The notes beneath the pieces are model-generated. The model was given only the letters and a program-made list of their open reading frames with translations. It did no database searches and had not been told where the DNA came from. Both the position numbers and the translations under genes were made by a program. This document shows, one piece after another, positions 1 through 64,000 of a stretch of DNA of 64,000 bases (position 1 is the first letter of the stretch; each line of letters begins with the position of its first letter). Origin of the DNA: an uncultured Anaerolineae bacterium (GTDB lineage Bacteria > Chloroflexota > Anaerolineae > CG2-30-64-16); the NCBI GenBank assembly GCA_937124585.1, contig CAKZKT010000127.1, positions 1-64,000 on the forward strand. The letters run 5' to 3'.

Positions 1-753
1 CGGCATGACGCCGATCGCGGCATGATCGAGGCCGTGTTGCCTCGCCGCAGCGCCCTGGCCCGACCCGACCCCTTCTACAGCCATCTGCGCCAGGTCATTG
101 TCGCCAACGTGGATCAGCTGCTGATCGTTGCCTCGTGGCGCGAGCCGGCCTTCTGGCCCGAGCTGGTAGACCGCTATCTGATCAGCACGGTGCGACACGG
201 TTTGCGGCCGATCCTCTGCATCAACAAAGCCGACCTGGCCGAGGACGTGGCGGCGCTCCAGGCCGTCGGCCAGGTGTACCACCGCGCCGGTTATCTCGTC
301 TTGAACACCAGCGTGCCGCGCGGCGAAGGAATAGAGGCGCTGCGGCAACTGCTCCAGGGCCAGACGACCGCGCTGGCAGGGCTGTCTGGCGTCGGCAAGT
401 CCTCGCTGCTGAGCGCCGTCGAGCCTGGCCTGCAGCTGCGCGTGGGCGAGGTAAGCGAGCGGCGGCATGAGGGCCGCCACACCACCACGCAGGCATCGCT
501 CCACCGCCTGGCAGCAGGTGGCTTTGTGGTGGACACCCCCGGCATTCGCGAGTTCGGCCTCAGCGGCCTGCGCCGGGGCGACCTGGCCGGCTACTACCCG
601 GAGTTGGCGGCGCTCGAGGGCCATTGCCGCTTCGAAGACTGCACTCACAGCCGCGAGCCGGGCTGCGCCGTCAAACTGGCCGTGCGCGAAGGCCGTCTCT
701 CGCCGATGCGCTACGACAGCTACCGCAAGATTCTGGCCGATCTGCCGGCCTGA
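1..753 (+). CDS. rsgA: Ribosome small subunit-dependent GTPase A (5'-truncated by window edge)
   Basis: Circularly permuted GTPase motifs (NKAD, GLSGVGKSSL, DTPG) and C-terminal Zn motif GHCRFEDCTHSREPGC; the frame stays open to base 1, so the ATG at 22 is probably internal. Confidence 0.93.
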   Translation, partial: RHDADRGMIEAVLPRRSALARPDPFYSHLRQVIVANVDQLLIVASWREPAFWPELVDRYLISTVRHGLRPILCINKADLAEDVAALQAVGQVYHRAGYLVLNTSVPRGEGIEALRQLLQGQTTALAGLSGVGKSSLLSAVEPGLQLRVGEVSERRHEGRHTTTQASLHRLAAGGFVVDTPGIREFGLSGLRRGDLAGYYPELAALEGHCRFEDCTHSREPGCAVKLAVREGRLSPMRYDSYRKILADLPA

Positions 754-853
754 ACAGAGCCGGCAGAGGATCTTCCCCGCTGTGGCCGGTCCCCGACCGT
801 GCCACAGCCGGAATTGTGCTTTATGCCATTCTGTGCTACACTCTTCCTCCGCA

Positions 854-1579
854 ATGGAACTTTACATCATCCGACACGCCCAATCTACCAACAACGCGCT
901 TCCCGACGAACGGGAGCGCGTCTGCGATCCCGTTCTGACCGGGCTCGGCCGACGCCAGGCAGAGTTGCTGGCCATCCACCTGGCAACCGGCCGTGATCTG
1001 CATCCGCAGCCCACGCGGCCCTGGAACACACCGATCAGCACGAACGGCCGGGGCTACGGCATCCAGCGCGTCTTCACCAGTGCCATGCGTCGCGCCCTGC
1101 AGACCGCCTGGCCGATCGGGCAGGCGCTCGGCCTGCGGCCTGAGATCTGGCTCGACCTGCACGAGCACGGCGGCGTCTGGCTCGACCACGGGCCAGAGAT
1201 CGGCATCCGGGGCCACGGCGGCATTACCCGTAATGAGCTGGAGGCGGAATTTCCGGGCTACGTCGCGCCGGCAGAGCTCACCGAGGCAGGCTGGTGGCGG
1301 GGCAGCCATGAACCGCTGGAAGCGGCCGAAGCGCGGGCCGCACGTGTCGCAGAAACGCTCCGCGGCTGGGGCCCACGCGACGAAAAGATCGCCATCATCA
1401 CCCACGGCGCGTTCGCCACCTTGCTGCTGCGCGCCCTGCTGGGCATGCCGACCGCGCAACCGGTCTACTATCATCTGGACAACGCCAGCATCTCCCTGGT
1501 GCGCTTCCGCACCAACAGCGAGCTGAGCGTGCGCTATCTCAATCGGCTGGATCATCTACCGGCCGACCTGATCACCTGA
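854..1579 (+). CDS. Histidine phosphatase family protein (phosphoglycerate mutase-like)
   Basis: N-terminal MELYIIRHAQSTNN (RHxxS/T) and ITHGAF; start re-assigned inside ORF 467..1579. Confidence 0.85.
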   Translation: MELYIIRHAQSTNNALPDERERVCDPVLTGLGRRQAELLAIHLATGRDLHPQPTRPWNTPISTNGRGYGIQRVFTSAMRRALQTAWPIGQALGLRPEIWLDLHEHGGVWLDHGPEIGIRGHGGITRNELEAEFPGYVAPAELTEAGWWRGSHEPLEAAEARAARVAETLRGWGPRDEKIAIITHGAFATLLLRALLGMPTAQPVYYHLDNASISLVRFRTNSELSVRYLNRLDHLPADLIT

Positions 1580-1595
1580 GCGGCGAGGCGAGCTG

Positions 1596-2567
1596 ATGCC
1601 GATGCAATCTGCGCTCCGCGCGGCAGTTGTCCAGGCGGCGCCTGTTTTCTTCGACCGAGAGGCAACCGTCGCCCGCGTGGCCGAGCTGGCGGCTGCGGCC
1701 GCGGCCGAAGGCGCGCGGCTGATCCTCTTCCCCGAAGCGTTCATCCCCGCCTATCCGCGCGGGCTGAGCTTCGGGACGGTCGTGGGCAGTCGGACCGCGG
1801 CGGGGCGACGCCTGTGGGCGCGCTACTGGGCCAACGCCGTGCCCGTGCCCGGCCCGACTACAGCCGCTCTGGGCCAGATCGCCGGCCGTCACCGTGCCTA
1901 TCTGGCCGTCGGCGTGATCGAACAGGACGGGGAATTCGGCCGCGGCACCCTTTACTGTACCCTGCTCTACTTCGGGCCAGACGGCGCGCTGCTGGGCAAA
2001 CATCGCAAACTGATGCCCACGGCGGCAGAACGGATCATCTGGGGCCAGGGCGATGGCAGCACCCTGACCGTGCTCGACACTCCCATCGGCCGCGTCGGCG
2101 GGCTGATCTGTTGGGAAAACTACATGCCGCTGGCCCGCATGGCGCTCTACGCCCGGGGCGTGCAGATCTACCTGGCGCCGACCGCCGATGCGCGCGACAC
2201 ATGGCAGGCCACCCTGCGCCACATCGCCTGCGAGGGACGCTGTTTCGTGCTCGGCTGCAATCAATTCGTGACGCGCGACGATCTGCCGGCCGACCTGACC
2301 GGCCTGGAGGAGCTGGCGGATGCGCCCCCGATCCTGTGTCGCGGGGGCAGCGCGATCATCTCGCCGTTGGGCGAAGTGATCGCCGGGCCACTGTATGATC
2401 GACCGGGCATTCTCTATGCCGACCTCGACCTTGAGCAGACCGTCGAGGGAAAATTCGATTTCGACGTGGCCGGCCATTACGCCCGGTCCGATGTCTTCCG
2501 GCTGATCGTGGATGAACGACCACAGCCGCCGGTGCTCTGGCAGACTGAACCCGGTACGCACAGCTGA
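1596..2567 (+). CDS. Carbon-nitrogen hydrolase / nitrilase family protein
   Basis: Glu-Lys-Cys triad contexts FPEAFIPAYPRG, KHRKLMPT, GGLICWENYMP. Confidence 0.9.
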   Translation: MPMQSALRAAVVQAAPVFFDREATVARVAELAAAAAAEGARLILFPEAFIPAYPRGLSFGTVVGSRTAAGRRLWARYWANAVPVPGPTTAALGQIAGRHRAYLAVGVIEQDGEFGRGTLYCTLLYFGPDGALLGKHRKLMPTAAERIIWGQGDGSTLTVLDTPIGRVGGLICWENYMPLARMALYARGVQIYLAPTADARDTWQATLRHIACEGRCFVLGCNQFVTRDDLPADLTGLEELADAPPILCRGGSAIISPLGEVIAGPLYDRPGILYADLDLEQTVEGKFDFDVAGHYARSDVFRLIVDERPQPPVLWQTEPGTHS

Positions 2568-2624
2568 GGGACAATGATTGAGTACGTTTCCGTGGATTTA
2601 CAGTACTATTATCTAGTGTCAGTC

Positions 2625-2653
2625 TTGCCCATCTTCCAAAAACATGCTATGAT
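2625..2653 (+). promoter_or_regulatory. Putative sigma70-type promoter for the response regulator
   Basis: TTGCCC (2625-2630), 17-bp spacer, TATGAT (2648-2653). Confidence 0.5.
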
Positions 2654-2751
2654 TATATGGTATTATATTCATCCCTGGAAATAAAGTCGTTTCCAGGGCC
2701 ATCTTGGGGCCACCACATTCAACTAACCAGGTTCACCGGAGCACTGCGTCA

Positions 2752-3234
2752 ATGGTCAATCTCTCTGTTGGCAGGCCCATCGAGATCTTGCTCGTAGAAG
2801 ATAACCCCGGCGACATTCGTTTGACCAAAGAGGCGTTGCGTACTGCGAAAGTCTCCAATCGCCTGCGCGTCGCCGAAGATGGCATCGAAGCCACCGCTAT
2901 CCTGTTTCGACAGGGCAAATACGCGAACGCTCCTCTCCCCGATCTGATTCTGCTCGACCTGAATTTGCCTCGCAAAGACGGGCGCGAGGTTCTGCGGGAG
3001 ATCAAAGCCGATCCCGTGCTCAAACGCATCCCTGTCATCATCCTGACCACCTCGCAAGCGCAGCCGGACGTGCTGATGGCCTACGACATGCAGGCCAACT
3101 GCTACATCACCAAGCCGGTAGATTACGAGCGGTTTCAGGCCGTGGTGAAGGCGATCGAGAACTTCTGGCTCTCAATTGTGCGTTTGCCGCTCGATCACGA
3201 GCGCAGCCCGTTGAACATTCTGACGGAGCTATGA
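2752..3234 (+). CDS. Single-domain response regulator (CheY/Rcp1-like)
   Basis: [48 protein letters not shown]; start chosen at MVNLSVG inside ORF 2704..3234. Confidence 0.9.
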
Positions 3235-3882
3235 TCCGAGGGTGAAGAAGAGAACGACGAGGGCACCGAGGCACAAATAGGGCGCATAGGCGATGTAGCT
3301 CTTGAGACCGATCTGCCGCGTGAGCAGCAATGCGCCGGCAACCAGCCCTCCCAGCACGACGCCGAGGAAAAGCGCTGAGACCACATGAGGATAGCCGACG
3401 GCGAGGCCGATCACGCCGGCCAGCTTGACGTCGCCGGCGCCCAGCCTGCCCCGGCCGAGGAACGCGACGGCCAGAAAAATCGCCAGGCCGACCAGGCTGC
3501 CCAGCACAGCGCTGACTAAGCCCGGCCCGCCACGCAGCGCCGCCAATCCCAATGTCACGGCTGCCGCCGGCGCCGTCATCACATTGAGGACGCGACGGTG
3601 CTCCAGGTCAATCACCAGCACAGCCAAAAAATAAGCGGCATAGAGCCAGAACGCGGCCAGAGCGAGCGGTTTGCCGGCGAAGCGCACCCATCCCAGCAGA
3701 TAGAGCACGGCCGTCGCCGCCAGCACTGCCTGGCGGCGACCGGCCCAGGATCGAACCGCAGGCGCGTCGGCGACCGCCAGGCCCATCCACGGCAACACAT
3801 TCGCAGCGCGATTAACCAGCCACCCGACCGCCAGGCCGACCAGTGTCGCCGCCACGCTCCCCCACCAGGTCGTACCGTCCAT
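3229..3882 (-). CDS. Prepilin peptidase (A24 family)
   Basis: Polytopic; [17 protein letters not shown] and DLEHRR aspartate motifs; sits at the end of the Tad locus. Confidence 0.87.
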
Positions 3883-3890
3883 TGCCCGGC

Positions 3891-5087
3891 CTATTCCGTC
3901 AACGCATCCATCACGGTGGCCCAGTTCATGCCGGCGCCGGTGTATCCCTGAATGTCCATGCCGCCGCCGCCGGTCACCTTCAGCGTGCCCACCGCGAAGT
4001 TCGTCCGGGTAGCAGCGCCGCCGGCGAGCTCCAGCGTACCGACCGGCATATAGATGATTCCACTGACGCCCGAAAGCACCGCCTGGCCGGTGAGCTTGGA
4101 AGTACTGGTGTTATTGCGCGCCTGGAAGATCAAGACTCCCTGATAGCCCCCCGTCATCGGAGGCGACAGGTCCAGCACACCGGTACCGCTGATATCTACG
4201 CCGCCCTGCATCAGATACAGAGTGATCCCGGAGCCGCTCAGATCGGTCTTGCCCGTCACCGTCATGCCCGAACCGCCGATGCAATAGACGCCTGGCGCCA
4301 GCTTCAGGGTGCCGCCGCTGAAGCTGAGGCCATTCTTGTAACAGCCGGGCGCGCATGATGTCTTCGTGCAACTTTGAGTGGGGCTGAACGCACACGCAGC
4401 GCATTCAGGAGGCACCGGCAGATGCGCCAGCGGATCGGGCGCCGGCGGGCCAGGGATCGGCGGCGGAGTGATTCGCTCCGCGCCTGAGACGCCGCCAACA
4501 TATGTCACAGGCGTCTCGGTCTTGATGCGCGCGCTGCCGAAGACCCCGATCGCCGAATTGCAGATCGAGTTGACGATGATATTGCCGCGGCTGACCTGGA
4601 TGGTGCCGGAACCGCCCACGCTGAGCGCCGAACAAGCTTTCGGGTCCAACACGATCACCGAGGCGCCCACCTCGGCCGTCCAGTAACAGGCGCCAGCCTG
4701 GCCACGCACCGTAAACGTGCCGCCCCACACCAGCGACACGAAGATCGGCATGACCTGCTCCGTGATCTCGACACGGATGCACTGCGGAGTCAGAGTGACC
4801 CGAACCGCATCGCCGCTGTAGCCATGTAGACCGGCATAGTAACGGGCAGCCACCAGGGCGGCTTCTTTGCCTGTACTTGCGTCGCGCGGATAAAGCACCA
4901 TGCCGCCGGCAGAGGCTGCTGCGTCGGCGGCGTTTTGTGCCCGCCGCTGATGCACATAGACGTTGCCGACATCAATGACCAGCCCCATGAAGGCCAGGAG
5001 CAACGGCAGAATCAACACATATTGCGCCGCATATTGGCCTCGCTCCGCGCGCAACGCCCACTTCACCATCTCCGCCTCCCGACTCAC
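3891..5087 (-). CDS. TadG-like pilus assembly protein with large exported Gly/Ser-rich repeat region
   Basis: ERGQYAAQYVLILPLLLAFMGLVIDVGNVYVHQRRAQNAADAAASAGG N-terminus; repetitive beta-helix-like C-terminus. Confidence 0.8.
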   Translation of the reverse strand: MSREAEMVKWALRAERGQYAAQYVLILPLLLAFMGLVIDVGNVYVHQRRAQNAADAAASAGGMVLYPRDASTGKEAALVAARYYAGLHGYSGDAVRVTLTPQCIRVEITEQVMPIFVSLVWGGTFTVRGQAGACYWTAEVGASVIVLDPKACSALSVGGSGTIQVSRGNIIVNSICNSAIGVFGSARIKTETPVTYVGGVSGAERITPPPIPGPPAPDPLAHLPVPPECAACAFSPTQSCTKTSCAPGCYKNGLSFSGGTLKLAPGVYCIGGSGMTVTGKTDLSGSGITLYLMQGGVDISGTGVLDLSPPMTGGYQGVLIFQARNNTSTSKLTGQAVLSGVSGIIYMPVGTLELAGGAATRTNFAVGTLKVTGGGGMDIQGYTGAGMNWATVMDALTE

Positions 5088-5147
5088 CGGCTTCCATCAC
5101 ACACAACACGTCCCATCCATCACGCCCTGCGTATCACCCGCCACGCC

Positions 5148-5564
5148 TTAATTCTGAATGATCATGCTCGAACTGCTGTACAAAGCGAATGTCTGGCCCG
5201 GCCAAAACAGCCCGGTGACCCCACGCGTTCGATAGACGGCTTCCACGGTGATCCGGTTGCCGGGCACATTCGACTCGTTCTCCCAACTTACCTTGACAAC
5301 GAGCATGGCCGGATCGAGGCCGATCGCGTTGTTCACCACAACCTTTTGCAGGGCCGCATAGTTACCCGGCCCAACCGGCTGGCTGGAACGCGCGCCGTGC
5401 ACGATCCCATAGCGCGCGCCCGCGGCAACCGCCTGCGAAATCGTGGCGTAACTCCACAGAATACGACTGCCGTCCAGAATAAAGAGGAGCAAAATGAAGA
5501 AGATGGCGGCCGTCAACGCGTATTCCACCATCGCCTGGCCCGCCTCGCGTCGCGGCAGCTTCAT
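5148..5564 (-). CDS. TadE-like pseudopilin
   Basis: REAGQAMVEYALTAAIFFILLLFILDGSRILW; ARYGIVHG. Confidence 0.85.
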   Translation of the reverse strand: MKLPRREAGQAMVEYALTAAIFFILLLFILDGSRILWSYATISQAVAAGARYGIVHGARSSQPVGPGNYAALQKVVVNNAIGLDPAMLVVKVSWENESNVPGNRITVEAVYRTRGVTGLFWPGQTFALYSSSSMIIQN

Positions 5565-5980
5565 TTGCGCACCCTCCGTGTCGCCGTCGCGCTCACCGTC
5601 ACCGGGCCCAACCCACTCGGCCCGATGATCAGATCGCTCACCGGGCAGGTGACCGTGACGCTGATCCGCTGGTAGCCGTAGGGGTCGCCCACCGGCGCGG
5701 TCGCGGTCACGGTAGGCTGATTACAATGCCAGTGATCGCTGTCGGCCAGCGCCGCCTTCCGAATGCCATCCAGATCGGTGGCTGCCACCGCGTTGGATGC
5801 CGCATAGGTCGCGCCCACGCCGGCCGCGTTGACAACGAGGATGTAGGTATGAAAAATGAATGCAAAATTAATCACACCTACAACCATGAGCAACAACACG
5901 GGCAACAGCAGTGTGAGCTCGACCGTCGCCTGACCGCGTTCGTCCGACGCGCAGCCGCCTGGCCTTCTGCGCCGCCTCAT
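5561..5980 (-). CDS. TadE-like pseudopilin
   Basis: DERGQATVELTLLLPVLLLMVVGVINFAFIFHTYILVVNAAGVGATYAA; 4-bp overlap with the next gene. Confidence 0.85.
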   Translation of the reverse strand: MRRRRRPGGCASDERGQATVELTLLLPVLLLMVVGVINFAFIFHTYILVVNAAGVGATYAASNAVAATDLDGIRKAALADSDHWHCNQPTVTATAPVGDPYGYQRISVTVTCPVSDLIIGPSGLGPVTVSATATRRVRK

Positions 5981-6221
5981 ACCACCCCACTCCCCACCGA
6001 AATCGCCTGATCGCAGCCGGGCAGCCGAATCCAGATGCGCAGATCATCTTCGGAAATCGAGCCTTCGCCTGGTTGCCTTTGCAAGGCAGGAGAACCGGCC
6101 CCGGCTGCGATTCGACATCGGCACGCCCGACGCTCCGTCAAAGCCCCGTCGATCGGGCAAACACCGAACGATGCTTATGGTAATACAAAAACGCGGCCTC
6201 CACAACTTTGCGTGCTTCGTT

Positions 6222-7295
6222 TTATCGGAGCATCCCTACGCCCAACACGTCGCCGGCATCTCCCCCGGCCTGGCGCGTGGTGTTGCAGCCCTGATAGCAC
6301 TCGGAGCTACAACTCACTTTGGCGCGTAACCATTTGACCGAAGCGTCTTTGCCGCCTCTAGGCTTGGGCAGGCCCTGGCCGCTCTCTACTATTTCGATGC
6401 AGCCGAAATTCACAACGCGGAACGCGCTGTTGCCGCCACAACTGCCGAGTGGCGCCGGGTCCCCTGGCTGTCCACATCCCCGATCGTAAAGCGGCACCCG
6501 CATGATGCGGCCCGGCGAATCGCCGGCTCGGCGGAAAGTGCCCGCTGCCACCCCCGGCTGCGCCCGGATACACGCCGGCAGTGCGATCGGGGCCGGGTAG
6601 TCATTTTCCAGATAGCAACGCACGGTCGCCTGGCCGCAGCTCTGGACGCATGATGTGCTGTAGAGGCTCAAATCCACGTGCGGCAGATCGAGCCAGCCGC
6701 GGTCGCCGTTGTTCAGATCGCACACCACATCCTGGCCGCACACCTTGTCGCTGTCAATAACGATGAATTCACGGCCGCACTGCCCCTTCACCTGCTGCCA
6801 CTGCTGGTAAGGGAAGGCCATCGGTGCGATGCCGCACGCGCGGCCTGAGCTGATGGGCCCACACGCAGCCTGGGCATCGGCAGCCACGGTGATCTGCTGC
6901 AAGCCGATCACGCCGGCCAGATAGGTGTCAAAAACGCCGCGCGCCACCACCGTGACCGCTCCCCCGCGACCCACCTCTTCCACCGTCACGGTAGCAGTCT
7001 GGGCATTATTGACGACGGCGTAGCGCAGCGCGGCTGTGCGCGCGGCATCGGCGCCTTCACCGCGGCAGAGCGCCTGCGCGCCCGCCAGCGCGCCCGCATC
7101 GGCTGCGTTCTGCATGTGCCGACGGGCGCTGTAGGCATAGCCGACGTCAATGGCCAGCGCCACGACTGCCAGCAGCGCGATCAGCGCCAGCGTCACATAC
7201 ACCAGCGTCTGTCCTTCCTCGCGTTTCAACATGTACCACATCATTGTCCTCGTCCGCAAAAACAGCACCTCAGTTCCCTGGCCCGGCACCCGCAC
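6222..7295 (-). CDS. TadG-like pilus assembly protein
   Basis: KREEGQTLVYVTLALIALLAVVALAIDVGYAYSARRHMQNAADAGALAGAQ. Confidence 0.85.
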   Translation of the reverse strand: MRVPGQGTEVLFLRTRTMMWYMLKREEGQTLVYVTLALIALLAVVALAIDVGYAYSARRHMQNAADAGALAGAQALCRGEGADAARTAALRYAVVNNAQTATVTVEEVGRGGAVTVVARGVFDTYLAGVIGLQQITVAADAQAACGPISSGRACGIAPMAFPYQQWQQVKGQCGREFIVIDSDKVCGQDVVCDLNNGDRGWLDLPHVDLSLYSTSCVQSCGQATVRCYLENDYPAPIALPACIRAQPGVAAGTFRRAGDSPGRIMRVPLYDRGCGQPGDPAPLGSCGGNSAFRVVNFGCIEIVESGQGLPKPRGGKDASVKWLRAKVSCSSECYQGCNTTRQAGGDAGDVLGVGMLR

Positions 7296-7313
7296 AGGGC
7301 GACCGTCTTCGCG

Positions 7314-7727
7314 CTAACGAGCCGGGTCGAGCACCGGCATCTCGGCAAAACTGCTCACCGTCAGCGTCTCTCGGCCGAGAATGCTGCCCAATACCAACGG
7401 AATCTGATGCGATGCCGTCACCCGCATCGCCTCTTGAGAACCGGCAATGACAGATCGTGTGACGGTCACCTGGCCAGGGACCAGGTACACCCCGCTTGCC
7501 GCAGCCGTGTCTATCACGCGCTGGAGGATCAGCGCCTGCTGGCTGGGAAAATACATCCCATAGCGCGCGCCCTCGCGCGCCGCGGCCGTGAGCACGATGT
7601 AAGCGCGAAACGCGCGTCCGACGTCTGCCACGCCGGCCAACAGCAAAAGCAATACAGGCAGCACAATGGCCGCCTCTACCAGGTTCGAGCCCCGCTCGCG
7701 CCGCCGCCCAAACAACCCGATCCTCAT
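7314..7727 (-). CDS. TadE-like pseudopilin
   Basis: RERGSNLVEAAIVLPVLLLLLAGVADVGRAFRAYIVLTAAAREGARYG. Confidence 0.85.
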   Translation of the reverse strand: MRIGLFGRRRERGSNLVEAAIVLPVLLLLLAGVADVGRAFRAYIVLTAAAREGARYGMYFPSQQALILQRVIDTAAASGVYLVPGQVTVTRSVIAGSQEAMRVTASHQIPLVLGSILGRETLTVSSFAEMPVLDPAR

Positions 7728-9607
7728 CGGCGACCTCCCTCACTCCCCGACAGTGTGGACGGAGTCAACGGCAGCTGCGGCGGCGTCGGCAGCTGACGAT
7801 CGTAGAGAAGCAGATAGAGCTCCTGCGCCAATGCATCGGCGGTCTCAGCTGCCTCGGCCCAGAGGATTGCGGCACGACGCTCCAGCGCGGCCCACAGGTC
7901 GCCCTGCGCCGCCCGCTCCCAGACCGGCCGGACAAAAGTCGGCGCGATGGCCAGCGTCACCAACAGGCCGGCGCTGGCCAACGCCCACGTCACCCGCCGG
8001 CTGATCTGTTGCCACGGCCGCTCCGGCGGCGGCACGCTGCTGCGTTGCTGCGCGGCCAGCAACTCCTGGAACGTCGCCGGCAGAATGGAGAGCGCAACCC
8101 CGTAGTACGAGGCAATGGTCATTGCACTGGAGCGAAAGCCGGAACCGGGCAGGAACCCCTGATACCAGCACCATACCGCAGTGGCGCCGAACAGGCCCAA
8201 CGCAGCTGCCCAGATCACGATCGCATAGAGCCAGCGAAGCACGGCATAGGCCGTGGGCCAGGCCAGAGGCTGCAACAGGCCGCGGAAAAAGCCCATGCTC
8301 GCCCACAGGATCCCGAACACGGCAAGCCAGAAGAACGGCGACACCGACAGCGCGCCAATCTTCGGCGTTGCATCTCCCAGCACGGTGGTAAGCCACCACG
8401 CCAGCCCCACCAGGCCGCCCATGAGCGCACCGCTCAGCAGCCCGATGGCCGGCCGGCCGACGAAGCGGCTGAACGGCGACGGTACCGGCGCCACCCGAAA
8501 ACACACGGCGACCGTCTGCGGCTCGGCCTGGCCCAGCACATGGACCGCCACCGTCGCCTCATACGGCTGAGGTTGGATCAGCAGATCGGCCGTGTCCACC
8601 GTCACCGCGAAATCTACCTGTTCGCCGCTGAACGCTTCGGGCGTAACGCGCAGACAGGGGTCGCTTGTGGTCAAATGGCCGAGCAGATAGCCGGTGCGTC
8701 CGCCTCGGCTGACGCGCACATGGCCGGTCATCGTTTCGCCGGCCAGGATGTAGCCCAGATCCAGGCGCCGCGGTCGGACGACCGGTTCTGGCCGTCGCAC
8801 GAGGCCGGAACAGATCAAGAACTCCTCCAGGCCGCGCCGGGGATCATCGAAACAGCGGTCGCCGGCCGCGCGCGCCAACGCCGCCAGGTGCGGCGCGCCC
8901 TCGGCCGCCAGCCACTGCTCCAGCGTCCGATTGCGCAGATGATAGACACCATCCTCGGGATGCTGATCCATGTACTGGATGGCATCGCGGATCGTCCAGA
9001 CCTTGTGGGGGCCGCCCGACCATGTGCTGCCGGAACGGAAGACGAATGGCCGCGTCGTGCGCTGCGAGGGCGTGATCTGGCGATCGCGCAGGGCAACGGC
9101 CAGCGCCCGTCGTGTGGAGGCGTCGGCCGGCGGAGGCACAGCTGTCGGCAAAGCGGCAAGGATCGCCTCGGCCAGTTCCATCCCATCGCCGCCATCAGGC
9201 GCTGAGACGCGCCAGGACGGCTGACCAGAACCGACCCAGGTAGTGACGCGTGGGCCGGCCTCGGCCGTCCGCAGATAGGTCACCGATAGACGGAGGGTCG
9301 GATATTCCTCGGCCAGAAAGGCACGCACCGCGGCCAGTGCCGCGGCCGCCGCCGTCTCGGCCTCTGCCGCAGAGAGACGACCATCGTCGGCGTCTATCAA
9401 AACCAACCCGGCCGGGCCGACGACGATCGCGGTGATCTCGCAGCGATTGACCACAGGATCGGCCACGACGACCCAGTCGTCGGGCAACGCGTCCTGCAGA
9501 TATAGGCCCAATGATTCGGGGACCCGGCCATGGCCGGCAACCAACAACTCAGCCATTCTAGCCCCCACTCCCGGCCCTCCCTGCATCCCAGGGACGGGCA
9601 AAAACAC
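7724..9607 (-). CDS. Multidomain membrane protein with NERD-like N-terminus and C-terminal TM helices
   Basis: 627 aa between TadE and CpaF; CEITAIVVGPAGLVLIDADDG resembles the NERD core; several hydrophobic helices near the C-terminus. Confidence 0.65.
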   Translation of the reverse strand: MFLPVPGMQGGPGVGARMAELLVAGHGRVPESLGLYLQDALPDDWVVVADPVVNRCEITAIVVGPAGLVLIDADDGRLSAAEAETAAAAALAAVRAFLAEEYPTLRLSVTYLRTAEAGPRVTTWVGSGQPSWRVSAPDGGDGMELAEAILAALPTAVPPPADASTRRALAVALRDRQITPSQRTTRPFVFRSGSTWSGGPHKVWTIRDAIQYMDQHPEDGVYHLRNRTLEQWLAAEGAPHLAALARAAGDRCFDDPRRGLEEFLICSGLVRRPEPVVRPRRLDLGYILAGETMTGHVRVSRGGRTGYLLGHLTTSDPCLRVTPEAFSGEQVDFAVTVDTADLLIQPQPYEATVAVHVLGQAEPQTVAVCFRVAPVPSPFSRFVGRPAIGLLSGALMGGLVGLAWWLTTVLGDATPKIGALSVSPFFWLAVFGILWASMGFFRGLLQPLAWPTAYAVLRWLYAIVIWAAALGLFGATAVWCWYQGFLPGSGFRSSAMTIASYYGVALSILPATFQELLAAQQRSSVPPPERPWQQISRRVTWALASAGLLVTLAIAPTFVRPVWERAAQGDLWAALERRAAILWAEAAETADALAQELYLLLYDRQLPTPPQLPLTPSTLSGSEGGRR

Positions 9608-9608
9608 A

Positions 9609-10976
9609 TCAACGATTTTTCACCGGCACGAACACGCTCGGCGGCACGAACAGACCATGACGTTCGATCTTCTCCATCACCTTCGGCCGGATGCCCAGGC
9701 CGGTATGATAGCCCTGGACTTTGCCGTCCTTGACCCCCTCTTCGACATACTTAAAGATGTCCTGCATGACGATGACATCCCCTTCCATCCCCTGCACCTC
9801 GGTCACCCGGACGACCTTGCGCGAGCCGTCCTGGAGGCGCTCCAGGTGACAGACCAGGTCGAAGGCCGATGCGATCTGCTCACGAATGGCGCGCAATGGC
9901 AGATCCATGCCGGCCATCAGCACCATCGTCTCGATGCGATGCAAGGTATCGCGCGGGCCGTTTGAGTGTGCGGTGGTGAGCGATCCATCATGGCCCGTGT
10001 TCATGGCCTGCAGCATGTCCAGCGCCTCGCCTCCGCGCACCTCGCCCACCACGATGCGGTCGGGCCGCATACGCAGCGAGTTGATGACCAGCTGCCGGAT
10101 CGTCACCTGGCCCTTGCCTTCCACGTTGGGCGGCCGCGACTCCAGGCGCACGACATGCTTCTGGCGCAGTTGCAGCTCGGCCGCGTCCTCGATGGTGATG
10201 ATGCGCTCGTCGCCGGGAAGGAAGGACGACAACACGTTGAGGAAAGTCGTCTTCCCGCTCGATGTACCGCCGGAGACCACGATGTTGCAGCGCGCCAGCA
10301 CGCAGGCCCGCAGGAACTCGGCCATGGGCTGCGTCAGCGCGCCCAGCCGGATCAAGTCTTCCATGCCATACGTCGTGCGACTGAACTTGCGGATGCTCAT
10401 GCAGGGGCCGTTCAGCGCCAACGGCGGGATGATAATGTTCACGCGCGAGCCGTCGGGCAGGCGCGCGTCCACCATCGGGCTGCTCTCGTCGACGCGACGG
10501 CCGAGGGGCGCCACGATGCGGTCAATGATGCGCATCAGGTCCTCGTTGTCGCGGAAGCGGATGTCCGTCTCCTGCAGCTTGCCCCCGCGCTCGACGTAGA
10601 CCAGATTCGGGCCGTTCACCATGATCTCGGTCACCGTGTCATCGCGCAACAGGCGCTCGATCGGTCCTAGCCCCAGGATGTTGGCGACGATCTGATCGTA
10701 AAGCTCGTTGCGCTCTGTGCGGCTCAGCGGCAGCGCCTCTTCGGCCAGCGTCTCGGTAAAGATCCGCTCCAGCGCGCGATGGATCTCCTCCACATTGTCC
10801 GCGTTCACGGTCGGGCTGAGCTCGGACAGGAGGCGACGCTGGACACGCTCGGCGATGGCGTTGGCGCGCTCGCGGTCGGCCGAGGCGGTCACGCTCGGCG
10901 CGCGCTCGGCGGACCGGACAGGCGAAGATGCCACGCGCTGCGGCGGCGTTGGCGGTGTACGTGAAAGATTGAACAT
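9609..10976 (-). CDS. cpaF: Tad secretion ATPase (TadA/CpaF family)
   Basis: VSGGTSSGKTTFLNVLSSFLPGDERIITIEDAAELQL Walker A/B; VGEVRGGEALDMLQAMNTGHDGSLTTAHSN. Confidence 0.97.
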   Translation of the reverse strand: MFNLSRTPPTPPQRVASSPVRSAERAPSVTASADRERANAIAERVQRRLLSELSPTVNADNVEEIHRALERIFTETLAEEALPLSRTERNELYDQIVANILGLGPIERLLRDDTVTEIMVNGPNLVYVERGGKLQETDIRFRDNEDLMRIIDRIVAPLGRRVDESSPMVDARLPDGSRVNIIIPPLALNGPCMSIRKFSRTTYGMEDLIRLGALTQPMAEFLRACVLARCNIVVSGGTSSGKTTFLNVLSSFLPGDERIITIEDAAELQLRQKHVVRLESRPPNVEGKGQVTIRQLVINSLRMRPDRIVVGEVRGGEALDMLQAMNTGHDGSLTTAHSNGPRDTLHRIETMVLMAGMDLPLRAIREQIASAFDLVCHLERLQDGSRKVVRVTEVQGMEGDVIVMQDIFKYVEEGVKDGKVQGYHTGLGIRPKVMEKIERHGLFVPPSVFVPVKNR

Positions 10977-10988
10977 GATGCCCTTTTC

Positions 10989-12887
10989 CTATTTCACCCA
11001 AAGCGGGTCGTATTCATCCCATTGCGTATCGGTCAGACGCCGCTGATTGCGGCAGTCCGCGTCCATGATGTAGATCTGCTTGACGCCGGTGCGGTTCGAC
11101 CAGAACACGATGCGTCGGCTGTCGGGCGACCAGGTGGGATGTTTGTCCCATTCCCAATCGTTCGGCGTGCAGTTGCGCAAGTTGGTGCCGTCCACGTTGG
11201 CCACCCAGATGTCGTCGCTGCGACCTTCCTGGCTGACGAATGCGATGCGGCTGCCGTCCGGAGACCAGACCGGGTCGTAAGAGGTGCCGGCCAGCCCTTC
11301 GCTCACCCGCCAGGTAGGTGCCTGGCCCCACTCGTTCACCGGCCCCTGGATGTAGACCTGCGGGTTGGTATCCCATTTGTCCTTCGTCGTGTAGACCCGG
11401 TAGCGGCCGTCGGGCGATAGGGCTTCTTTCTTCAGCAGGTCCTCGTATTCCTTGCGCAGCTGGCCGCGGTTGCCCAGGTAGCGCCGGTTGGTCCCGTCGG
11501 GGTTCATCACCCACAGGCCGGGCTCATCTTCTTTGTCCGACCAGAAGAGGATCTGATTGCGATAGCTGCTCAGCGGCGCGACAGGCGTCGGCGACAGCAG
11601 CGCTTTCGGCAGGACCAGCGGCGTGGCAGTGGGCACCGGCGTCGGGGTCGGCGTCACCGTGGGCGTCGGGGTCGGCGTCAGCTTTTGCTCGATCGCCATC
11701 AGGCGCGCCTGGGCCACCACCTTGTCGGCCACCGGCAGCGTCGCGGCCTTGTTGTATTGCGCCCAGGCCATAGCATAGTCCTCGGCTTTGAGGTAGTTGT
11801 CGCCGATGTGAATGTGCGCCTCGTAGAGCAGCGGCAGATAGGCGCCCTTCAAGTAGCCGGGCTGTCGCGCATGGAGGACGGCCAGTGCCGAGACGACCTC
11901 TTCCCAGCGGCCGGCCTCGAAGGCGGCCTGGCCGGCCAGAAATGCGGCCGCAGCCTGCTGAGCAGCAACCGCCTCCGGGTTGCGCGGCTGCAATGCCAGC
12001 GCCTGCACGAAGTAGTTCAGCGCCTGGCCCACCAGTTCGGATGCCGGCGGATCGCGCCGGACGATCTCCTGGCCCAGGCGCAGGTAGCAATCAAAGAGAT
12101 GGCGGCTGAGCAGCTCCTTTTTGTACGCTGCATTCAACGCTCGCACATCTTCATAGCCCTGGATCGCCTCGGTGCAGCGACCAGCCCCATAAGCGGCCTC
12201 AGCCCGTTGCCAGAGCGCCTCCAGCTCTATCTGGCGGCGGATCTCGACGATTCGCGCGCTGGCGTCGCGATAGTCGCTGCGGCGCAACATGACCTCGGTG
12301 AATTTCTGCTGCGCGGCAGCGAGATCGCCCGCCTGCTGCAGCGCCACCCCTGCGTTGTACAGGGCCGCGAGCTCGCGCGCGGCCTCCACCTGTTTCAGCG
12401 CAACTTCGACCTGTTGGGCATAGTCGGCCCGGATGCTCAACGCGCGGCGGTAAGCCGCTTCAGCCTCGTCGAACTTATTCGCCTCCAGAAAAGCATCCCC
12501 GCGCTTCATCAGGTCGGCGGCCTGGCGTTCGGCCTGGGCAGCCGCCCACATCGGCGCGGCCTGACGGCTCAGCAAATTGACGGCGACGATCGCAAAGATG
12601 ACCAAAATAAGCACGATCCCGCCGCGCACCAGCACCAGCCGCCACGGGAAAAGCCATCGTTTGGCGCGCACCGTTGTCTTTGCATCCAGCCTGGCCTTGA
12701 AGCGCGCTTCATCGAGCGCGCGGCGGACCGTCGGCGCAGCGACCGTTTCAGGCGAGAGCGCCTCGAAGCAACGGATCGCTTCCGCGAACTCGCCGGCTTG
12801 CAGATGCGCCAGCCCCTCGAGATACAGTGCGTCATCGCGATTGACTTCAGCTTCACCCGTGATGGTCTGTGATGCCATGGTTTCCAC
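10989..12887 (-). CDS. TPR-repeat membrane protein with C-terminal TolB/PD40-like beta-propeller
   Basis: N-terminal TPR, one TM helix, further TPRs, TPTPTPTVTPTPTPVPTATP linker, YDPVWSPDGSRIAFVS / HPTWSPDSRRIVFWSN propeller repeats. Confidence 0.8.
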   Translation of the reverse strand: METMASQTITGEAEVNRDDALYLEGLAHLQAGEFAEAIRCFEALSPETVAAPTVRRALDEARFKARLDAKTTVRAKRWLFPWRLVLVRGGIVLILVIFAIVAVNLLSRQAAPMWAAAQAERQAADLMKRGDAFLEANKFDEAEAAYRRALSIRADYAQQVEVALKQVEAARELAALYNAGVALQQAGDLAAAQQKFTEVMLRRSDYRDASARIVEIRRQIELEALWQRAEAAYGAGRCTEAIQGYEDVRALNAAYKKELLSRHLFDCYLRLGQEIVRRDPPASELVGQALNYFVQALALQPRNPEAVAAQQAAAAFLAGQAAFEAGRWEEVVSALAVLHARQPGYLKGAYLPLLYEAHIHIGDNYLKAEDYAMAWAQYNKAATLPVADKVVAQARLMAIEQKLTPTPTPTVTPTPTPVPTATPLVLPKALLSPTPVAPLSSYRNQILFWSDKEDEPGLWVMNPDGTNRRYLGNRGQLRKEYEDLLKKEALSPDGRYRVYTTKDKWDTNPQVYIQGPVNEWGQAPTWRVSEGLAGTSYDPVWSPDGSRIAFVSQEGRSDDIWVANVDGTNLRNCTPNDWEWDKHPTWSPDSRRIVFWSNRTGVKQIYIMDADCRNQRRLTDTQWDEYDPLWVK

Positions 12888-13862
12888 TCACCTCATCACG
12901 CCCCGAAATGCGCTCAAGACAGCCGGCACGGCCGGCCCCAGGATGACGATAAAAAGCGCCGGGAAGATCAAAAAGCCCAGCGGGATCATGATTTTGATGC
13001 CGGCCTGCCGCGCCAGCTCCTCGGCGCGCTGGCGGCGTTTCAGTCGCATTTCGGCCGCCTGGTTGTGCAGCACCTGGGAAATGCTCACGCCGAGCTGGCT
13101 GGACTGCACCAGAATGGCCACAAAGGTGTTCAGGTCGGGCACATCGCAACGTTCGGCCATGCGCAGCAATGCGGTCTCACGCGAAGTGCCCACGCGCATT
13201 TCGCCCACCGTGCGCCGAAATTCCTCGGTGAGCGGGTTGTGCCATTTTTCGGCCACGCGCAGGAGAGCCGACTCAAAAGCCAGGCCGGCTTCCACGCCGA
13301 TCGTCAACATGTCGAGTGCATCGGGCAGCGCGCGCGTAATCGCGGCGCGGCGCTGGCGCACCTTCGAGAGCAGCCAGTAGTTGGGCAAAATGAAGCCGAT
13401 GACGGCCGCCAGGCCCGTGTTGCGCAGCACGATCATCAACGGCTGGCTGCCGATGCTGAACATGAGGGCAAGGCCGCCGATGAGCGCCATGAACAGCACG
13501 CGCAAGCCCAAAAAGTCGAGCGCGCTCAACCCGCCCGGGTCGCCGGCCTGCATCAGCAGTTTCTGCGTGCTGGCCAGGTTACGCTTCGGCGCCAGCCCAC
13601 CGGCCGCGCGCAGCATCTGGCGCAACATCGGCAAAATCACCCGCCGCATTATCGGCTCGCGCATGTCGTCTTCGGGCAGGCTCTGGGCCCGACGCAGATA
13701 ACTTTCCAGGCGCTCCTCCGCGTCGCCAGACCGCTTCGCCGGCATGTAGGCCAACCAGACCAGGAAGACGGCCAGGCCGATCAGCCCGGCGAACACGGCC
13801 GGCGACCAGAACAGGCCATAGGGACCGAACAACAGCTCGCTGCTCATCGGATCACACCTCAA
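12888..13862 (-). CDS. tadC: Type II secretion F-domain protein (TadC-like)
   Basis: T2SSF-type sequence (RAAITRALPDALDMLTIGVEAGLAFESALLRVAEKW); after TadB in transcription order. Confidence 0.9.
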   Translation of the reverse strand: MRCDPMSSELLFGPYGLFWSPAVFAGLIGLAVFLVWLAYMPAKRSGDAEERLESYLRRAQSLPEDDMREPIMRRVILPMLRQMLRAAGGLAPKRNLASTQKLLMQAGDPGGLSALDFLGLRVLFMALIGGLALMFSIGSQPLMIVLRNTGLAAVIGFILPNYWLLSKVRQRRAAITRALPDALDMLTIGVEAGLAFESALLRVAEKWHNPLTEEFRRTVGEMRVGTSRETALLRMAERCDVPDLNTFVAILVQSSQLGVSISQVLHNQAAEMRLKRRQRAEELARQAGIKIMIPLGFLIFPALFIVILGPAVPAVLSAFRGVMR

Positions 13863-14808
13863 TCGCCACGATCTTGTTCATCGCCATGAAGCCGAGCGCG
13901 ATCATTAAAACAGCGGCAATGGGCAGGACACGGATCCAGCCCGGCTCGAACAGGCGGCCGATGTAGGATGGGTTGATCACATAGAGAATGGCAGCCGTCG
14001 CCACCGGCATGATCGCCAGCAGGTAGGCCGTGGCGCGCTGCTGGCCGGTCAGCGACCGGATCTCGCGCTTGATGCGCACGCGGTCGCGGATCGTCTCGCT
14101 GATCGTCTCCAGGGTCTGGGCCAGGTTGCCGCCCAGCTCATACTGCACGCTGATGGCCGTCACCACCAGGTCGAGGTCGTCGTTTTCCATGCGGCGGGCC
14201 ATTTCGGCCAGCGCCCGCTGCATCGGCAGTCCCAGGCCCACCATGCGCACCACGCGCGCCAGCTCGCTGGCCATCGGCGCTGGCATCTGTGTCACCAGCA
14301 TCTCGATGCCTTGCAGCAGGCCGTAGCCGCTGCGCAGCGCGCCGACCAGCAGCGACAGGGCGTCGGGCAGTTGCTCGGCGAATTTCACCCGACGCCGCGT
14401 CACCTGCGAACGCAAATAGACGATCGGCAGATAGCCGACGACCAGCCCGACGAGGACTCCCGGCAACAGCCCGAGTTGCAGCCAGCCGAGGAAAAAACCG
14501 GCTGCCGCCGTGCCCAGCATGATCAGCGTGAACTCGGCCGCGGTCATCCGGCTGTCGCTGCGGCTCAGCAAAGAAGAGAGAGAGGCGCTGATCGAAAGCC
14601 CGGCCAGCGCGCGATTTAGCCCGGTCAGGCGTTGGCCGCGCTCTCCTGATGCGCTCTCGTCGCCGATGTCGCCGAAATCACCGGTGATGCCGTATTGCGC
14701 CATGCGCTCGTCCACCGGCTCTTCGGCAGCCAACAGCCGGCCGATCCCCAGGAAGAAAAGGAAGACGGCCACGGCCACCAGCAGGCCGAACAGCAGCGCG
14801 ACGATCAT
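13852..14808 (-). CDS. tadB: Type II secretion F-domain protein (TadB-like)
   Basis: FAEQLPDALSLLVGALRSGYGLLQGIEML ... ELGGNLAQTLETISETIRDR. Confidence 0.92.
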   Translation of the reverse strand: MIVALLFGLLVAVAVFLFFLGIGRLLAAEEPVDERMAQYGITGDFGDIGDESASGERGQRLTGLNRALAGLSISASLSSLLSRSDSRMTAAEFTLIMLGTAAAGFFLGWLQLGLLPGVLVGLVVGYLPIVYLRSQVTRRRVKFAEQLPDALSLLVGALRSGYGLLQGIEMLVTQMPAPMASELARVVRMVGLGLPMQRALAEMARRMENDDLDLVVTAISVQYELGGNLAQTLETISETIRDRVRIKREIRSLTGQQRATAYLLAIMPVATAAILYVINPSYIGRLFEPGWIRVLPIAAVLMIALGFMAMNKIVAIEV

Positions 14809-16061
14809 GCGGCACCTCCCTTGCCCGGCATCAGGCGGCCGAACAGCCTGGAGAGCGGCGCGGCCGCGGCTGCGGCCGTGACCGGCGCTTCTTCAGGCGC
14901 CATTTCCCTCCGCAGCTCCTGCGCGAAGCCGATCATCGCGCGCGCCAGCGCGCTGTTGGGGTGGCTCATGACCAGTGGGACGCCCCGGTTGATCGTGTGC
15001 GTGGCCAGCGGCTGATCGTCGGGGATGCGATAGCGCACCGGCACGTGCAGCCGCTCCTCGATGTCGGCCGCCGGCACGCCCCCGCGCATCGTGGCCCGAT
15101 TCAACACCAGCCACACCTTCTCGTCGGGATAGCCGCGCAGGTTCAGTTGCTCGAGCATCAACCGCGTGTTGCGCAGGCCCACCAGCTCGGGCAACACCGA
15201 CATGATGATGCGGTCGGCGCCATCCAGGAAGGCGAACGCGGTATCGTCGAGCGGCAGCCCCAGGTCCACGATCACCCACGGGAACATGCGCTTGAGCCAG
15301 ACCAGCACCTGCTGCACCTGCGGCAGCGAGATGGGGCTGGAGAGATCGGCCGGCGGCGGCGCCAGCAACACCCGAATGCCCGAAGCGTGGTGCGCCAGGA
15401 TGCTGGAGACCAGATCGGCGTCGAGCCGAGAGAGGCGCGGGAGCAGGTCGGCGATGTTCTTTTGGGCCACCAGGTTGAGCGCCACGTCCACAGCCGGCGC
15501 TGCGTAGTCGGCGTCGGTCAGGACGACCGGGCCATTCGTGAGCTGACGCAGGGCGACGGCCGTGTTGATGGCCAACGTGGTGCGGCCGGTGCCGCCTTTG
15601 GGCGCGCAGAAGACCACCACGCGGCCGGCCGCTGTCTCTGCGGCTTCGGTCAGGGCCCCCCGCGGGGTGAGCACCTGGCGCAACGCGGCCAGCAAGTCTT
15701 CGGCCAGGATCGGCTTGGTGACGAAGCCGCGCGCGCCGGCCAGCACGGCCTGACGGGCCAGATCAATGGCTGTGGTGCCCACCAGGGCCAACACGGGCAC
15801 GGCGGGCAGCCGATTCGTCAGCGCCAGGATCACGTTGGTCGGGTTGGCGCCAGCCTGGTCGCTATCCACCAGGATCACGTGCGGCAACAGGTCTTGGGCG
15901 CGCCCCGGCGCCAGATCGGCCTGCGAAACCCAGTACAGGCGATGGTCGCCAGCGCGGCCGGCCAGCGCCACGCCGATCTCGTTGCGGATGGCCTCGTTGC
16001 TGCTGACAAGCAGAATGCGGAGCGTTTCGCCGCTGATCAAACCAGGCACGTTCGCCTCCAT
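14805..16061 (-). CDS. Tad localisation ATPase (CpaE/TadZ-like; receiver-like N-terminus plus MinD-like domain)
   Basis: FCAPKGGTGRTTLAINTAVAL deviant Walker A; N-terminal response-regulator-like fold. Confidence 0.9.
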   Translation of the reverse strand: MEANVPGLISGETLRILLVSSNEAIRNEIGVALAGRAGDHRLYWVSQADLAPGRAQDLLPHVILVDSDQAGANPTNVILALTNRLPAVPVLALVGTTAIDLARQAVLAGARGFVTKPILAEDLLAALRQVLTPRGALTEAAETAAGRVVVFCAPKGGTGRTTLAINTAVALRQLTNGPVVLTDADYAAPAVDVALNLVAQKNIADLLPRLSRLDADLVSSILAHHASGIRVLLAPPPADLSSPISLPQVQQVLVWLKRMFPWVIVDLGLPLDDTAFAFLDGADRIIMSVLPELVGLRNTRLMLEQLNLRGYPDEKVWLVLNRATMRGGVPAADIEERLHVPVRYRIPDDQPLATHTINRGVPLVMSHPNSALARAMIGFAQELRREMAPEEAPVTAAAAAAPLSRLFGRLMPGKGGAA

Positions 16062-16074
16062 TCACCGATCTGAT

Positions 16075-16896
16075 TTACCGCTCGATGCCGCTCTGAAGCT
16101 GATAACGGCGAATGATATAGTCAATGTCCACCGGCTCGGTCTCCACAGGCTGTTCGGCCCCCGGCGCGCGCAAGGCCATGTCGAAGATGCCGTCAATGTC
16201 CTTCAGATATTTGAGCACCAGGGCGTCCTGCGGACTGACGGTGAGCATGAGCATTTGCGGCAGGCCGGCCTGGGCCTTGTCGCCGCCCGGCACGAGGCCC
16301 ACCACAGCGGAGATGGTGATGTTCTGCAACGCGCTGAACGTGGAGAGCTCCTTCTCGCCGCTGCCGCCCACGCCGCTCACCACGCCCGGCCGCGCGCCGG
16401 CCACAGCCAGTACCCGGTTCGGATCAACCCGCACCGAAAAGAGGAGGTCAACCCGATCTCCGGCTTTCAGCACGCCGGAACGGCTGAGCAGGTCGTTGGC
16501 CGGATATGCGATCATCACCTGGTCCTCGGCCAGCGCCAGCGCCACCCGGCCATCGTCGGACTTCACGTTCGGGTCGGCCAGCCGTTGGCGCAAGACCACC
16601 TCGCCGGGGTAGAGGTCGGTCAGGATCATCTTGCCGATCGCCTCGTTGACATCACGCAGCGCGCCTTCCGGAATGGCGTTCACCGGCACGGCGCGCAGCA
16701 TCAGATCGGACGGCTTAAGCACCGAACGAACTGCGACCGCCTGTGCCGCCACCACCACCTGCGATTCGGGCGCGCTCGCGCCAGCACCCGCACGTTGGGC
16801 GATCGCGCCGGAGAGGGTCATGAAGCCCACCACGCCGGCAAGCATCGCCACGACCAAACCGGCCAACAGCCACAGGAATCCGCGCGTGCGTCCCAT
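16075..16896 (-). CDS. cpaB: Flp pilus assembly protein CpaB/RcpC
   Basis: N-terminal TM plus SAF-like domain (VVVAAQAVAVRSVLKPSDLMLRAVP, GEVVLRQRLA). Confidence 0.9.
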   Translation of the reverse strand: MGRTRGFLWLLAGLVVAMLAGVVGFMTLSGAIAQRAGAGASAPESQVVVAAQAVAVRSVLKPSDLMLRAVPVNAIPEGALRDVNEAIGKMILTDLYPGEVVLRQRLADPNVKSDDGRVALALAEDQVMIAYPANDLLSRSGVLKAGDRVDLLFSVRVDPNRVLAVAGARPGVVSGVGGSGEKELSTFSALQNITISAVVGLVPGGDKAQAGLPQMLMLTVSPQDALVLKYLKDIDGIFDMALRAPGAEQPVETEPVDIDYIIRRYQLQSGIER

Positions 16897-16916
16897 GCTA
16901 CTCGCTCCTCACAAGC

Positions 16917-17432
16917 TCACTCGATCATCGTCGTCGCCACAGCGCTCATCTCTACGATGCCGTTACCGATGGCCCGCGCCACCGGCCCGCTGATGGCCCG
17001 GTAGCGATAGGTCACGGCGACCCGCAGGACGCCGCCCTGGACCGTCGTCACATAGCTGAGCTGAGCGCTGTCCAGGCCGGCGGCCAGCCGACACACCCGC
17101 TCGCCGATGCCGGCGACCGGGTTCGTGCACGTGCCCGAAACGGCTGCCGGAGTCAGTGCGCCGAAGCGCGCGCCCTCTTGCGCTGCGTTCGCGATCGTGT
17201 TGTAGTTGAACACGGCAATGCCGAGTTCCAGGATGCCGAACAGAATCGTCATAACCAGCGGCAGCGTCAGGAGAAACTCGACCGCTGCCTGGCCGTGTTC
17301 GCGGCGCGCGTTACAGGCCTTTCCCACCGCGCCAGGCCGCTGGCAGTGCGCCGGACGCATGCAGTCACCCAAGTGCTCACAGAAAAGCCCAAATACACGT
17401 ATCATGACGATCCTATTGGAATCCACAAACAT
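16917..17432 (-). CDS. TadE-like pseudopilin
   Basis: EHGQAAVEFLLTLPLVMTILFGILELGIAVFNYNTIANAAQEGARFG; start uncertain. Confidence 0.85.
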   Translation of the reverse strand: MFVDSNRIVMIRVFGLFCEHLGDCMRPAHCQRPGAVGKACNARREHGQAAVEFLLTLPLVMTILFGILELGIAVFNYNTIANAAQEGARFGALTPAAVSGTCTNPVAGIGERVCRLAAGLDSAQLSYVTTVQGGVLRVAVTYRYRAISGPVARAIGNGIVEMSAVATTMIE

Positions 17433-17617
17433 CTGTCATCGGACGCGATACGGGGGCTGTCACCTGCTCAACCCGGCCGTGTCGCCTGACTTGAACAGGG
17501 CAGCCCCCGCATCCGAGAGATCTGTCCGGTTTGCGCCCTCTTTACTCCGCCTCGCGTCTTGCCGGTCATGCCGACCGCGTGAAACCGGAGAAGATGTCAG
17601 GCCCCGGCGCGTTCCTC

Positions 17618-17809
17618 TCAGCTGCCGCCGGCCCCCAGGCCGCTCGCCACCTGGCTGAGCACGCTTTCGATGCCACCCGACAGTGCGATGAAGGCACCGA
17701 TGAGTGCAACGGCCACCAGGACCAGGATCAAGCCATACTCGGCCATGCCCTGGCCTTCCTCACGCTTCATCTGATTCAGCCAAGCCTGCAGAACCTGATA
17801 GAGAACCAT
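17618..17809 (-). CDS. flp: Flp-family type IVb pilin
   Basis: MKREEGQGMAEYGLILVLVAVALIGAFIAL. Confidence 0.95.
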   Translation of the reverse strand: MVLYQVLQAWLNQMKREEGQGMAEYGLILVLVAVALIGAFIALSGGIESVLSQVASGLGAGGS

Positions 17810-18072
17810 TGTTTCCTCCTCCGGGCCTCACCCGGTTTGTGATATGAGATTTGATTTGATATTGTTAGCAATTGAGCGATCTGAACGACTTAACCAACGT
17901 GTCAACCTGATGTCACCCACAGAATGCATTATGGTCTACTCGATGAACCGATTTTTTTCCGACGTTGCCTGGATTTGAATCCTCTTCTTCAAGCAGTCCC
18001 TTCTTCCTCCTTTCCTCTCCACCCGATACGCTCGATCGGAAGTGGCCGATGTTGGCTGTCTCAGCACCCTGT

Positions 18073-18339
18073 TTATCCCCCACTCGAGGCGGCGAGAGGG
18101 GACGCGTCGGCGGCCAACTGATCCTGCTCCAGGCCACCTTCTCCGACGGGCGTCGGCAACGTCAGCGTTCGCAGATACGCCATCAGGCTCTCGAGATCAG
18201 GAAAGCCGCGCCGTTCTCGGCTGTGAACCGGCTCAAGGCTGAAACGCCAGACCGGTTCTGCGCCGGGGATCTGACCGCGTACCTCCCAAATCCGCAGCAC
18301 ATACGCCCCATAGCGCGGTATTGGTTCATGGCTGCCCAT
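18073..18339 (-). CDS. Small hypothetical protein
   Basis: YGAYVLRIWEVRGQIPGAEPVWRFSLEPVHSRERRGFPDLESLMAYLRTL; divergent from the BTAD regulator; start may be 18381. Confidence 0.6.
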   Translation of the reverse strand: MGSHEPIPRYGAYVLRIWEVRGQIPGAEPVWRFSLEPVHSRERRGFPDLESLMAYLRTLTLPTPVGEGGLEQDQLAADASPLAASSGG

Positions 18340-18450
18340 GGCACCTCTCACATCGTGCTGACTTCCGAAAAAATACAACATATCTTTTTCCTTACTCTTG
18401 CGTCTGCATTATACGAGAACAGCGTAAAGAGATCGTGAAGAGGGGCCTCG

Positions 18451-21400
18451 ATGGCAGGAATTTTGCGCATGAGTTTGCTCGGCGGCCTCTCCCTGACATG
18501 GGGAGATGAGCCGGTAGGCCGTTTCATCTCCAGCAAGTCGCCAGCTCTTTTGTGCTACCTGGCATACACAGGCCAACCCCACACGCGGGCGGCGCTTACC
18601 GGCCTGCTTTGGAGCGATTCGCCCGAGGCGCAGGCCAAAGCCAGCCTGCGCCAGGTGCTCAGCGACCTGCGGAGCGGCAGCCTGGCGCCCTATCTGCTCG
18701 TGGAGGGCAACACGGTTGCCTTTAACAAAGCCGCGCCGCACTGGCTCGATGTGGCCGAATTCAACCGCCATCTTCAAATGGCCGCGCCGGTCCCCGGCCA
18801 GGCCGAAGACGCGCTGAGCGACAGTCAAGCCGTGGCCCTCCAGACTGCCGCCGACCTGTATCGGGGCGATTTTCTGGCCGGCTTCTTCGTGCCCAATGCG
18901 CCCGCCTTCGAAGAGTGGGTCACGGCCGAACAGGAGTGGCTGCGCCAGGCCGTGCTCCAGGCGCTCCATCGCCTGATCCACCACTATACCCGACGCGGGG
19001 CTTATCTGCTGGGGATCAACGCGGCGACCCGGCTGCTGACGATCGAGCCATGGCAGGAGGAAGCCCATCGGCAGCTGATGCGTCTGCTGGCCCTCAATGG
19101 TCAGCGCGGGGCCGCGCTGGCGCAATACGAAACCTGTCGCCGTGTGCTCGCCAAAGAGCTCGGCGTGAACCCCACGCCCGAGACCATAGCGCTCTACGAG
19201 CAGATCCGCAGCGGCCAGCTCAGCCCAAGCCGGCCTGCTGTCATCGGCGAGCTGACGGCCCCTGTGCCGAACAACTTGCCCGAGCAGCCGACCAGTTTCA
19301 TCGGCCGCCAGGCCGAACTGGCCGAGATCGTCGCCTGCCTGAGCCAGGGCAAGCATCGGGTTGTGACCATCAGTGGCGCCAGCGGCATCGGCAAGACCAG
19401 GCTGGTGTTGGCCGCCGCAGCAGAAGCGAAACGCAGCTATCCCGACGGTGTCTGGTATGTCCCGCTGCTGGGCCTTTTTGCCCAAAACGACCTGCCCGAC
19501 GTCTACAGGCTGACAACATCGGCCAACGGCCAGGCGAGCCAGCTCCTGGTGGATGAGATCGCCACGGCCATGAAACTCTCCTTCTGCTATCCCCTTGATC
19601 CGGCCCGGCAACTGATCAACCATCTACGCTCCAAACGGACGCTGCTGGTACTCGACAGCCTGAAACCGGTGCCGGCGTCAGTCGTCAGCTTCCTCGACCG
19701 GCTGCTGGCCGAGGCCCCCGGCACCACATTGCTGATCACGGCAGCCAGCCCCATTGGCCTGCCCACCGAATATCACCTGGCGCTGCAAGGGCTGCCCGTG
19801 CCGCCGACAGGCGACAACGGCCGCTTGACCGCCTCCCCCAGCGTGCGCCTGTTCATCGAGCGCGCAGAGCGCGCCGCCGACGACTTCCGGCCGGCCGCGG
19901 CAGACCTGGCCGCCATCGCTGAGATCTGTCGGCTGATGAGGGGCAATCCCCTCGGCATCGAACTGGCCGCTGCCTGGGTGAAGCACTGGTCACCGGCCGA
20001 TATCCTCAATGCACTGGCCGGCCTCTTCGACGAGCGCCCCGCCCCGCTCGGCCAGGGGCGGCGCGACGTATCGCCGCCAGAGGACCCGCCCCTCACGGTC
20101 GAGGCGGCTTTTCAGGGCTGCTGGGATCTGCTGGCACCTGTTGAGCGCAGCGCGCTGGCTCAGCTAACCGTCTTTCGCGGCGATTTCAGCGTGGCCGCGG
20201 CCGAAGCGATCACCGGCGCATCGGCCGATACCCTGGCCGCATTAGCCGAACGCCTGTTGCTCGAGACGCCGGCAGCCGGCCGCTATGCTATGCATCGGCT
20301 GATCCATCGTTACACCGCCAGACGGCTATTCGGCCTGGAGACCCTCGATAGCCAGGGTGCCCTGACGCGGGATCGCCATAGCGCCTACTACCTGAACCTG
20401 CTGGCACAGCGTGCAGATAGCCTGCAAAAGCGAGGCATGGCGCGGGCCATGGCCGAAATCCAGGCCGAATGGCGGCACATCCAACAGGCCTGGGAGTGGG
20501 CCATCGAACGCCGAGACGTCGAGCGCCTGCAGCGCGCCGCCAACGCATTGACGCGCTATCTCACATTGCGCGGCTTCTATCAGACCGGAGAGCGGTTGTT
20601 CGGCTCAGCTGCCGAAGCGTTTCGGCTGCCCGAGTACGACGGAGCGGGCCGGCACGATGAGCAGGCGCTGGTGCGCGCGCTGGCGCACGGCCAGTTCCTG
20701 CTGATCCAGGCGCGCTTCCTGAACCTGCAGGGGGAACGAGAACGTCTGGCCGCCATTGCCGACGCGGCGCGCGCTCAGTTCCATTACACCCTGGCGCAGG
20801 CGGAGGAACACAACATCGAGCCGCTGGCAATCGCCAGCCTCAGCAATCTCGGCAGCGTCGCCCTGCTGCAGAACGACTACATCGCCGCGCGCGACCATCT
20901 CGAGGCTGCCCTCCGGCGGTGCGAGGCACTCGGCGAGCCGCAGGTCGAGGCCAGCCTGCTCAGCGATCTGGGCGCCGTGCTGATGCTCTATGGCGACTAT
21001 GCGGCGGCCAGGGTCTATCTGGAACGCTGCCAGCAGGCCTGCCGTCAAAACGGTGACCGTGCCGGCGAAGCGCTGGCCGCCTTCAACCTCGGCCGGACAC
21101 TGGATGCGGTCGGTCGCTACGAGGAAGCACTCGGCTACTTCGATCTCGCGTTGCGCCTCAGCCGCAGCCTGGGAGATGAACGATTGGAGGCGCAGACGCT
21201 GGCCAGCCAGGCGCTTCTGGCCCACCACATGGGCGATCACAACCTAGCCTGGGAGGCGAGCGATCGGGCGGCCGGATTGGCCGCAGCCGCCAGCAACCGC
21301 GCCGTCGAAGCCGAGGCGCTCACCATCTCCGGCCATGCGCTGCTCAGCCTGGGCATGGCCGCCGAAGCTGCCACTGCCTACCAACGCGCGTTGGAAGCCT

Positions 21401-21789
21401 ACCGCGACCTGAAACAGGAGGCCCAGGCGCTGGAACCGTTGGCCGGGCTGGCCGCCGTCGCCCAGGCCCAGGGCCGGCTCGATCAGGCACTGGCCCGCGT
21501 CGAGGAGATCATGGGCCACCTCATGTCGCCACAACGACGCGAGATCTCGCTGGCCGGACTGCAAAGCGTCCGCGAACCGTGTCGGATCTGCCTGACCTGC
21601 GCCAGGGTGCTGCGCGCGGCTCGGCGCCCGCGTGCCCGCGAGTGCGAAGAGGCCGCCTATCGTTTCCTGAAGGAACAAGCCGATCGCATCAGCGACCCGG
21701 CCATACGCCGGACATATATGCGTCAGCTGCCGATCCACCGCGAGATCGTCGAGGCGCATCGGGTCAATCGGGCCGCGGCCTGGCGCTGA
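18451..21789 (+). CDS. BTAD/SARP-type transcriptional activator with NTPase and TPR repeats
   Basis: BTAD N-terminus (LCYLAYTGQPHTRAALTGLLWSD...), P-loop ISGASGIGKTRL, long TPR C-terminus. Confidence 0.88.
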   Translation: MAGILRMSLLGGLSLTWGDEPVGRFISSKSPALLCYLAYTGQPHTRAALTGLLWSDSPEAQAKASLRQVLSDLRSGSLAPYLLVEGNTVAFNKAAPHWLDVAEFNRHLQMAAPVPGQAEDALSDSQAVALQTAADLYRGDFLAGFFVPNAPAFEEWVTAEQEWLRQAVLQALHRLIHHYTRRGAYLLGINAATRLLTIEPWQEEAHRQLMRLLALNGQRGAALAQYETCRRVLAKELGVNPTPETIALYEQIRSGQLSPSRPAVIGELTAPVPNNLPEQPTSFIGRQAELAEIVACLSQGKHRVVTISGASGIGKTRLVLAAAAEAKRSYPDGVWYVPLLGLFAQNDLPDVYRLTTSANGQASQLLVDEIATAMKLSFCYPLDPARQLINHLRSKRTLLVLDSLKPVPASVVSFLDRLLAEAPGTTLLITAASPIGLPTEYHLALQGLPVPPTGDNGRLTASPSVRLFIERAERAADDFRPAAADLAAIAEICRLMRGNPLGIELAAAWVKHWSPADILNALAGLFDERPAPLGQGRRDVSPPEDPPLTVEAAFQGCWDLLAPVERSALAQLTVFRGDFSVAAAEAITGASADTLAALAERLLLETPAAGRYAMHRLIHRYTARRLFGLETLDSQGALTRDRHSAYYLNLLAQRADSLQKRGMARAMAEIQAEWRHIQQAWEWAIERRDVERLQRAANALTRYLTLRGFYQTGERLFGSAAEAFRLPEYDGAGRHDEQALVRALAHGQFLLIQARFLNLQGERERLAAIADAARAQFHYTLAQAEEHNIEPLAIASLSNLGSVALLQNDYIAARDHLEAALRRCEALGEPQVEASLLSDLGAVLMLYGDYAAARVYLERCQQACRQNGDRAGEALAAFNLGRTLDAVGRYEEALGYFDLALRLSRSLGDERLEAQTLASQALLAHHMGDHNLAWEASDRAAGLAAAASNRAVEAEALTISGHALLSLGMAAEAATAYQRALEAYRDLKQEAQALEPLAGLAAVAQAQGRLDQALARVEEIMGHLMSPQRREISLAGLQSVREPCRICLTCARVLRAARRPRARECEEAAYRFLKEQADRISDPAIRRTYMRQLPIHREIVEAHRVNRAAAWR

Positions 21790-21900
21790 GCCGAAGAACG
21801 TTTTTGGCTCACCGCAGAGGGGCGGAGCGGCATCTTGACAGAAACGGCCATCCCTCATACCATATCCGCAGCATCGGCAACCTGAGTTCAGAGCGGTCCC

Positions 21901-23451
21901 ATGCAAACCACCGACAGCACGTCCAACATGCGCCCGGCTCAAGCAGCACGCGGCCCGGCAGCCGGCCTGATGCGACTGGTCACCGGCCGGTTGACCCTCG
22001 ACGATCTGTGGCTCGTCACGCCGTTGGCCATGGCGTTCATCTTCCTGCTCAACCTCCAGATCCACCCGGCCGACTTCTGGTGGCACGTGCGCATCGGCCA
22101 GATCATCGCGCAAACGGGCCAGATCCCGACCACGGATCTCTTCACCTTCACGCGGGCCGGTGAGACCTGGATCAACCAGGGCTGGCTGATGCAGACCTGG
22201 CTGTATCTCCTTCTCCGGGCCGGTGGCCTGCCGCTGATCCTCTTCGCCCATGCGGTCGTGATCAGCGCCGGATACCTGCTCGTCGAGCTGGCCTGTCTGC
22301 GCATGGCCGACGGCCAGCCGCGCGCGGCCGCGCTGGCCACCGTGGCGGCCATGGCGGTCGGCATCGTGCACTGGAACGTGCGACCTCAGAGCGCTTCCTA
22401 TCTATGCTTCGGCGTCGTGGTATATGTGCTGACGCGGCGGCGCGCCGGACGCACACGGCTCCTGTGGGTGCTGCCGCCTCTCTTCGCACTGTGGGTCAAC
22501 CTGCATGGCGGCTTCATCTTCGGGCTGGGGCTGCTGGCGATTCATGCCGTGATGCGCGCGGTCGAGGAGTGGTTGACCACTCGCCGGCTCAGCCGCGATG
22601 CGACCCATTTGCTGGCGGCGACCGGCGCCTCGGCGCTGGCCCTGGCGCTCAATCCGGGCGGCCCGATGCAGGCGGTCCGCTATGTCCTCGGCTTCCTGCA
22701 GAGCAGCATCACGGTACAGAAAAACCTGGAGTTCCAGCCCCTGAGCATCCGCGAGGCCGACGGCCTGCTCTTCTTCGTCGTCCTGCTGCTCTTCCTGGCC
22801 GCGTTCTGGCGCCGTCGGGCCAGCCTGGCCGCCGACCAGCTCGCCAGCCTGGTCATCTTCGGCCTGGCCAGCCTGTACGCCCGGCGGATCGTGCCGTGGT
22901 ACGGCATGGCGCTTGGCCCTGTCCTGGCATGGACGCTCGCCCGCCGGCCGGCCGATCCCACGCCGGCGCTCCGCCCGGGCCGGCCCGGCCTGAACTACGC
23001 GCTGCTCGGACTGATGGTGTGCTGCGCCGTGCTCCTGTCGCCCTGGACCCGGCCCTATGTCCCACCGCCCTTTTCGCGTTCCCATGTCGTCGAGGACTTC
23101 AACCCCGAACAGGCCGCAGCCGTGCTCTGTCGCCTGGGGCCGACCGCGCGCCCCTTTGCCAACATCTTCTTCGCCAGCTATCTGGAGTGGGCCTGCCCGG
23201 CTGTGCTCACTTTCATGGACACCCGCTTCGAGCTCTATCCGGCTGCCATGTGGCTGGACTATATCCGCATCACCAACGGCCTCCACGACTGGGAGGAGCG
23301 GCTGGTGGGCTACGGCGTGAACGCGCTGTTCGTCCAGAAGGAAAGCGAGTACGAGCTGATCAGGGCGGCAAAGCGTTCCGGCCACTGGGAGACGATCTAC
23401 GAAGATGCCTGGGCCATCGTCCTGCTGCGCCGCGACGCGGCCGGGCAATAA
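21901..23451 (+). CDS. Polytopic membrane protein, GT-C glycosyltransferase-like
   Basis: About ten hydrophobic helices; HPADFWWHVRIGQIIAQTGQIPTTDLFTFT periplasmic-loop motif. Confidence 0.6.
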   Translation: MQTTDSTSNMRPAQAARGPAAGLMRLVTGRLTLDDLWLVTPLAMAFIFLLNLQIHPADFWWHVRIGQIIAQTGQIPTTDLFTFTRAGETWINQGWLMQTWLYLLLRAGGLPLILFAHAVVISAGYLLVELACLRMADGQPRAAALATVAAMAVGIVHWNVRPQSASYLCFGVVVYVLTRRRAGRTRLLWVLPPLFALWVNLHGGFIFGLGLLAIHAVMRAVEEWLTTRRLSRDATHLLAATGASALALALNPGGPMQAVRYVLGFLQSSITVQKNLEFQPLSIREADGLLFFVVLLLFLAAFWRRRASLAADQLASLVIFGLASLYARRIVPWYGMALGPVLAWTLARRPADPTPALRPGRPGLNYALLGLMVCCAVLLSPWTRPYVPPPFSRSHVVEDFNPEQAAAVLCRLGPTARPFANIFFASYLEWACPAVLTFMDTRFELYPAAMWLDYIRITNGLHDWEERLVGYGVNALFVQKESEYELIRAAKRSGHWETIYEDAWAIVLLRRDAAGQ

Positions 23452-23472
23452 ACTCGCGCGCGGTGAGGCAGC

Positions 23473-24648
23473 ATGAGGCGGCTGGATCGTCGCGTTCTGG
23501 TCTGGCTGGGGATTGCCGTGGGGCTGGCGTTGTCGGCATATCTGCTCAACACGCTGGCGGCTGATCCGCGCGTCTTCGCCGATGATTATGTCGAGTATTG
23601 GGCGGCCGGCCGGCTGAACCTGACCGCCGGCAACCCGTACGCGGCCGATGCGCTGTTGCCGCTAGAGCGGGCTGTCGGTCGCACCGCCGAAGTCCTGATG
23701 ATGTGGAACCCGCCGTACACGCTGGCCCTGGCGATGCCGCTAGCGCTTCTCCCCTATCCGGCCAGCCGTCTGACCTGGCTGCTGCTGAACTTGCTGGCCG
23801 TGATGGTCGCCGTGGCGTGGTGGTGGCAACTGATCGGCGGCCCGCTGCGGCGAGGATGGCTGGCCCAGCTGGTGGCGTTCACCTTCTTCCCCACCGTCAC
23901 CGTGCTGCGCATGGGCCAGATCGGGCCGCTTCTGCTGCTGGGGATTGTCGGTTTCCTGTGGCACGAACGCCAACGTCGCGATTGGCTTGCCGGCGCCTTT
24001 CTTGCGCTGGTCGCCATCAAGCCGCATCTCCTCTACCTGGTCTGGATCGCGCTCTTGCTGTGGCTGGCCCAAACGCGGCGCTGGCGCGTCCTGGCCGGCG
24101 CCGCCGCGACGCTGGCCGCCGCGACCGCCGCCGCGCTGGCAGCCAATCCAGCCGTGATCGGCCAGTATTTGGCGGCCACGGCTGCAGATTCACCCCTGGT
24201 CTGGGCCACGCCCACTTTCGGCAGCCTGCTGCGGATGCTGTTCGGCTTCGAGCGACGCTGGCTGCAATTCGTGCCGCTGGCGCCGGGCATCTTGTGGCTG
24301 GCGCGCTACTGGCATCGGCATGGGTCAGGCCGCCAGTGGTCCGCCCACATGCCGCTGATCTTGCTCGTCTCGGTGACCACCGCGGCGTTCGGCTGGAGCT
24401 TCGACCAGGTCGTCCTGCTGCCCGCAGTGCTGGTGGTGATGCACAGCCTGTTCGGTAGACTGCCGCTGCGGATCGGCATTTTGCTGACAGCTGCCTATCT
24501 GATCTTCAACATGGCAGCCTGGACGCTGTACGGCCGCGTTTCCGACTTCTGGCAACTCTGGCTGGCGCCGGGCCTGCTGCTCTGGTACGCAAGTGCCGAG
24601 CGACTGCGCGGTCAGGGCATAGATCAGGCCGCGGGCGGTCGCTCGTAG
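23473..24648 (+). CDS. Glycosyltransferase family 87-like (DUF2029) membrane protein
   Basis: DDYVEYWAAGRLNLTAGNPYAADAL, WNPPYTLALAMPLALLPY, LLALVAIKPHLLYLVWIALLLW. Confidence 0.75.
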   Translation: MRRLDRRVLVWLGIAVGLALSAYLLNTLAADPRVFADDYVEYWAAGRLNLTAGNPYAADALLPLERAVGRTAEVLMMWNPPYTLALAMPLALLPYPASRLTWLLLNLLAVMVAVAWWWQLIGGPLRRGWLAQLVAFTFFPTVTVLRMGQIGPLLLLGIVGFLWHERQRRDWLAGAFLALVAIKPHLLYLVWIALLLWLAQTRRWRVLAGAAATLAAATAAALAANPAVIGQYLAATAADSPLVWATPTFGSLLRMLFGFERRWLQFVPLAPGILWLARYWHRHGSGRQWSAHMPLILLVSVTTAAFGWSFDQVVLLPAVLVVMHSLFGRLPLRIGILLTAAYLIFNMAAWTLYGRVSDFWQLWLAPGLLLWYASAERLRGQGIDQAAGGRS

Positions 24649-25658
24649 CGGCGGCGCAGCGCGTCGGCCGGCGCGCCACGCAGCTCGATGGCAGCGGCCC
24701 GGCCGACGCCGGCCCAGGCGGCCACCGCCAGATGGTGCACTTCGGCCAGGCCGAATCCCACCAAGCCGGCACAGGCTACGTCCACGGCCACCGGATCGGC
24801 GCCCACGGCCAGCAAGCCATGCGGCACGCCGGCGCCGAAGAGCGGGCCATCCCCTTCCATCCCCACGATCCCGTCCACCACGGCCACAACCGGTCGCACG
24901 GTCTGATACAAACCCAGGATGCTCGGCGTGATGCCGTTGATGTGGAGCAGGTTTTTCGGCCAGCCATAACGCGCGCCCGGCACGATGCCGAACAGGTTTT
25001 TCAGGCTCAGAGAGACACCGGCCCAGTGATGGGTCTTCAGCTTGGGCACCGAGACGATCAGATCGGCCTCGCGCACGTGGCGGGGCAGCCAGAGCGTGCG
25101 CGTTCGGAAGAACCAGCCATCGGCCGCGGTGACCGGCCGCGGATCGTCGTAGTTCAGATCCACGAAGGGTACCTTTCGCTCGGCGAGCGCGGCCGCCAGG
25201 CCGCACGCCTGGGCCACCGGCAATGCGTCTCGACGAAAGCCGGGCCCATCGCCGACCGCGATCTCGGATGCGCCGGCCTCGGCCAACAGGTCCACCACCG
25301 CGGTCACCACCGGCGCTGCGGTCGTGACGGGATAGCCCTCGATGAAGTCAATCAGGTTGGGCTTGACCAGCACCCGCTTGCCGCGCACGTCGGGCATGTC
25401 GGCCTGCGCCCATGCCTCGGTCAGGCAGGCCAGCACGTCGTCATGGTAGGAAGGACAGCGGGCCAGCACAACGGCCGCCGGCCGGGCGGCCAGCCGCGTC
25501 ACAGCGCCGCGGCCGGCCCAGGTCAGGTAGCGCGCCAGGCCTGCGGGGCGCGTGATCCACTCGGCCGCAGCCAGTCCGCCGCCGATGCCGCCGAGCAAAA
25601 GCAGGCGCAGAAGGGCACGACGGCTGATCCGACGAGGCCCTGGATCACTCATGGCCAC
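24624..25658 (-). CDS. DUF362 domain-containing protein with Tat-like signal
   Basis: RRISRRALLRLLLLGG; VLVKPNLIDF, IVSVPKLKTHHWAGVSLSLKNLFG, NGITPSILGLYQTVRP. Confidence 0.85.
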   Translation of the reverse strand: MAMSDPGPRRISRRALLRLLLLGGIGGGLAAAEWITRPAGLARYLTWAGRGAVTRLAARPAAVVLARCPSYHDDVLACLTEAWAQADMPDVRGKRVLVKPNLIDFIEGYPVTTAAPVVTAVVDLLAEAGASEIAVGDGPGFRRDALPVAQACGLAAALAERKVPFVDLNYDDPRPVTAADGWFFRTRTLWLPRHVREADLIVSVPKLKTHHWAGVSLSLKNLFGIVPGARYGWPKNLLHINGITPSILGLYQTVRPVVAVVDGIVGMEGDGPLFGAGVPHGLLAVGADPVAVDVACAGLVGFGLAEVHHLAVAAWAGVGRAAAIELRGAPADALRRRYERPPAA

Positions 25659-26527
25659 CCTCCGGCCAATGCCAGCAGCGCCGCTGCGGTGTGATACGGG
25701 CTGGTATCCCAGCCGCCGTCGGCAGCCTGTCCCGCTCGCAGGCGGTCGGCGGCCACGCGCTCCTCCTGGTCCAGCGCAGCGAGCGCCAGCAGGCCCCAGG
25801 CCAGCGCCGACGCGCCGCCATCAGCCAACATCTCGCTGCGCAGGACGCGCACATCGTCATCCTGGATGGCCTGGGGCGCCACGGCTGCCAGCGCCAGCAA
25901 CACCCAGGCGGTGGGCACTGCGCGCGGCGGCAGCGGCCGGCTGAACATGACCGGATTGCCCACGTTCCAGCCGCCGCCATTGCAGCGCCGATCCTGCAGA
26001 TAGCCCACGCCCTCGGCCAGCCGTGGGCTGACTTCCGGCGCCGCAGCCCACGGCGCCAGCGCCAGCAGCGTCAGCGCGGTCGGTTCGACCCAGGCGACCT
26101 GGCCGGGCAGCCAGGGCCAGCCGCGCAGGTTCGGGTTGATGCCCAGCACCGCCTTCACCCAACGGACATCTTCCGATCTGTCGAAGTGCATGGGCTGTGC
26201 GGCCAGCAATTGCGCCACCCCGCGCTGCACGACGGCCTCATCCCCACGGCACCGCACCAGAGCGAGGAGGGCCCAGGCGGTTTGCCAGCCGCTCTCCGCG
26301 TCGTCGGCTGTCAGGCCCCAGCCGCCGTCGGCGCGCTGTGCGGCCTGCAGCCAGGCAACGCCGCGGCGGGCTGCAGCCGGCTCGCCCGCCAGGCAGGTGA
26401 GCGCCAGCGCGGCCACAGCGGTCGCCTCCACGTTCGAGGCATGGCCGACAACATAGCCCCAGCCGCCATCGCTGTTCTGTGTGCGCAGGAGAAACGCCTG
26501 CGCCGCTGCTATTTCGGACATACTCAT
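25649..26527 (-). CDS. Prenyltransferase/squalene-cyclase-like repeat protein
   Basis: QW-type repeats (NSDGGWGYVVGHASNVEATAVAALAL, RADGGWGLT); start moved to MSMSEIAAA. Confidence 0.8.
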   Translation of the reverse strand: MSMSEIAAAQAFLLRTQNSDGGWGYVVGHASNVEATAVAALALTCLAGEPAAARRGVAWLQAAQRADGGWGLTADDAESGWQTAWALLALVRCRGDEAVVQRGVAQLLAAQPMHFDRSEDVRWVKAVLGINPNLRGWPWLPGQVAWVEPTALTLLALAPWAAAPEVSPRLAEGVGYLQDRRCNGGGWNVGNPVMFSRPLPPRAVPTAWVLLALAAVAPQAIQDDDVRVLRSEMLADGGASALAWGLLALAALDQEERVAADRLRAGQAADGGWDTSPYHTAAALLALAGGWP

Positions 26528-26549
26528 GCGACACAGTTTAGGAGCGAAT

Positions 26550-26613
26550 CGGCAAATCGGCAAATCAGCAAATCAACAAATCAACGTTATTTGCCCATTT
26601 GCCCATTTGCCGG
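26550..26613. repeat. 8 x 8-bp iterated array
   Basis: CGGCAAAT CGGCAAAT CAGCAAAT CAACAAAT CAACGTTA TTTGCCCA TTTGCCCA TTTGCCGG. Confidence 0.9.
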
Positions 26614-26657
26614 AGGTGATATAATTCCCGGTAAATCGAATGCACGAGGAGGCGAAC

Positions 26658-27005
26658 GTGTTGCGAGTGAAAAACCTGACGCGCGACGTGATGCTTGTGG
26701 AACGCGGACGCGTGGCCGATACAGTCTGGACACGGCTGAGAGGGCTGATCGGCGTGCGCGAGCTGAAGCCGGGAGACGGGCTGGCAATCATCCCGTGCAA
26801 CGGGGTGCACTGCCTGTTCATGTCCATCCCGATTGATGTGCTGTACGTCTCGGCCGATCACCGCGTGGTGGCGCTCGACGCAGAGATGCAGCCCTGGACC
26901 ATCGGCCGCTTCCACCGCGACGCCCATTACGTGATCGAACTGCCCGCCGGCACGATTCGCCGCACGGGGACCGCGGCAGGCGATCAGCTGGCGGTGAGCT
27001 TTTGA
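26658..27005 (+). CDS. DUF192 domain-containing protein
   Basis: ARVADTVWTRLRGLIG-type N-terminus, HCLFMSIPIDVLYVSADHRVVALD; GTG start preferred because GAGGAGG lies 5 nt upstream (ORF track starts at ATG 26640). Confidence 0.85.
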   Translation: MLRVKNLTRDVMLVERGRVADTVWTRLRGLIGVRELKPGDGLAIIPCNGVHCLFMSIPIDVLYVSADHRVVALDAEMQPWTIGRFHRDAHYVIELPAGTIRRTGTAAGDQLAVSF

Positions 27006-27035
27006 TCCCCGCGTCGGGCCGTCTGGCGTGACGGG

Positions 27036-29099
27036 CTACTGCGCGCTTTCCAGCACCATCACCTCGTATCCCTGCAGCGCGATCCGGCCGCACACCTGGC
27101 GCCCCGTAAGCAGGTCGGTCCTGGTGGCCACGCCCAGATCGAGCTGGATCGGCGTCGGGTTGAAGTTCATCAGGAAGACGAAGTGGCGCTCGCCATCGGT
27201 GCGCAGCTGCGCCGAGACGCCGGCGGGCAGCTCGGTCGGCAGGGCGCGCAGCAGGCCGAGCTGCCGATCCAGCCCAGCGTAGAAATCATCCAGGAAGCGC
27301 TCGTCGTTGCGCGAGGCGATGTAGTACGCCCGGCCCCGCCCCAGGCTGTTGACCGTCAGCGCAGGCCGGCCCGCGTAGAAATCGGTCTTGTAGGTCGCCA
27401 GCACGGTGGCGGTCTCGGCGTGGATCAGATCGCAGAAGTCGCGGGCGACGTACTCGCCGGCCAGCCCCAGGCCGTTGTCCTCCACGGGCAACACGGCGTT
27501 CGCATCCTGCTCGTACAGCGCATCTATCTCCTCGGCCCAGATGCCCAGCGTCTCGCGCAGCGGCGCCGGCGCCGGCCAGCCGCCCAGGAAGCAGAGATCG
27601 TTCTCGTCCACGATGCCGCTCAGGTACGTCGCGACGAACGTCCCGCCAGCCCGCACGAACGCCGCGATCCGCTCGGCCACGCCCGGCCGCACCATGTAGA
27701 GCATCGGCGCGATCAGCAGCTTGTACCCATCGAACGGTTGCTCCATGTCAATCACATCCACCGGGATGCCGCGCCGCCAGAACGGCCGATAGTGGCGCTT
27801 GCAGTCGTCCAGATAGCCCTTTTCTCCGCGGCGCGGGCCCTGCGCGTCGGTCAACGCCCAGTTGTTCTCCCAGTCGTAGATGATCGCCACGTCCGGCCGC
27901 ACGGTCGTCCCGATCACCGCATCGAGCCGCTCCAGCTGGCGGCCCAGCTCCGCCACCTCGTGGAACACGCGCGTGTGCGCGTGCCCCACGTGATCCACCA
28001 CCGCGCCGTGGAACTTCTCGGCCGAGCCGCGGCTCTTGCGCCACTGGAAGTACTGTACCGTGTCGGAGCCGTGCGCTACCGCCTGCAGCGATGAAAGGAT
28101 GTGCATCCCCGGCCGCTTGACCTTGGCCGCCGGCATCCAGTTGGTAGCGCTGGGCACGCTCTCCATCAGCATGAACGGCTTCCCGCCCTTCATGCAACGG
28201 TTGATGTCGTGCACGAACGCCACCTCGGCCGCCAACGCGATGTCGTCGCCGCTGTGCCAGCGCGGGTAGGAGTCCCACGAGATGACGTCGAGGTGCGGCG
28301 CCATGCGCCAGTAGTTCAGGCCGGGGAAGGTGCCCATCATGTTCGTGGTGATGGGCACGTCGGGCGTGTAGCGCCGGATGGCCGCGATCTCGACGCGCAT
28401 GAAGTCTATCGTCTGGTCGGTGACGAAGCGCTTCCAGTCGAGGTTCAGCCCGTGCACCGACGTCTCGCCGATGGGCGACGGCGGCTCGATCTGCTCCCAG
28501 TCGCTGTACGTGTGGCTCCAGAAGGCGGTCCACCAGGCATGGTTCAGCGCGTCGAGCGTGCCGTATTTCCGCTTCAGCCACTCCCGGAACGCGGCCCGGC
28601 ACAGCTCGCAATGACACTCGCCGTTGTACTCGTTGGAGAGGTGCCAGGCCAGCAGCGCCGGATGCTGTGCGTACCGTTCGGCCAGCTTGCCGTCAATCAG
28701 GGCCACCTTCTCCCGGTAGATCGGCGAGGTGAAGCAGTGGTTGTGGCGCACGCCGAACAGGTTGCGGCCGCGGTCGGGCCGCACGCGCAGCACTTCGGGA
28801 TACTGCGCCGCCAGCCAGGCCGGCCGCGCGCCCGACGGCGTGGCCAGCACGGCGTAGCCGCCGTTGGCAGCCAGCCTGTCCATGACGCGATCGAGCCAGC
28901 CGAACTCGAACCGGCCCTCGGCCGGCTCCAGCTTGCTCCAGGCGAAGATCGCCACGGTCATGGTGTTGCAGTGCGCCAGCCGCATCAGGCGCATGTCCTC
29001 GTCCCACACCGCCTCGGGCCACTGGTCGGGGTTGTAGTCGCCGCCGTGGAGCATGTGCGGGAAGCGCGGGTTGATGGGAGGATAGCGTTGGATGGTCAT
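27036..29099 (-). CDS. Beta-galactosidase, GH42-like
   Basis: HGGDYNPDQWPEAVWDEDMRLMRLAHCNTMTVAIFAWSKLEPAEGRFEF; HLSNEYNGECHCELCRAAFREWLKRKYG. Confidence 0.95.
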   Translation of the reverse strand: MTIQRYPPINPRFPHMLHGGDYNPDQWPEAVWDEDMRLMRLAHCNTMTVAIFAWSKLEPAEGRFEFGWLDRVMDRLAANGGYAVLATPSGARPAWLAAQYPEVLRVRPDRGRNLFGVRHNHCFTSPIYREKVALIDGKLAERYAQHPALLAWHLSNEYNGECHCELCRAAFREWLKRKYGTLDALNHAWWTAFWSHTYSDWEQIEPPSPIGETSVHGLNLDWKRFVTDQTIDFMRVEIAAIRRYTPDVPITTNMMGTFPGLNYWRMAPHLDVISWDSYPRWHSGDDIALAAEVAFVHDINRCMKGGKPFMLMESVPSATNWMPAAKVKRPGMHILSSLQAVAHGSDTVQYFQWRKSRGSAEKFHGAVVDHVGHAHTRVFHEVAELGRQLERLDAVIGTTVRPDVAIIYDWENNWALTDAQGPRRGEKGYLDDCKRHYRPFWRRGIPVDVIDMEQPFDGYKLLIAPMLYMVRPGVAERIAAFVRAGGTFVATYLSGIVDENDLCFLGGWPAPAPLRETLGIWAEEIDALYEQDANAVLPVEDNGLGLAGEYVARDFCDLIHAETATVLATYKTDFYAGRPALTVNSLGRGRAYYIASRNDERFLDDFYAGLDRQLGLLRALPTELPAGVSAQLRTDGERHFVFLMNFNPTPIQLDLGVATRTDLLTGRQVCGRIALQGYEVMVLESAQ

Positions 29100-29142
29100 G
29101 TCGTCACCTTGAGCGCATCTGGAGTGTGGTTTGGTGCGGCGT

Positions 29143-30183
29143 TCAACCTTTGATGGCGCCGACCAGGAGGCCGCGGGCGATGTAGCGTTCGAGCACGATG
29201 GCCATGATGATCACCGGCAAGATCATGATGATGATCAGCACAGACATGTACCACCACTGCGGGCCGCGCGTCGCATTTTGGGCGGCCACCGTCAGCGGCA
29301 TCGTCTGGGCCCGGGCGCTCGACAGAAACAGCGCCAGCAAATACTCGTTCCAGGCAAAAACCAGGACGAAAAGGAAGGTCGCGATCAATCCCGGCACGGC
29401 CAGGGGCAAAACGATGGACACGAAGATGCGATAGCGCGACGCGCCGTCAATCGCCGCGCATTCCTCCAGCTCGACGGGAATCGTCTGAAAATAATCGCGC
29501 ATCAGCCAGACGACGATGGGGAGGTTGGCGCCAACGTACGCGATGATCAGCCCGACGTGCGTGTCCAACAGACGGAACTGCTGATACAGGACGTAGATCG
29601 GGATGACCACGGCCACTGGCGGCAGAATACGCTGCGAGATCAGCCAGAAAGCGATGTCGGAGTTGCCCAGCGACTTTTGAAAACGACGGCCTACGGTCTG
29701 CAATATCAGGATGAAGAGCGCCAATGCCGCGACCGCAGCTATCGTCCAGGGGACGCCCAGCACGACCGCGATAACGGCCAGCCCGAGGCAGCCGAGGAAG
29801 GCGCCGATGGCGCCCAACCGCGGGCGATAGCGGAACCGAATGAGACCGTAGGCGGCCATGGTGCCCAATGTCAGGGCAAGCAGGGCGCTTGCCAGGCCCA
29901 CGATCAAGGTGTTCACGTAGGGGCGAATCGTGTCGTTTTTGAGATCGCCGATCAGAATGTACTTCCACGCATGGAGCGATGGCTCGAAATCCACAAACGG
30001 CAGGTAGACAGGCCCATCGTTCACATGGATCGGCAGTTTGAGGGAAGTGATGACCAACCAGTAGAGCGGGAACAGGACCACGAACGCCCAGCCGATCAGC
30101 AGAAAATACGAGACGACCATCTGGGCGACAGACGGCTGAAGTAGCGAACGTCGGCGGAATAATTTCAAAAAGGTCTCCATCAT
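29143..30183 (-). CDS. Carbohydrate ABC transporter permease (MalG-like)
   Basis: EAA-loop region ECAAIDGASRYRIFVSIVLPLAVPGLIATFLF; start at MMETFLKLF inside a longer ORF. Confidence 0.92.
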   Translation of the reverse strand: MMETFLKLFRRRSLLQPSVAQMVVSYFLLIGWAFVVLFPLYWLVITSLKLPIHVNDGPVYLPFVDFEPSLHAWKYILIGDLKNDTIRPYVNTLIVGLASALLALTLGTMAAYGLIRFRYRPRLGAIGAFLGCLGLAVIAVVLGVPWTIAAVAALALFILILQTVGRRFQKSLGNSDIAFWLISQRILPPVAVVIPIYVLYQQFRLLDTHVGLIIAYVGANLPIVVWLMRDYFQTIPVELEECAAIDGASRYRIFVSIVLPLAVPGLIATFLFVLVFAWNEYLLALFLSSARAQTMPLTVAAQNATRGPQWWYMSVLIIIMILPVIIMAIVLERYIARGLLVGAIKG

Positions 30184-31274
30184 GTCTCCACCAGGCGACG
30201 TCTGATTACATTCACATAGGTCATTGCCAGGAAGGTCACCAGGAACAACAACACGTAGGCCACGGCAGATGCGCCGCCGAGGTCGAGGGTGCGCCAGTTG
30301 ATATACGCCTGCAGCGTCAGCGACTCGGTGGCAGTGCCCGGCCCGCCGTTGGTGAGCACGTTGGGAAGGTCTACGATCTTGAACGCTTCGATCATGCGGA
30401 TCAGGATCAACGTGGTGCTGACGGGCAAGATCTCGGGCAGGGTGATATGGCGGAAGATCTGCCACGAGTTGGCGCCGTCCACCGTAGCGGCCTCCACCTG
30501 TTCCACGGATTGTCCTTCGAGCGCGGCCAGCAACACGATGAACATGAATGGCGTCCACTGCCAGATATCGCCGATCATCACGGCCGCGCGCGCGCCCCAG
30601 GGGTCGTTGACCCAGGAGACGTTGTACAGCCCCAATGCGCCCCAAATCGGTTTAAAAGGCCCTTTGGTCGTGTCGGCCAACATGCGAAACATGTAGGCGA
30701 CGCCGACCGGCGTAATCATCATCGGGAGCAGGAAAACCACGCGGAAAAAGCGTCTGCCCGGCAGGCGTTGCGTGCAGAGCAATGCCAGTCCCAGGCCGAG
30801 CAGGTATTGAATCGTGAGGTCCACAAACACGTAGATCAACGTGACCGTGATCGTGCCCGGCCGGCCGCCCGGCGCCAGGGTACGCACCAGCATCAGGAGG
30901 ATCAGGCTGCCGATGACCGCGGCCAACCCGCGGCCGACGACGCCGCCGACGGTCGCGCGTTGTCCTCGCGCGTAGGAGACCAACGTCCAGGCCAGCAAAG
31001 CCACGCCCAGGCCGAAGATGGCCCAGCCGATCAGCGATGGCTGGCCGGCCAGGCCCAGGAAATGGACCTGTTCGCTGCCCAGGAAGAGTTTGCGATAATT
31101 GTTCAGCCCGATGAAAGTAAGTTGAAAGCCGCCAGGGACGAATTGCAATCGCGCCAGGGAAAGATACAACGACAAGAGCAAGGGAAAGATGGAGAGAAAT
31201 AACACGACCAGCACGACCGGCCACAGAAAAGCATGGCCCGCCCAGCGCTCCAAAGCAGCTCTCACTCTGTCCAT
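30180..31274 (-). CDS. Carbohydrate ABC transporter permease (MalF-like)
   Basis: VEAATVDGANSWQIFRHITLPEILPVSTTLILIRMIEAFK; start at MDRVRAALERW. Confidence 0.92.
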   Translation of the reverse strand: MDRVRAALERWAGHAFLWPVVLVVLFLSIFPLLLSLYLSLARLQFVPGGFQLTFIGLNNYRKLFLGSEQVHFLGLAGQPSLIGWAIFGLGVALLAWTLVSYARGQRATVGGVVGRGLAAVIGSLILLMLVRTLAPGGRPGTITVTLIYVFVDLTIQYLLGLGLALLCTQRLPGRRFFRVVFLLPMMITPVGVAYMFRMLADTTKGPFKPIWGALGLYNVSWVNDPWGARAAVMIGDIWQWTPFMFIVLLAALEGQSVEQVEAATVDGANSWQIFRHITLPEILPVSTTLILIRMIEAFKIVDLPNVLTNGGPGTATESLTLQAYINWRTLDLGGASAVAYVLLFLVTFLAMTYVNVIRRRLVET

Positions 31275-31320
31275 GGACGCTCTCCGAGAGATGATCCCGC
31301 CTGCAAAATCGTCGGCAGAC

Positions 31321-31419
31321 GTGCCAGGCACCTGAGGAGGCCCGGCACGCCGATACAGCCCACAGCGCGCGCCCGATACGCCGGGCCCATCAGGTCGCCC
31401 ACACCCCCCAGGCCCGGCG
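31321..31419. promoter_or_regulatory. Intercistronic hairpins between solute-binding protein and permease genes
   Basis: GTGCCAGGC/GCCCGGCAC (31321-31349, one mismatch) and CGCCGGGCC/GGCCCGGCG (31379-31419). Confidence 0.6.
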
Positions 31420-31434
31420 CCGAACGTCCTGCGC

Positions 31435-33054
31435 TTACTTCTGGACACCCAGGCTGCCCAGATAAGCAGCCTTTTGCTTATCGCGACCCAGTTCGTTGGT
31501 GATCTCTTCCCAGCCGTCGGTGATCTGCTTCATGCACTGATCACGAGTGATCTCGCCGGCCAGGAACTGGCTGATCGCCTTATCGAGCACCACCTGCTGA
31601 TAACGTTGATTCTGCGGGATGCGCAGATCGAGCACCATGTTGGGGCTGGCCAGGCTGGCCTCGATGGCGCCCAGGTAGTTGGCCGCGGCCGCCGGGCTCA
31701 TGCCCGCCTTGACCCACTGCTCGCGGTTCAGGAACTGCGAGGTGCGGTAGGGGTTGAACCCGGTCTTGCCGATGGTGACGTCCACGTTGGCCTGCGCCGG
31801 CTGGCTCATGTAGGAGAGAAACGCGTAGGCCGCATCCTTGGTCTTGGGCTTGGCACCGACGTTGATGGCGCCCGACCAGCCGCCATATGCCGCAAACGGC
31901 GCATGGTTGACCCCGTTGATGGCATAGGGGCAGGTGTTCTGATCGCATGGCACCAGCTTGCCGGTCTTGCGGTCGAGCACTTTGGTCGTGCCGGGCAGAA
32001 TAACGGCGCCGGTCTTGTCCTTCACCTTCGAGGTCTCCGGGTCAATGGCCAGAGTGCCGATATCGCCCCAATCCAGTGACAGCGCACAACGGCCGGCCGT
32101 GAAGAGGCTGCGGGTGTCGCCCACATCCAGGTTCAGTTCGTCGGGCGGCCCGTACTTGGTCGTTTCTTTGTAGACGTCCAAGGCCGCTGCGAAGGCTTCG
32201 TTGTCCGTCAACGGCTTGAACGTATCCAGATCAAAGAAGCTGCCTTCGCTGGTACCCTTGGCCTGGAGGAAAGCGGCCGCCACCGACCAGATCATCCAGT
32301 AGGCCTGAGCGCCGCGTTTCTTGGAGATGCAGGAGCCGTAGTCCGGAGTGTTGTCTCCGTTCAGGTCTCGGCCGTGGAACGCCTTGGCGATATAGAGATA
32401 GTCATCCCACGTCTCCGGCGGCCTGAGCCCCGCTTTGTCCAGGAGGTCAGTTCGGTAGTAGACCATCTGGAAGTCGCCGTCCAACGGAATGGTGTAGATC
32501 TTGCCCTGGAAGGTCGCGCTGAAGTCACGGAAGAACGGCGCGATATCCTCCCACTGGATGTCCTTGTCGGCATTGACCCGCGGGGTCAGGTCTTCCAGAT
32601 AGCCGGGAACGATGTAGTCCACCATCCACTGCGGCGCGAACACCACCGCGTCATAGGCATTCGTCTTGGTGGCGAAATCGGTCAGGATTTTCTGATACAG
32701 ATCGCTGAAGGGCACCACGATGACGTTGATCTTGGCACCGGTCAGCTTGGTGAAATCGGGCCCTCGACGCTGAAGCGGTTCGGCGATCTGTGGCCCGGTG
32801 AAGGTGAGGATGTTTACGGTGACGCCCTCGAAGGGCTTGGCGGGCGGAGTCGGTGTGACGATGACCTCGACCTTCTTCTCAACCACTTTTTCGACCGGCT
32901 TTTCGACGATCTGAGTCTGCACGACCTCGACCTTCTTCTCCTTCTCGACCACGACGGTCTCCCTGACGACCTGGGGGGTCGGCGTAGCACAAGCACTCAG
33001 CACCAGAGACAGAAGGACGAGCAATCCGACGATGGTACAAAACTTGGGTCGCAT
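31435..33054 (-). CDS. ABC transporter extracellular solute-binding lipoprotein (sugar type)
   Basis: Lipobox LSLVLSACA; charged repetitive linker; SBP family 1-like body; adjacent to permeases. Confidence 0.92.
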   Translation of the reverse strand: MRPKFCTIVGLLVLLSLVLSACATPTPQVVRETVVVEKEKKVEVVQTQIVEKPVEKVVEKKVEVIVTPTPPAKPFEGVTVNILTFTGPQIAEPLQRRGPDFTKLTGAKINVIVVPFSDLYQKILTDFATKTNAYDAVVFAPQWMVDYIVPGYLEDLTPRVNADKDIQWEDIAPFFRDFSATFQGKIYTIPLDGDFQMVYYRTDLLDKAGLRPPETWDDYLYIAKAFHGRDLNGDNTPDYGSCISKKRGAQAYWMIWSVAAAFLQAKGTSEGSFFDLDTFKPLTDNEAFAAALDVYKETTKYGPPDELNLDVGDTRSLFTAGRCALSLDWGDIGTLAIDPETSKVKDKTGAVILPGTTKVLDRKTGKLVPCDQNTCPYAINGVNHAPFAAYGGWSGAINVGAKPKTKDAAYAFLSYMSQPAQANVDVTIGKTGFNPYRTSQFLNREQWVKAGMSPAAAANYLGAIEASLASPNMVLDLRIPQNQRYQQVVLDKAISQFLAGEITRDQCMKQITDGWEEITNELGRDKQKAAYLGSLGVQK

Positions 33055-33176
33055 AGAGACTCCTCCTGGGAACTACTGGCTATGGTTTACTCGGCCGATC
33101 ATCGTTAAACGCGATGCGCTGGGGCGACATCACCTCCCTTCGCATGAGGTCGTGTGAAATGGATGGAATAATATTA

Positions 33177-33205
33177 ATTTTAGAACACTTCCTCGCCGAT
33201 GTCAA
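33177..33205 (-). promoter_or_regulatory. Putative sigma70-type promoter for the solute-binding protein gene
   Basis: On minus strand TTGACA (33205-33200), 17-bp spacer, TAAAAT (33182-33177). Confidence 0.7.
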
Positions 33206-33212
33206 ACGACCC

Positions 33213-33298
33213 GCAATCGGTGGCGCCCTTCGCACCGCCGATTGCGTCGTCAGCCAAAAGGCCGAAGGTGGCGCAAGATGGCATCTTGTGCCACCTTC
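33213..33298. terminator. Two tandem strong inverted repeats between the enolase-superfamily and solute-binding protein genes
   Basis: 13-bp stem with G-U pairs at 33213-33245; 17-bp stem GAAGGTGGCGCAAGATG/CATCTTGTGCCACCTTC at 33264-33298. Confidence 0.6.
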
Positions 33299-33325
33299 TC
33301 ACCTCATTCGCCGCAAAATGGCTCC

Positions 33326-34492
33326 TTAATCGAAATAGGTATCCCCCTGCCACACCAGCGACCTCGCCACCCGATCGTTCAGCGCCACGCCGATGCCCGG
33401 GCGCTCCGAGACGTGCATCCAACCGTTCCGGATGAACGGCTGGTCACCCTCGCACAGGTCGCTCCACCAGGGGATCTCGCGGCCGTGGAATTCCAGCACC
33501 AGGAAATTGGGCACGGCCGCGCAGACGTGACACGCGGCCATCATGCCCAGCGGCGACGAGACGTTGTGCGGCGCGATGGGGATGTAGAACGCATCGGCGA
33601 TGTCGGCGATGCGCTTGCCTTCCAGGATGCCGCCGGCCTTGGCCAGGTCGGGCATGATCACGTCGCAGGCGTGTTTCTGGAACAGCTCCAGAAACTCCCA
33701 ACGCGTGTACTGATTCTCGCCGGTGCAGATGACGGTGCTCGTGGCGGCTTTCACCTGCGCCAGCGCATCTATGTTCTCGGCCGGCACCGGCTCTTCGAGC
33801 CATAGCAATCGCAGCGGCTCCACCGCCTTCGCCAGCGTGATGGCCGAGCCAACGTCGAACTGACCGTGACAGTCAATCGCCAGGTCCACCTCGAAACCGA
33901 TCGCCTCACGCACGGCCGTGATCAGGCCGATGATATGGCGCATCTCGCGCGCGCCAACCGTCCAGTTCCAGGGATCGAGCTTGCCCACGCCGGTGTGATC
34001 CACGTCGAACTTGACCGCACTGTATCCTTCCTCCTCGGTGACCTGGAGCGCCTTTTCGGCGTAGGCCTGCGGCGTTTCTTCGTCGCCGGCGTGCAGGTCG
34101 GCGTAGAGCCGGATCTTGTCGCGGAATTTGCCGCCCAACAGCCGGTAGACCGGCACACCCAGCGCCTTGCCCGCGATGTCGAAGAGCGCGTTCTCGATGC
34201 CGGTCAGTGCGAAGATCAGCGGCGCGTTGGTCGTGCCGCCATAGCGCCCGCGGCGACGCAGCATCTCCCACAGCGGGCCGATGTCCAACGGGTTCTTACC
34301 GATCAGCAGATGCTTCATGGCCAGGATGGCCTGCTTGACCGCAAAGCCGGACGCGCCTGCCGCGGCCGAATTGCACTCGCCCGTGCCCACCAGCCCTTCA
34401 TCGGTGTAAACCCGCACAAAGGTCCACACAGAGCCGCCGCTGTGCGGCTCTTCCCGGCCGATGACACACGCTTGCACATCGGTGATTTTCAT
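33326..34492 (-). CDS. Mandelate racemase/muconate lactonizing enzyme family protein (enolase superfamily)
   Basis: DLAIDCHGQFDVGSAI, LWLEEPVPAENIDAL, CTGENQYTRWEFLEL. Confidence 0.93.
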   Translation of the reverse strand: MKITDVQACVIGREEPHSGGSVWTFVRVYTDEGLVGTGECNSAAAGASGFAVKQAILAMKHLLIGKNPLDIGPLWEMLRRRGRYGGTTNAPLIFALTGIENALFDIAGKALGVPVYRLLGGKFRDKIRLYADLHAGDEETPQAYAEKALQVTEEEGYSAVKFDVDHTGVGKLDPWNWTVGAREMRHIIGLITAVREAIGFEVDLAIDCHGQFDVGSAITLAKAVEPLRLLWLEEPVPAENIDALAQVKAATSTVICTGENQYTRWEFLELFQKHACDVIMPDLAKAGGILEGKRIADIADAFYIPIAPHNVSSPLGMMAACHVCAAVPNFLVLEFHGREIPWWSDLCEGDQPFIRNGWMHVSERPGIGVALNDRVARSLVWQGDTYFD

Positions 34493-34519
34493 CGTTCCGC
34501 TTCTCCTGTGTTCAAGCCC

Positions 34520-35245
34520 TCATTGGCGATTGGCCGTGTACGAATGGCCGGCGAAGATCGCGCGCACTTCGGCCGCGCTGCGGGCGGAACGCAACGCCTT
34601 CATCCGCGCGGCTTCTTCATCGCGCAGCTTGCGCACATTGGTCAAGACGGCTTCCAGTTTGTCGGCCGGGAACTTGACCGCGCCGTTTTCGTCCATGTGG
34701 ATGATGTCGCCAGGCACGACGTCCATGCCAGCCACCCGCACCGGCACGTTGATGGCATGGACCGCGGTGGGGCCGTGGCCGGGTGCGATGCCGCTGAGCA
34801 GATATTGGAAGCGCATCGGCCGGATCTCGTCAATATCGCGCGACGGGCCATTGGAGATCGCGCCGACGCAGCCGACCGCCTTCATCGCGGTGGTCATGTT
34901 GCCGCCCGAGAGACCCACTTTGCCGGCGATTTCAGGCGGAAAACGCTGCTCGAAAACGAAGATGGTCGGCTTGGGCGAGGCATCGAGCGCATCAATGACA
35001 TCCATGAACGACAAGCGCTTGAACGCGGGATCGGGCAGGCCGTAGACGCACGTCACGGCGAAGCCGACCACCGGCCCCAGCTCCGGGTACATGCAGCGGA
35101 TGGATTGATCCGTGTACCAGTTCTGCGACCACGGGTGGTAAAGCCCCAGGCACAGCGGATTGTCCGGGTAGGTGGCGACGACATTGGTGATCGAAGGGGT
35201 ATCGAATTCCTTCAAGGCTTCGAGCATTTCCTGGACGGTGGACAT
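34520..35245 (-). CDS. RraA family protein (HMG/4-hydroxy-4-methyl-2-oxoglutarate aldolase-like)
   Basis: GNMTTAMKAVGCVGAISNGPSRDIDEIRPMRF; VVPGDIIHMDENGAVKFP. Confidence 0.88.
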   Translation of the reverse strand: MSTVQEMLEALKEFDTPSITNVVATYPDNPLCLGLYHPWSQNWYTDQSIRCMYPELGPVVGFAVTCVYGLPDPAFKRLSFMDVIDALDASPKPTIFVFEQRFPPEIAGKVGLSGGNMTTAMKAVGCVGAISNGPSRDIDEIRPMRFQYLLSGIAPGHGPTAVHAINVPVRVAGMDVVPGDIIHMDENGAVKFPADKLEAVLTNVRKLRDEEAARMKALRSARSAAEVRAIFAGHSYTANRQ

Positions 35246-35382
35246 GGGTGGCTCCTTGCTGGTAGAATCTGAGACCGATCCAGTTCATTGTACCGTCAAA
35301 AGGGGCAGATGGGCAAAAGGAGCGCGCAATCTGGCAGGGCTCTGCCCGTGGCAAGAAATGCATCGCGGCGCAAATTCGGTAT

Positions 35383-35411
35383 TTGACAGAATCCCCCTCT
35401 TAAGATATGCT
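35383..35411 (+). promoter_or_regulatory. Consensus-like sigma70 promoter of the cold-shock leader
   Basis: TTGACA (35383-35388), 17-bp spacer, TATGCT (35406-35411). Confidence 0.75.
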
Positions 35412-35454
35412 AACTCTTGTAGACGTAGGGAGTTGGTTCCGGATGACGAAAGTG

Positions 35455-35490
35455 CACCGCCCAGACGTACCTGGTCTGGGCGGTGTTTTT
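35455..35490 (+). terminator. Intrinsic-terminator-like hairpin inside the cold-shock gene leader
   Basis: CACCGCCCAGAC-GTACCTG-GTCTGGGCGGTG perfect 12-bp stem followed by TTTTT. Confidence 0.8.
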
Positions 35491-35554
35491 GTTCAACCGT
35501 CACCACACCTGCGGCGATCGCATCAGTTTCTAGCAGGAGGGTTTTTTCATTACT

Positions 35555-35764
35555 ATGGCAACTCGTGAAATCGGCACCGTCAAGTGGTTCAGCAATCAGA
35601 AGGGCTACGGGTTCATCGCCCGGGAGTCCGGAGATGACGTGTTCGTTCATTTCTCAGCTATCCAGGCCGAAGGCTACAAGAGCTTGTCGGAGGGCGACAA
35701 GGTTGAATTCACCGTCGAGCAGGGCAAGAAAGGTCTTGCCGCCGCAGACGTTCGCAAGCTTTGA
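35555..35764 (+). CDS. Cold-shock protein (CspA family)
   Basis: [30 protein letters not shown] (RNP1/RNP2). Confidence 0.97.
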
Positions 35765-35839
35765 TCCGCCTCTCGTGAGGGCACAGACGCCCATTGGCTT
35801 CGGATCAGCCCGATGGGCTGCAGATAGACCATGATCTCG

Positions 35840-35880
35840 CTTGCCGGCGCTCCCCAGAGCGTCGGCAAGTTGCTTTCTCT
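35840..35880 (+). terminator. Putative terminator of the cold-shock gene
   Basis: CTTGCCGGCGCT-CCCCAG-AGCGTCGGCAAG stem followed by TTGCTTTCTCT. Confidence 0.55.
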
Positions 35881-35903
35881 CCCCAAGCTGTGGAGCAATT
35901 CTG

Positions 35904-36848
35904 ATGTCGTCTGCCCCTGATCTGCCGTGGTTAACCGGCCGCACACGGCCTGAGCGCCCCAGACGCAGCATGCTCTACGTGCCGGGCGATCGGGAAGCCA
36001 TGATCGCCCGAGCGGGACAGCGCGGGGCCGACAGCCTGATCCTGAACCTGGAGGATGCCGTTGCGCCGGCAAACAAGGAGCTGGCCCGTGAAACGGTCGT
36101 CCGAGCGCTGCGCAGCCACGATTTCGGCCACGCCGAGGTCGTGGTCCGCATCAACCCGGCCGATACCGCACTCGGCTACCGTGACCTGCTGGCCGTGACC
36201 CCGGCCCGGCCGGCCGCCATTCTCCTCCCCAAAGTCGGATCTGTCGAGACGGTGCGTCACGTCGCCTGGACGCTGGCCCGGCTCGAGGAGATGCACGGCC
36301 TGCCCCCTGGCCAGATCGGCCTCATGTGCATGATCGAGAGCGCAGCGGGCGTAGCCGCGGCAGTCGAGATCGCAGCCTGTCACGAACGCGTGCTTGCCCT
36401 GCTTTTCGGCGCCACCGACTACAGCGTTGAGATCGGCTGCACGCGCACGGCCGACAGCCCTGGCCTGCTCCACGCTCAATGTCAGATCGTGCTGGCATGT
36501 CGCGCCGCCGGCATTGCGGCCATTGACACGCCCCACATGGACCTGGAAGACACGGCCGACCTCATCCGCTCGGCGCAGCGGGCCGCCGCGCTCGGCTTCG
36601 ACGGCAAATCGGCCATCCATCCCAATCAGATCGGCCCCATCCACGTCGCCTTCGCGCCCACGCCGGAGCAGATCGCCTGGGCCGAGCGAGTGCTGGCGCT
36701 GGCGGCTGCTGCCGAAGGCGCCGGCCTGGGCGCGGCCGTGCTCGACGGCCAGCTGATCGAAGCGCCCCACCTCACACAGGCGCGACGCATTCTTGCAGCG
36801 GCAGGCCGGGGCCAGAGGCTGGAGAATAGAGGCGGAGATGGTGAATGA
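35904..36848 (+). CDS. HpcH/HpaI aldolase / CitE-like citrate lyase beta subunit family
   Basis: RSMLYVPGDREAMIARA, DSLILNLEDAVAPANKELARETV, GKSAIHPNQIGPIH. Confidence 0.93.
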   Translation: MSSAPDLPWLTGRTRPERPRRSMLYVPGDREAMIARAGQRGADSLILNLEDAVAPANKELARETVVRALRSHDFGHAEVVVRINPADTALGYRDLLAVTPARPAAILLPKVGSVETVRHVAWTLARLEEMHGLPPGQIGLMCMIESAAGVAAAVEIAACHERVLALLFGATDYSVEIGCTRTADSPGLLHAQCQIVLACRAAGIAAIDTPHMDLEDTADLIRSAQRAAALGFDGKSAIHPNQIGPIHVAFAPTPEQIAWAERVLALAAAAEGAGLGAAVLDGQLIEAPHLTQARRILAAAGRGQRLENRGGDGE

Positions 36849-37593
36849 TCTGCGAGCATTGATGGCGCAGGAGGTGGCCCGCCTGACGTGCGACTACGCG
36901 CTCTACTTCCGTCGGGACGGTCAGGAGCCGATCTTCCTGCGCACATGCGATCTTTTCCCCTCGGCATCCATCATCAAGATCCCCATTCTCTTCGCCTGGG
37001 CCCATCTGGAACGCATCGGCGAGGTGGATCGGGCCGAGCTGTGCGACCTGGACGCGGAGCCGCCGGTGCAAGGCGCGGGCCTCTCCTGGCTGCTGCAGGC
37101 GCAACGCCTGCCCTACGCCGACGTGCTCCTACTGATGATCGCGCTCTCCGACAATCTGTGCACCAACCTGATCATCCGCCGCATCGGCATCGAGCGGCTG
37201 AACCGGGTCTTCCGGGAGCAACTCGGCCTGCAGCACGGCACCCGGCTGGAACGCAAATTGATGGACTACGCCGCGCGCAGCCGCGGGCTGGACAACTGGA
37301 TCTCGGCCCTCGACTGCGTCCACTTCTTCGATTTGCTGCGCAGCCTGACCCCCGTCGAACGCGCCTGGATTGACCCCATGTTCGCCGCCTGCACCGACCT
37401 CGGCCTGTGGCTGCGCAATGTGCCGCGCGACACCATCGTCCTGCACCACAAAACCGGCTCCATCGAGGGCGTCTTGCATGATTGGGGCTACACCGATGCG
37501 GTCGAGCTATTCCTGCTGACGCGCAACGTGCGCGACGAGAGCGAGGTCTACCGCGTGCTCGATGTGCTGGGCCCGGCCCTTCTGCGCGGCTGA
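36838..37593 (+). CDS. Class A beta-lactamase-fold serine hydrolase
   Basis: SIIK (SxxK), SDN, HKTGS motifs. Confidence 0.85.
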   Translation: MVNDLRALMAQEVARLTCDYALYFRRDGQEPIFLRTCDLFPSASIIKIPILFAWAHLERIGEVDRAELCDLDAEPPVQGAGLSWLLQAQRLPYADVLLLMIALSDNLCTNLIIRRIGIERLNRVFREQLGLQHGTRLERKLMDYAARSRGLDNWISALDCVHFFDLLRSLTPVERAWIDPMFAACTDLGLWLRNVPRDTIVLHHKTGSIEGVLHDWGYTDAVELFLLTRNVRDESEVYRVLDVLGPALLRG

Positions 37594-37622
37594 CCACCTC
37601 GTCGCCGGTGACTGAACGGCCT

Positions 37623-40600
37623 GTGAACCTGACCCATCTCGAAGTCCATTCCCACTTCACCCTGCTGGGCGCCACCGCCGGCCCGGCCGAGCTCGCCGAG
37701 CGCGCGGCCGCCGACGGCCTGAGCTGCCTGGCGCTGACCGACACGAACGCGCTCTACGGCGCGGTCGCCTTTGCGCGCGCCTGTCGGCAGGTCGGCATCC
37801 GGCCGATCATCGGCATGACGCTGACGGTCGCGGCGCCGCCGGAGCTTGACGCGCTTGCCCATGACGGGCCAGGCCACCTGGTTTTGCTGGCCATGAACCC
37901 GGCCGGCTACCGCTCCCTCTGTCGGCTCTCCTCCCACATCCAGGGCAGCCCCGAGCGCGAGATGTTGGCCGCACGCGGCCTGATGTGGGACGACCTGGCC
38001 ACCAACCGGGACGGGCTGATCTGCCTCAGCGGCGGCTGCCGCGGCTGGATCGAGCGCAGCCTGCGGGCCGACCGGCGCGCGGCCGCCCAGATTTACGCAG
38101 GCCGGCTGGCGGGGCTCTTCGGCGAGTATGCCGGCCTGGCGCTGGAGCTCCATACCGCCGCCGATCACGCGGTCGCCGCGGAGGTGAGTGCACTGGCACG
38201 GAGGCTGGGGCTGCCCACCGTGGCCGTCCAGCCCGTCTACTGCCTGCGGCCCGAAGATGCGCCCCGACTGCGCCTGCTGGCGGCCATCCGCGCCAATCGC
38301 CGGCTGGAAGAAACCACGCCACCCCATGCCGACGCGGCCATCCACTGGCTCTCGCCCGCCGAGCTGGCCGACCGTTTTGCTGCCTTTCCCCAGGCCCTGG
38401 CCCAGGCCGGCGAGCTCGCGGCCCGCTGCGGCGATGCGTTGCCATCGGGCAGGACGATCTGGCCGGCGGTGCCCCTGCCGGCCGGGCAGACCGCCGATGA
38501 GGCGCTGGCTCAGGCCGCGGCCGACGGCCTGGCGCGACACTACGGCCAGGCCGACAGCGACCGACGCGCGGCCGTCCAGGCACGCCTCGACCATGAGCTG
38601 GCCGCCATCGCCGGCCACGGCTACGCTGCCCTCTTCCTGGTCGTCGCCGATGCGGTGCGCTTCGCGCGCGAAAACGGCATCCCGGTGAGCACGCGCGGCA
38701 GCGTCGCTAACTCGCTGGTTGCCTGTTGTCTCGGCATTACGACCGTGGATCCCATCGCTCACGGCCTGCTCTTCGAGCGCTTCCTGAACCCGGCACGGCG
38801 CAGCCCGCCCGACATTGACCTCGATCTGTGCAGCCGACGCAGGGACGCAGTGCTGCACTATCTGGCCGAGGCCCACGGCGCGGCGCGCGTCGCCCTGATC
38901 GGCGCGATCAGCACGATGCGCCTCCAGTCGGCCATCCGGGAGACCGGCAAAGCCCATGGTCTGGCCGAAACGGAGATCGAACGGCTGGTGGCGCTGGCCC
39001 CGCGCAACTGGCATCCCGACCCGCGACGCCGTGATCGCCGCACCATGGCCGATGTCCTGGCCGCGGTCGGCGATGAGCGGCTGCAGGAAATCGTGCGCGC
39101 CGCTTACGCGCTGGTCGGTCAGCCCGATCACCTGAGCGTGCATCCCGGCGGCGTCATCATCACGCCTGGCCCGCTGACCGATGTCGTGCCCGTGCAGTGG
39201 GCGCCCAAAGGCTTTCTGATCACCCAGTTCGAACATGGCGATGTGGAGGCGATCGGCCTGCCCAAAATGGACTTCCTGGGCATCCGCGCGCTCACCGTGC
39301 TCTCGGATGCGGTCGAGCTGATCCGCCGCCGTGATCCGGCCTTCCGGCTGGAAGCAATCCCTGCCGACGACCCGGCCACCGGCGACCTGCTGGCCCGTGG
39401 GGAGACCATCGGGGTGTTCCAGTGCGAATCGGACGGCGCGCAGCGCACGCTGCGCAAACTGCGGGCGCGCACCGTGCGCGACCTGGCGATTGCCAACGCC
39501 TTTTTCAAGCCCGGCCCGGCCATGGGCGGCATGGCCAATGCCTTCGTGCGCCGCTATCGCGGGGAAGAGCCGGTCAGCTATCTGCACCCGGCGCTGGCAC
39601 CGATTCTGGGCAACACGAAAGGCGTGCTGATCTTCCAGGAGCAGGTGCTGCGCGTGGCGCGCGAGGTGGCCGGGCTGGACTGGGCACAAGCCGATCAACT
39701 GCGACGCGGCATGGGCCACTTCGGCGCCGACGAAATGGCCGCGCTGCGCGAGCAGTTCCTGGCCGGCTGCCGACGTCCCCCGCCCGATGGTCCCGGCTTC
39801 TCTTCGGCCCAGGCGACCGCGCTCTGGGAACAGGTGATGTCGTTCGCCGGCTACGGCTTCAATCAAGGTCACGCCACCGCCTACGCCGATGTCAGTTACC
39901 GCTCCGCGTACCTGAAGGCGCACTGGCCGGCCGAGTTCCTGGCCGCGCGGCTCGCCGACTACGGCGGCTTCCACCATCCGGCCGTGTACATGGCCGAGGC
40001 AATCCGCCTGGGCATTTCGGTCAAGCCGCCGCATGTCAATTTCAGCAACGCGACGTTCACGCTGACGTGGGCAAAACGGCCAATCAGCGAACAAGCAGGT
40101 GGGGGTGGGCCATTGCCGGTCCTGTTCATGGGGCTGGGCCAAGTGCGCGATCTGCGCAGCAGCGCAATCGAAGCGATCATCGCGGCGCGCGGCGAGAGGC
40201 CGTTCGCCAGCCTGGCCGATCTGCTGGAGCGGGCGGAGCTGCAGGCCAGGGAGATCACGCATCTGATCCAATGCGGCGCGCTGGATGGGCTGGGGCCCGA
40301 TCGGCCGACCATGCTGACCGCCGCCGCAGCCCGGCGTCGCCCCGTGCGGCGGCCGGCACGGCCCGCCGCGCTCCAGCTGGCGCTGCCGTTCGCAGAGGCC
40401 GAGAGCGGGCCTGCGCCGCACGACGAACCGGCAACTGTGCCGGGCAGCCCCGACGACGAACAGGCGGCGGACATCGCCAGCCTGCCGCTGCCCCAACGGG
40501 CTCAGCGGCTGCTCTGGGAACAGCAGACGCTGGGCCTGCCCCTCAGCGCGCTGAGCCGTCCCCTGGCCGCCGCGGTCGCGACGGTGCCCGACCATCTGCC

Positions 40601-40859
40601 GCTGCGCCGTCTGGCCGAGACGGGCGGCCGACCGGCAATCGCGGCGGGCGCGCGGCTGCCGGGCTGGACGGGCGGCCCCGGCTTTTTTCTGACCGACGGC
40701 GACACCTTCGTCATCGCGCGCGGAGACAAAACCCTGCGGCCGCCGACCCCCTGGCGGCCGCTCGTCATCCGCGGCCGCTGGCTGAGCGATGCCTGGGGCA
40801 GCACATGGCTCCAGGTGGACCAAATCGCAGAGCTGGCGTCCGTGTTTGACAGGCCTTAA
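37623..40859 (+). CDS. dnaE: DNA polymerase III alpha subunit, DnaE-type (possibly DnaE2-like)
   Basis: PHP N-terminus, PPDIDLDLCSRRRDAVL and PKMDFLGIRALTVL active-site contexts, C-terminal OB-like region; GTG start inferred. Confidence 0.9.
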   Translation: MNLTHLEVHSHFTLLGATAGPAELAERAAADGLSCLALTDTNALYGAVAFARACRQVGIRPIIGMTLTVAAPPELDALAHDGPGHLVLLAMNPAGYRSLCRLSSHIQGSPEREMLAARGLMWDDLATNRDGLICLSGGCRGWIERSLRADRRAAAQIYAGRLAGLFGEYAGLALELHTAADHAVAAEVSALARRLGLPTVAVQPVYCLRPEDAPRLRLLAAIRANRRLEETTPPHADAAIHWLSPAELADRFAAFPQALAQAGELAARCGDALPSGRTIWPAVPLPAGQTADEALAQAAADGLARHYGQADSDRRAAVQARLDHELAAIAGHGYAALFLVVADAVRFARENGIPVSTRGSVANSLVACCLGITTVDPIAHGLLFERFLNPARRSPPDIDLDLCSRRRDAVLHYLAEAHGAARVALIGAISTMRLQSAIRETGKAHGLAETEIERLVALAPRNWHPDPRRRDRRTMADVLAAVGDERLQEIVRAAYALVGQPDHLSVHPGGVIITPGPLTDVVPVQWAPKGFLITQFEHGDVEAIGLPKMDFLGIRALTVLSDAVELIRRRDPAFRLEAIPADDPATGDLLARGETIGVFQCESDGAQRTLRKLRARTVRDLAIANAFFKPGPAMGGMANAFVRRYRGEEPVSYLHPALAPILGNTKGVLIFQEQVLRVAREVAGLDWAQADQLRRGMGHFGADEMAALREQFLAGCRRPPPDGPGFSSAQATALWEQVMSFAGYGFNQGHATAYADVSYRSAYLKAHWPAEFLAARLADYGGFHHPAVYMAEAIRLGISVKPPHVNFSNATFTLTWAKRPISEQAGGGGPLPVLFMGLGQVRDLRSSAIEAIIAARGERPFASLADLLERAELQAREITHLIQCGALDGLGPDRPTMLTAAAARRRPVRRPARPAALQLALPFAEAESGPAPHDEPATVPGSPDDEQAADIASLPLPQRAQRLLWEQQTLGLPLSALSRPLAAAVATVPDHLPLRRLAETGGRPAIAAGARLPGWTGGPGFFLTDGDTFVIARGDKTLRPPTPWRPLVIRGRWLSDAWGSTWLQVDQIAELASVFDRP

Positions 40860-40990
40860 CCTCATCGCTATACTAATCGAAACAGCGTTTTCCGCGCCGC
40901 CAGATCCGGCGTGGCCTGATCTCGATTGGGAAGGATCAACGACCGTTCGTGCCAAGACCAACTGCACCGTCATCCCCTGTTCTTGTCAGC

Positions 40991-42151
40991 ATGACCGGCG
41001 AGCGTAGCGTGAAGCTCGCCCTGTTCATGGCTGTTGTTTTCTTCTACTGGATGGCCCTGTACCTGTACGTGCCCACGCTGCCCACCTACGCGCAGACCAA
41101 AACCGAGAACCTGGCTCTGGTGGGCACGATCCTGGCCCAATACGGCCTGTGGCAGGCGATCGTGCGCCTGCCCATCGGCATCGCGTCTGACTGGATTGGC
41201 CGACGCAAGCCGTTCATCCTGGCCGGGATGATGCTGGCCGGCGCAGGCGCCTGGGTCATGGGCAGCGCGGGCGAAGCAACCGGCGTGCTCGTCGGCCGCG
41301 CCATCACCGGGCTGGCGGCCGGCACCTGGGTGCCGCTGGTCGTGGCATTCAGCAGCCTTTTTCCGCCGGGCGAAGCCGTGCGCGCCAGCGCACTGCTCAC
41401 CCTGGTGGGCTCCATCGGCCGCGTCCTGGCCACCTCGCTGACCGGGCCGCTGAATGACCTGGGCGGCTACGGCCTGGCTTTCATCATCGCGACCGGCGTG
41501 GCTGCGGTTGCGCTCCTGGTGACGGTCGCCGTGCCCGAGACGCGGCTGCCCCCAAAAACACCGTCGCTCGACCGGTTGGGCCGGCTGACCAGTCGCCGCG
41601 ACGTGCTGCTCCCCTCCCTGCTCAGCTCCGTCTCGCAGTACGTGGTCTGGGGCGTCTCATTCGGCTTCCTGCCCATCCTGGCGAAACAGCTGGGCGCTAC
41701 TGCCGTCACTCTCAGCCTATTCACCACGGTCAACCTGCTCTGCTACATCGGCGGCAACCTGACGGCCACGGCCGCGGTCAAACGCTTCGGCGCGTCGCGC
41801 ATGGCCTATTTCAGCTTCGCGCTGATGGCCATCGGCACGCTGGGCGTGGCGCTGGCGCCCTCCCTGGCCGCGCTCATGACCGCCCAGATCTGCCTGGGGA
41901 TCGCCACCGGCGTCGGCTATCCCGTGCTGATGGGCATGAGCATCGTGCACGTGACGGAGCAGGAACGCGCGACGGCCATGGGGCTGCATCAGGCCGTCTA
42001 CGCCATCGGCATGTTCGCCGGCCCATGGCTGAGCGGCATCCTGGCTCAGATCATCGGTCTGCGCCCCATGTTCGGCGTGACCGCGTTCGGCGCGCTGGCG
42101 CTGGGGCTGCTGGGCACGGCCCAGCTGCGTGCCGGCCCGCCGCAGGACTGA
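40991..42151 (+). CDS. MFS transporter
   Basis: 12-TM pattern; [24 protein letters not shown] signature. Confidence 0.9.
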
Positions 42152-42173
42152 CCTGTCGCATGGGCGCGCGGTC

Positions 42174-42407
42174 GCCCAACGTGCCAGGCACCCACCCAGG
42201 TGCCTGGCACGGAGAGACCGCCGCCCAACGTGCCAGGCACCCACCCAGGTGCCTGGCACGGAGAGACCGCCGCCCAACGTGCCAGGCACCCACCCAGGTG
42301 CCTGGCACGGAGAGACCGCCGCCCAACGTGCCGGACAGCCGCTCAGGTGCCTGGGGAAATACCGCCGCCCAACGTGCCGGGCAGCCGCTCAGGTGCCCGG
42401 CGCGAGA
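42174..42407. repeat. Five-copy tandem hairpin array (49-bp unit; last two copies divergent)
   Basis: Units start at 42174, 42223, 42272, 42321 and 42367; units 1-3 identical, each with GTGCCAGGCACC-CACCCA-GGTGCCTGGCAC. Confidence 0.95.
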
Positions 42408-42426
42408 ATACAAGAAGGAGGATGCC

Positions 42427-42732
42427 ATGCTCGTCGTCCATGTTCACGTCCATGTCAAACCCGAATACGTGGAGGCATTCAAGGCCGCGTCGGTGGAGAA
42501 CGCGCAGCAGAGCGTGCAGGAGCCCGGCATCGCCCGCTTCGACGTGATCCAGCAAGCCGATGACCCGACCCGCTTCATCCTGGTCGAGGTCTATCGCACG
42601 GCCGAGGCGCCGGCCCAGCACAAAGAAACGGCGCACTACGCCAAATGGCGCGACACCGTCGCGGCGATGATGGCCGAGCCGCGCACCAGCGTGAAATACC
42701 AGAACATCTTCCCCGACGACGCAGGCTGGTAA
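42427..42732 (+). CDS. Putative quinol monooxygenase / antibiotic biosynthesis monooxygenase (ABM) domain protein
   Basis: [66 protein letters not shown] upstream. Confidence 0.9.
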
Positions 42733-42735
42733 CCG

Positions 42736-43890
42736 ATGCGCTTCGAATTCGCCACAGCCGGTCGCATTCTCTTCGGGCCGGGCACATTGTCGGAGGTCGG
42801 GCCGGCGGCGCGCGGCCTGGGCCGCCGCGCGCTCGTGGTGACAGGAAAATCGGCAGAGCGCGCCGGGCCGCTGCTGGCTGCCCTGGCCGGTGCCGGAGTG
42901 GCGCAGGTCGGCTTCGTCGTGCCCGGCGAGCCGACGACCGAGATGGTGCGTGCGGGGATGCGCCTGGCGCAGGCCGAGGCCTGCGATCTGGTGATCGGCT
43001 TCGGCGGCGGCAGTGCCATAGATGCGGCAAAGGCGATCGCCGCGCTGGCGACCAACGGCGGCGACCCGCTCGACTACATGGAGGGGGTCGGGCCGGGCAA
43101 GCCGCTGAGCCAACCCGCCCTGCCCGTGATCGCCATCCCCACCACCGCGGGCACCGGCGCCGAGGTCACGCGCAACGCGGTCGTCGCGTCGCCCGAGCAT
43201 CGGGTGAAGGCGAGCCTGCGCAGCCCGCACATGCTGCCCCGGCTGGCGCTCGTGGATCCCGAGCTGACCCACTCCATGCCGCCGGAGGTGACCGCAGGCA
43301 CGGGGCTGGACGCGCTCACCCAGCTCATCGAGCCGTTCGTCTCGCACCGGGCCAACCCGCTGACCGATGCCTTCTGCCGAGAGGGGATCGTCCGCGCGGC
43401 GCGCTCGCTGCGCCGGGCCTACGCGCACGGCGACGATGCGGCCGCGCGCGAGGACATGGCGCTCGCCTCGCTGTGCGGCGGGCTGGCGCTGGCCAATGCC
43501 GGGCTGGGCGCAGCGCACGGCCTGGCCGCGCCGCTCTGCGGCATGTTCCCCGCGCCGCACGGCGCAACCTGCGCCGCACTGCTGCCCCACGTGATGGCGA
43601 TCAACGTGCAGGCGCTCCAGGCCCGTCAGCCCGACCATCCGGCGCTCTCTCGTTATGTCGAGATCGCCTGCCTGCTCACGGGCCGCGCGGATGCCGCCGC
43701 CGCGGACGGCATCCGCTGGGTCGAGGCGTTCTGCCGCGATCTCGGTGTGGTCGGCCTGGCGACTTACGGCGTGGCGCGCGGCGACATCCCAGTGCTGGTC
43801 GAAAAGGCCGCGCGCGCATCGAGCATGAAGGCAAATCCGATCGTGCTGACCGAAGCCGAGCTGACGCAGATCCTGGAGCGGGCACTCTGA
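42736..43890 (+). CDS. Iron-containing alcohol dehydrogenase family protein
   Basis: GFGGGSAIDAAKAIA, IPTTAGTGAEVTRNAV, GLGAAHGLAAPLCGMFPAPHGATCA. Confidence 0.94.
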   Translation: MRFEFATAGRILFGPGTLSEVGPAARGLGRRALVVTGKSAERAGPLLAALAGAGVAQVGFVVPGEPTTEMVRAGMRLAQAEACDLVIGFGGGSAIDAAKAIAALATNGGDPLDYMEGVGPGKPLSQPALPVIAIPTTAGTGAEVTRNAVVASPEHRVKASLRSPHMLPRLALVDPELTHSMPPEVTAGTGLDALTQLIEPFVSHRANPLTDAFCREGIVRAARSLRRAYAHGDDAAAREDMALASLCGGLALANAGLGAAHGLAAPLCGMFPAPHGATCAALLPHVMAINVQALQARQPDHPALSRYVEIACLLTGRADAAAADGIRWVEAFCRDLGVVGLATYGVARGDIPVLVEKAARASSMKANPIVLTEAELTQILERAL

Positions 43891-43924
43891 GGTCGCGTCG
43901 CCGATGCGCGGGGCATGGCTGCGC

Positions 43925-44422
43925 TCAAGCCGCGTCGGAGCCAGGTTCTGCGGGCGAACGGACGTCGTGTCTGCGCTTGCGAAACACCAGCTCGGTCACG
44001 CCCTCGACCACGTAGTCGGACAGCGCGCCGACCTGCTGATATCCCAGGCGGCGGTAAAAAGCCTGTGCCGCAATATTGAAGTCGGACACCAGCAGAAACA
44101 CATCGTCTGCCTGGGCAAAAAGCGCGGCCTCGGCATGGGCCAGCAGCGCGCGACCGATCCCGCCGCCGCGATGGGTCGGCGCGACGCCGATCAGCATGAT
44201 GTAGCCGCTGCGGGCGAACGCGCCGCGCGCGACGTACCAGATGAAGCCGACCGGAGCGCCCTCTACCTCGGCCACGGCGATGGTCGCGCCGGCCGCCAGG
44301 CCCGCGGCCAGACGTCGTGCTGCACTCGCCTCGGTGATGCCGTAGCGCTGCCAGAGCGGATCGCCCGCCATCAGCCGGGCCAGGACGGGGATATCGGCAG
44401 GCAAAAACGCGCGGATGTTCAT
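43925..44422 (-). CDS. GNAT family N-acetyltransferase
   Basis: YIMLIGVAPTHRGGGIGRALLAHAEAALF, NIAAQAFYRRLGYQQVG. Confidence 0.9.
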   Translation of the reverse strand: MNIRAFLPADIPVLARLMAGDPLWQRYGITEASAARRLAAGLAAGATIAVAEVEGAPVGFIWYVARGAFARSGYIMLIGVAPTHRGGGIGRALLAHAEAALFAQADDVFLLVSDFNIAAQAFYRRLGYQQVGALSDYVVEGVTELVFRKRRHDVRSPAEPGSDAA

Positions 44423-44486
44423 CGGGCGATCAGGGCCCCGAAAAATTCCCTCGTCGGCTCGCTCGGGGGCCGGCCGGCGGCAGCGT

Positions 44487-45428
44487 TCATCCGGTCTCCC
44501 TCTCGAGCAGATTCACGGCCAGGCGAATCGCGCCGCGGGCCGGCTCGGCGACCGGGGTGATGGGGCCCAAGTTCAGGCTGAGGTCGGCTGCTGCGGCCTG
44601 AAACGCTGCCGCAGCCTGTGCGCCATGGACAAGCACGCCGCCGGCCAGTGCGCAGGGCGTCGGCGCGGGCAGGGCCAGCCGGCGCACGACCGCCTCGACG
44701 GTGATCGCCAGATCGCGGCCGGCGCCGGCGAGGATGGTGCGCGCGACGGCGTCGCCGCCGGCTGCAGCGGCATCCACCAGCCGCGCCAGGCCGGCGATAT
44801 CGGCCGGGCCGACGTCCTCTCGATACACGCGTCCCACCAGCGCGGTCGGCGAGGGCAGCTCCCAGTGCGCCAGCACGGCCGCGGTCAGCGCGGTCTGCGG
44901 GCCACGACCGTCGAACGCGCACATCACCGCGCGCAACGCGGCGATCCCGATGGCATAGCCGCTGCCCTCGTCGCCCAAAATGTGGCCCCAGCCGCCCGCT
45001 CGTGCCATTTCCCCGGCAGGGTGGCGGCCGAGCACGATGGAGCCGGTGCCGGAGATCACCCCCACGCCCCAGCCGTCCGGCGTGCCGGCCGCCAGCACCA
45101 GCTCGCCGTCATTGGCGATGATGGTCGGCACGCCGCCGAAACGGCCGGCGGCCCAGCCCTCAAACAAGGCCCGATCTTCGGGCCGATCCACGCCGGCCAG
45201 TCCCAGGCAGACCGCAGCCGGCGGGCCAATCGGCTGCTCCGCATCGGCGAAGGCCGCGGCAATCGCCGCGTCGAGCGCGGCCCAGGCCGCCTCCGCGCCG
45301 ATGTTCTGGTAGTTGGACGATCCGGCCGTTCCCCGGCCGATCACGCGGCCCATGGGGTCAGCCAGCAGCGCCAGGGTCTTGCTGCCGCCGCCGTCCAGGC
45401 CGAGGATGAGAGAAGTAGATGCGGACAT
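44487..45428 (-). CDS. N-acetylglucosamine kinase-like (BadF/BadG/BcrA/BcrD ATPase family)
   Basis: LILGLDGGGSKTLALLAD; LGDEGSGYAIGIAALRAVM. Confidence 0.88.
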   Translation of the reverse strand: MSASTSLILGLDGGGSKTLALLADPMGRVIGRGTAGSSNYQNIGAEAAWAALDAAIAAAFADAEQPIGPPAAVCLGLAGVDRPEDRALFEGWAAGRFGGVPTIIANDGELVLAAGTPDGWGVGVISGTGSIVLGRHPAGEMARAGGWGHILGDEGSGYAIGIAALRAVMCAFDGRGPQTALTAAVLAHWELPSPTALVGRVYREDVGPADIAGLARLVDAAAAGGDAVARTILAGAGRDLAITVEAVVRRLALPAPTPCALAGGVLVHGAQAAAAFQAAAADLSLNLGPITPVAEPARGAIRLAVNLLERETG

Positions 45429-45443
45429 TGGAGCCTCCGGGAT

Positions 45444-45471
45444 GCGTCAGGCGTCAAACGTCAGGCGTCGG
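45444..45471. repeat. 4 x 7-bp array overlapping the stop codon of anmK
   Basis: GCGTCAG GCGTCAA ACGTCAG GCGTCGG; stop codon complement TCA at 45454-45456. Confidence 0.8.
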
Positions 45472-46653
45472 GCGGAACGGCGCCCGGGTGACGGGCTCGC
45501 GCGCGGCCGGGGTGATGGCGCCCAGCACGACCGATCGCCGTGCGCCGGTCGCCGCGGGCAGGTTGCCCGGCCGGCCGTGCCACGTCTCGTAGGCCAGGAC
45601 GGCGAATGCGACGGCCTCTTTGGCGTCGCCGGGCAGCCCCAGGTCATCCGAGGTGAGGATGCGCGCCGCAGGCAGCCCGGCACGCAACATCGTCATCAAC
45701 AGGGGATTGCGCGCGCCGCCGCCGCTGACGATCACTTCGTCGGGAAGCTGCGGCAGAAAATCGCGATAGGCCTGGACAATCGAGCGAGCGGTGAACGCGG
45801 TGAGGGTCGCGACAATGTCATAGGGCGACAGGCCGGCTGCCTGCGCCCGCTCCCAGACCTGCGCGCCGAATTGGGTGCCGAACCGCTCGCGGCCGGTCGT
45901 CTTCGGCGGCGGCAGGCTGAAGTACGGCTCGGCCATCAGCTCGGCCAGGAGCGCCTCGTCTACCCGGCCCTGGCCGGCGAGCGCGGCGTCCCGATCATAC
46001 GCCCACGCGCCGCCGGTAGCGCGTGCGGCGGCATAGTCAATGAGCATGTTGCCCGGCCCAGTGTCGAAGGCGAGCAGGCCCCCGCGCCGGCCCTCCCCTG
46101 CTGAGACAGACGCAGGGGGCAGGAAGGTCACGTTGGCGATGCCGCCGATGTTCTGCACCGCGCGCGGCCGGGTCGGATGTGCGAAGAGGAGCTGATCGAG
46201 ATAGGGCACGAGGGGCGCGCCCTGGCCGCCGGCTGCCATGTCGCGCGACCGGAAATTGCTCACCGTCGTGATGCCCGTCAGCTCGGCGATGACGGCCGGC
46301 TCGCCCAGCTGCAGCGTGGATGCCGCCGGGCCGGCCGGTTCATGCCAGACCGTCTGGCCGTGGCTGCCGATCAGATCGACCTGATCGGCGCGCAGGCCGG
46401 CCGCGGCGATGGCGGCCAGCGCGGCCTCGGCGAAGGCCCGGCCCAGGCGAAAATTCAACCGACACAGCCGCTCCACCGTGCCGGTTTCAGGCCGAAAAGC
46501 GGCGAAGATCTCGGCGCGCAGGTCGGCTCCATGCGGCATGGCGACGTGCTTCAGCAGGCGCCAGCCGAGCGTGGGCGGTGCGCCCCACAGCTCGACCACC
46601 GCCGCGTCTATCCCATCGGCCGAGGTGCCCGACATGAGGCCGACGACGATCAT
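45454..46653 (-). CDS. anmK: Anhydro-N-acetylmuramic acid kinase
   Basis: [44 protein letters not shown]. Confidence 0.95.
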
Positions 46654-47906
46654 AACGCCTCCAGCGCGGCGACGATGGCCCGATGCAACGCGACGCGAAA
46701 TGCCAGGATGCCGGCTGCATCCCGGCCGTAGTAGACGCGGTTCGTGCACACGGCGACGGTGAGCGCCCGCTCCGGATCCATCCACAGCGATGTGCCGGTG
46801 AAACCGGTATGCCCAAATGCCCGCTCACTGAACGGGTTGCCGCTCGCCTCCGGGTCGGGCGACCAGAGCGCAAAGCCGATCCCCCGCCGCGTCGCGCCGT
46901 CCTCCGCCTGCAAACGGGTCATTTCGGCGATGGTATCCGGCCGGAAGATAGCGGGGCGGGGCGCGGAACGTTGAACGTTCAACGTTGAACGTTCAACGTC
47001 ACTTGTCAGGAACGTTTCCCCGAAGGCTGCCAGTTCGGTCGCGGTGGAGAAGAGGCCGGCATGACCCGCGACGCCGCCCAGGCCGGCCGCGTTCTCGTCG
47101 TGCACCTCGCCGACGATCCGTCGCCGGCGCCACGCGCAGAATTCGGTGGCCGCGATATTGCCCGTTGCATGTTGCGCATCTGGGCCCGTCGCACTGCCGA
47201 TCGCCTCGTTTGCCGATTCTTCCATTTGCCGATTCGCCGATGCGCTGATGCGCAGGTAGCGCGTCCGGCTCAGGCCGAGCGGGCCGGTGACGCGCTGTGC
47301 CACGGCTGCGTCGAGGGGCAGGCCGGTGAGGCGCTCGATGGCCAGGCCGACCAGGATGAGGCCGATGTCGCTGTAGATGACACGTGCAGCTATGGGATAG
47401 GAAAAATACGTCGTCAGGGCCAGGCGACGGGCCGCCTCGGCGCTGCCGGCTTTGTAGAACGGCCGCCAGGCCGGCAAGCCGGAGGTATGCGTCAACAGGT
47501 GGCGGAACGTGACGCGGCCCGCGTCCACATGGGTCGCGCCGGGCGCTACGGCCGGATCCCACGTCACCGCCACTTGCGCACCCGGCTTCAATGGGTCGTC
47601 GTAGGGCAGGATCGGCCGCTCGCCGACGAACTCGTCCAACACGGCCGCCACGGGCTGATCCAGCCCTACGCGGCCCTCTTCGACCAGCGTCATGAAGGCG
47701 GTGACCACAAAGAGCTTGGTGACCGAAGCGAGATCGAACAGCGTGTCGGCCGTGATCGGCCTCGCCTGCGTCTCTGGGTCGAGCCAGCCGCAGGCAACCG
47801 ACCAGAGCGTCTCCCCGGCCCGGCGCACCACCACCTGGCCGGCCGGAAAGACGCGGCCGAGCGCGGCCTGGATGATCGCTTCTGCGTCCGAAAAATGATG
47901 GGCCAT
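46650..47906 (-). CDS. Serine hydrolase (class C beta-lactamase/esterase fold) with two repeat-derived insertions
   Basis: [15 protein letters not shown] (SxxK), VYSDIG-like [15 protein letters not shown]. Confidence 0.9.
46967..47001. repeat. 5 x 7-bp array within CDS
   Basis: AACGTTG AACGTTC AACGTTG AACGTTC AACGTCA. Confidence 0.9.
47194..47257. repeat. 8 x 8-bp array within CDS
   Basis: CTGCCGAT CGCCTCGT TTGCCGAT TCTTCCAT TTGCCGAT TCGCCGAT GCGCTGAT GCGCAGGT. Confidence 0.75.
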
Positions 47907-47930
47907 GATCGCTCCTGCAGCGCACGACGT

Positions 47931-49340
47931 TCAGTCTCCGACCTCCTCGGCGAGCGCAATGAGCGTCGCCATCGGCAGCGGATGTAATGGCGGTCGGGCC
48001 GTGAAACACCCGGCCGCTCGAAGCGCGGCCATATCGTCCGCGCGGCTCAATGTTGCGGCGATGATGCGACCGATCAGCTCGCCGCAGATGCGGCCCTGGC
48101 AATAGCCCATGCCCGCGCGCGTCAGCCCCTTGACCTCGTTGACATCCGCGGCGCCTTCGGCCACGGCGCGACGAAGGGCGCCCAGCGTCACTTCCTCGCA
48201 GCGGCAAATGATCGTGTCATCATCGGCCAGCCCGTACAGGCCGGGGCGAGGCGCGAACAACGCGGCAAGCATGGCAGCGAAGCGCTGTTGCCGGGCCAAA
48301 CCGGGCTGTTCTCTGCGGATGCGCGCGCCGGCCTCGGCGGCGCTCAGATGGCCCAACTCGCGAGCCGCGGCCAGGCCGGCGATGCGTCCTTCGATCTGCG
48401 CCAGCTCTGCGCCCCCGATGCCGGCACCGTCTCCGACCGCGTAAACGCCGGGCAGGCTGGTGCGCATTTCGGCATCGCGCCGCGGCACGTAGCCTCCCCG
48501 ATCCATTCGCAATTCGTGAACGCAGCCCAGCAGTCGAGAGACTTCGGTGGAGGGGATCAGGCCGTAGCCGATGGCGATCGTGTCCACGGCGACCGTCTCG
48601 GCGCTGTCGGCGATGGGCCGGCCGGCGTCGTCCAGGCGGCAGATCACCGCTTCTTCCACCTGCCCCCGGCCGCGCGCTGCGATCACCGACCAGCCTGTCC
48701 GCAGCGAGACGCGCGCGGCGCGCAACGCCCGCCAGTAGCGCAGGCCTTCCGCCAGTCGCGGCCACTGGCCCCACAACGCCGCGACATGACGCGCGGCGCG
48801 CCAGTCCAGTCGCGCCGCTTCGAGGACGGCAACGACCTCTGCGCCGGCTTGCACCAGATTGGCGGCCACGGCGACCTGCAACGGACCTGTCCCCGACAGG
48901 AGAAAACGTCGGCCCGGCAGCCGACCCTGACCTTTGAGAAAAGCCTGCACTCCGCCGGCCGTCATGACGCCCGGCAGCGTCCAGCCGGGAAACGGAATGG
49001 GACGGTCGTAGGCGCCGGTTGCCAGGATCAGCACGCGCGCCCACAATCGGGATGGCGCCTGCGGTCCGGACAGCATCAGCTCCCAGCCCGTTCCGGCCGC
49101 GGCCGGAAATACGCCCCAGACCAACGTGTCCGTCATGACGCAGACCGGGCTGGCGCCGAGCTGCCGCACGGGAAGCGCTTCTGCGGCCGCCGCACCCGGA
49201 GCCTGGCGAAAATATTGCCCACCAGGCCGTGGTTGGGCATCCACCAACACGACTTGCACGCCGGCCGTAGCAGCCGTCAGAGCGGCCGCGATGCCTGCCG
49301 GGCCGGCGCCGATGATGGCCAGTTCAGCTTCCGTCGCCAT
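47931..49340 (-). CDS. FAD-dependent oxidoreductase, HcnB / opine-oxidase alpha-like, with BFD-like [2Fe-2S] C-terminus
   Basis: AIIGAGPAGIAAALTAATAGVQVVLVDAQPRPGGQYF; DDTIICRCEEVTLGALRRAVAEGAADVNEVKGLTRAGMGYCQGRICG. Confidence 0.92.
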   Translation of the reverse strand: MATEAELAIIGAGPAGIAAALTAATAGVQVVLVDAQPRPGGQYFRQAPGAAAAEALPVRQLGASPVCVMTDTLVWGVFPAAAGTGWELMLSGPQAPSRLWARVLILATGAYDRPIPFPGWTLPGVMTAGGVQAFLKGQGRLPGRRFLLSGTGPLQVAVAANLVQAGAEVVAVLEAARLDWRAARHVAALWGQWPRLAEGLRYWRALRAARVSLRTGWSVIAARGRGQVEEAVICRLDDAGRPIADSAETVAVDTIAIGYGLIPSTEVSRLLGCVHELRMDRGGYVPRRDAEMRTSLPGVYAVGDGAGIGGAELAQIEGRIAGLAAARELGHLSAAEAGARIRREQPGLARQQRFAAMLAALFAPRPGLYGLADDDTIICRCEEVTLGALRRAVAEGAADVNEVKGLTRAGMGYCQGRICGELIGRIIAATLSRADDMAALRAAGCFTARPPLHPLPMATLIALAEEVGD

Positions 49341-49641
49341 GCCTCTTCGCTGCTCCGGTTTCGACCGACATGCCGGGAGCCACCGCGGTCACACAGGCGC
49401 GGACATTCGGCACACCGTTCACCGTGACCAGGCACTCGTAGCAGATGCCGATGCCACAAAACAGGCCGCGCGGCTCGCTGCGGTGGGCCGTGCGACGAAA
49501 AACCCGGATGCCGGCGGCCCCCAACACGGCCGCCACCGTCTGGCCGGCGCGAGCGGAGATAGATCGGCCGTCAACCAGCACGGTGAAAGCCGCTTCTTCG
49601 CCAGCCGCCACAGACGTGAGATCAGAGCCGGTCGTCTGCAT
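49324..49641 (-). CDS. (2Fe-2S)-binding protein, HcnA-like
   Basis: PRGLFCGIGICYECLVTVNGVPNVRACVT. Confidence 0.92.
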   Translation of the reverse strand: MQTTGSDLTSVAAGEEAAFTVLVDGRSISARAGQTVAAVLGAAGIRVFRRTAHRSEPRGLFCGIGICYECLVTVNGVPNVRACVTAVAPGMSVETGAAKRHGDGS

Positions 49642-49684
49642 GACAGGTCACTCCAGAAAGCGAACATCGAACAAAGATTTCGGA

Positions 49685-50899
49685 TCAGCCGTGCGCGTGA
49701 GCGATCGTGCGATCAGGCGAAAAGGGCTGCAGGTCCAGATCGGTGCGGCCAGTGCAGACCAGCTGCGCCACCACATCGCCGATCAACGGCGCCACAACCA
49801 CCGTGGATTTGAACGCGGTCGCCAGGATCAGGCCCGGCAGATCGCGCACCGGCCCCAGAAACGGCAGTCCGTCCGCCGTGAAGGCGACCGGTGCGGCCCA
49901 TCCCCGCAACACGCGCAGACGGGCCAATGCCGGCAGAAAACGCGTGACCTCGCGTGCGATGGCGGCCTGTCCCTGCCAGGTGGCCTGCGCGCCGAGATCT
50001 TCGGTGACCACCCCGGCTTCACCCAGCAGGAAATGGCCGTCTGTGCTCTGCGCGACTGCGAGCACTGCCGGACTCGCTGCGCTCGCTGCGGCCGTCCCGT
50101 GCTCAGGCGGATGCGACGATGCGTCTTCCACGACGTGCATCTGCTCGAAGAAAGCCGCGGACGCCAGATGATTGCGCAGCGTCAACGCGACGCGTTCAGT
50201 GACCAGCGCCTGGCCGTGGACATGCGGGATCGCCCAATGACGGCCCAGCAGCCGTCCCAGGCGCGGCGTCCATGCACCGGTCGTCAGGATCACGGCGCCG
50301 GCGCTGAAGCGTTGATCGGTCGCTCGCAGGCCAACGACGCGGCCGCCGGCCATGTCGAAGCCTGTGACCTCGGTGTAGGGATACACCGCCAGCCCGCGTC
50401 GGCGTCCCAGGCGCAGAAAAGCGGCGAGGAAAGCGAACGGCGAGACCTGGCCCTCGTTTGCGTGATAACAGGCGCCCAGGACGGCCCAGGGATCGAGCAG
50501 AGGCTCCAGCTCCGCCAGATGCGCCGCAGGCACGAGCTCAGCGGCAATCCCGGCAGCGTGCAGGGCCGGAAGCCGGGCCGCCATGAGCCGCCATTGCGCC
50601 TCGCTTTCAATCAGCAGGAGGCTGCCCATACGGCGATAGCCGACGGAGCACCCCAGCTCGCGTTCCAGGTCGGCAAAACGGCGCCAGCCCGCCGTGACCA
50701 TCGGCAGGCTATGTGCCAGCTCGGCATCCTGCACCTGGACATTGCCATAGTTGGCACGCGAGGCGCCGCCCGGAATCGGCCCGCGGTCGAGCAGCGCGGT
50801 GCGCAGGCCGGCGCCGGCCAGCGCGGACGCCACCGCGCAGCCGATATAGCCGGCGCCGACGACAATCGCGTCGCAGGTGTGCGCGACAGGGCCTACCAT
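49685..50899 (-). CDS. FAD-binding oxidoreductase, HcnC/DadA-like
   Basis: DAIVVGAGYIGCAVASALAGAGLRTALLDRG; GLPFLGPVRDLPGLILATAFKSTVVVAPLIGDVVAQLV. Confidence 0.92.
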   Translation of the reverse strand: MVGPVAHTCDAIVVGAGYIGCAVASALAGAGLRTALLDRGPIPGGASRANYGNVQVQDAELAHSLPMVTAGWRRFADLERELGCSVGYRRMGSLLLIESEAQWRLMAARLPALHAAGIAAELVPAAHLAELEPLLDPWAVLGACYHANEGQVSPFAFLAAFLRLGRRRGLAVYPYTEVTGFDMAGGRVVGLRATDQRFSAGAVILTTGAWTPRLGRLLGRHWAIPHVHGQALVTERVALTLRNHLASAAFFEQMHVVEDASSHPPEHGTAAASAASPAVLAVAQSTDGHFLLGEAGVVTEDLGAQATWQGQAAIAREVTRFLPALARLRVLRGWAAPVAFTADGLPFLGPVRDLPGLILATAFKSTVVVAPLIGDVVAQLVCTGRTDLDLQPFSPDRTIAHAHG

Positions 50900-50944
50900 G
50901 GCATCTCAACCGTCCATGCCCACACTTCGCGTTCCATGGACGTC

Positions 50945-51910
50945 TCACAGCTCCATGATCTTCCCCAACATCCAATACGCTCGAAACGGCTTGAAACCGA
51001 ATTTCGCGTAGAAGTCCACGATGCTGGTCCAGTCAATGACGCAGCCGCGCACGCCCGCTGCACGCATGTAGCGCAGCGCGACGTCCATCATCACCGCGCC
51101 GTAGCCCTGGCCGCGGCGGTCGCTGCTGATGCCGACCGAACCGAGCTGGCCCCAAGGCCGCGGCAGGCCGTGCGGGAAGAAACGGTCGAGCGGCCGCCGG
51201 GAATCCTCGTAGGTGAGCTGGCAGAAGCCCTCCACGCCCCGTTCGCTCCAGAGCAGAAAGTAGTCCGAGAGGCGACCGCCCTCGGCCAGGTGACATTCCG
51301 CCTCAAAGCGCCAGCGGCCGGGGAACTCACGGTGGAGGAAGGCCAGCAGTGCCTCCTCCTCGCCGGGCCGGGCCGGACGCGCCTCAAGACCGGTTGCTTT
51401 CAGGGCGCTCGCCGGCGTGACGTACGCCGCCAGGTCGTGGGCGACATCCCAGCTGCGCTCGTGACCAGGCACCGTCGTGTAGCCGTGACGTTCGAAGAAT
51501 CCCTCGGTGTGCAATTGCACCGGCAAGCCTGCCGCAAAAGGATGCATGCTCCCGCCCAGGCGCAGGCGACGGCAGCGCTGATCGGCCAGCCAGCCCTCGG
51601 CCCACGCCAGCAGCGCCGTCCCGATTCCCTGGCGTTGAAAATCGGGGTGTACGGCGATGGCGTCCAGCCAACCGGCATCCGGCGGCGAGACGCTCGGCTC
51701 AGCGGTCAGGAGCGAAGCCAGCACAAAGCCGACAGGCTGTCCGGCCTGATAGGCGATGGCGCCGGCCTGCGCGCCGGCCGGAATGGGCATCGTGTTGTAA
51801 ACCATCGCCCGCTCGGTGATCGCCAGGTTCTCACCACATGCTGCGTTCCAAAGCCTCGTCGCTGCCGCGATCTGCGCCGGATCAGCAAAATCAAACAGCC
51901 GTAATTCCAT
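50945..51910 (-). CDS. GNAT family N-acetyltransferase (likely two GNAT domains)
   Basis: AVHPDFQRQGIGTALLAWAEGWL and GISSDRRGQGYGAVMMDVALRYM; start at MELRLFDF, because the ORF-track N-terminus is repeat-derived. Confidence 0.88.
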   Translation of the reverse strand: MELRLFDFADPAQIAAATRLWNAACGENLAITERAMVYNTMPIPAGAQAGAIAYQAGQPVGFVLASLLTAEPSVSPPDAGWLDAIAVHPDFQRQGIGTALLAWAEGWLADQRCRRLRLGGSMHPFAAGLPVQLHTEGFFERHGYTTVPGHERSWDVAHDLAAYVTPASALKATGLEARPARPGEEEALLAFLHREFPGRWRFEAECHLAEGGRLSDYFLLWSERGVEGFCQLTYEDSRRPLDRFFPHGLPRPWGQLGSVGISSDRRGQGYGAVMMDVALRYMRAAGVRGCVIDWTSIVDFYAKFGFKPFRAYWMLGKIMEL

Positions 51911-51929
51911 CGGGTTCCGCCTTTCCGAT

Positions 51930-51985
51930 AAACGTTTAAACGTTGGAACGTTGGAACGTTTAAACGTTTGAACGTTCCAACGTTT
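51930..51985. repeat. 7 x 8-bp array of NAACGTTN near-palindromes
   Basis: AAACGTTT AAACGTTG GAACGTTG GAACGTTT AAACGTTT GAACGTTC CAACGTTT. Confidence 0.95.
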
Positions 51986-53250
51986 CACGCCCCTGCTGCG
52001 CGGCGGTAGTCTGCCATGTCCACCACCCGATTGCTCAGCCGCGACTCTTCGGCGGCGAACGCCATCAGGTGGCTCTCCAATGAGGCGCGGCCGCTGGTCA
52101 TCGGCGCCTCCTCTCCGCGCAGTGCACGCAGGAAGCCGGCCACGACGCCGAAATCGCCGCCGCCGTGGCCGCTGGCGGCCGCCGGGATCTCCACCTGCTC
52201 GGTGCGGTTGGTCACGTGGTCATGGATCTCCAGCCAGCCGCTATGATAGTCGAACTTGCCGCGCAGCGTGGCCCGGGTGCCGTCGTAGCGCATCGTGCGC
52301 GATTCTTCGTGGGAATGGCCGTGCATGAAGAGCACGACCGTCGCGCCGCCGGGAAACTGCATGTTGACCGTCTGCGTGTCCACCACGTCGTTGTCGCAAT
52401 GGTAGACGCAGCGGCCATATGGCCCGGTCTCCAGGGCGCGCTGCCGGGCCTCCAGGCTGGTGTCCTCGCTGATGACGGAGATGGGCCAGCCGGTGTAGTT
52501 CGGGATCAGGTAGATGCGCCGGGCATCCCACGGGCACTGTTCGGCCACCGGGCAGCCGTCGGTGCAGCGCAGCGGCGCGGCCGGTGGCGCGTTCTCCGGC
52601 CGATAGTGGATCAGCGCGCCGAACGATTGCAGGCGTTCGACCTCGCGGCCCATGTTCCAGTAGAGGATGTCCAGGTCGTGACAGCATTTCGCGAGGATCA
52701 TGGGGCTGGAGGTGGCGAAGTTGCGCCAGTTGCCGCGCACGAAGCTGTGCGCCATGTGCCAGTAGACGACGTTCTCCCGATGCTCGACGGTGACGATCTC
52801 GCCCAGCCGGCCCGATGCCAGGACCTCGTGCAGGGTGGAGAAGAAGGGGGTGTAGCGCAGCACGTGACAGACCTGGAGCAGCCGGCCCTTTTGTTCAGCG
52901 GTCCGCACCAGTTCGACGACATGGTGCAGGCGCTCGGCCATCGGTTTCTCCAGCAGCACGTGATAGCCGGCATCCAGGGCGGCCATGGTCGAGGGGTAGT
53001 GCGTTTGATCCTGGGTCATGTTGAAGAGCGCGTCGGCGATCTGGCCTTTCACCAGCAGATCCTCCCAGGTGACGAACTGGCGCTCCGGCGGGATGCCGTG
53101 CGCCTCTGCGAAGCGGGCGCGGCGCACGGGGTTCGGCTCCGCGACTGCGACGAAGCGCAACTCATCGGGATGCGTCAGGGCGTAGGGGCCGTAGCTGAAG
53201 TAGCCCCGGGCGCCGGCGCCCAGCAGAACAGCGGTGATCGGTTTGGTCAT
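51985..53250 (-). CDS. Gfo/Idh/MocA family oxidoreductase
   Basis: AVLLGAGARGYFSYGPYAL; YHVLLEKPMAERLHHVVELV; start at MTKPITAVL inside a longer ORF. Confidence 0.93.
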   Translation of the reverse strand: MTKPITAVLLGAGARGYFSYGPYALTHPDELRFVAVAEPNPVRRARFAEAHGIPPERQFVTWEDLLVKGQIADALFNMTQDQTHYPSTMAALDAGYHVLLEKPMAERLHHVVELVRTAEQKGRLLQVCHVLRYTPFFSTLHEVLASGRLGEIVTVEHRENVVYWHMAHSFVRGNWRNFATSSPMILAKCCHDLDILYWNMGREVERLQSFGALIHYRPENAPPAAPLRCTDGCPVAEQCPWDARRIYLIPNYTGWPISVISEDTSLEARQRALETGPYGRCVYHCDNDVVDTQTVNMQFPGGATVVLFMHGHSHEESRTMRYDGTRATLRGKFDYHSGWLEIHDHVTNRTEQVEIPAAASGHGGGDFGVVAGFLRALRGEEAPMTSGRASLESHLMAFAAEESRLSNRVVDMADYRRAAGA

Positions 53251-54485
53251 TTTGCTTCCTCGTGGTGCATGGTTGTGGCGCGACGCAGCGCCAGGAAACA
53301 GAAGGCGCTCACCGCGGCCGTGGCAGCGAACGCGATCCACATAAACGAAAAGCCGAAGTGCTGCACGAGCGTCCCTCCGAGGTAGAGACCAACGAGCTGC
53401 CCCGCGCCTGCAACGGCGTTGAGCAGCCCGCTGTTGGCCCCACGTGCCCGCTCGTCTCCGGCCTCGACGGCGAAGGTCATGGCGTTGGCGGTGAAACTGC
53501 CGAACGCGATCCCGCGCACGACCTGGACGAAGAGCAGCGTTATCAGCGCGGCGCTCAACAGCAGGTAGCCGATCATCACCAGGCTGGCGCCGAAGCCGCC
53601 GACCGCCAGCAGCGCTGCTCGCCCCACCAGGTCGGATAGTTGTCCCGACAGCAGCATGGCCGGCGCTTCGATCAAGCCAGCCAGGCCCCATAAGCTGCTG
53701 ATGGCCGTCTTGGGATGGCCGAACGTGGCCATGTAGTTGGGCCACATCGAGGCCTGGCCGTTCCAGGTCATCTGCCAGAGGAAGACGCCGGCAAGGAAAG
53801 GGAGCGGGAGGCCGGAGGCCAGGAGTCGAGGGCCAGGAGCTGGGGGCCGGGGGTCGAGATGGAGGGAAGGCGCGGTGGTGCGCGCGGCGATCGGGACGTC
53901 GTGCAGGGCGAGCGCGATCACGGCGGCCAGTCCGTACAGGCAGGCGGCGGCCAGGAAGGAGACGCGCAGCGACACGATGTCGGCCAGCCGACCGCCGATC
54001 AGCGCGCCGATCGCGAACGCGAGCGAGCCGATGCCGCGATAGAGGCCCATACGCCGGCCGCGACCTCCGCGCGCGGCCAGGAGGTCACCCATGAAGGCCA
54101 GGCTGGCCGTTGTGTAAGCCGCCAACGCCGCAGCCTCGCCCAGGCGCACGCCCCAGGCCATTTCGAAGGAAATGGCCTGGCTCAACAGGAGGTAGGCGAC
54201 GGCTCCGCCTGCCAGGCCGGCCACGACCAGCGGTTTACGCCGGCCCAGCCGGTCGGAGATGCGCCCCCAGATGGCGCTGGAGATCAGGCTGACCGCGGCG
54301 GTTGTGGCGAGGATGACGGCGATGCGGCCGTAATCTGCGCCAAGCGCCTGCAAATAGAGGGTCAAAAGTGGCATGGCGACGCCGATGGCGGCGTAGACCA
54401 GGGCAATGATGATCGTGAGTAGGAGGATGCCGTTCAAAGCGCGATGCTCGTATTTGCCGAATGAATGATGAGGGCATTCTAGCAC
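53247..54485 (-). CDS. MFS transporter
   Basis: 12-TM pattern; GRISDRLGRRKPLVVAGL; 4-bp overlap with the Gfo/Idh/MocA gene. Confidence 0.9.
   Translation of the reverse strand: MLECPHHSFGKYEHRALNGILLLTIIIALVYAAIGVAMPLLTLYLQALGADYGRIAVILATTAAVSLISSAIWGRISDRLGRRKPLVVAGLAGGAVAYLLLSQAISFEMAWGVRLGEAAALAAYTTASLAFMGDLLAARGGRGRRMGLYRGIGSLAFAIGALIGGRLADIVSLRVSFLAAACLYGLAAVIALALHDVPIAARTTAPSLHLDPRPPAPGPRLLASGLPLPFLAGVFLWQMTWNGQASMWPNYMATFGHPKTAISSLWGLAGLIEAPAMLLSGQLSDLVGRAALLAVGGFGASLVMIGYLLLSAALITLLFVQVVRGIAFGSFTANAMTFAVEAGDERARGANSGLLNAVAGAGQLVGLYLGGTLVQHFGFSFMWIAFAATAAVSAFCFLALRRATTMHHEEAK
53807..53855. repeat. 7 x 7-bp array within the MFS CDS (central loop)
   Basis: GGAGGCC GGAGGCC AGGAGTC GAGGGCC AGGAGCT GGGGGCC GGGGGTC. 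Confidence 0.85.
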
Positions 54486-54536
54486 GGTCGGACGAGGCCG
54501 TCAATGAGGCGGGTTGAGGAGTTGGGAGGGTGGGGG

Positions 54537-54823
54537 GGCACGACACGGAGGGCACGGAGGCCACGGAGAGGGGGCGCGACTCAGAGGGCATAGAGGCGGC
54601 GCAACACGGAGGGCACGGAGGCCACGGAGAGGGGGCGCGACTCAGAGGGCATGGAGGCGGCGCAACACGGAGGGCACGGAGGCCACGGAGAGGGGGCGCG
54701 ACACGGAGGGCACGGAGGCCACGGGGAGGGGGCGCGACTCAGAGGGCATGGAGGCGGCGCGACACGGAGGGCACGGAGGCCACGGAGAGGCGGCACGACA
54801 CGGAGGGCACGGAGGCCACGGAG
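54537..54823. repeat. Minisatellite of 61-bp and 36-bp units
   Basis: ACACGGAGGGCACGGAGGCCACGGAGAGGGGGCGCG repeats starting at 54543, 54604, 54665, 54701, 54762 and 54798. Confidence 0.95.
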
Positions 54824-54921
54824 TATAATGGACGGCAAAAACTAGACAGAGAAATGGCTGGAGTTAAGGTACAATACCAGCCATCCGCAAACAATACACC
54901 GCTCAATTCAAGGCACACGTT

Positions 54922-55173
54922 GTGCAAGAAATCCCGAAAGAGGAAAAGACCCTCAATCAGTTGGCGACTGAACACAGCGTCCATCCCAACCAGTTGAAAC
55001 GCTGGAAAGCGACGGCGCTGGAAGGGCTCCCCAGCCTGTTCAGCCGGGGCGATCAGGCGGCGCAGACGGCTGCCGAACATGAGCGCCAGGTGACCGAGTT
55101 GTACGCCGAGATCGGGCGGCTCACGACCGAGTTGACCTGGCTGAAAAAAGCTGGCCTCGTTGCCCACGGCTGA
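54922..55173 (+). CDS. IS3-like transposase OrfA (IS3/IS911-type HTH)
   Basis: EIPKEEKTLNQLATEHSVHPNQLKRWKATALEG ... IGRLTTELTWLKKAGL; homologous-looking frame (AIRKQYTAQFKAHVV) continues upstream without ATG. Confidence 0.85.
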   Translation: MQEIPKEEKTLNQLATEHSVHPNQLKRWKATALEGLPSLFSRGDQAAQTAAEHERQVTELYAEIGRLTTELTWLKKAGLVAHG

Positions 55174-56037
55174 ACGGTTGGCCCTGCTGGAACGGGAACA
55201 GCCAGAGCTGCCGGTCACGACCCAAGCTGCGTTATTGGACTTGAATCGCACGAGCCTGTATTATGTGCCGCGACCGGTGTCTGCGACCGAGGTCGCCATC
55301 AAGCACGCGATCGATGAGATCTACACCAAGTATCCTTTCTACGGCTCGCGGCGGATCACCGTCGAGTTGTGCGAAGTGTACAAGCTGCCCGTGGCGCGCG
55401 AAACCGTGCAGCGTTACATGCGGGAGATGGGCATCACGGCCATCTATCCGGGGCCAAATCTCAGCCGCCGTAACCCGAAGCACAAGATTTATCCCTATCT
55501 GCTGCGCAACGTCACGGCCGCCTACCCGAACCATGTGTGGGGCATCGACATCACCTATATTCGATTGCGCGGCGGCTGGCTCTACTTGGTGGCGGTCATC
55601 GACTGGTTTTCGCGCTACGTCATTAGCTGGGAACTGGATCAGACGCTGGCTAGCCCTTTGTCGTGACCGCCGTAGAACGGGCTTTGGCCCAGGCCGCCCC
55701 GGTGATCTGGAACAGCGATCAAGGCAGTCATTTCACCAGCCCGCAGTACACCCGGTTGCTGCTAGACGCCGGCGTCCACATCAGCATGGATGGCCGCGGC
55801 CGGGCCAGCGATAATATCTTCACCGAACGCCTGTGGCGCACGGTCAAATACGAGGAGGTGTACCTGAAAGACTACGCCCAGCCGAAAGAAGCCCCGCAGT
55901 CGCTTGCCGCTTACTGCGACTTCTATGATCACCAGCGCCAGCATCAGGCGTTGGGTTATCAGACATCTGCCAGCGTTTACTTCGCACCGTCAGCCGTTAT
56001 ACCGGCGCCAGAAGCGGTGGCACCGCTACGCAGCTGA
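55160..56037 (+). pseudogene. IS3-like transposase OrfB (DDE integrase), frameshifted
   Basis: GIDITYIR, NSDQGSHFTS and FTERLWRTVKYE split over ORFs 55160..55666 and 55663..56037. Confidence 0.88.
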
Positions 56038-56043
56038 CGCCCG

Positions 56044-56104
56044 GGCTGTGGATAAGTGGACAACTGCTCCGCTGCGCTACGCAGTTGCCCACTTATCCAC
56101 GGCC
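56044..56104. repeat. 24-bp-arm inverted repeat with DnaA-box-like sequences in both arms
   Basis: GGCTGTGGATAAGTGGACAACTGC / GCAGTTGCCCACTTATCCACGGCC, 13-nt loop. Confidence 0.9.
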
Positions 56105-56250
56105 CCGACTACGACTGCTGCAACAACTGTTACAGCAGCACCTGGCAGAAAAGAAGGAGACCGTACCTTAATCAAGGCCGTTCCCCTGTCTTGACAAACC
56201 CGTCCACCTCATAAATCGCCCGAGCGTTCGCCGGCAGGATCGGTGAGAAG

Positions 56251-57231
56251 TTATCCCAACGCGGTCGCAGCCTGCGCACTGCGGCGAATCGCTGTAGCCG
56301 TCACCTCAGCAGCCAGCGCACCGACCAGCGTCGCGCTGGCCGACACGGCGCCGGTCGCCACCGCGAAGATCGTGTCGCCGTCGAACATCGTGTGTGCCGG
56401 CCGCACCGCGCGCGCCAATCCATCATGCGCCATCTGCGCGACTTTGTTGGCCTGTTCTTTGGTCAAACGGGCATTGGTAGCCACGACGCCGATCACGGTC
56501 GCGCCGGCCGGCCATGGCAGATCTCCGATCCCGTGACGACACAAGAACCCCAACGTGTCGCCGAAATCCGCTCCTGGCGGCGGCCGTAACCCGGCGATCA
56601 CGCGGCCCGCCTCGTCCACCACATCGCCGAACGCGTTCACCGCCATCAGCGCGGCCACACAGAGGGGCGAGCGACCGCTTGCCTCGGCCTCATCCGCGGC
56701 CACGGCGATGCAGGCGCTGCCGATGCCCGTCTTCGCGGCGCACGCCATGCCCAACGCCTTGCCCACGCTGCACCCCGTGCCCACGCCCACATTGCCCTCG
56801 GCCACCGGCGCATCCGAAGCGGCCAGGCACGCTGCATAGCCCATGGCCGCGTCGGGAAAGGCATCGGCCGCGCCTAGCCCCAAATCGAACAGGACCGCGG
56901 CCGGCACGATCGGCACGCGCGCAACGCCGGTCGGAAAGCCCACGCCTCGCTCCCGCAAATAACGCATGACGCCATCGGCCGCTGCCAGGCCGAACGCGCT
57001 GCCGCCCGTCAGCAGGATCGCGTGCACCTCCTGCACCAGATGCATGGGCCGCAACAGATCGGTCTCGCGCGTTCCGGGCGCGCCCCCGCGCTGATCCACC
57101 CCGGCCACAGCCCCCGTCCCGCCCGGGCCGTCGCACAAAATCACCGTGCAGCCGGTCATCCCCTGCCGGTCGGTGGCATGGCCCACCCGAATACCGGAAA
57201 CCGCAGTCAGGGTTGTGTTGGTCGGATTCAT
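56251..57231 (-). CDS. P1 family peptidase (DmpA/L-aminopeptidase-like)
   Basis: GIRVGHATDRQGMTGCTVILCDGPGG; LTGGSAFGLAAADGVMRYL; VIGVVATNARLTK; start at MNPTNTT. Confidence 0.92.
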   Translation of the reverse strand: MNPTNTTLTAVSGIRVGHATDRQGMTGCTVILCDGPGGTGAVAGVDQRGGAPGTRETDLLRPMHLVQEVHAILLTGGSAFGLAAADGVMRYLRERGVGFPTGVARVPIVPAAVLFDLGLGAADAFPDAAMGYAACLAASDAPVAEGNVGVGTGCSVGKALGMACAAKTGIGSACIAVAADEAEASGRSPLCVAALMAVNAFGDVVDEAGRVIAGLRPPPGADFGDTLGFLCRHGIGDLPWPAGATVIGVVATNARLTKEQANKVAQMAHDGLARAVRPAHTMFDGDTIFAVATGAVSASATLVGALAAEVTATAIRRSAQAATALG

Positions 57232-57312
57232 GGCATGGCAACTCCGCAGTGAAGGCATGAAACGTGAAGCGTGGGCGACGCTCGCTCCCGCCGCCGCCCA
57301 ACTCCGCACGCC

Positions 57313-58551
57313 TCACGCCCTCATCGTCCGCAACGTCTCCTCGTACACCTCGTAATGCTCTCCCTCGGCCTCGGCAGGGTCCACATACTTCAGCCACAGG
57401 GCCTGATCCCGGAACATTCCCGCCAGTTCCCGCCGGCTGACCGTGATGTCGCCGGTCGCGCTGGCCCAGGCCACCCGACCCAATTGCAGGAGGATGTAGC
57501 GGCCGGCATACTGCGCGAGGATCTCAGCGCGGTGCTCCAGGTAGTAGAGCGCTTGCTCGGCCATGGTGCGCCGCCAGCTGATGATCGTCTCCAGCGGATC
57601 CACCACTTTGGCGAAGAAATGGCCGACCGGCGCCTGCACCTCGGACTGAAAGTCAATCTGTTCCAGATCCACTGTGCCGAAACCGCCCTGCGCGGCCACC
57701 AGCAGCGTATTGCGATCGCGATGGAACGGCGGCGTCAGCCAGTCGGCCCGCGGATCGTGACCCATCAGATGCGCGGCGCAGGCATCGGTCGCAATCACCT
57801 GGTCGCCGGCGATCAAGGTGTTGCAGATGCGCGGATGCTCGCCTCTGCCCCACTCCTCGCCGGCCTGGCACACCAGCCCATCGAGGATGTTCAGCGCCGG
57901 GTCGAAGATCCGGCCCAGGTCGGCGAACACATACGGCATCCGCACCAGATGGTGATAGTAGCCGCGCGGCCGGCCGTGGGGCTGGATCGGCATCAGGCCG
58001 AACAGATTTTTCAAACACAACGTGACGCCCGCGAACAGGTGGTTCTTCAATTTTTGCACCGAGACCAGCGCATCTGCCTCGACCGTACAGGCCGGCACCG
58101 GATAGCGGCGAAACATCTGCCCGCCGCCAGGCGTCTCCACCCAAACCACCGGCTCCGTATGACCGTCAATGAACGGGACATCGAACTCCCGCAGCACGGG
58201 CATCAGCTGGATGAGCGACTCCGGCGACTCGCCCGGCAACGGCCGCTCCACGCCGACGTCCACGACGAACAGCTCAGCCGACGTGCGCTCGCGCAGCAGG
58301 CGCAACGTGGCCCGCGCCACGCCGTCACTGACCAGCTGCTGGCGCTGGCCTTCGTGCATCACCACACGGCCCGCCGACCAGTGGTGATTGAACTTAATGC
58401 CGATGCGCCTGGCCCGGCGCAGCTTCTCCCAAGCTCGCTCGAGTGGATCGGTCACCCGCTTCAGTGCCCGATAGATCTCCTCATCGCTGGCGCGATAATC
58501 GCAATGCACCGCGCGCACACGAAAAGCTTTGTCCACATTCCCTCCGATCAT
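57313..58551 (-). CDS. DUF362 domain-containing protein
   Basis: IKFNHHWSAG, VSVQKLKNHLFAGVTLCLKNLFGLMPIQPHGRPRGYYHHLV. Confidence 0.82.
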   Translation of the reverse strand: MIGGNVDKAFRVRAVHCDYRASDEEIYRALKRVTDPLERAWEKLRRARRIGIKFNHHWSAGRVVMHEGQRQQLVSDGVARATLRLLRERTSAELFVVDVGVERPLPGESPESLIQLMPVLREFDVPFIDGHTEPVVWVETPGGGQMFRRYPVPACTVEADALVSVQKLKNHLFAGVTLCLKNLFGLMPIQPHGRPRGYYHHLVRMPYVFADLGRIFDPALNILDGLVCQAGEEWGRGEHPRICNTLIAGDQVIATDACAAHLMGHDPRADWLTPPFHRDRNTLLVAAQGGFGTVDLEQIDFQSEVQAPVGHFFAKVVDPLETIISWRRTMAEQALYYLEHRAEILAQYAGRYILLQLGRVAWASATGDITVSRRELAGMFRDQALWLKYVDPAEAEGEHYEVYEETLRTMRA

Positions 58552-59447
58552 CTACCCCAGATCAAACAGGGTTGGATCCGCTCCCAGACCCGATTGATCT
58601 CGCGCAGGTCATGGGCATCGAGCGGGCGCGCCTGGCTGCGCATCCGATGATTCCTGAAAATGCCGCGGCGCACCATGATCTCCTTCGCAAAGGCCATGCC
58701 CATCAGCCCCTCCAGCGTCAGGGCCGGCAGGAGATGCTCGAAGAGATCGCGCGCCGCATCCTCCTGGCCGCCATCCAGCAGCTCCCACACCCGCTGGACC
58801 ACATCGCAGAACTGGCAGGCATGGATCACGCCGGCCGCGCCGCGCGCCCATTCGGTGATCATGTAGCGGCCGCCATAGCCGCCCATCACCCCCTGGATCG
58901 CCGGACATCGGCGATCCACCAGCTGGCCGATGCGCTGCGGCCCGGGGACCACCTCCTCCTTCACCCAGCTCACGCGCTCGATCTCGGTGCACAGCCGCAC
59001 GACCTGATCGAGCGAGAGAGGCACCAGCCCGGCGTTTTGAATCCAGACCGGGATCGTGACGGCATCAGAGATCGCCTTGTAATAGGCATAGATCGTCTCG
59101 AAATCGGGCGCCAGGCCGTAGGGCGGCATGGCAATGACTGCATCTGCGCCCACTTTTTCGGCATAGACCGCGTAGCTGACCGCCAGCGGCGTGTTAACCG
59201 CCGCGCAGTTGGCAACGACGGGAACCCGCCTGGCTGCCACCTCGACCGGGGTACGGATCATCAGGCGGCGCTCCTCCTCGGAAAGCACCTGAAACTCGCT
59301 CACCATCACCGGGGTGACGATGCCGCCGACGCGCGACTGCACACAGAACTCGATCTCGGCGGCCAGCACCGCCTCATCAATGCGATCGTGCTCGTCGAAC
59401 GGCGTCATCGGGATGGCGAAGCTGCCGCGCCAGATTTTATGAGTCAT
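58548..59447 (-). CDS. Dihydrodipicolinate synthase (DapA) family protein
   Basis: SFAIPMTPFDEHDRIDEAVLAAEIEFCV; ERVSWVKEEVVPG. Confidence 0.9.
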   Translation of the reverse strand: MTHKIWRGSFAIPMTPFDEHDRIDEAVLAAEIEFCVQSRVGGIVTPVMVSEFQVLSEEERRLMIRTPVEVAARRVPVVANCAAVNTPLAVSYAVYAEKVGADAVIAMPPYGLAPDFETIYAYYKAISDAVTIPVWIQNAGLVPLSLDQVVRLCTEIERVSWVKEEVVPGPQRIGQLVDRRCPAIQGVMGGYGGRYMITEWARGAAGVIHACQFCDVVQRVWELLDGGQEDAARDLFEHLLPALTLEGLMGMAFAKEIMVRRGIFRNHRMRSQARPLDAHDLREINRVWERIQPCLIWGR

Positions 59448-59507
59448 GTCATGCTCCGTGATGGGTGTGAATGGGGAGTTTCCCTGCGCGTCCCCTGCCG
59501 CAACCGC

Positions 59508-60302
59508 TCAGCGATACCCATCCTGTGGCACATAGCCCAACACCTCGCGCGTATGGGAGATGTCGGCCAGGTTGTACCGATTGTCGGACAGGCCGAAGAA
59601 AATGTCGAACCGCAGGCTATCTGGCGCCGCGATACAGCGCTCGATGATCTGGGCAATATCGCGCTGGCTGCAATAGACCGATTCGCCCCAACGCGTCGGC
59701 ACGCGATCACCGGCCAGCACCCAGCCGATGCGCAGCGCAATGCACGACAGTCCGTGCGTGCGCGCATACATGTGCGCCAGCGCCTCGCCCCACACCTTGC
59801 TGGCCGCATAGAATTCGCGCGGCCGGGGCGGCTGATCGTGACGGATCGGCCGCAGGTCGGGCAACGAGACCGCCTCGAACCGGCCAGCCAGCAGCGAGCG
59901 ATACGGCTCTTCCGTGTCATAGCCGAACACCACCATGACCGTGCTGGCATAGATCACGCGGCGAACGCCGGCCAGCCGACACGCCTCGAACACATGATAA
60001 CTGCCCATGATGTTGTTGGCGTGAATATCTTCCCAGGAGCCATGCGGATCGGGCGTGGCCGCCAGATGTACCACCACATCCATGCCGGCGACTGCCTGGC
60101 GCACGGCCGCGAAATCGGTCAGGTCGGCCACGCGCAGGTGGTCGTCGGGGATCGGCTGCAGATCGGCCGCTGGCAGCCGTGCCGAGGCTGCGCGGCGACG
60201 CACCAGTCCATACACATCGTAGAGGTCAGAAGAGGACGCCAGCCGGCGATAGGCCACGTTTCCCACCAGGCCGTAAGCGCCGGTAATGAGCACTTTTTTC
60301 AT
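59508..60302 (-). CDS. NAD-dependent epimerase/dehydratase family protein
   Basis: KKVLITGAYGLVGNVAYRRL; YxxxK in FYAASKVWGE. Confidence 0.92.
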   Translation of the reverse strand: MKKVLITGAYGLVGNVAYRRLASSSDLYDVYGLVRRRAASARLPAADLQPIPDDHLRVADLTDFAAVRQAVAGMDVVVHLAATPDPHGSWEDIHANNIMGSYHVFEACRLAGVRRVIYASTVMVVFGYDTEEPYRSLLAGRFEAVSLPDLRPIRHDQPPRPREFYAASKVWGEALAHMYARTHGLSCIALRIGWVLAGDRVPTRWGESVYCSQRDIAQIIERCIAAPDSLRFDIFFGLSDNRYNLADISHTREVLGYVPQDGYR

Positions 60303-60466
60303 GTCAACCCCCTGGCGACGAGGCGATTCAGCCGATGCGATAGCGCCGCATCACGCGTGGATTATCCCCGCGCGCCGCGTTTGTGTCAACTATGGAACCG
60401 TGTGGTATACTGTTAACGTCTCTTTCTTCGAGAGTGGAAAGGAACCTCAAATCGCATGGCGGGAGC

Positions 60467-61792
60467 ATGAAGCAGCTCCACAAATCGAATTGGGTGCTGA
60501 CGGCGCTGATCGGCGGCGTGGTGGTGCTGACCCTCGTCGGAGTGGGGCTGCTGGGCGCCTACGTTTACCTCTCACGTCAACCGGCCCGGCCGGTCACCTG
60601 GACAAACCCGCTCAGCGCGGTCCGACCGCAGGCAGTAGCGGCCGATCTGGCCGTGTTGACGCTGGCCGGCGAAGGGGACGACCGCGTGATTCGGGCCGCG
60701 CTCGATGCCGGCGAGACGGAAACGGCCTACGCGGTGCTGGCGGCCAGCATTTTGCTGCCGGATAGTCTGCGCAGCGGCCATTGGCTGCTGCTGGCCGATC
60801 GTTATCAGAAAACGGAACCGGAACGCGCCGTCCTGGCGGTGCAGGCGGCGCTCGACATCGCTGCGCTCAGCCCGGCGCTGGGTGACATGGCGCGCGCGGA
60901 GATCTCGCTGCAGGCCGCGCCCCGCTTCGCTGCACTCCAACAGCTGCCCGCGGCACGCCTGACTCTGGCTCAGGCTGAGAGCATCGCCCGCTACAGCCCA
61001 TTCCTGCTGCCTGCCCAGCGCCGTTCGCTTCTGGAGCGCGTCGAAGCCACGTATCGGGCGGTGGGCGATCACGCCCTGGCCGATGCGGTGCGTCGCGATC
61101 TCGATGTGGCCAGCGCCGGGCCCGGCATCGCGCTCGAACCGCCGCAGATTTTGCTCCCCAGCCTGCGCGGAACGATCGTCCTCCCGCCGTCGATGGTCTC
61201 AGCGATCGCCGGCCGCCAGCAAGCCGCCGCGCAGGTGGCCGCGCGCTGGCTCTCATCCAATCCCAGCGGCCGCAAAGCTCTGGCCGAGGCGCTGGGCCAG
61301 GCGCTGCTGGCCGAAGATGCCGCCCGCGCCGAGTTCTACCATTCGGCCAACGAGCTGTCGGCCAACGACCGCCTGGCATTGCTGCACGATCAGATCGCCT
61401 GGCTCAACATCAAATATCGTGTGGCGACGAAGGGCTACGGCGTGGACCCGGTTGCGGCATGGACGGTCGAGGCCGAGGCGCTGCGCCAGGAGCTGGCCAA
61501 CGCGTACACCGACCTGATCAACGGCTATGGCCAGCAGCTCGACAGCCTCGCGCCGGCCGATGCCACCCAGGCGCGCGTGGAGTTGCTGCGTCAGGGGCTG
61601 CTGGCAACCCGCCTCGGCCTCTTTCCGGACTCCGCAGCGGAACAGGCCCTCAGCGCGCAGCTCGCCGATGCCTCGCGCGAGCTGTGGACGCGCCAGGGCA
61701 GCATCGGGCTGGTGAACTCCCTCCAGGAGGTGGAGGGACGCCGCATCTATCTGCTCGCCGGCGCGGATGCTCGCCACGCGCCGGCAAGGTGA
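60467..61792 (+). CDS. Hypothetical membrane-anchored protein
   Basis: N-terminal TM (WVLTALIGGVVVLTLVGVGLLGAYVYL) then alanine-rich helical region. Confidence 0.6.
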   Translation: MKQLHKSNWVLTALIGGVVVLTLVGVGLLGAYVYLSRQPARPVTWTNPLSAVRPQAVAADLAVLTLAGEGDDRVIRAALDAGETETAYAVLAASILLPDSLRSGHWLLLADRYQKTEPERAVLAVQAALDIAALSPALGDMARAEISLQAAPRFAALQQLPAARLTLAQAESIARYSPFLLPAQRRSLLERVEATYRAVGDHALADAVRRDLDVASAGPGIALEPPQILLPSLRGTIVLPPSMVSAIAGRQQAAAQVAARWLSSNPSGRKALAEALGQALLAEDAARAEFYHSANELSANDRLALLHDQIAWLNIKYRVATKGYGVDPVAAWTVEAEALRQELANAYTDLINGYGQQLDSLAPADATQARVELLRQGLLATRLGLFPDSAAEQALSAQLADASRELWTRQGSIGLVNSLQEVEGRRIYLLAGADARHAPAR

Positions 61793-61854
61793 CGGAATTG
61801 CATGTAGTCTGTACCATGTCGGGTTCCCGATTATTTTCACAAGGAGGCCAACGT

Positions 61855-62112
61855 ATGGATTCGGCGATGATCGCCAAGATCAGCAAAGCGCGTGAATACG
61901 CGCAGGAGCCGGAACGGATCAGTTTCAAGAGCTTCACGGTCGAATTCAGCGGCAAACATCAAGCCTATACGATCACCTTCGACAACGGCAATTGGCATTG
62001 CGAATGCGATTTCTTCGAGCAGCGAGGCGTGTGCAGTCACACGATGGCGCTGGAGCGCGTGCTCGGCGTGATGCTGAGCCCGCCCGGCAGTGCAGGGCAG
62101 GAGCAGGCATGA
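61855..62112 (+). CDS. SWIM-like zinc-finger small protein
   Basis: CxC...CxH pattern WHCECDFFEQRGVCSHTMALERVLG; AAGGAGG SD upstream. Confidence 0.75.
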   Translation: MDSAMIAKISKAREYAQEPERISFKSFTVEFSGKHQAYTITFDNGNWHCECDFFEQRGVCSHTMALERVLGVMLSPPGSAGQEQA

Positions 62113-62119
62113 GACAAAT

Positions 62120-62147
62120 GGAGAGACGTGGCGTGCCACGTCTCTCC
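62120..62147. repeat. Perfect 13-bp inverted repeat with 2-nt loop
   Basis: GGAGAGACGTGGC-GT-GCCACGTCTCTCC. Confidence 0.9.
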
Positions 62148-62170
62148 GTATATGCGGGAGGAGGCACCGT

Positions 62171-63214
62171 TTGAAGCGACGCTGGCAATTGCTCCTCGGG
62201 ATCGGGGTCAGCCTGCTGTTCCTGTGGCTGGCAGTACAGGGCTTACACATCCAGGAGGTTTGGGCTTATCTGCGCGGGGCCAACTACTGGTGGATCGTGC
62301 CGGGGGTCGTCGTCTATTTTCTGGCGGTTTGGGCGCGCACGTGGCGCTGGTACTATCTCCTGCGGCCGGTTCAGGCCCTGGCCATCCGCCGGCTGTTTCC
62401 CATCGTTTGCATCGGCTATTTCGGCAACAACGTCTTTCCGGCCCGGCTGGGCGAGCTGCTGCGCGCCTACGTGTTGCACCGCGACGCCGGCGTGCCGATC
62501 AGCACCTCGCTGGCGCCCATCATCATCGAGCGCGTCTTCGATGGCCTCGTCATGCTCTTGTTCGTGTTTCTGGCCTTGCCGTTCGTCGGGCCAGAACACA
62601 TCCCTTCCGTCTATCGCGGCGTGGTAATCGGCGCGAGCGTCCTCTTCTTCGGCGCGTTGGCGGTCTTCCTGGCCGCCGCTACAAACCCTCGCCGCGCCGA
62701 CGCCCTTTATCACTTCTTCGCCGACCGTTTCCTGCCGGCCCGCCTGCGCCGGCCAGTGGCGGGCTTCTATCAGCGCTTCATGGCCGGCCTCTCCTTCCTG
62801 CGCAGCGGCCGCGATGTGCTGATGGTCTTCGCGACTTCGGTCGTCATCTGGCTGCTGGAGACGGTCAAGTACTGGTTCGTGATGCACGCCTTCGCATTCG
62901 CCGTGCCTTTCATCGGGCTGATGCTGATGAACGGCGTGGTGAACCTGACCACGACCCTGCCTTCCGCGCCCGGCTATATCGGCACATTCGAGGTAGGCGC
63001 GCGCGTGCTCGAAGCGCTCGACGTGCCGTACAGCCTGGCTTTCGGCTATACGATCGCATTGCACGTGGCGCTGTGGTTCCCGATCACGGCGCTGGGCGGG
63101 TTCTACATGCTGCGGGCCGGCATCCGCTGGCGCGACGCGGCGAGCGCAATGCCGGAACAACCTCTTCCAAAGGGCGATCCGACCGGCGACGGCGACGAGA
63201 GACGGCAGCCGTGA
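62171..63214 (+). CDS. Lysylphosphatidylglycerol synthetase TM region/flippase-like (UPF0104) membrane protein
   Basis: [79 protein letters not shown]-like; TTG start inferred. Confidence 0.85.
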
Positions 63215-63242
63215 CGAGCGACACGCAATCGAGGAGGGAGCA

Positions 63243-64000
63243 ATGAAACACATCGCAGTGGTCGGCACCGGCTATGTCGGCCTAGTGACCGGAACTTGCT
63301 TCGCCGACTTGGGCAACAAAGTCATCTGCATTGACATAGACGAGCGCAAGATCGAGGTGTTGCGCTCCGGCGGCGTGCCCATCTATGAGCCGGGCCTCCA
63401 GGAGGTGATCCAGCGCAACGTGGCGGCCGGCCGGCTCTCCTTCACCACCTCCTACGCCGAGGGGCTGCGCGACGCCGAGTTCGTCTTCATCGCAGTCGGC
63501 ACGCCCTCCGGCGTGGACGGCGAGGCCGATCTGCAGTACGTGCGCATGGCGGCCGAGTCCATCGCCCAGACGATGGATCATCCGCTCATCATCATCAACA
63601 AAAGCACGGTGCCCGTGGGCACGGGCGACTGGGTGGCCGACATCATTCGCAAGCACCAGCCGACGCCGATCGAGTTCGCGGTGGTGTCCTGCCCCGAATT
63701 CCTGCGGGAAGGCTCGGCGCTGGCCGATTTCATGGCCCCCGATCGCGTGGTGCTCGGCTCCCTGGATCGCGAAGCAGCGGAGAAAGTGGCGCAGCTGCAT
63801 CTGCCCCTGCGCGCGCCGATCATGGTCACCGATCTGCGCACGGCCGAAATGATCAAGTACGCGTCCAACGCGTTCCTGGCGACGCGCATCTCGTTCATCA
63901 ACGAGATCGCCAACATCTGCGAAAAGCTCGGCGCAGATGTGAAGGAGGTGGCGGCCGGCATGGGTTATGACAAGCGCATCGGCCGCGCCTTTCTGGACGC
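63243..64000 (+). CDS. UDP-glucose/GDP-mannose 6-dehydrogenase family protein (3'-truncated by window edge)
   Basis: Own translation: [52 protein letters not shown]; not in the ORF track because no stop lies in the window. Confidence 0.93.

What the first reader, a model, noticed from the sequence alone, without database searches (positions are those of the whole stretch)
51930..51985. Seven octamers of NAACGTTN ending exactly at a stop codon
AAACGTTT AAACGTTG GAACGTTG GAACGTTT AAACGTTT GAACGTTC CAACGTTT fills the 74-bp gap between the GNAT start (51910) and the Gfo/Idh/MocA stop; the final base belongs to the stop codon. Every unit keeps the 6-bp palindrome AACGTT while its flanking bases vary, so the palindrome rather than the octamer appears constrained. 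Eight-bp spacing of palindromes could be a protein-binding, methylation or replication-slippage signature.
Basis: partly seen in the sequence, partly recalled or inferred. Interest (0 to 1): 0.75.

Follow-up and report, generated by a model that had tools for sequence, protein, structure and literature searches.

The report
Dispersed palindromic heptamer/octamer repeat array
The seven AACGTT units are a real tandem array, one of 13 scattered through this bacterium's genome, and look like slippage-grown short-repeat filler between operon genes (a known kind of repeat with an unusual palindromic unit), although one sister array is strikingly conserved and may have a job.

Summary
The array is real: seven AACGTT at exact 8-bp steps (51931-51984), abutting the Gfo/Idh/MocA stop codon, 20 bp before the GNAT start. 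The genome holds 13 such arrays at mixed 7/8-bp spacing; the reversed control pattern finds none. They share no flanks and lie mostly between operon genes, sometimes in frame inside genes. Relatives lack them (aldolase-like locus, actAB-like spacer, beta-lactamase loop) or hold a different short-repeat array in the same spacer. In three sampled genomes of the phylum, tandem repeats are almost only of period 7-8, occur in 10-12% of short operon spacers and are 10-96x denser outside genes.

Palindrome constraint is not supported. Outside arrays AACGTT is depleted, Roseiflexus-like arrays break the core freely, and the one orthologous array has two of five substitutions in cores. Linkers are mostly one-base duplications of a 7-bp unit (65/76) and are not ordered to form hairpins. 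Best reading: a lineage-specific member of the known class of dispersed intergenic heptamer/octamer repeats, grown by slippage and mostly tolerated.

Unexplained: the nuoA-nuoB array is 91% identical between two genera, while flanking third codon positions are 57-68% and 18 other orthologous spacers at most 61%. That one may be functional.

The parts
51931..51984 (.). array of seven AACGTT at 8-bp steps, linkers TA GG GG TA TG CC (plus strand)
51985..53250 (-). Gfo/Idh/MocA oxidoreductase gene; its stop codon (51985-51987) abuts the array; start approximate
50945..51910 (-). GNAT acetyltransferase gene downstream of the array, same strand
51911..51930 (-). 20-bp residue of the spacer with Shine-Dalgarno-like purine stretch before the GNAT start
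   Evidence: sequence
46967..46999 (.). second AACGTT array (7-bp steps), in frame inside the beta-lactamase-like gene; absent from two relatives
46650..47906 (-). beta-lactamase-family gene carrying the array as an insert of about 14 residues

Best explanation
The array is one copy of a genome-specific family of dispersed short tandem repeats with a 7-bp unit (GAACGTT or its complement AACGTTC) that drifts to 8 bp by one-base duplications. It grew by slippage-type tandem duplication in a place where extra DNA is tolerated: directly behind a stop codon inside an operon, leaving the next gene's ribosome-binding region intact. Because the core is its own reverse complement, inversions and strand ambiguity change only the linkers, which makes the palindrome look more constrained than it is. 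Shown: 13 arrays, their spacing, intergenic preference, empty or differently filled sites in relatives, and the linker spectrum. Inferred: slippage as the growth process and near-neutrality. How the same motif reached 13 sites is unknown.
For: 13 arrays, 53 triple matches and none for the reversed control; 33 steps of 7 bp and 32 of 8 bp. No shared flanks between arrays. Linkers: 65 of 76 dinucleotide linkers belong to the one-base-duplication set, purine-pyrimidine linkers 1 of 76. Arrays are more directional than randomly oriented linkers, as tandem duplication gives. Tandem repeats in G000, G005 and G256 are almost only of period 7-8 and about 10-96x denser outside genes, in 10-12% of short codirectional spacers, with gene orientation as in the genome at large. 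Presence/absence: beta-lactamase insert absent in two relatives; aldolase-like locus 86% identical but empty; actAB-like spacer with another repeat or none; Gfo-GNAT spacer with a different octamer in G005. Patchy in the phylum: 15 of 301 genomes.
Against: The nuoA-nuoB array is 49/54 identical between genera where third codon positions are 57-68% identical, while 18 other orthologous spacers reach at most 61%: not the behaviour of neutral filler. Slippage does not explain why one motif dominates at 13 unlinked sites, nor the near-exclusive period of 7-8. Linkers AG/CT, CG and GC (11 of 76) are not one-base duplications.
Confidence: 0.66

Rival explanations
1. Operon-spacer RNA element: the transcribed array folds into a long hairpin that tunes mRNA processing, stability or translation of the downstream gene; the sequence is exchangeable as long as it folds.
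For: The window array folds at -26.7 kcal/mol (z -3.3), other AACGTT arrays z -2 to -5.8. All nine nuoA-nuoB spacers of the family have negative z although built of different repeats, several as inverted arrays. Inverted partners near arrays: 10 of 39 in G000 against 0.4% in controls. The nuoA-nuoB array is conserved.
Against: A palindromic unit folds by itself. Linkers are not ordered to pair: 10 complementary pairs seen, 10.4 under permutation, 17.1 under random orientation. In G005, spacers with arrays fold hardly better than those without (z -1.06 vs -0.73). Orthologous spacers often lack any array.
Confidence: 0.2
2. Array of binding sites for a DNA-binding protein or methyltransferase that recognises AACGTT.
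For: In the window array all 42 core bases are intact while linkers vary; the motif recurs in 13 phased arrays.
Against: AACGTT outside arrays is depleted, 48 vs 80 expected. Spacing mixes 7 and 8 bp, so there is no fixed phase. No promoter preference. Arrays sit inside reading frames. The core decays in G256 arrays. No paper in the library links AACGTT to a bacterial methyltransferase.
Confidence: 0.06
3. Copied or templated element: arrays are inserted as units (ectopic copying, template switching or an unknown templated synthesis) rather than grown in place.
For: The same motif is at 13 unlinked sites; relatives show empty sites; higher-order runs such as GG-C-GG-C recur in different arrays.
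Against: No shared flanks, and unit number and linker order differ in every array. No associated enzyme gene was looked for genome-wide.
Confidence: 0.08

Closest known systems
GGGAATC / GGGGA(C/T)T heptamer repeats of Xanthomonas and Nostoc (PMC4692102)
   Same: 7-nt units, heterogeneous units with some fixed positions, many dispersed loci, mostly intergenic between genes on the same strand, close behind the upstream gene, array length and sequence varying between relatives.
   Different: G-rich and G-quadruplex prone, and the majority lie between the same genes in the two Xanthomonas species; here the unit is a palindrome, spacing mixes 7 and 8 bp, and occupancy turns over between genera.
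TAACTGA direct repeats of Beggiatoaceae, Cyanobacteria and Bacteroidetes (PMC4679880)
   Same: Dispersed heptamer arrays, patchy phylogenetic spread, mostly intergenic, function unknown.
   Different: In the main genome studied those lie just before start codons and related heptamers are rare; here arrays tend to lie behind the upstream stop and units vary.
(GATAGRA)n heptamer satellites of Chloroflexus aurantiacus (PMC6749651)
   Same: A single heptamer family at many loci in one Chloroflexi genome.
   Different: Different, non-palindromic unit.
Tandem heptanucleotides (STRR) of cyanobacteria (Calothrix example cited in PMC4692102; otherwise from memory)
   Same: Tandem heptanucleotides, known mostly from between genes.
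   Different: Different motifs; not compared here.

Membership tests
Dispersed intergenic heptamer-type simple sequence repeats | tandem unit of about 7 nt, several copies | tested here: met
   33 steps of 7, 32 of 8, 1 of 9 bp in 13 arrays; period 7-8 almost exclusive among tandem repeats. The window array itself has only 8-bp steps.
Dispersed intergenic heptamer-type simple sequence repeats | same motif at many unlinked loci of one genome | tested here: met
   13 arrays on 8 contigs, no flank homology
Dispersed intergenic heptamer-type simple sequence repeats | strong preference for non-coding DNA | tested here: met
   9.5x (period 7) and 19x (period 8) denser outside called genes in G000
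Dispersed intergenic heptamer-type simple sequence repeats | length variation between closely related strains | not testable with these tools
   only one genome per species is held
HIP1-like highly iterated single palindrome | palindrome over-represented as isolated sites across the genome | tested here: not met
   48 outside arrays against 80 expected
Methyltransferase or protein-binding site array | core conserved independently of flanks between orthologous copies | tested here: inconclusive
   two of five substitutions in the nuoA-nuoB array hit cores, against the feature; but this is one pair only
Methyltransferase or protein-binding site array | methylation or binding at AACGTT | not testable with these tools
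   no methylation or binding data
REP/MITE-type mobile hairpin | shared element ends or flanks between copies | tested here: not met
   no flank homology between arrays; no fixed copy structure
REP/MITE-type mobile hairpin | linked or cognate transposase | not tested
   not searched genome-wide

The most novel reading that the evidence does not exclude
Operon spacers in this bacterial family hold exchangeable 7-8-nt repeat arrays that act as RNA spacer elements: the motif is swapped between genera, but an array or hairpin is kept behind the upstream stop, and some, such as the nuoA-nuoB AACGTT array, are under purifying selection.
Probability: 0.13. Interest if true: 0.65.

Novelty: new member of a known kind. 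Interest (0 to 1): 0.33.

Why it matters
Heptamer-type repeats in bacteria are known but poorly explained. This family shows array gain, loss and replacement at identified operon spacers between genera, gives a simple account of why a palindromic core looks protected, and offers one conserved exception (nuoA-nuoB) where function could be tested.

Tried and rejected
Selection on the palindrome: isolated sites depleted, ortholog substitutions in cores, core loss in G256. Hairpin by design: linkers not ordered for pairing. Larger mobile element: no flank homology. Promoter-type location: gene orientation as background. Papers on AACGTT tandem repeats or AACGTT methyltransferases: none relevant. 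The exact nuoA-nuoB element was found only in G000 and G005.

Full report
What is there. Window 51931-51984 holds seven AACGTT at exact 8-bp steps. It abuts the stop codon of a Gfo/Idh/MocA gene and ends 20 bp before the start of a GNAT gene on the same (minus) strand. A second array at 46967-46999 has 7-bp steps and lies in frame inside a beta-lactamase-family gene.

Genome-wide. The pattern AACGTT N1-3 AACGTT N1-3 AACGTT occurs 53 times in the 4.83-Mb assembly, which resolves into 13 arrays; the reversed control gives 0. Among all hexamers in the sampled 0.72 Mb, which was chosen to include all 13 arrays, AACGTT forms the most arrays. Steps are 33 of 7, 32 of 8 and 1 of 9 bp. Outside arrays AACGTT is depleted against a Markov expectation (48 vs 80), like most other palindromes tested there. 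Flanks of different arrays are not homologous.

A wider class. In samples of G000, its relative G005 and the Roseiflexus-like G256 (so called only from its length of 5,801,598 bp, from memory), tandem repeats are almost exclusively of period 7 and 8 and roughly 10 to 96 times denser outside called genes; G036 shows none of this (gene calls are my own simple ones). About 10-12% of short codirectional spacers hold such an array, against 0-2% of coding segments. Each genome has its own vocabulary. Gene orientation around arrays matches the genome background.

Turnover at the same places. The beta-lactamase insert is absent from two relatives, and a second insert nearby is absent or shorter. At an aldolase-like locus the G005 ortholog (86%) has no array, whereas in G000 the array supplies the end and stop codon of the upstream gene. 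In the actAB-like spacer G000 has AACGTT, G004 a long inverted array of TGCGTGG-type units, G005 two short units, G002 and G003 nothing. In the Gfo-GNAT spacer of this finding, G005 has an array of a different octamer, TTTGACGT/TTTCACGT. The NrfD-like array sits in a hypervariable stretch of the protein.

Is the palindrome constrained? Within the window array, it looks so. But the linkers of all arrays are largely what one-base duplications of GTTGAAC or GTTCAAC give: 65 of 76 dinucleotide linkers, with 1 of 76 purine-pyrimidine. Finding arrays by intact cores also favours intact cores. In G256 arrays only 66 of 147 units keep the core. In the orthologous nuoA-nuoB array of G000 and G005, two of five substitutions hit cores.

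Hairpins. Transcripts of AACGTT arrays fold strongly, and spacers in the family often hold inverted arrays. But linker order does not favour pairing, and array-bearing spacers of G005 fold hardly better than others. So hairpins look like a by-product of a palindromic unit, not a general design.

The exception. The nuoA-nuoB spacer of G000 and G005 is 49/54 identical and equal in length, while third codon positions are 57% (nuoA) and 68% (nuoB) identical, and 12/20 and 14/20 directly beside the spacer. Eighteen other orthologous spacers are at most 61% identical. The exact element was found only in these two among 298 genomes of the class. Part of the conserved stretch is the ribosome-binding region. 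Purifying selection or a small recent conversion would both explain it; I cannot separate them.

Comparison with the known. Dispersed heptamer repeats are described for Xanthomonas and Nostoc (PMC4692102), Beggiatoaceae and others (PMC4679880) and Chloroflexus aurantiacus (PMC6749651). The present arrays share their anatomy and setting and differ in the palindromic unit, the 7/8-bp mixture and the turnover between genera.

Verdict. A real, non-random feature; a new, palindromic member of the known class of dispersed heptamer-type repeats, most likely slippage-grown and tolerated, with one conserved copy worth testing.

Noticed in passing
window 26552-26611: Octamer array (GCAAATCG-type) followed by AACGTT and then the reverse-complement array (ATTTGCCC): an inverted tandem array that would form a long hairpin.
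   Followed up: partly
window 47154-47252: Second in-frame insert ([19 protein letters not shown]...) in the beta-lactamase-like protein, resembling a GCAAATC-type repeat, absent or shorter in relatives.
   Followed up: partly
window 42173-42401: 4.7 copies of a 49-bp tandem repeat, 92% matching.
   Followed up: no
window 54534-54823: Nested arrays of CACGGAGG-type 9-bp units with higher-order 61- and 97-bp periods.
   Followed up: no
L057:322-372 (nuoA-nuoB spacer) and L172: AACGTT array 91% identical between two genera although flanking third codon positions are 57-68% identical.
   Followed up: yes
L076:8726-8760, L078:281-315, L166:11757-11817: Inverted arrays of a shared TAGACAAGG / CCTTGTCTA vocabulary at unrelated loci of G000 and G005.
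   Followed up: no
L055:1152-6566: Four AACGTT arrays within 5.4 kb of one contig, an unexplained cluster.
   Followed up: no
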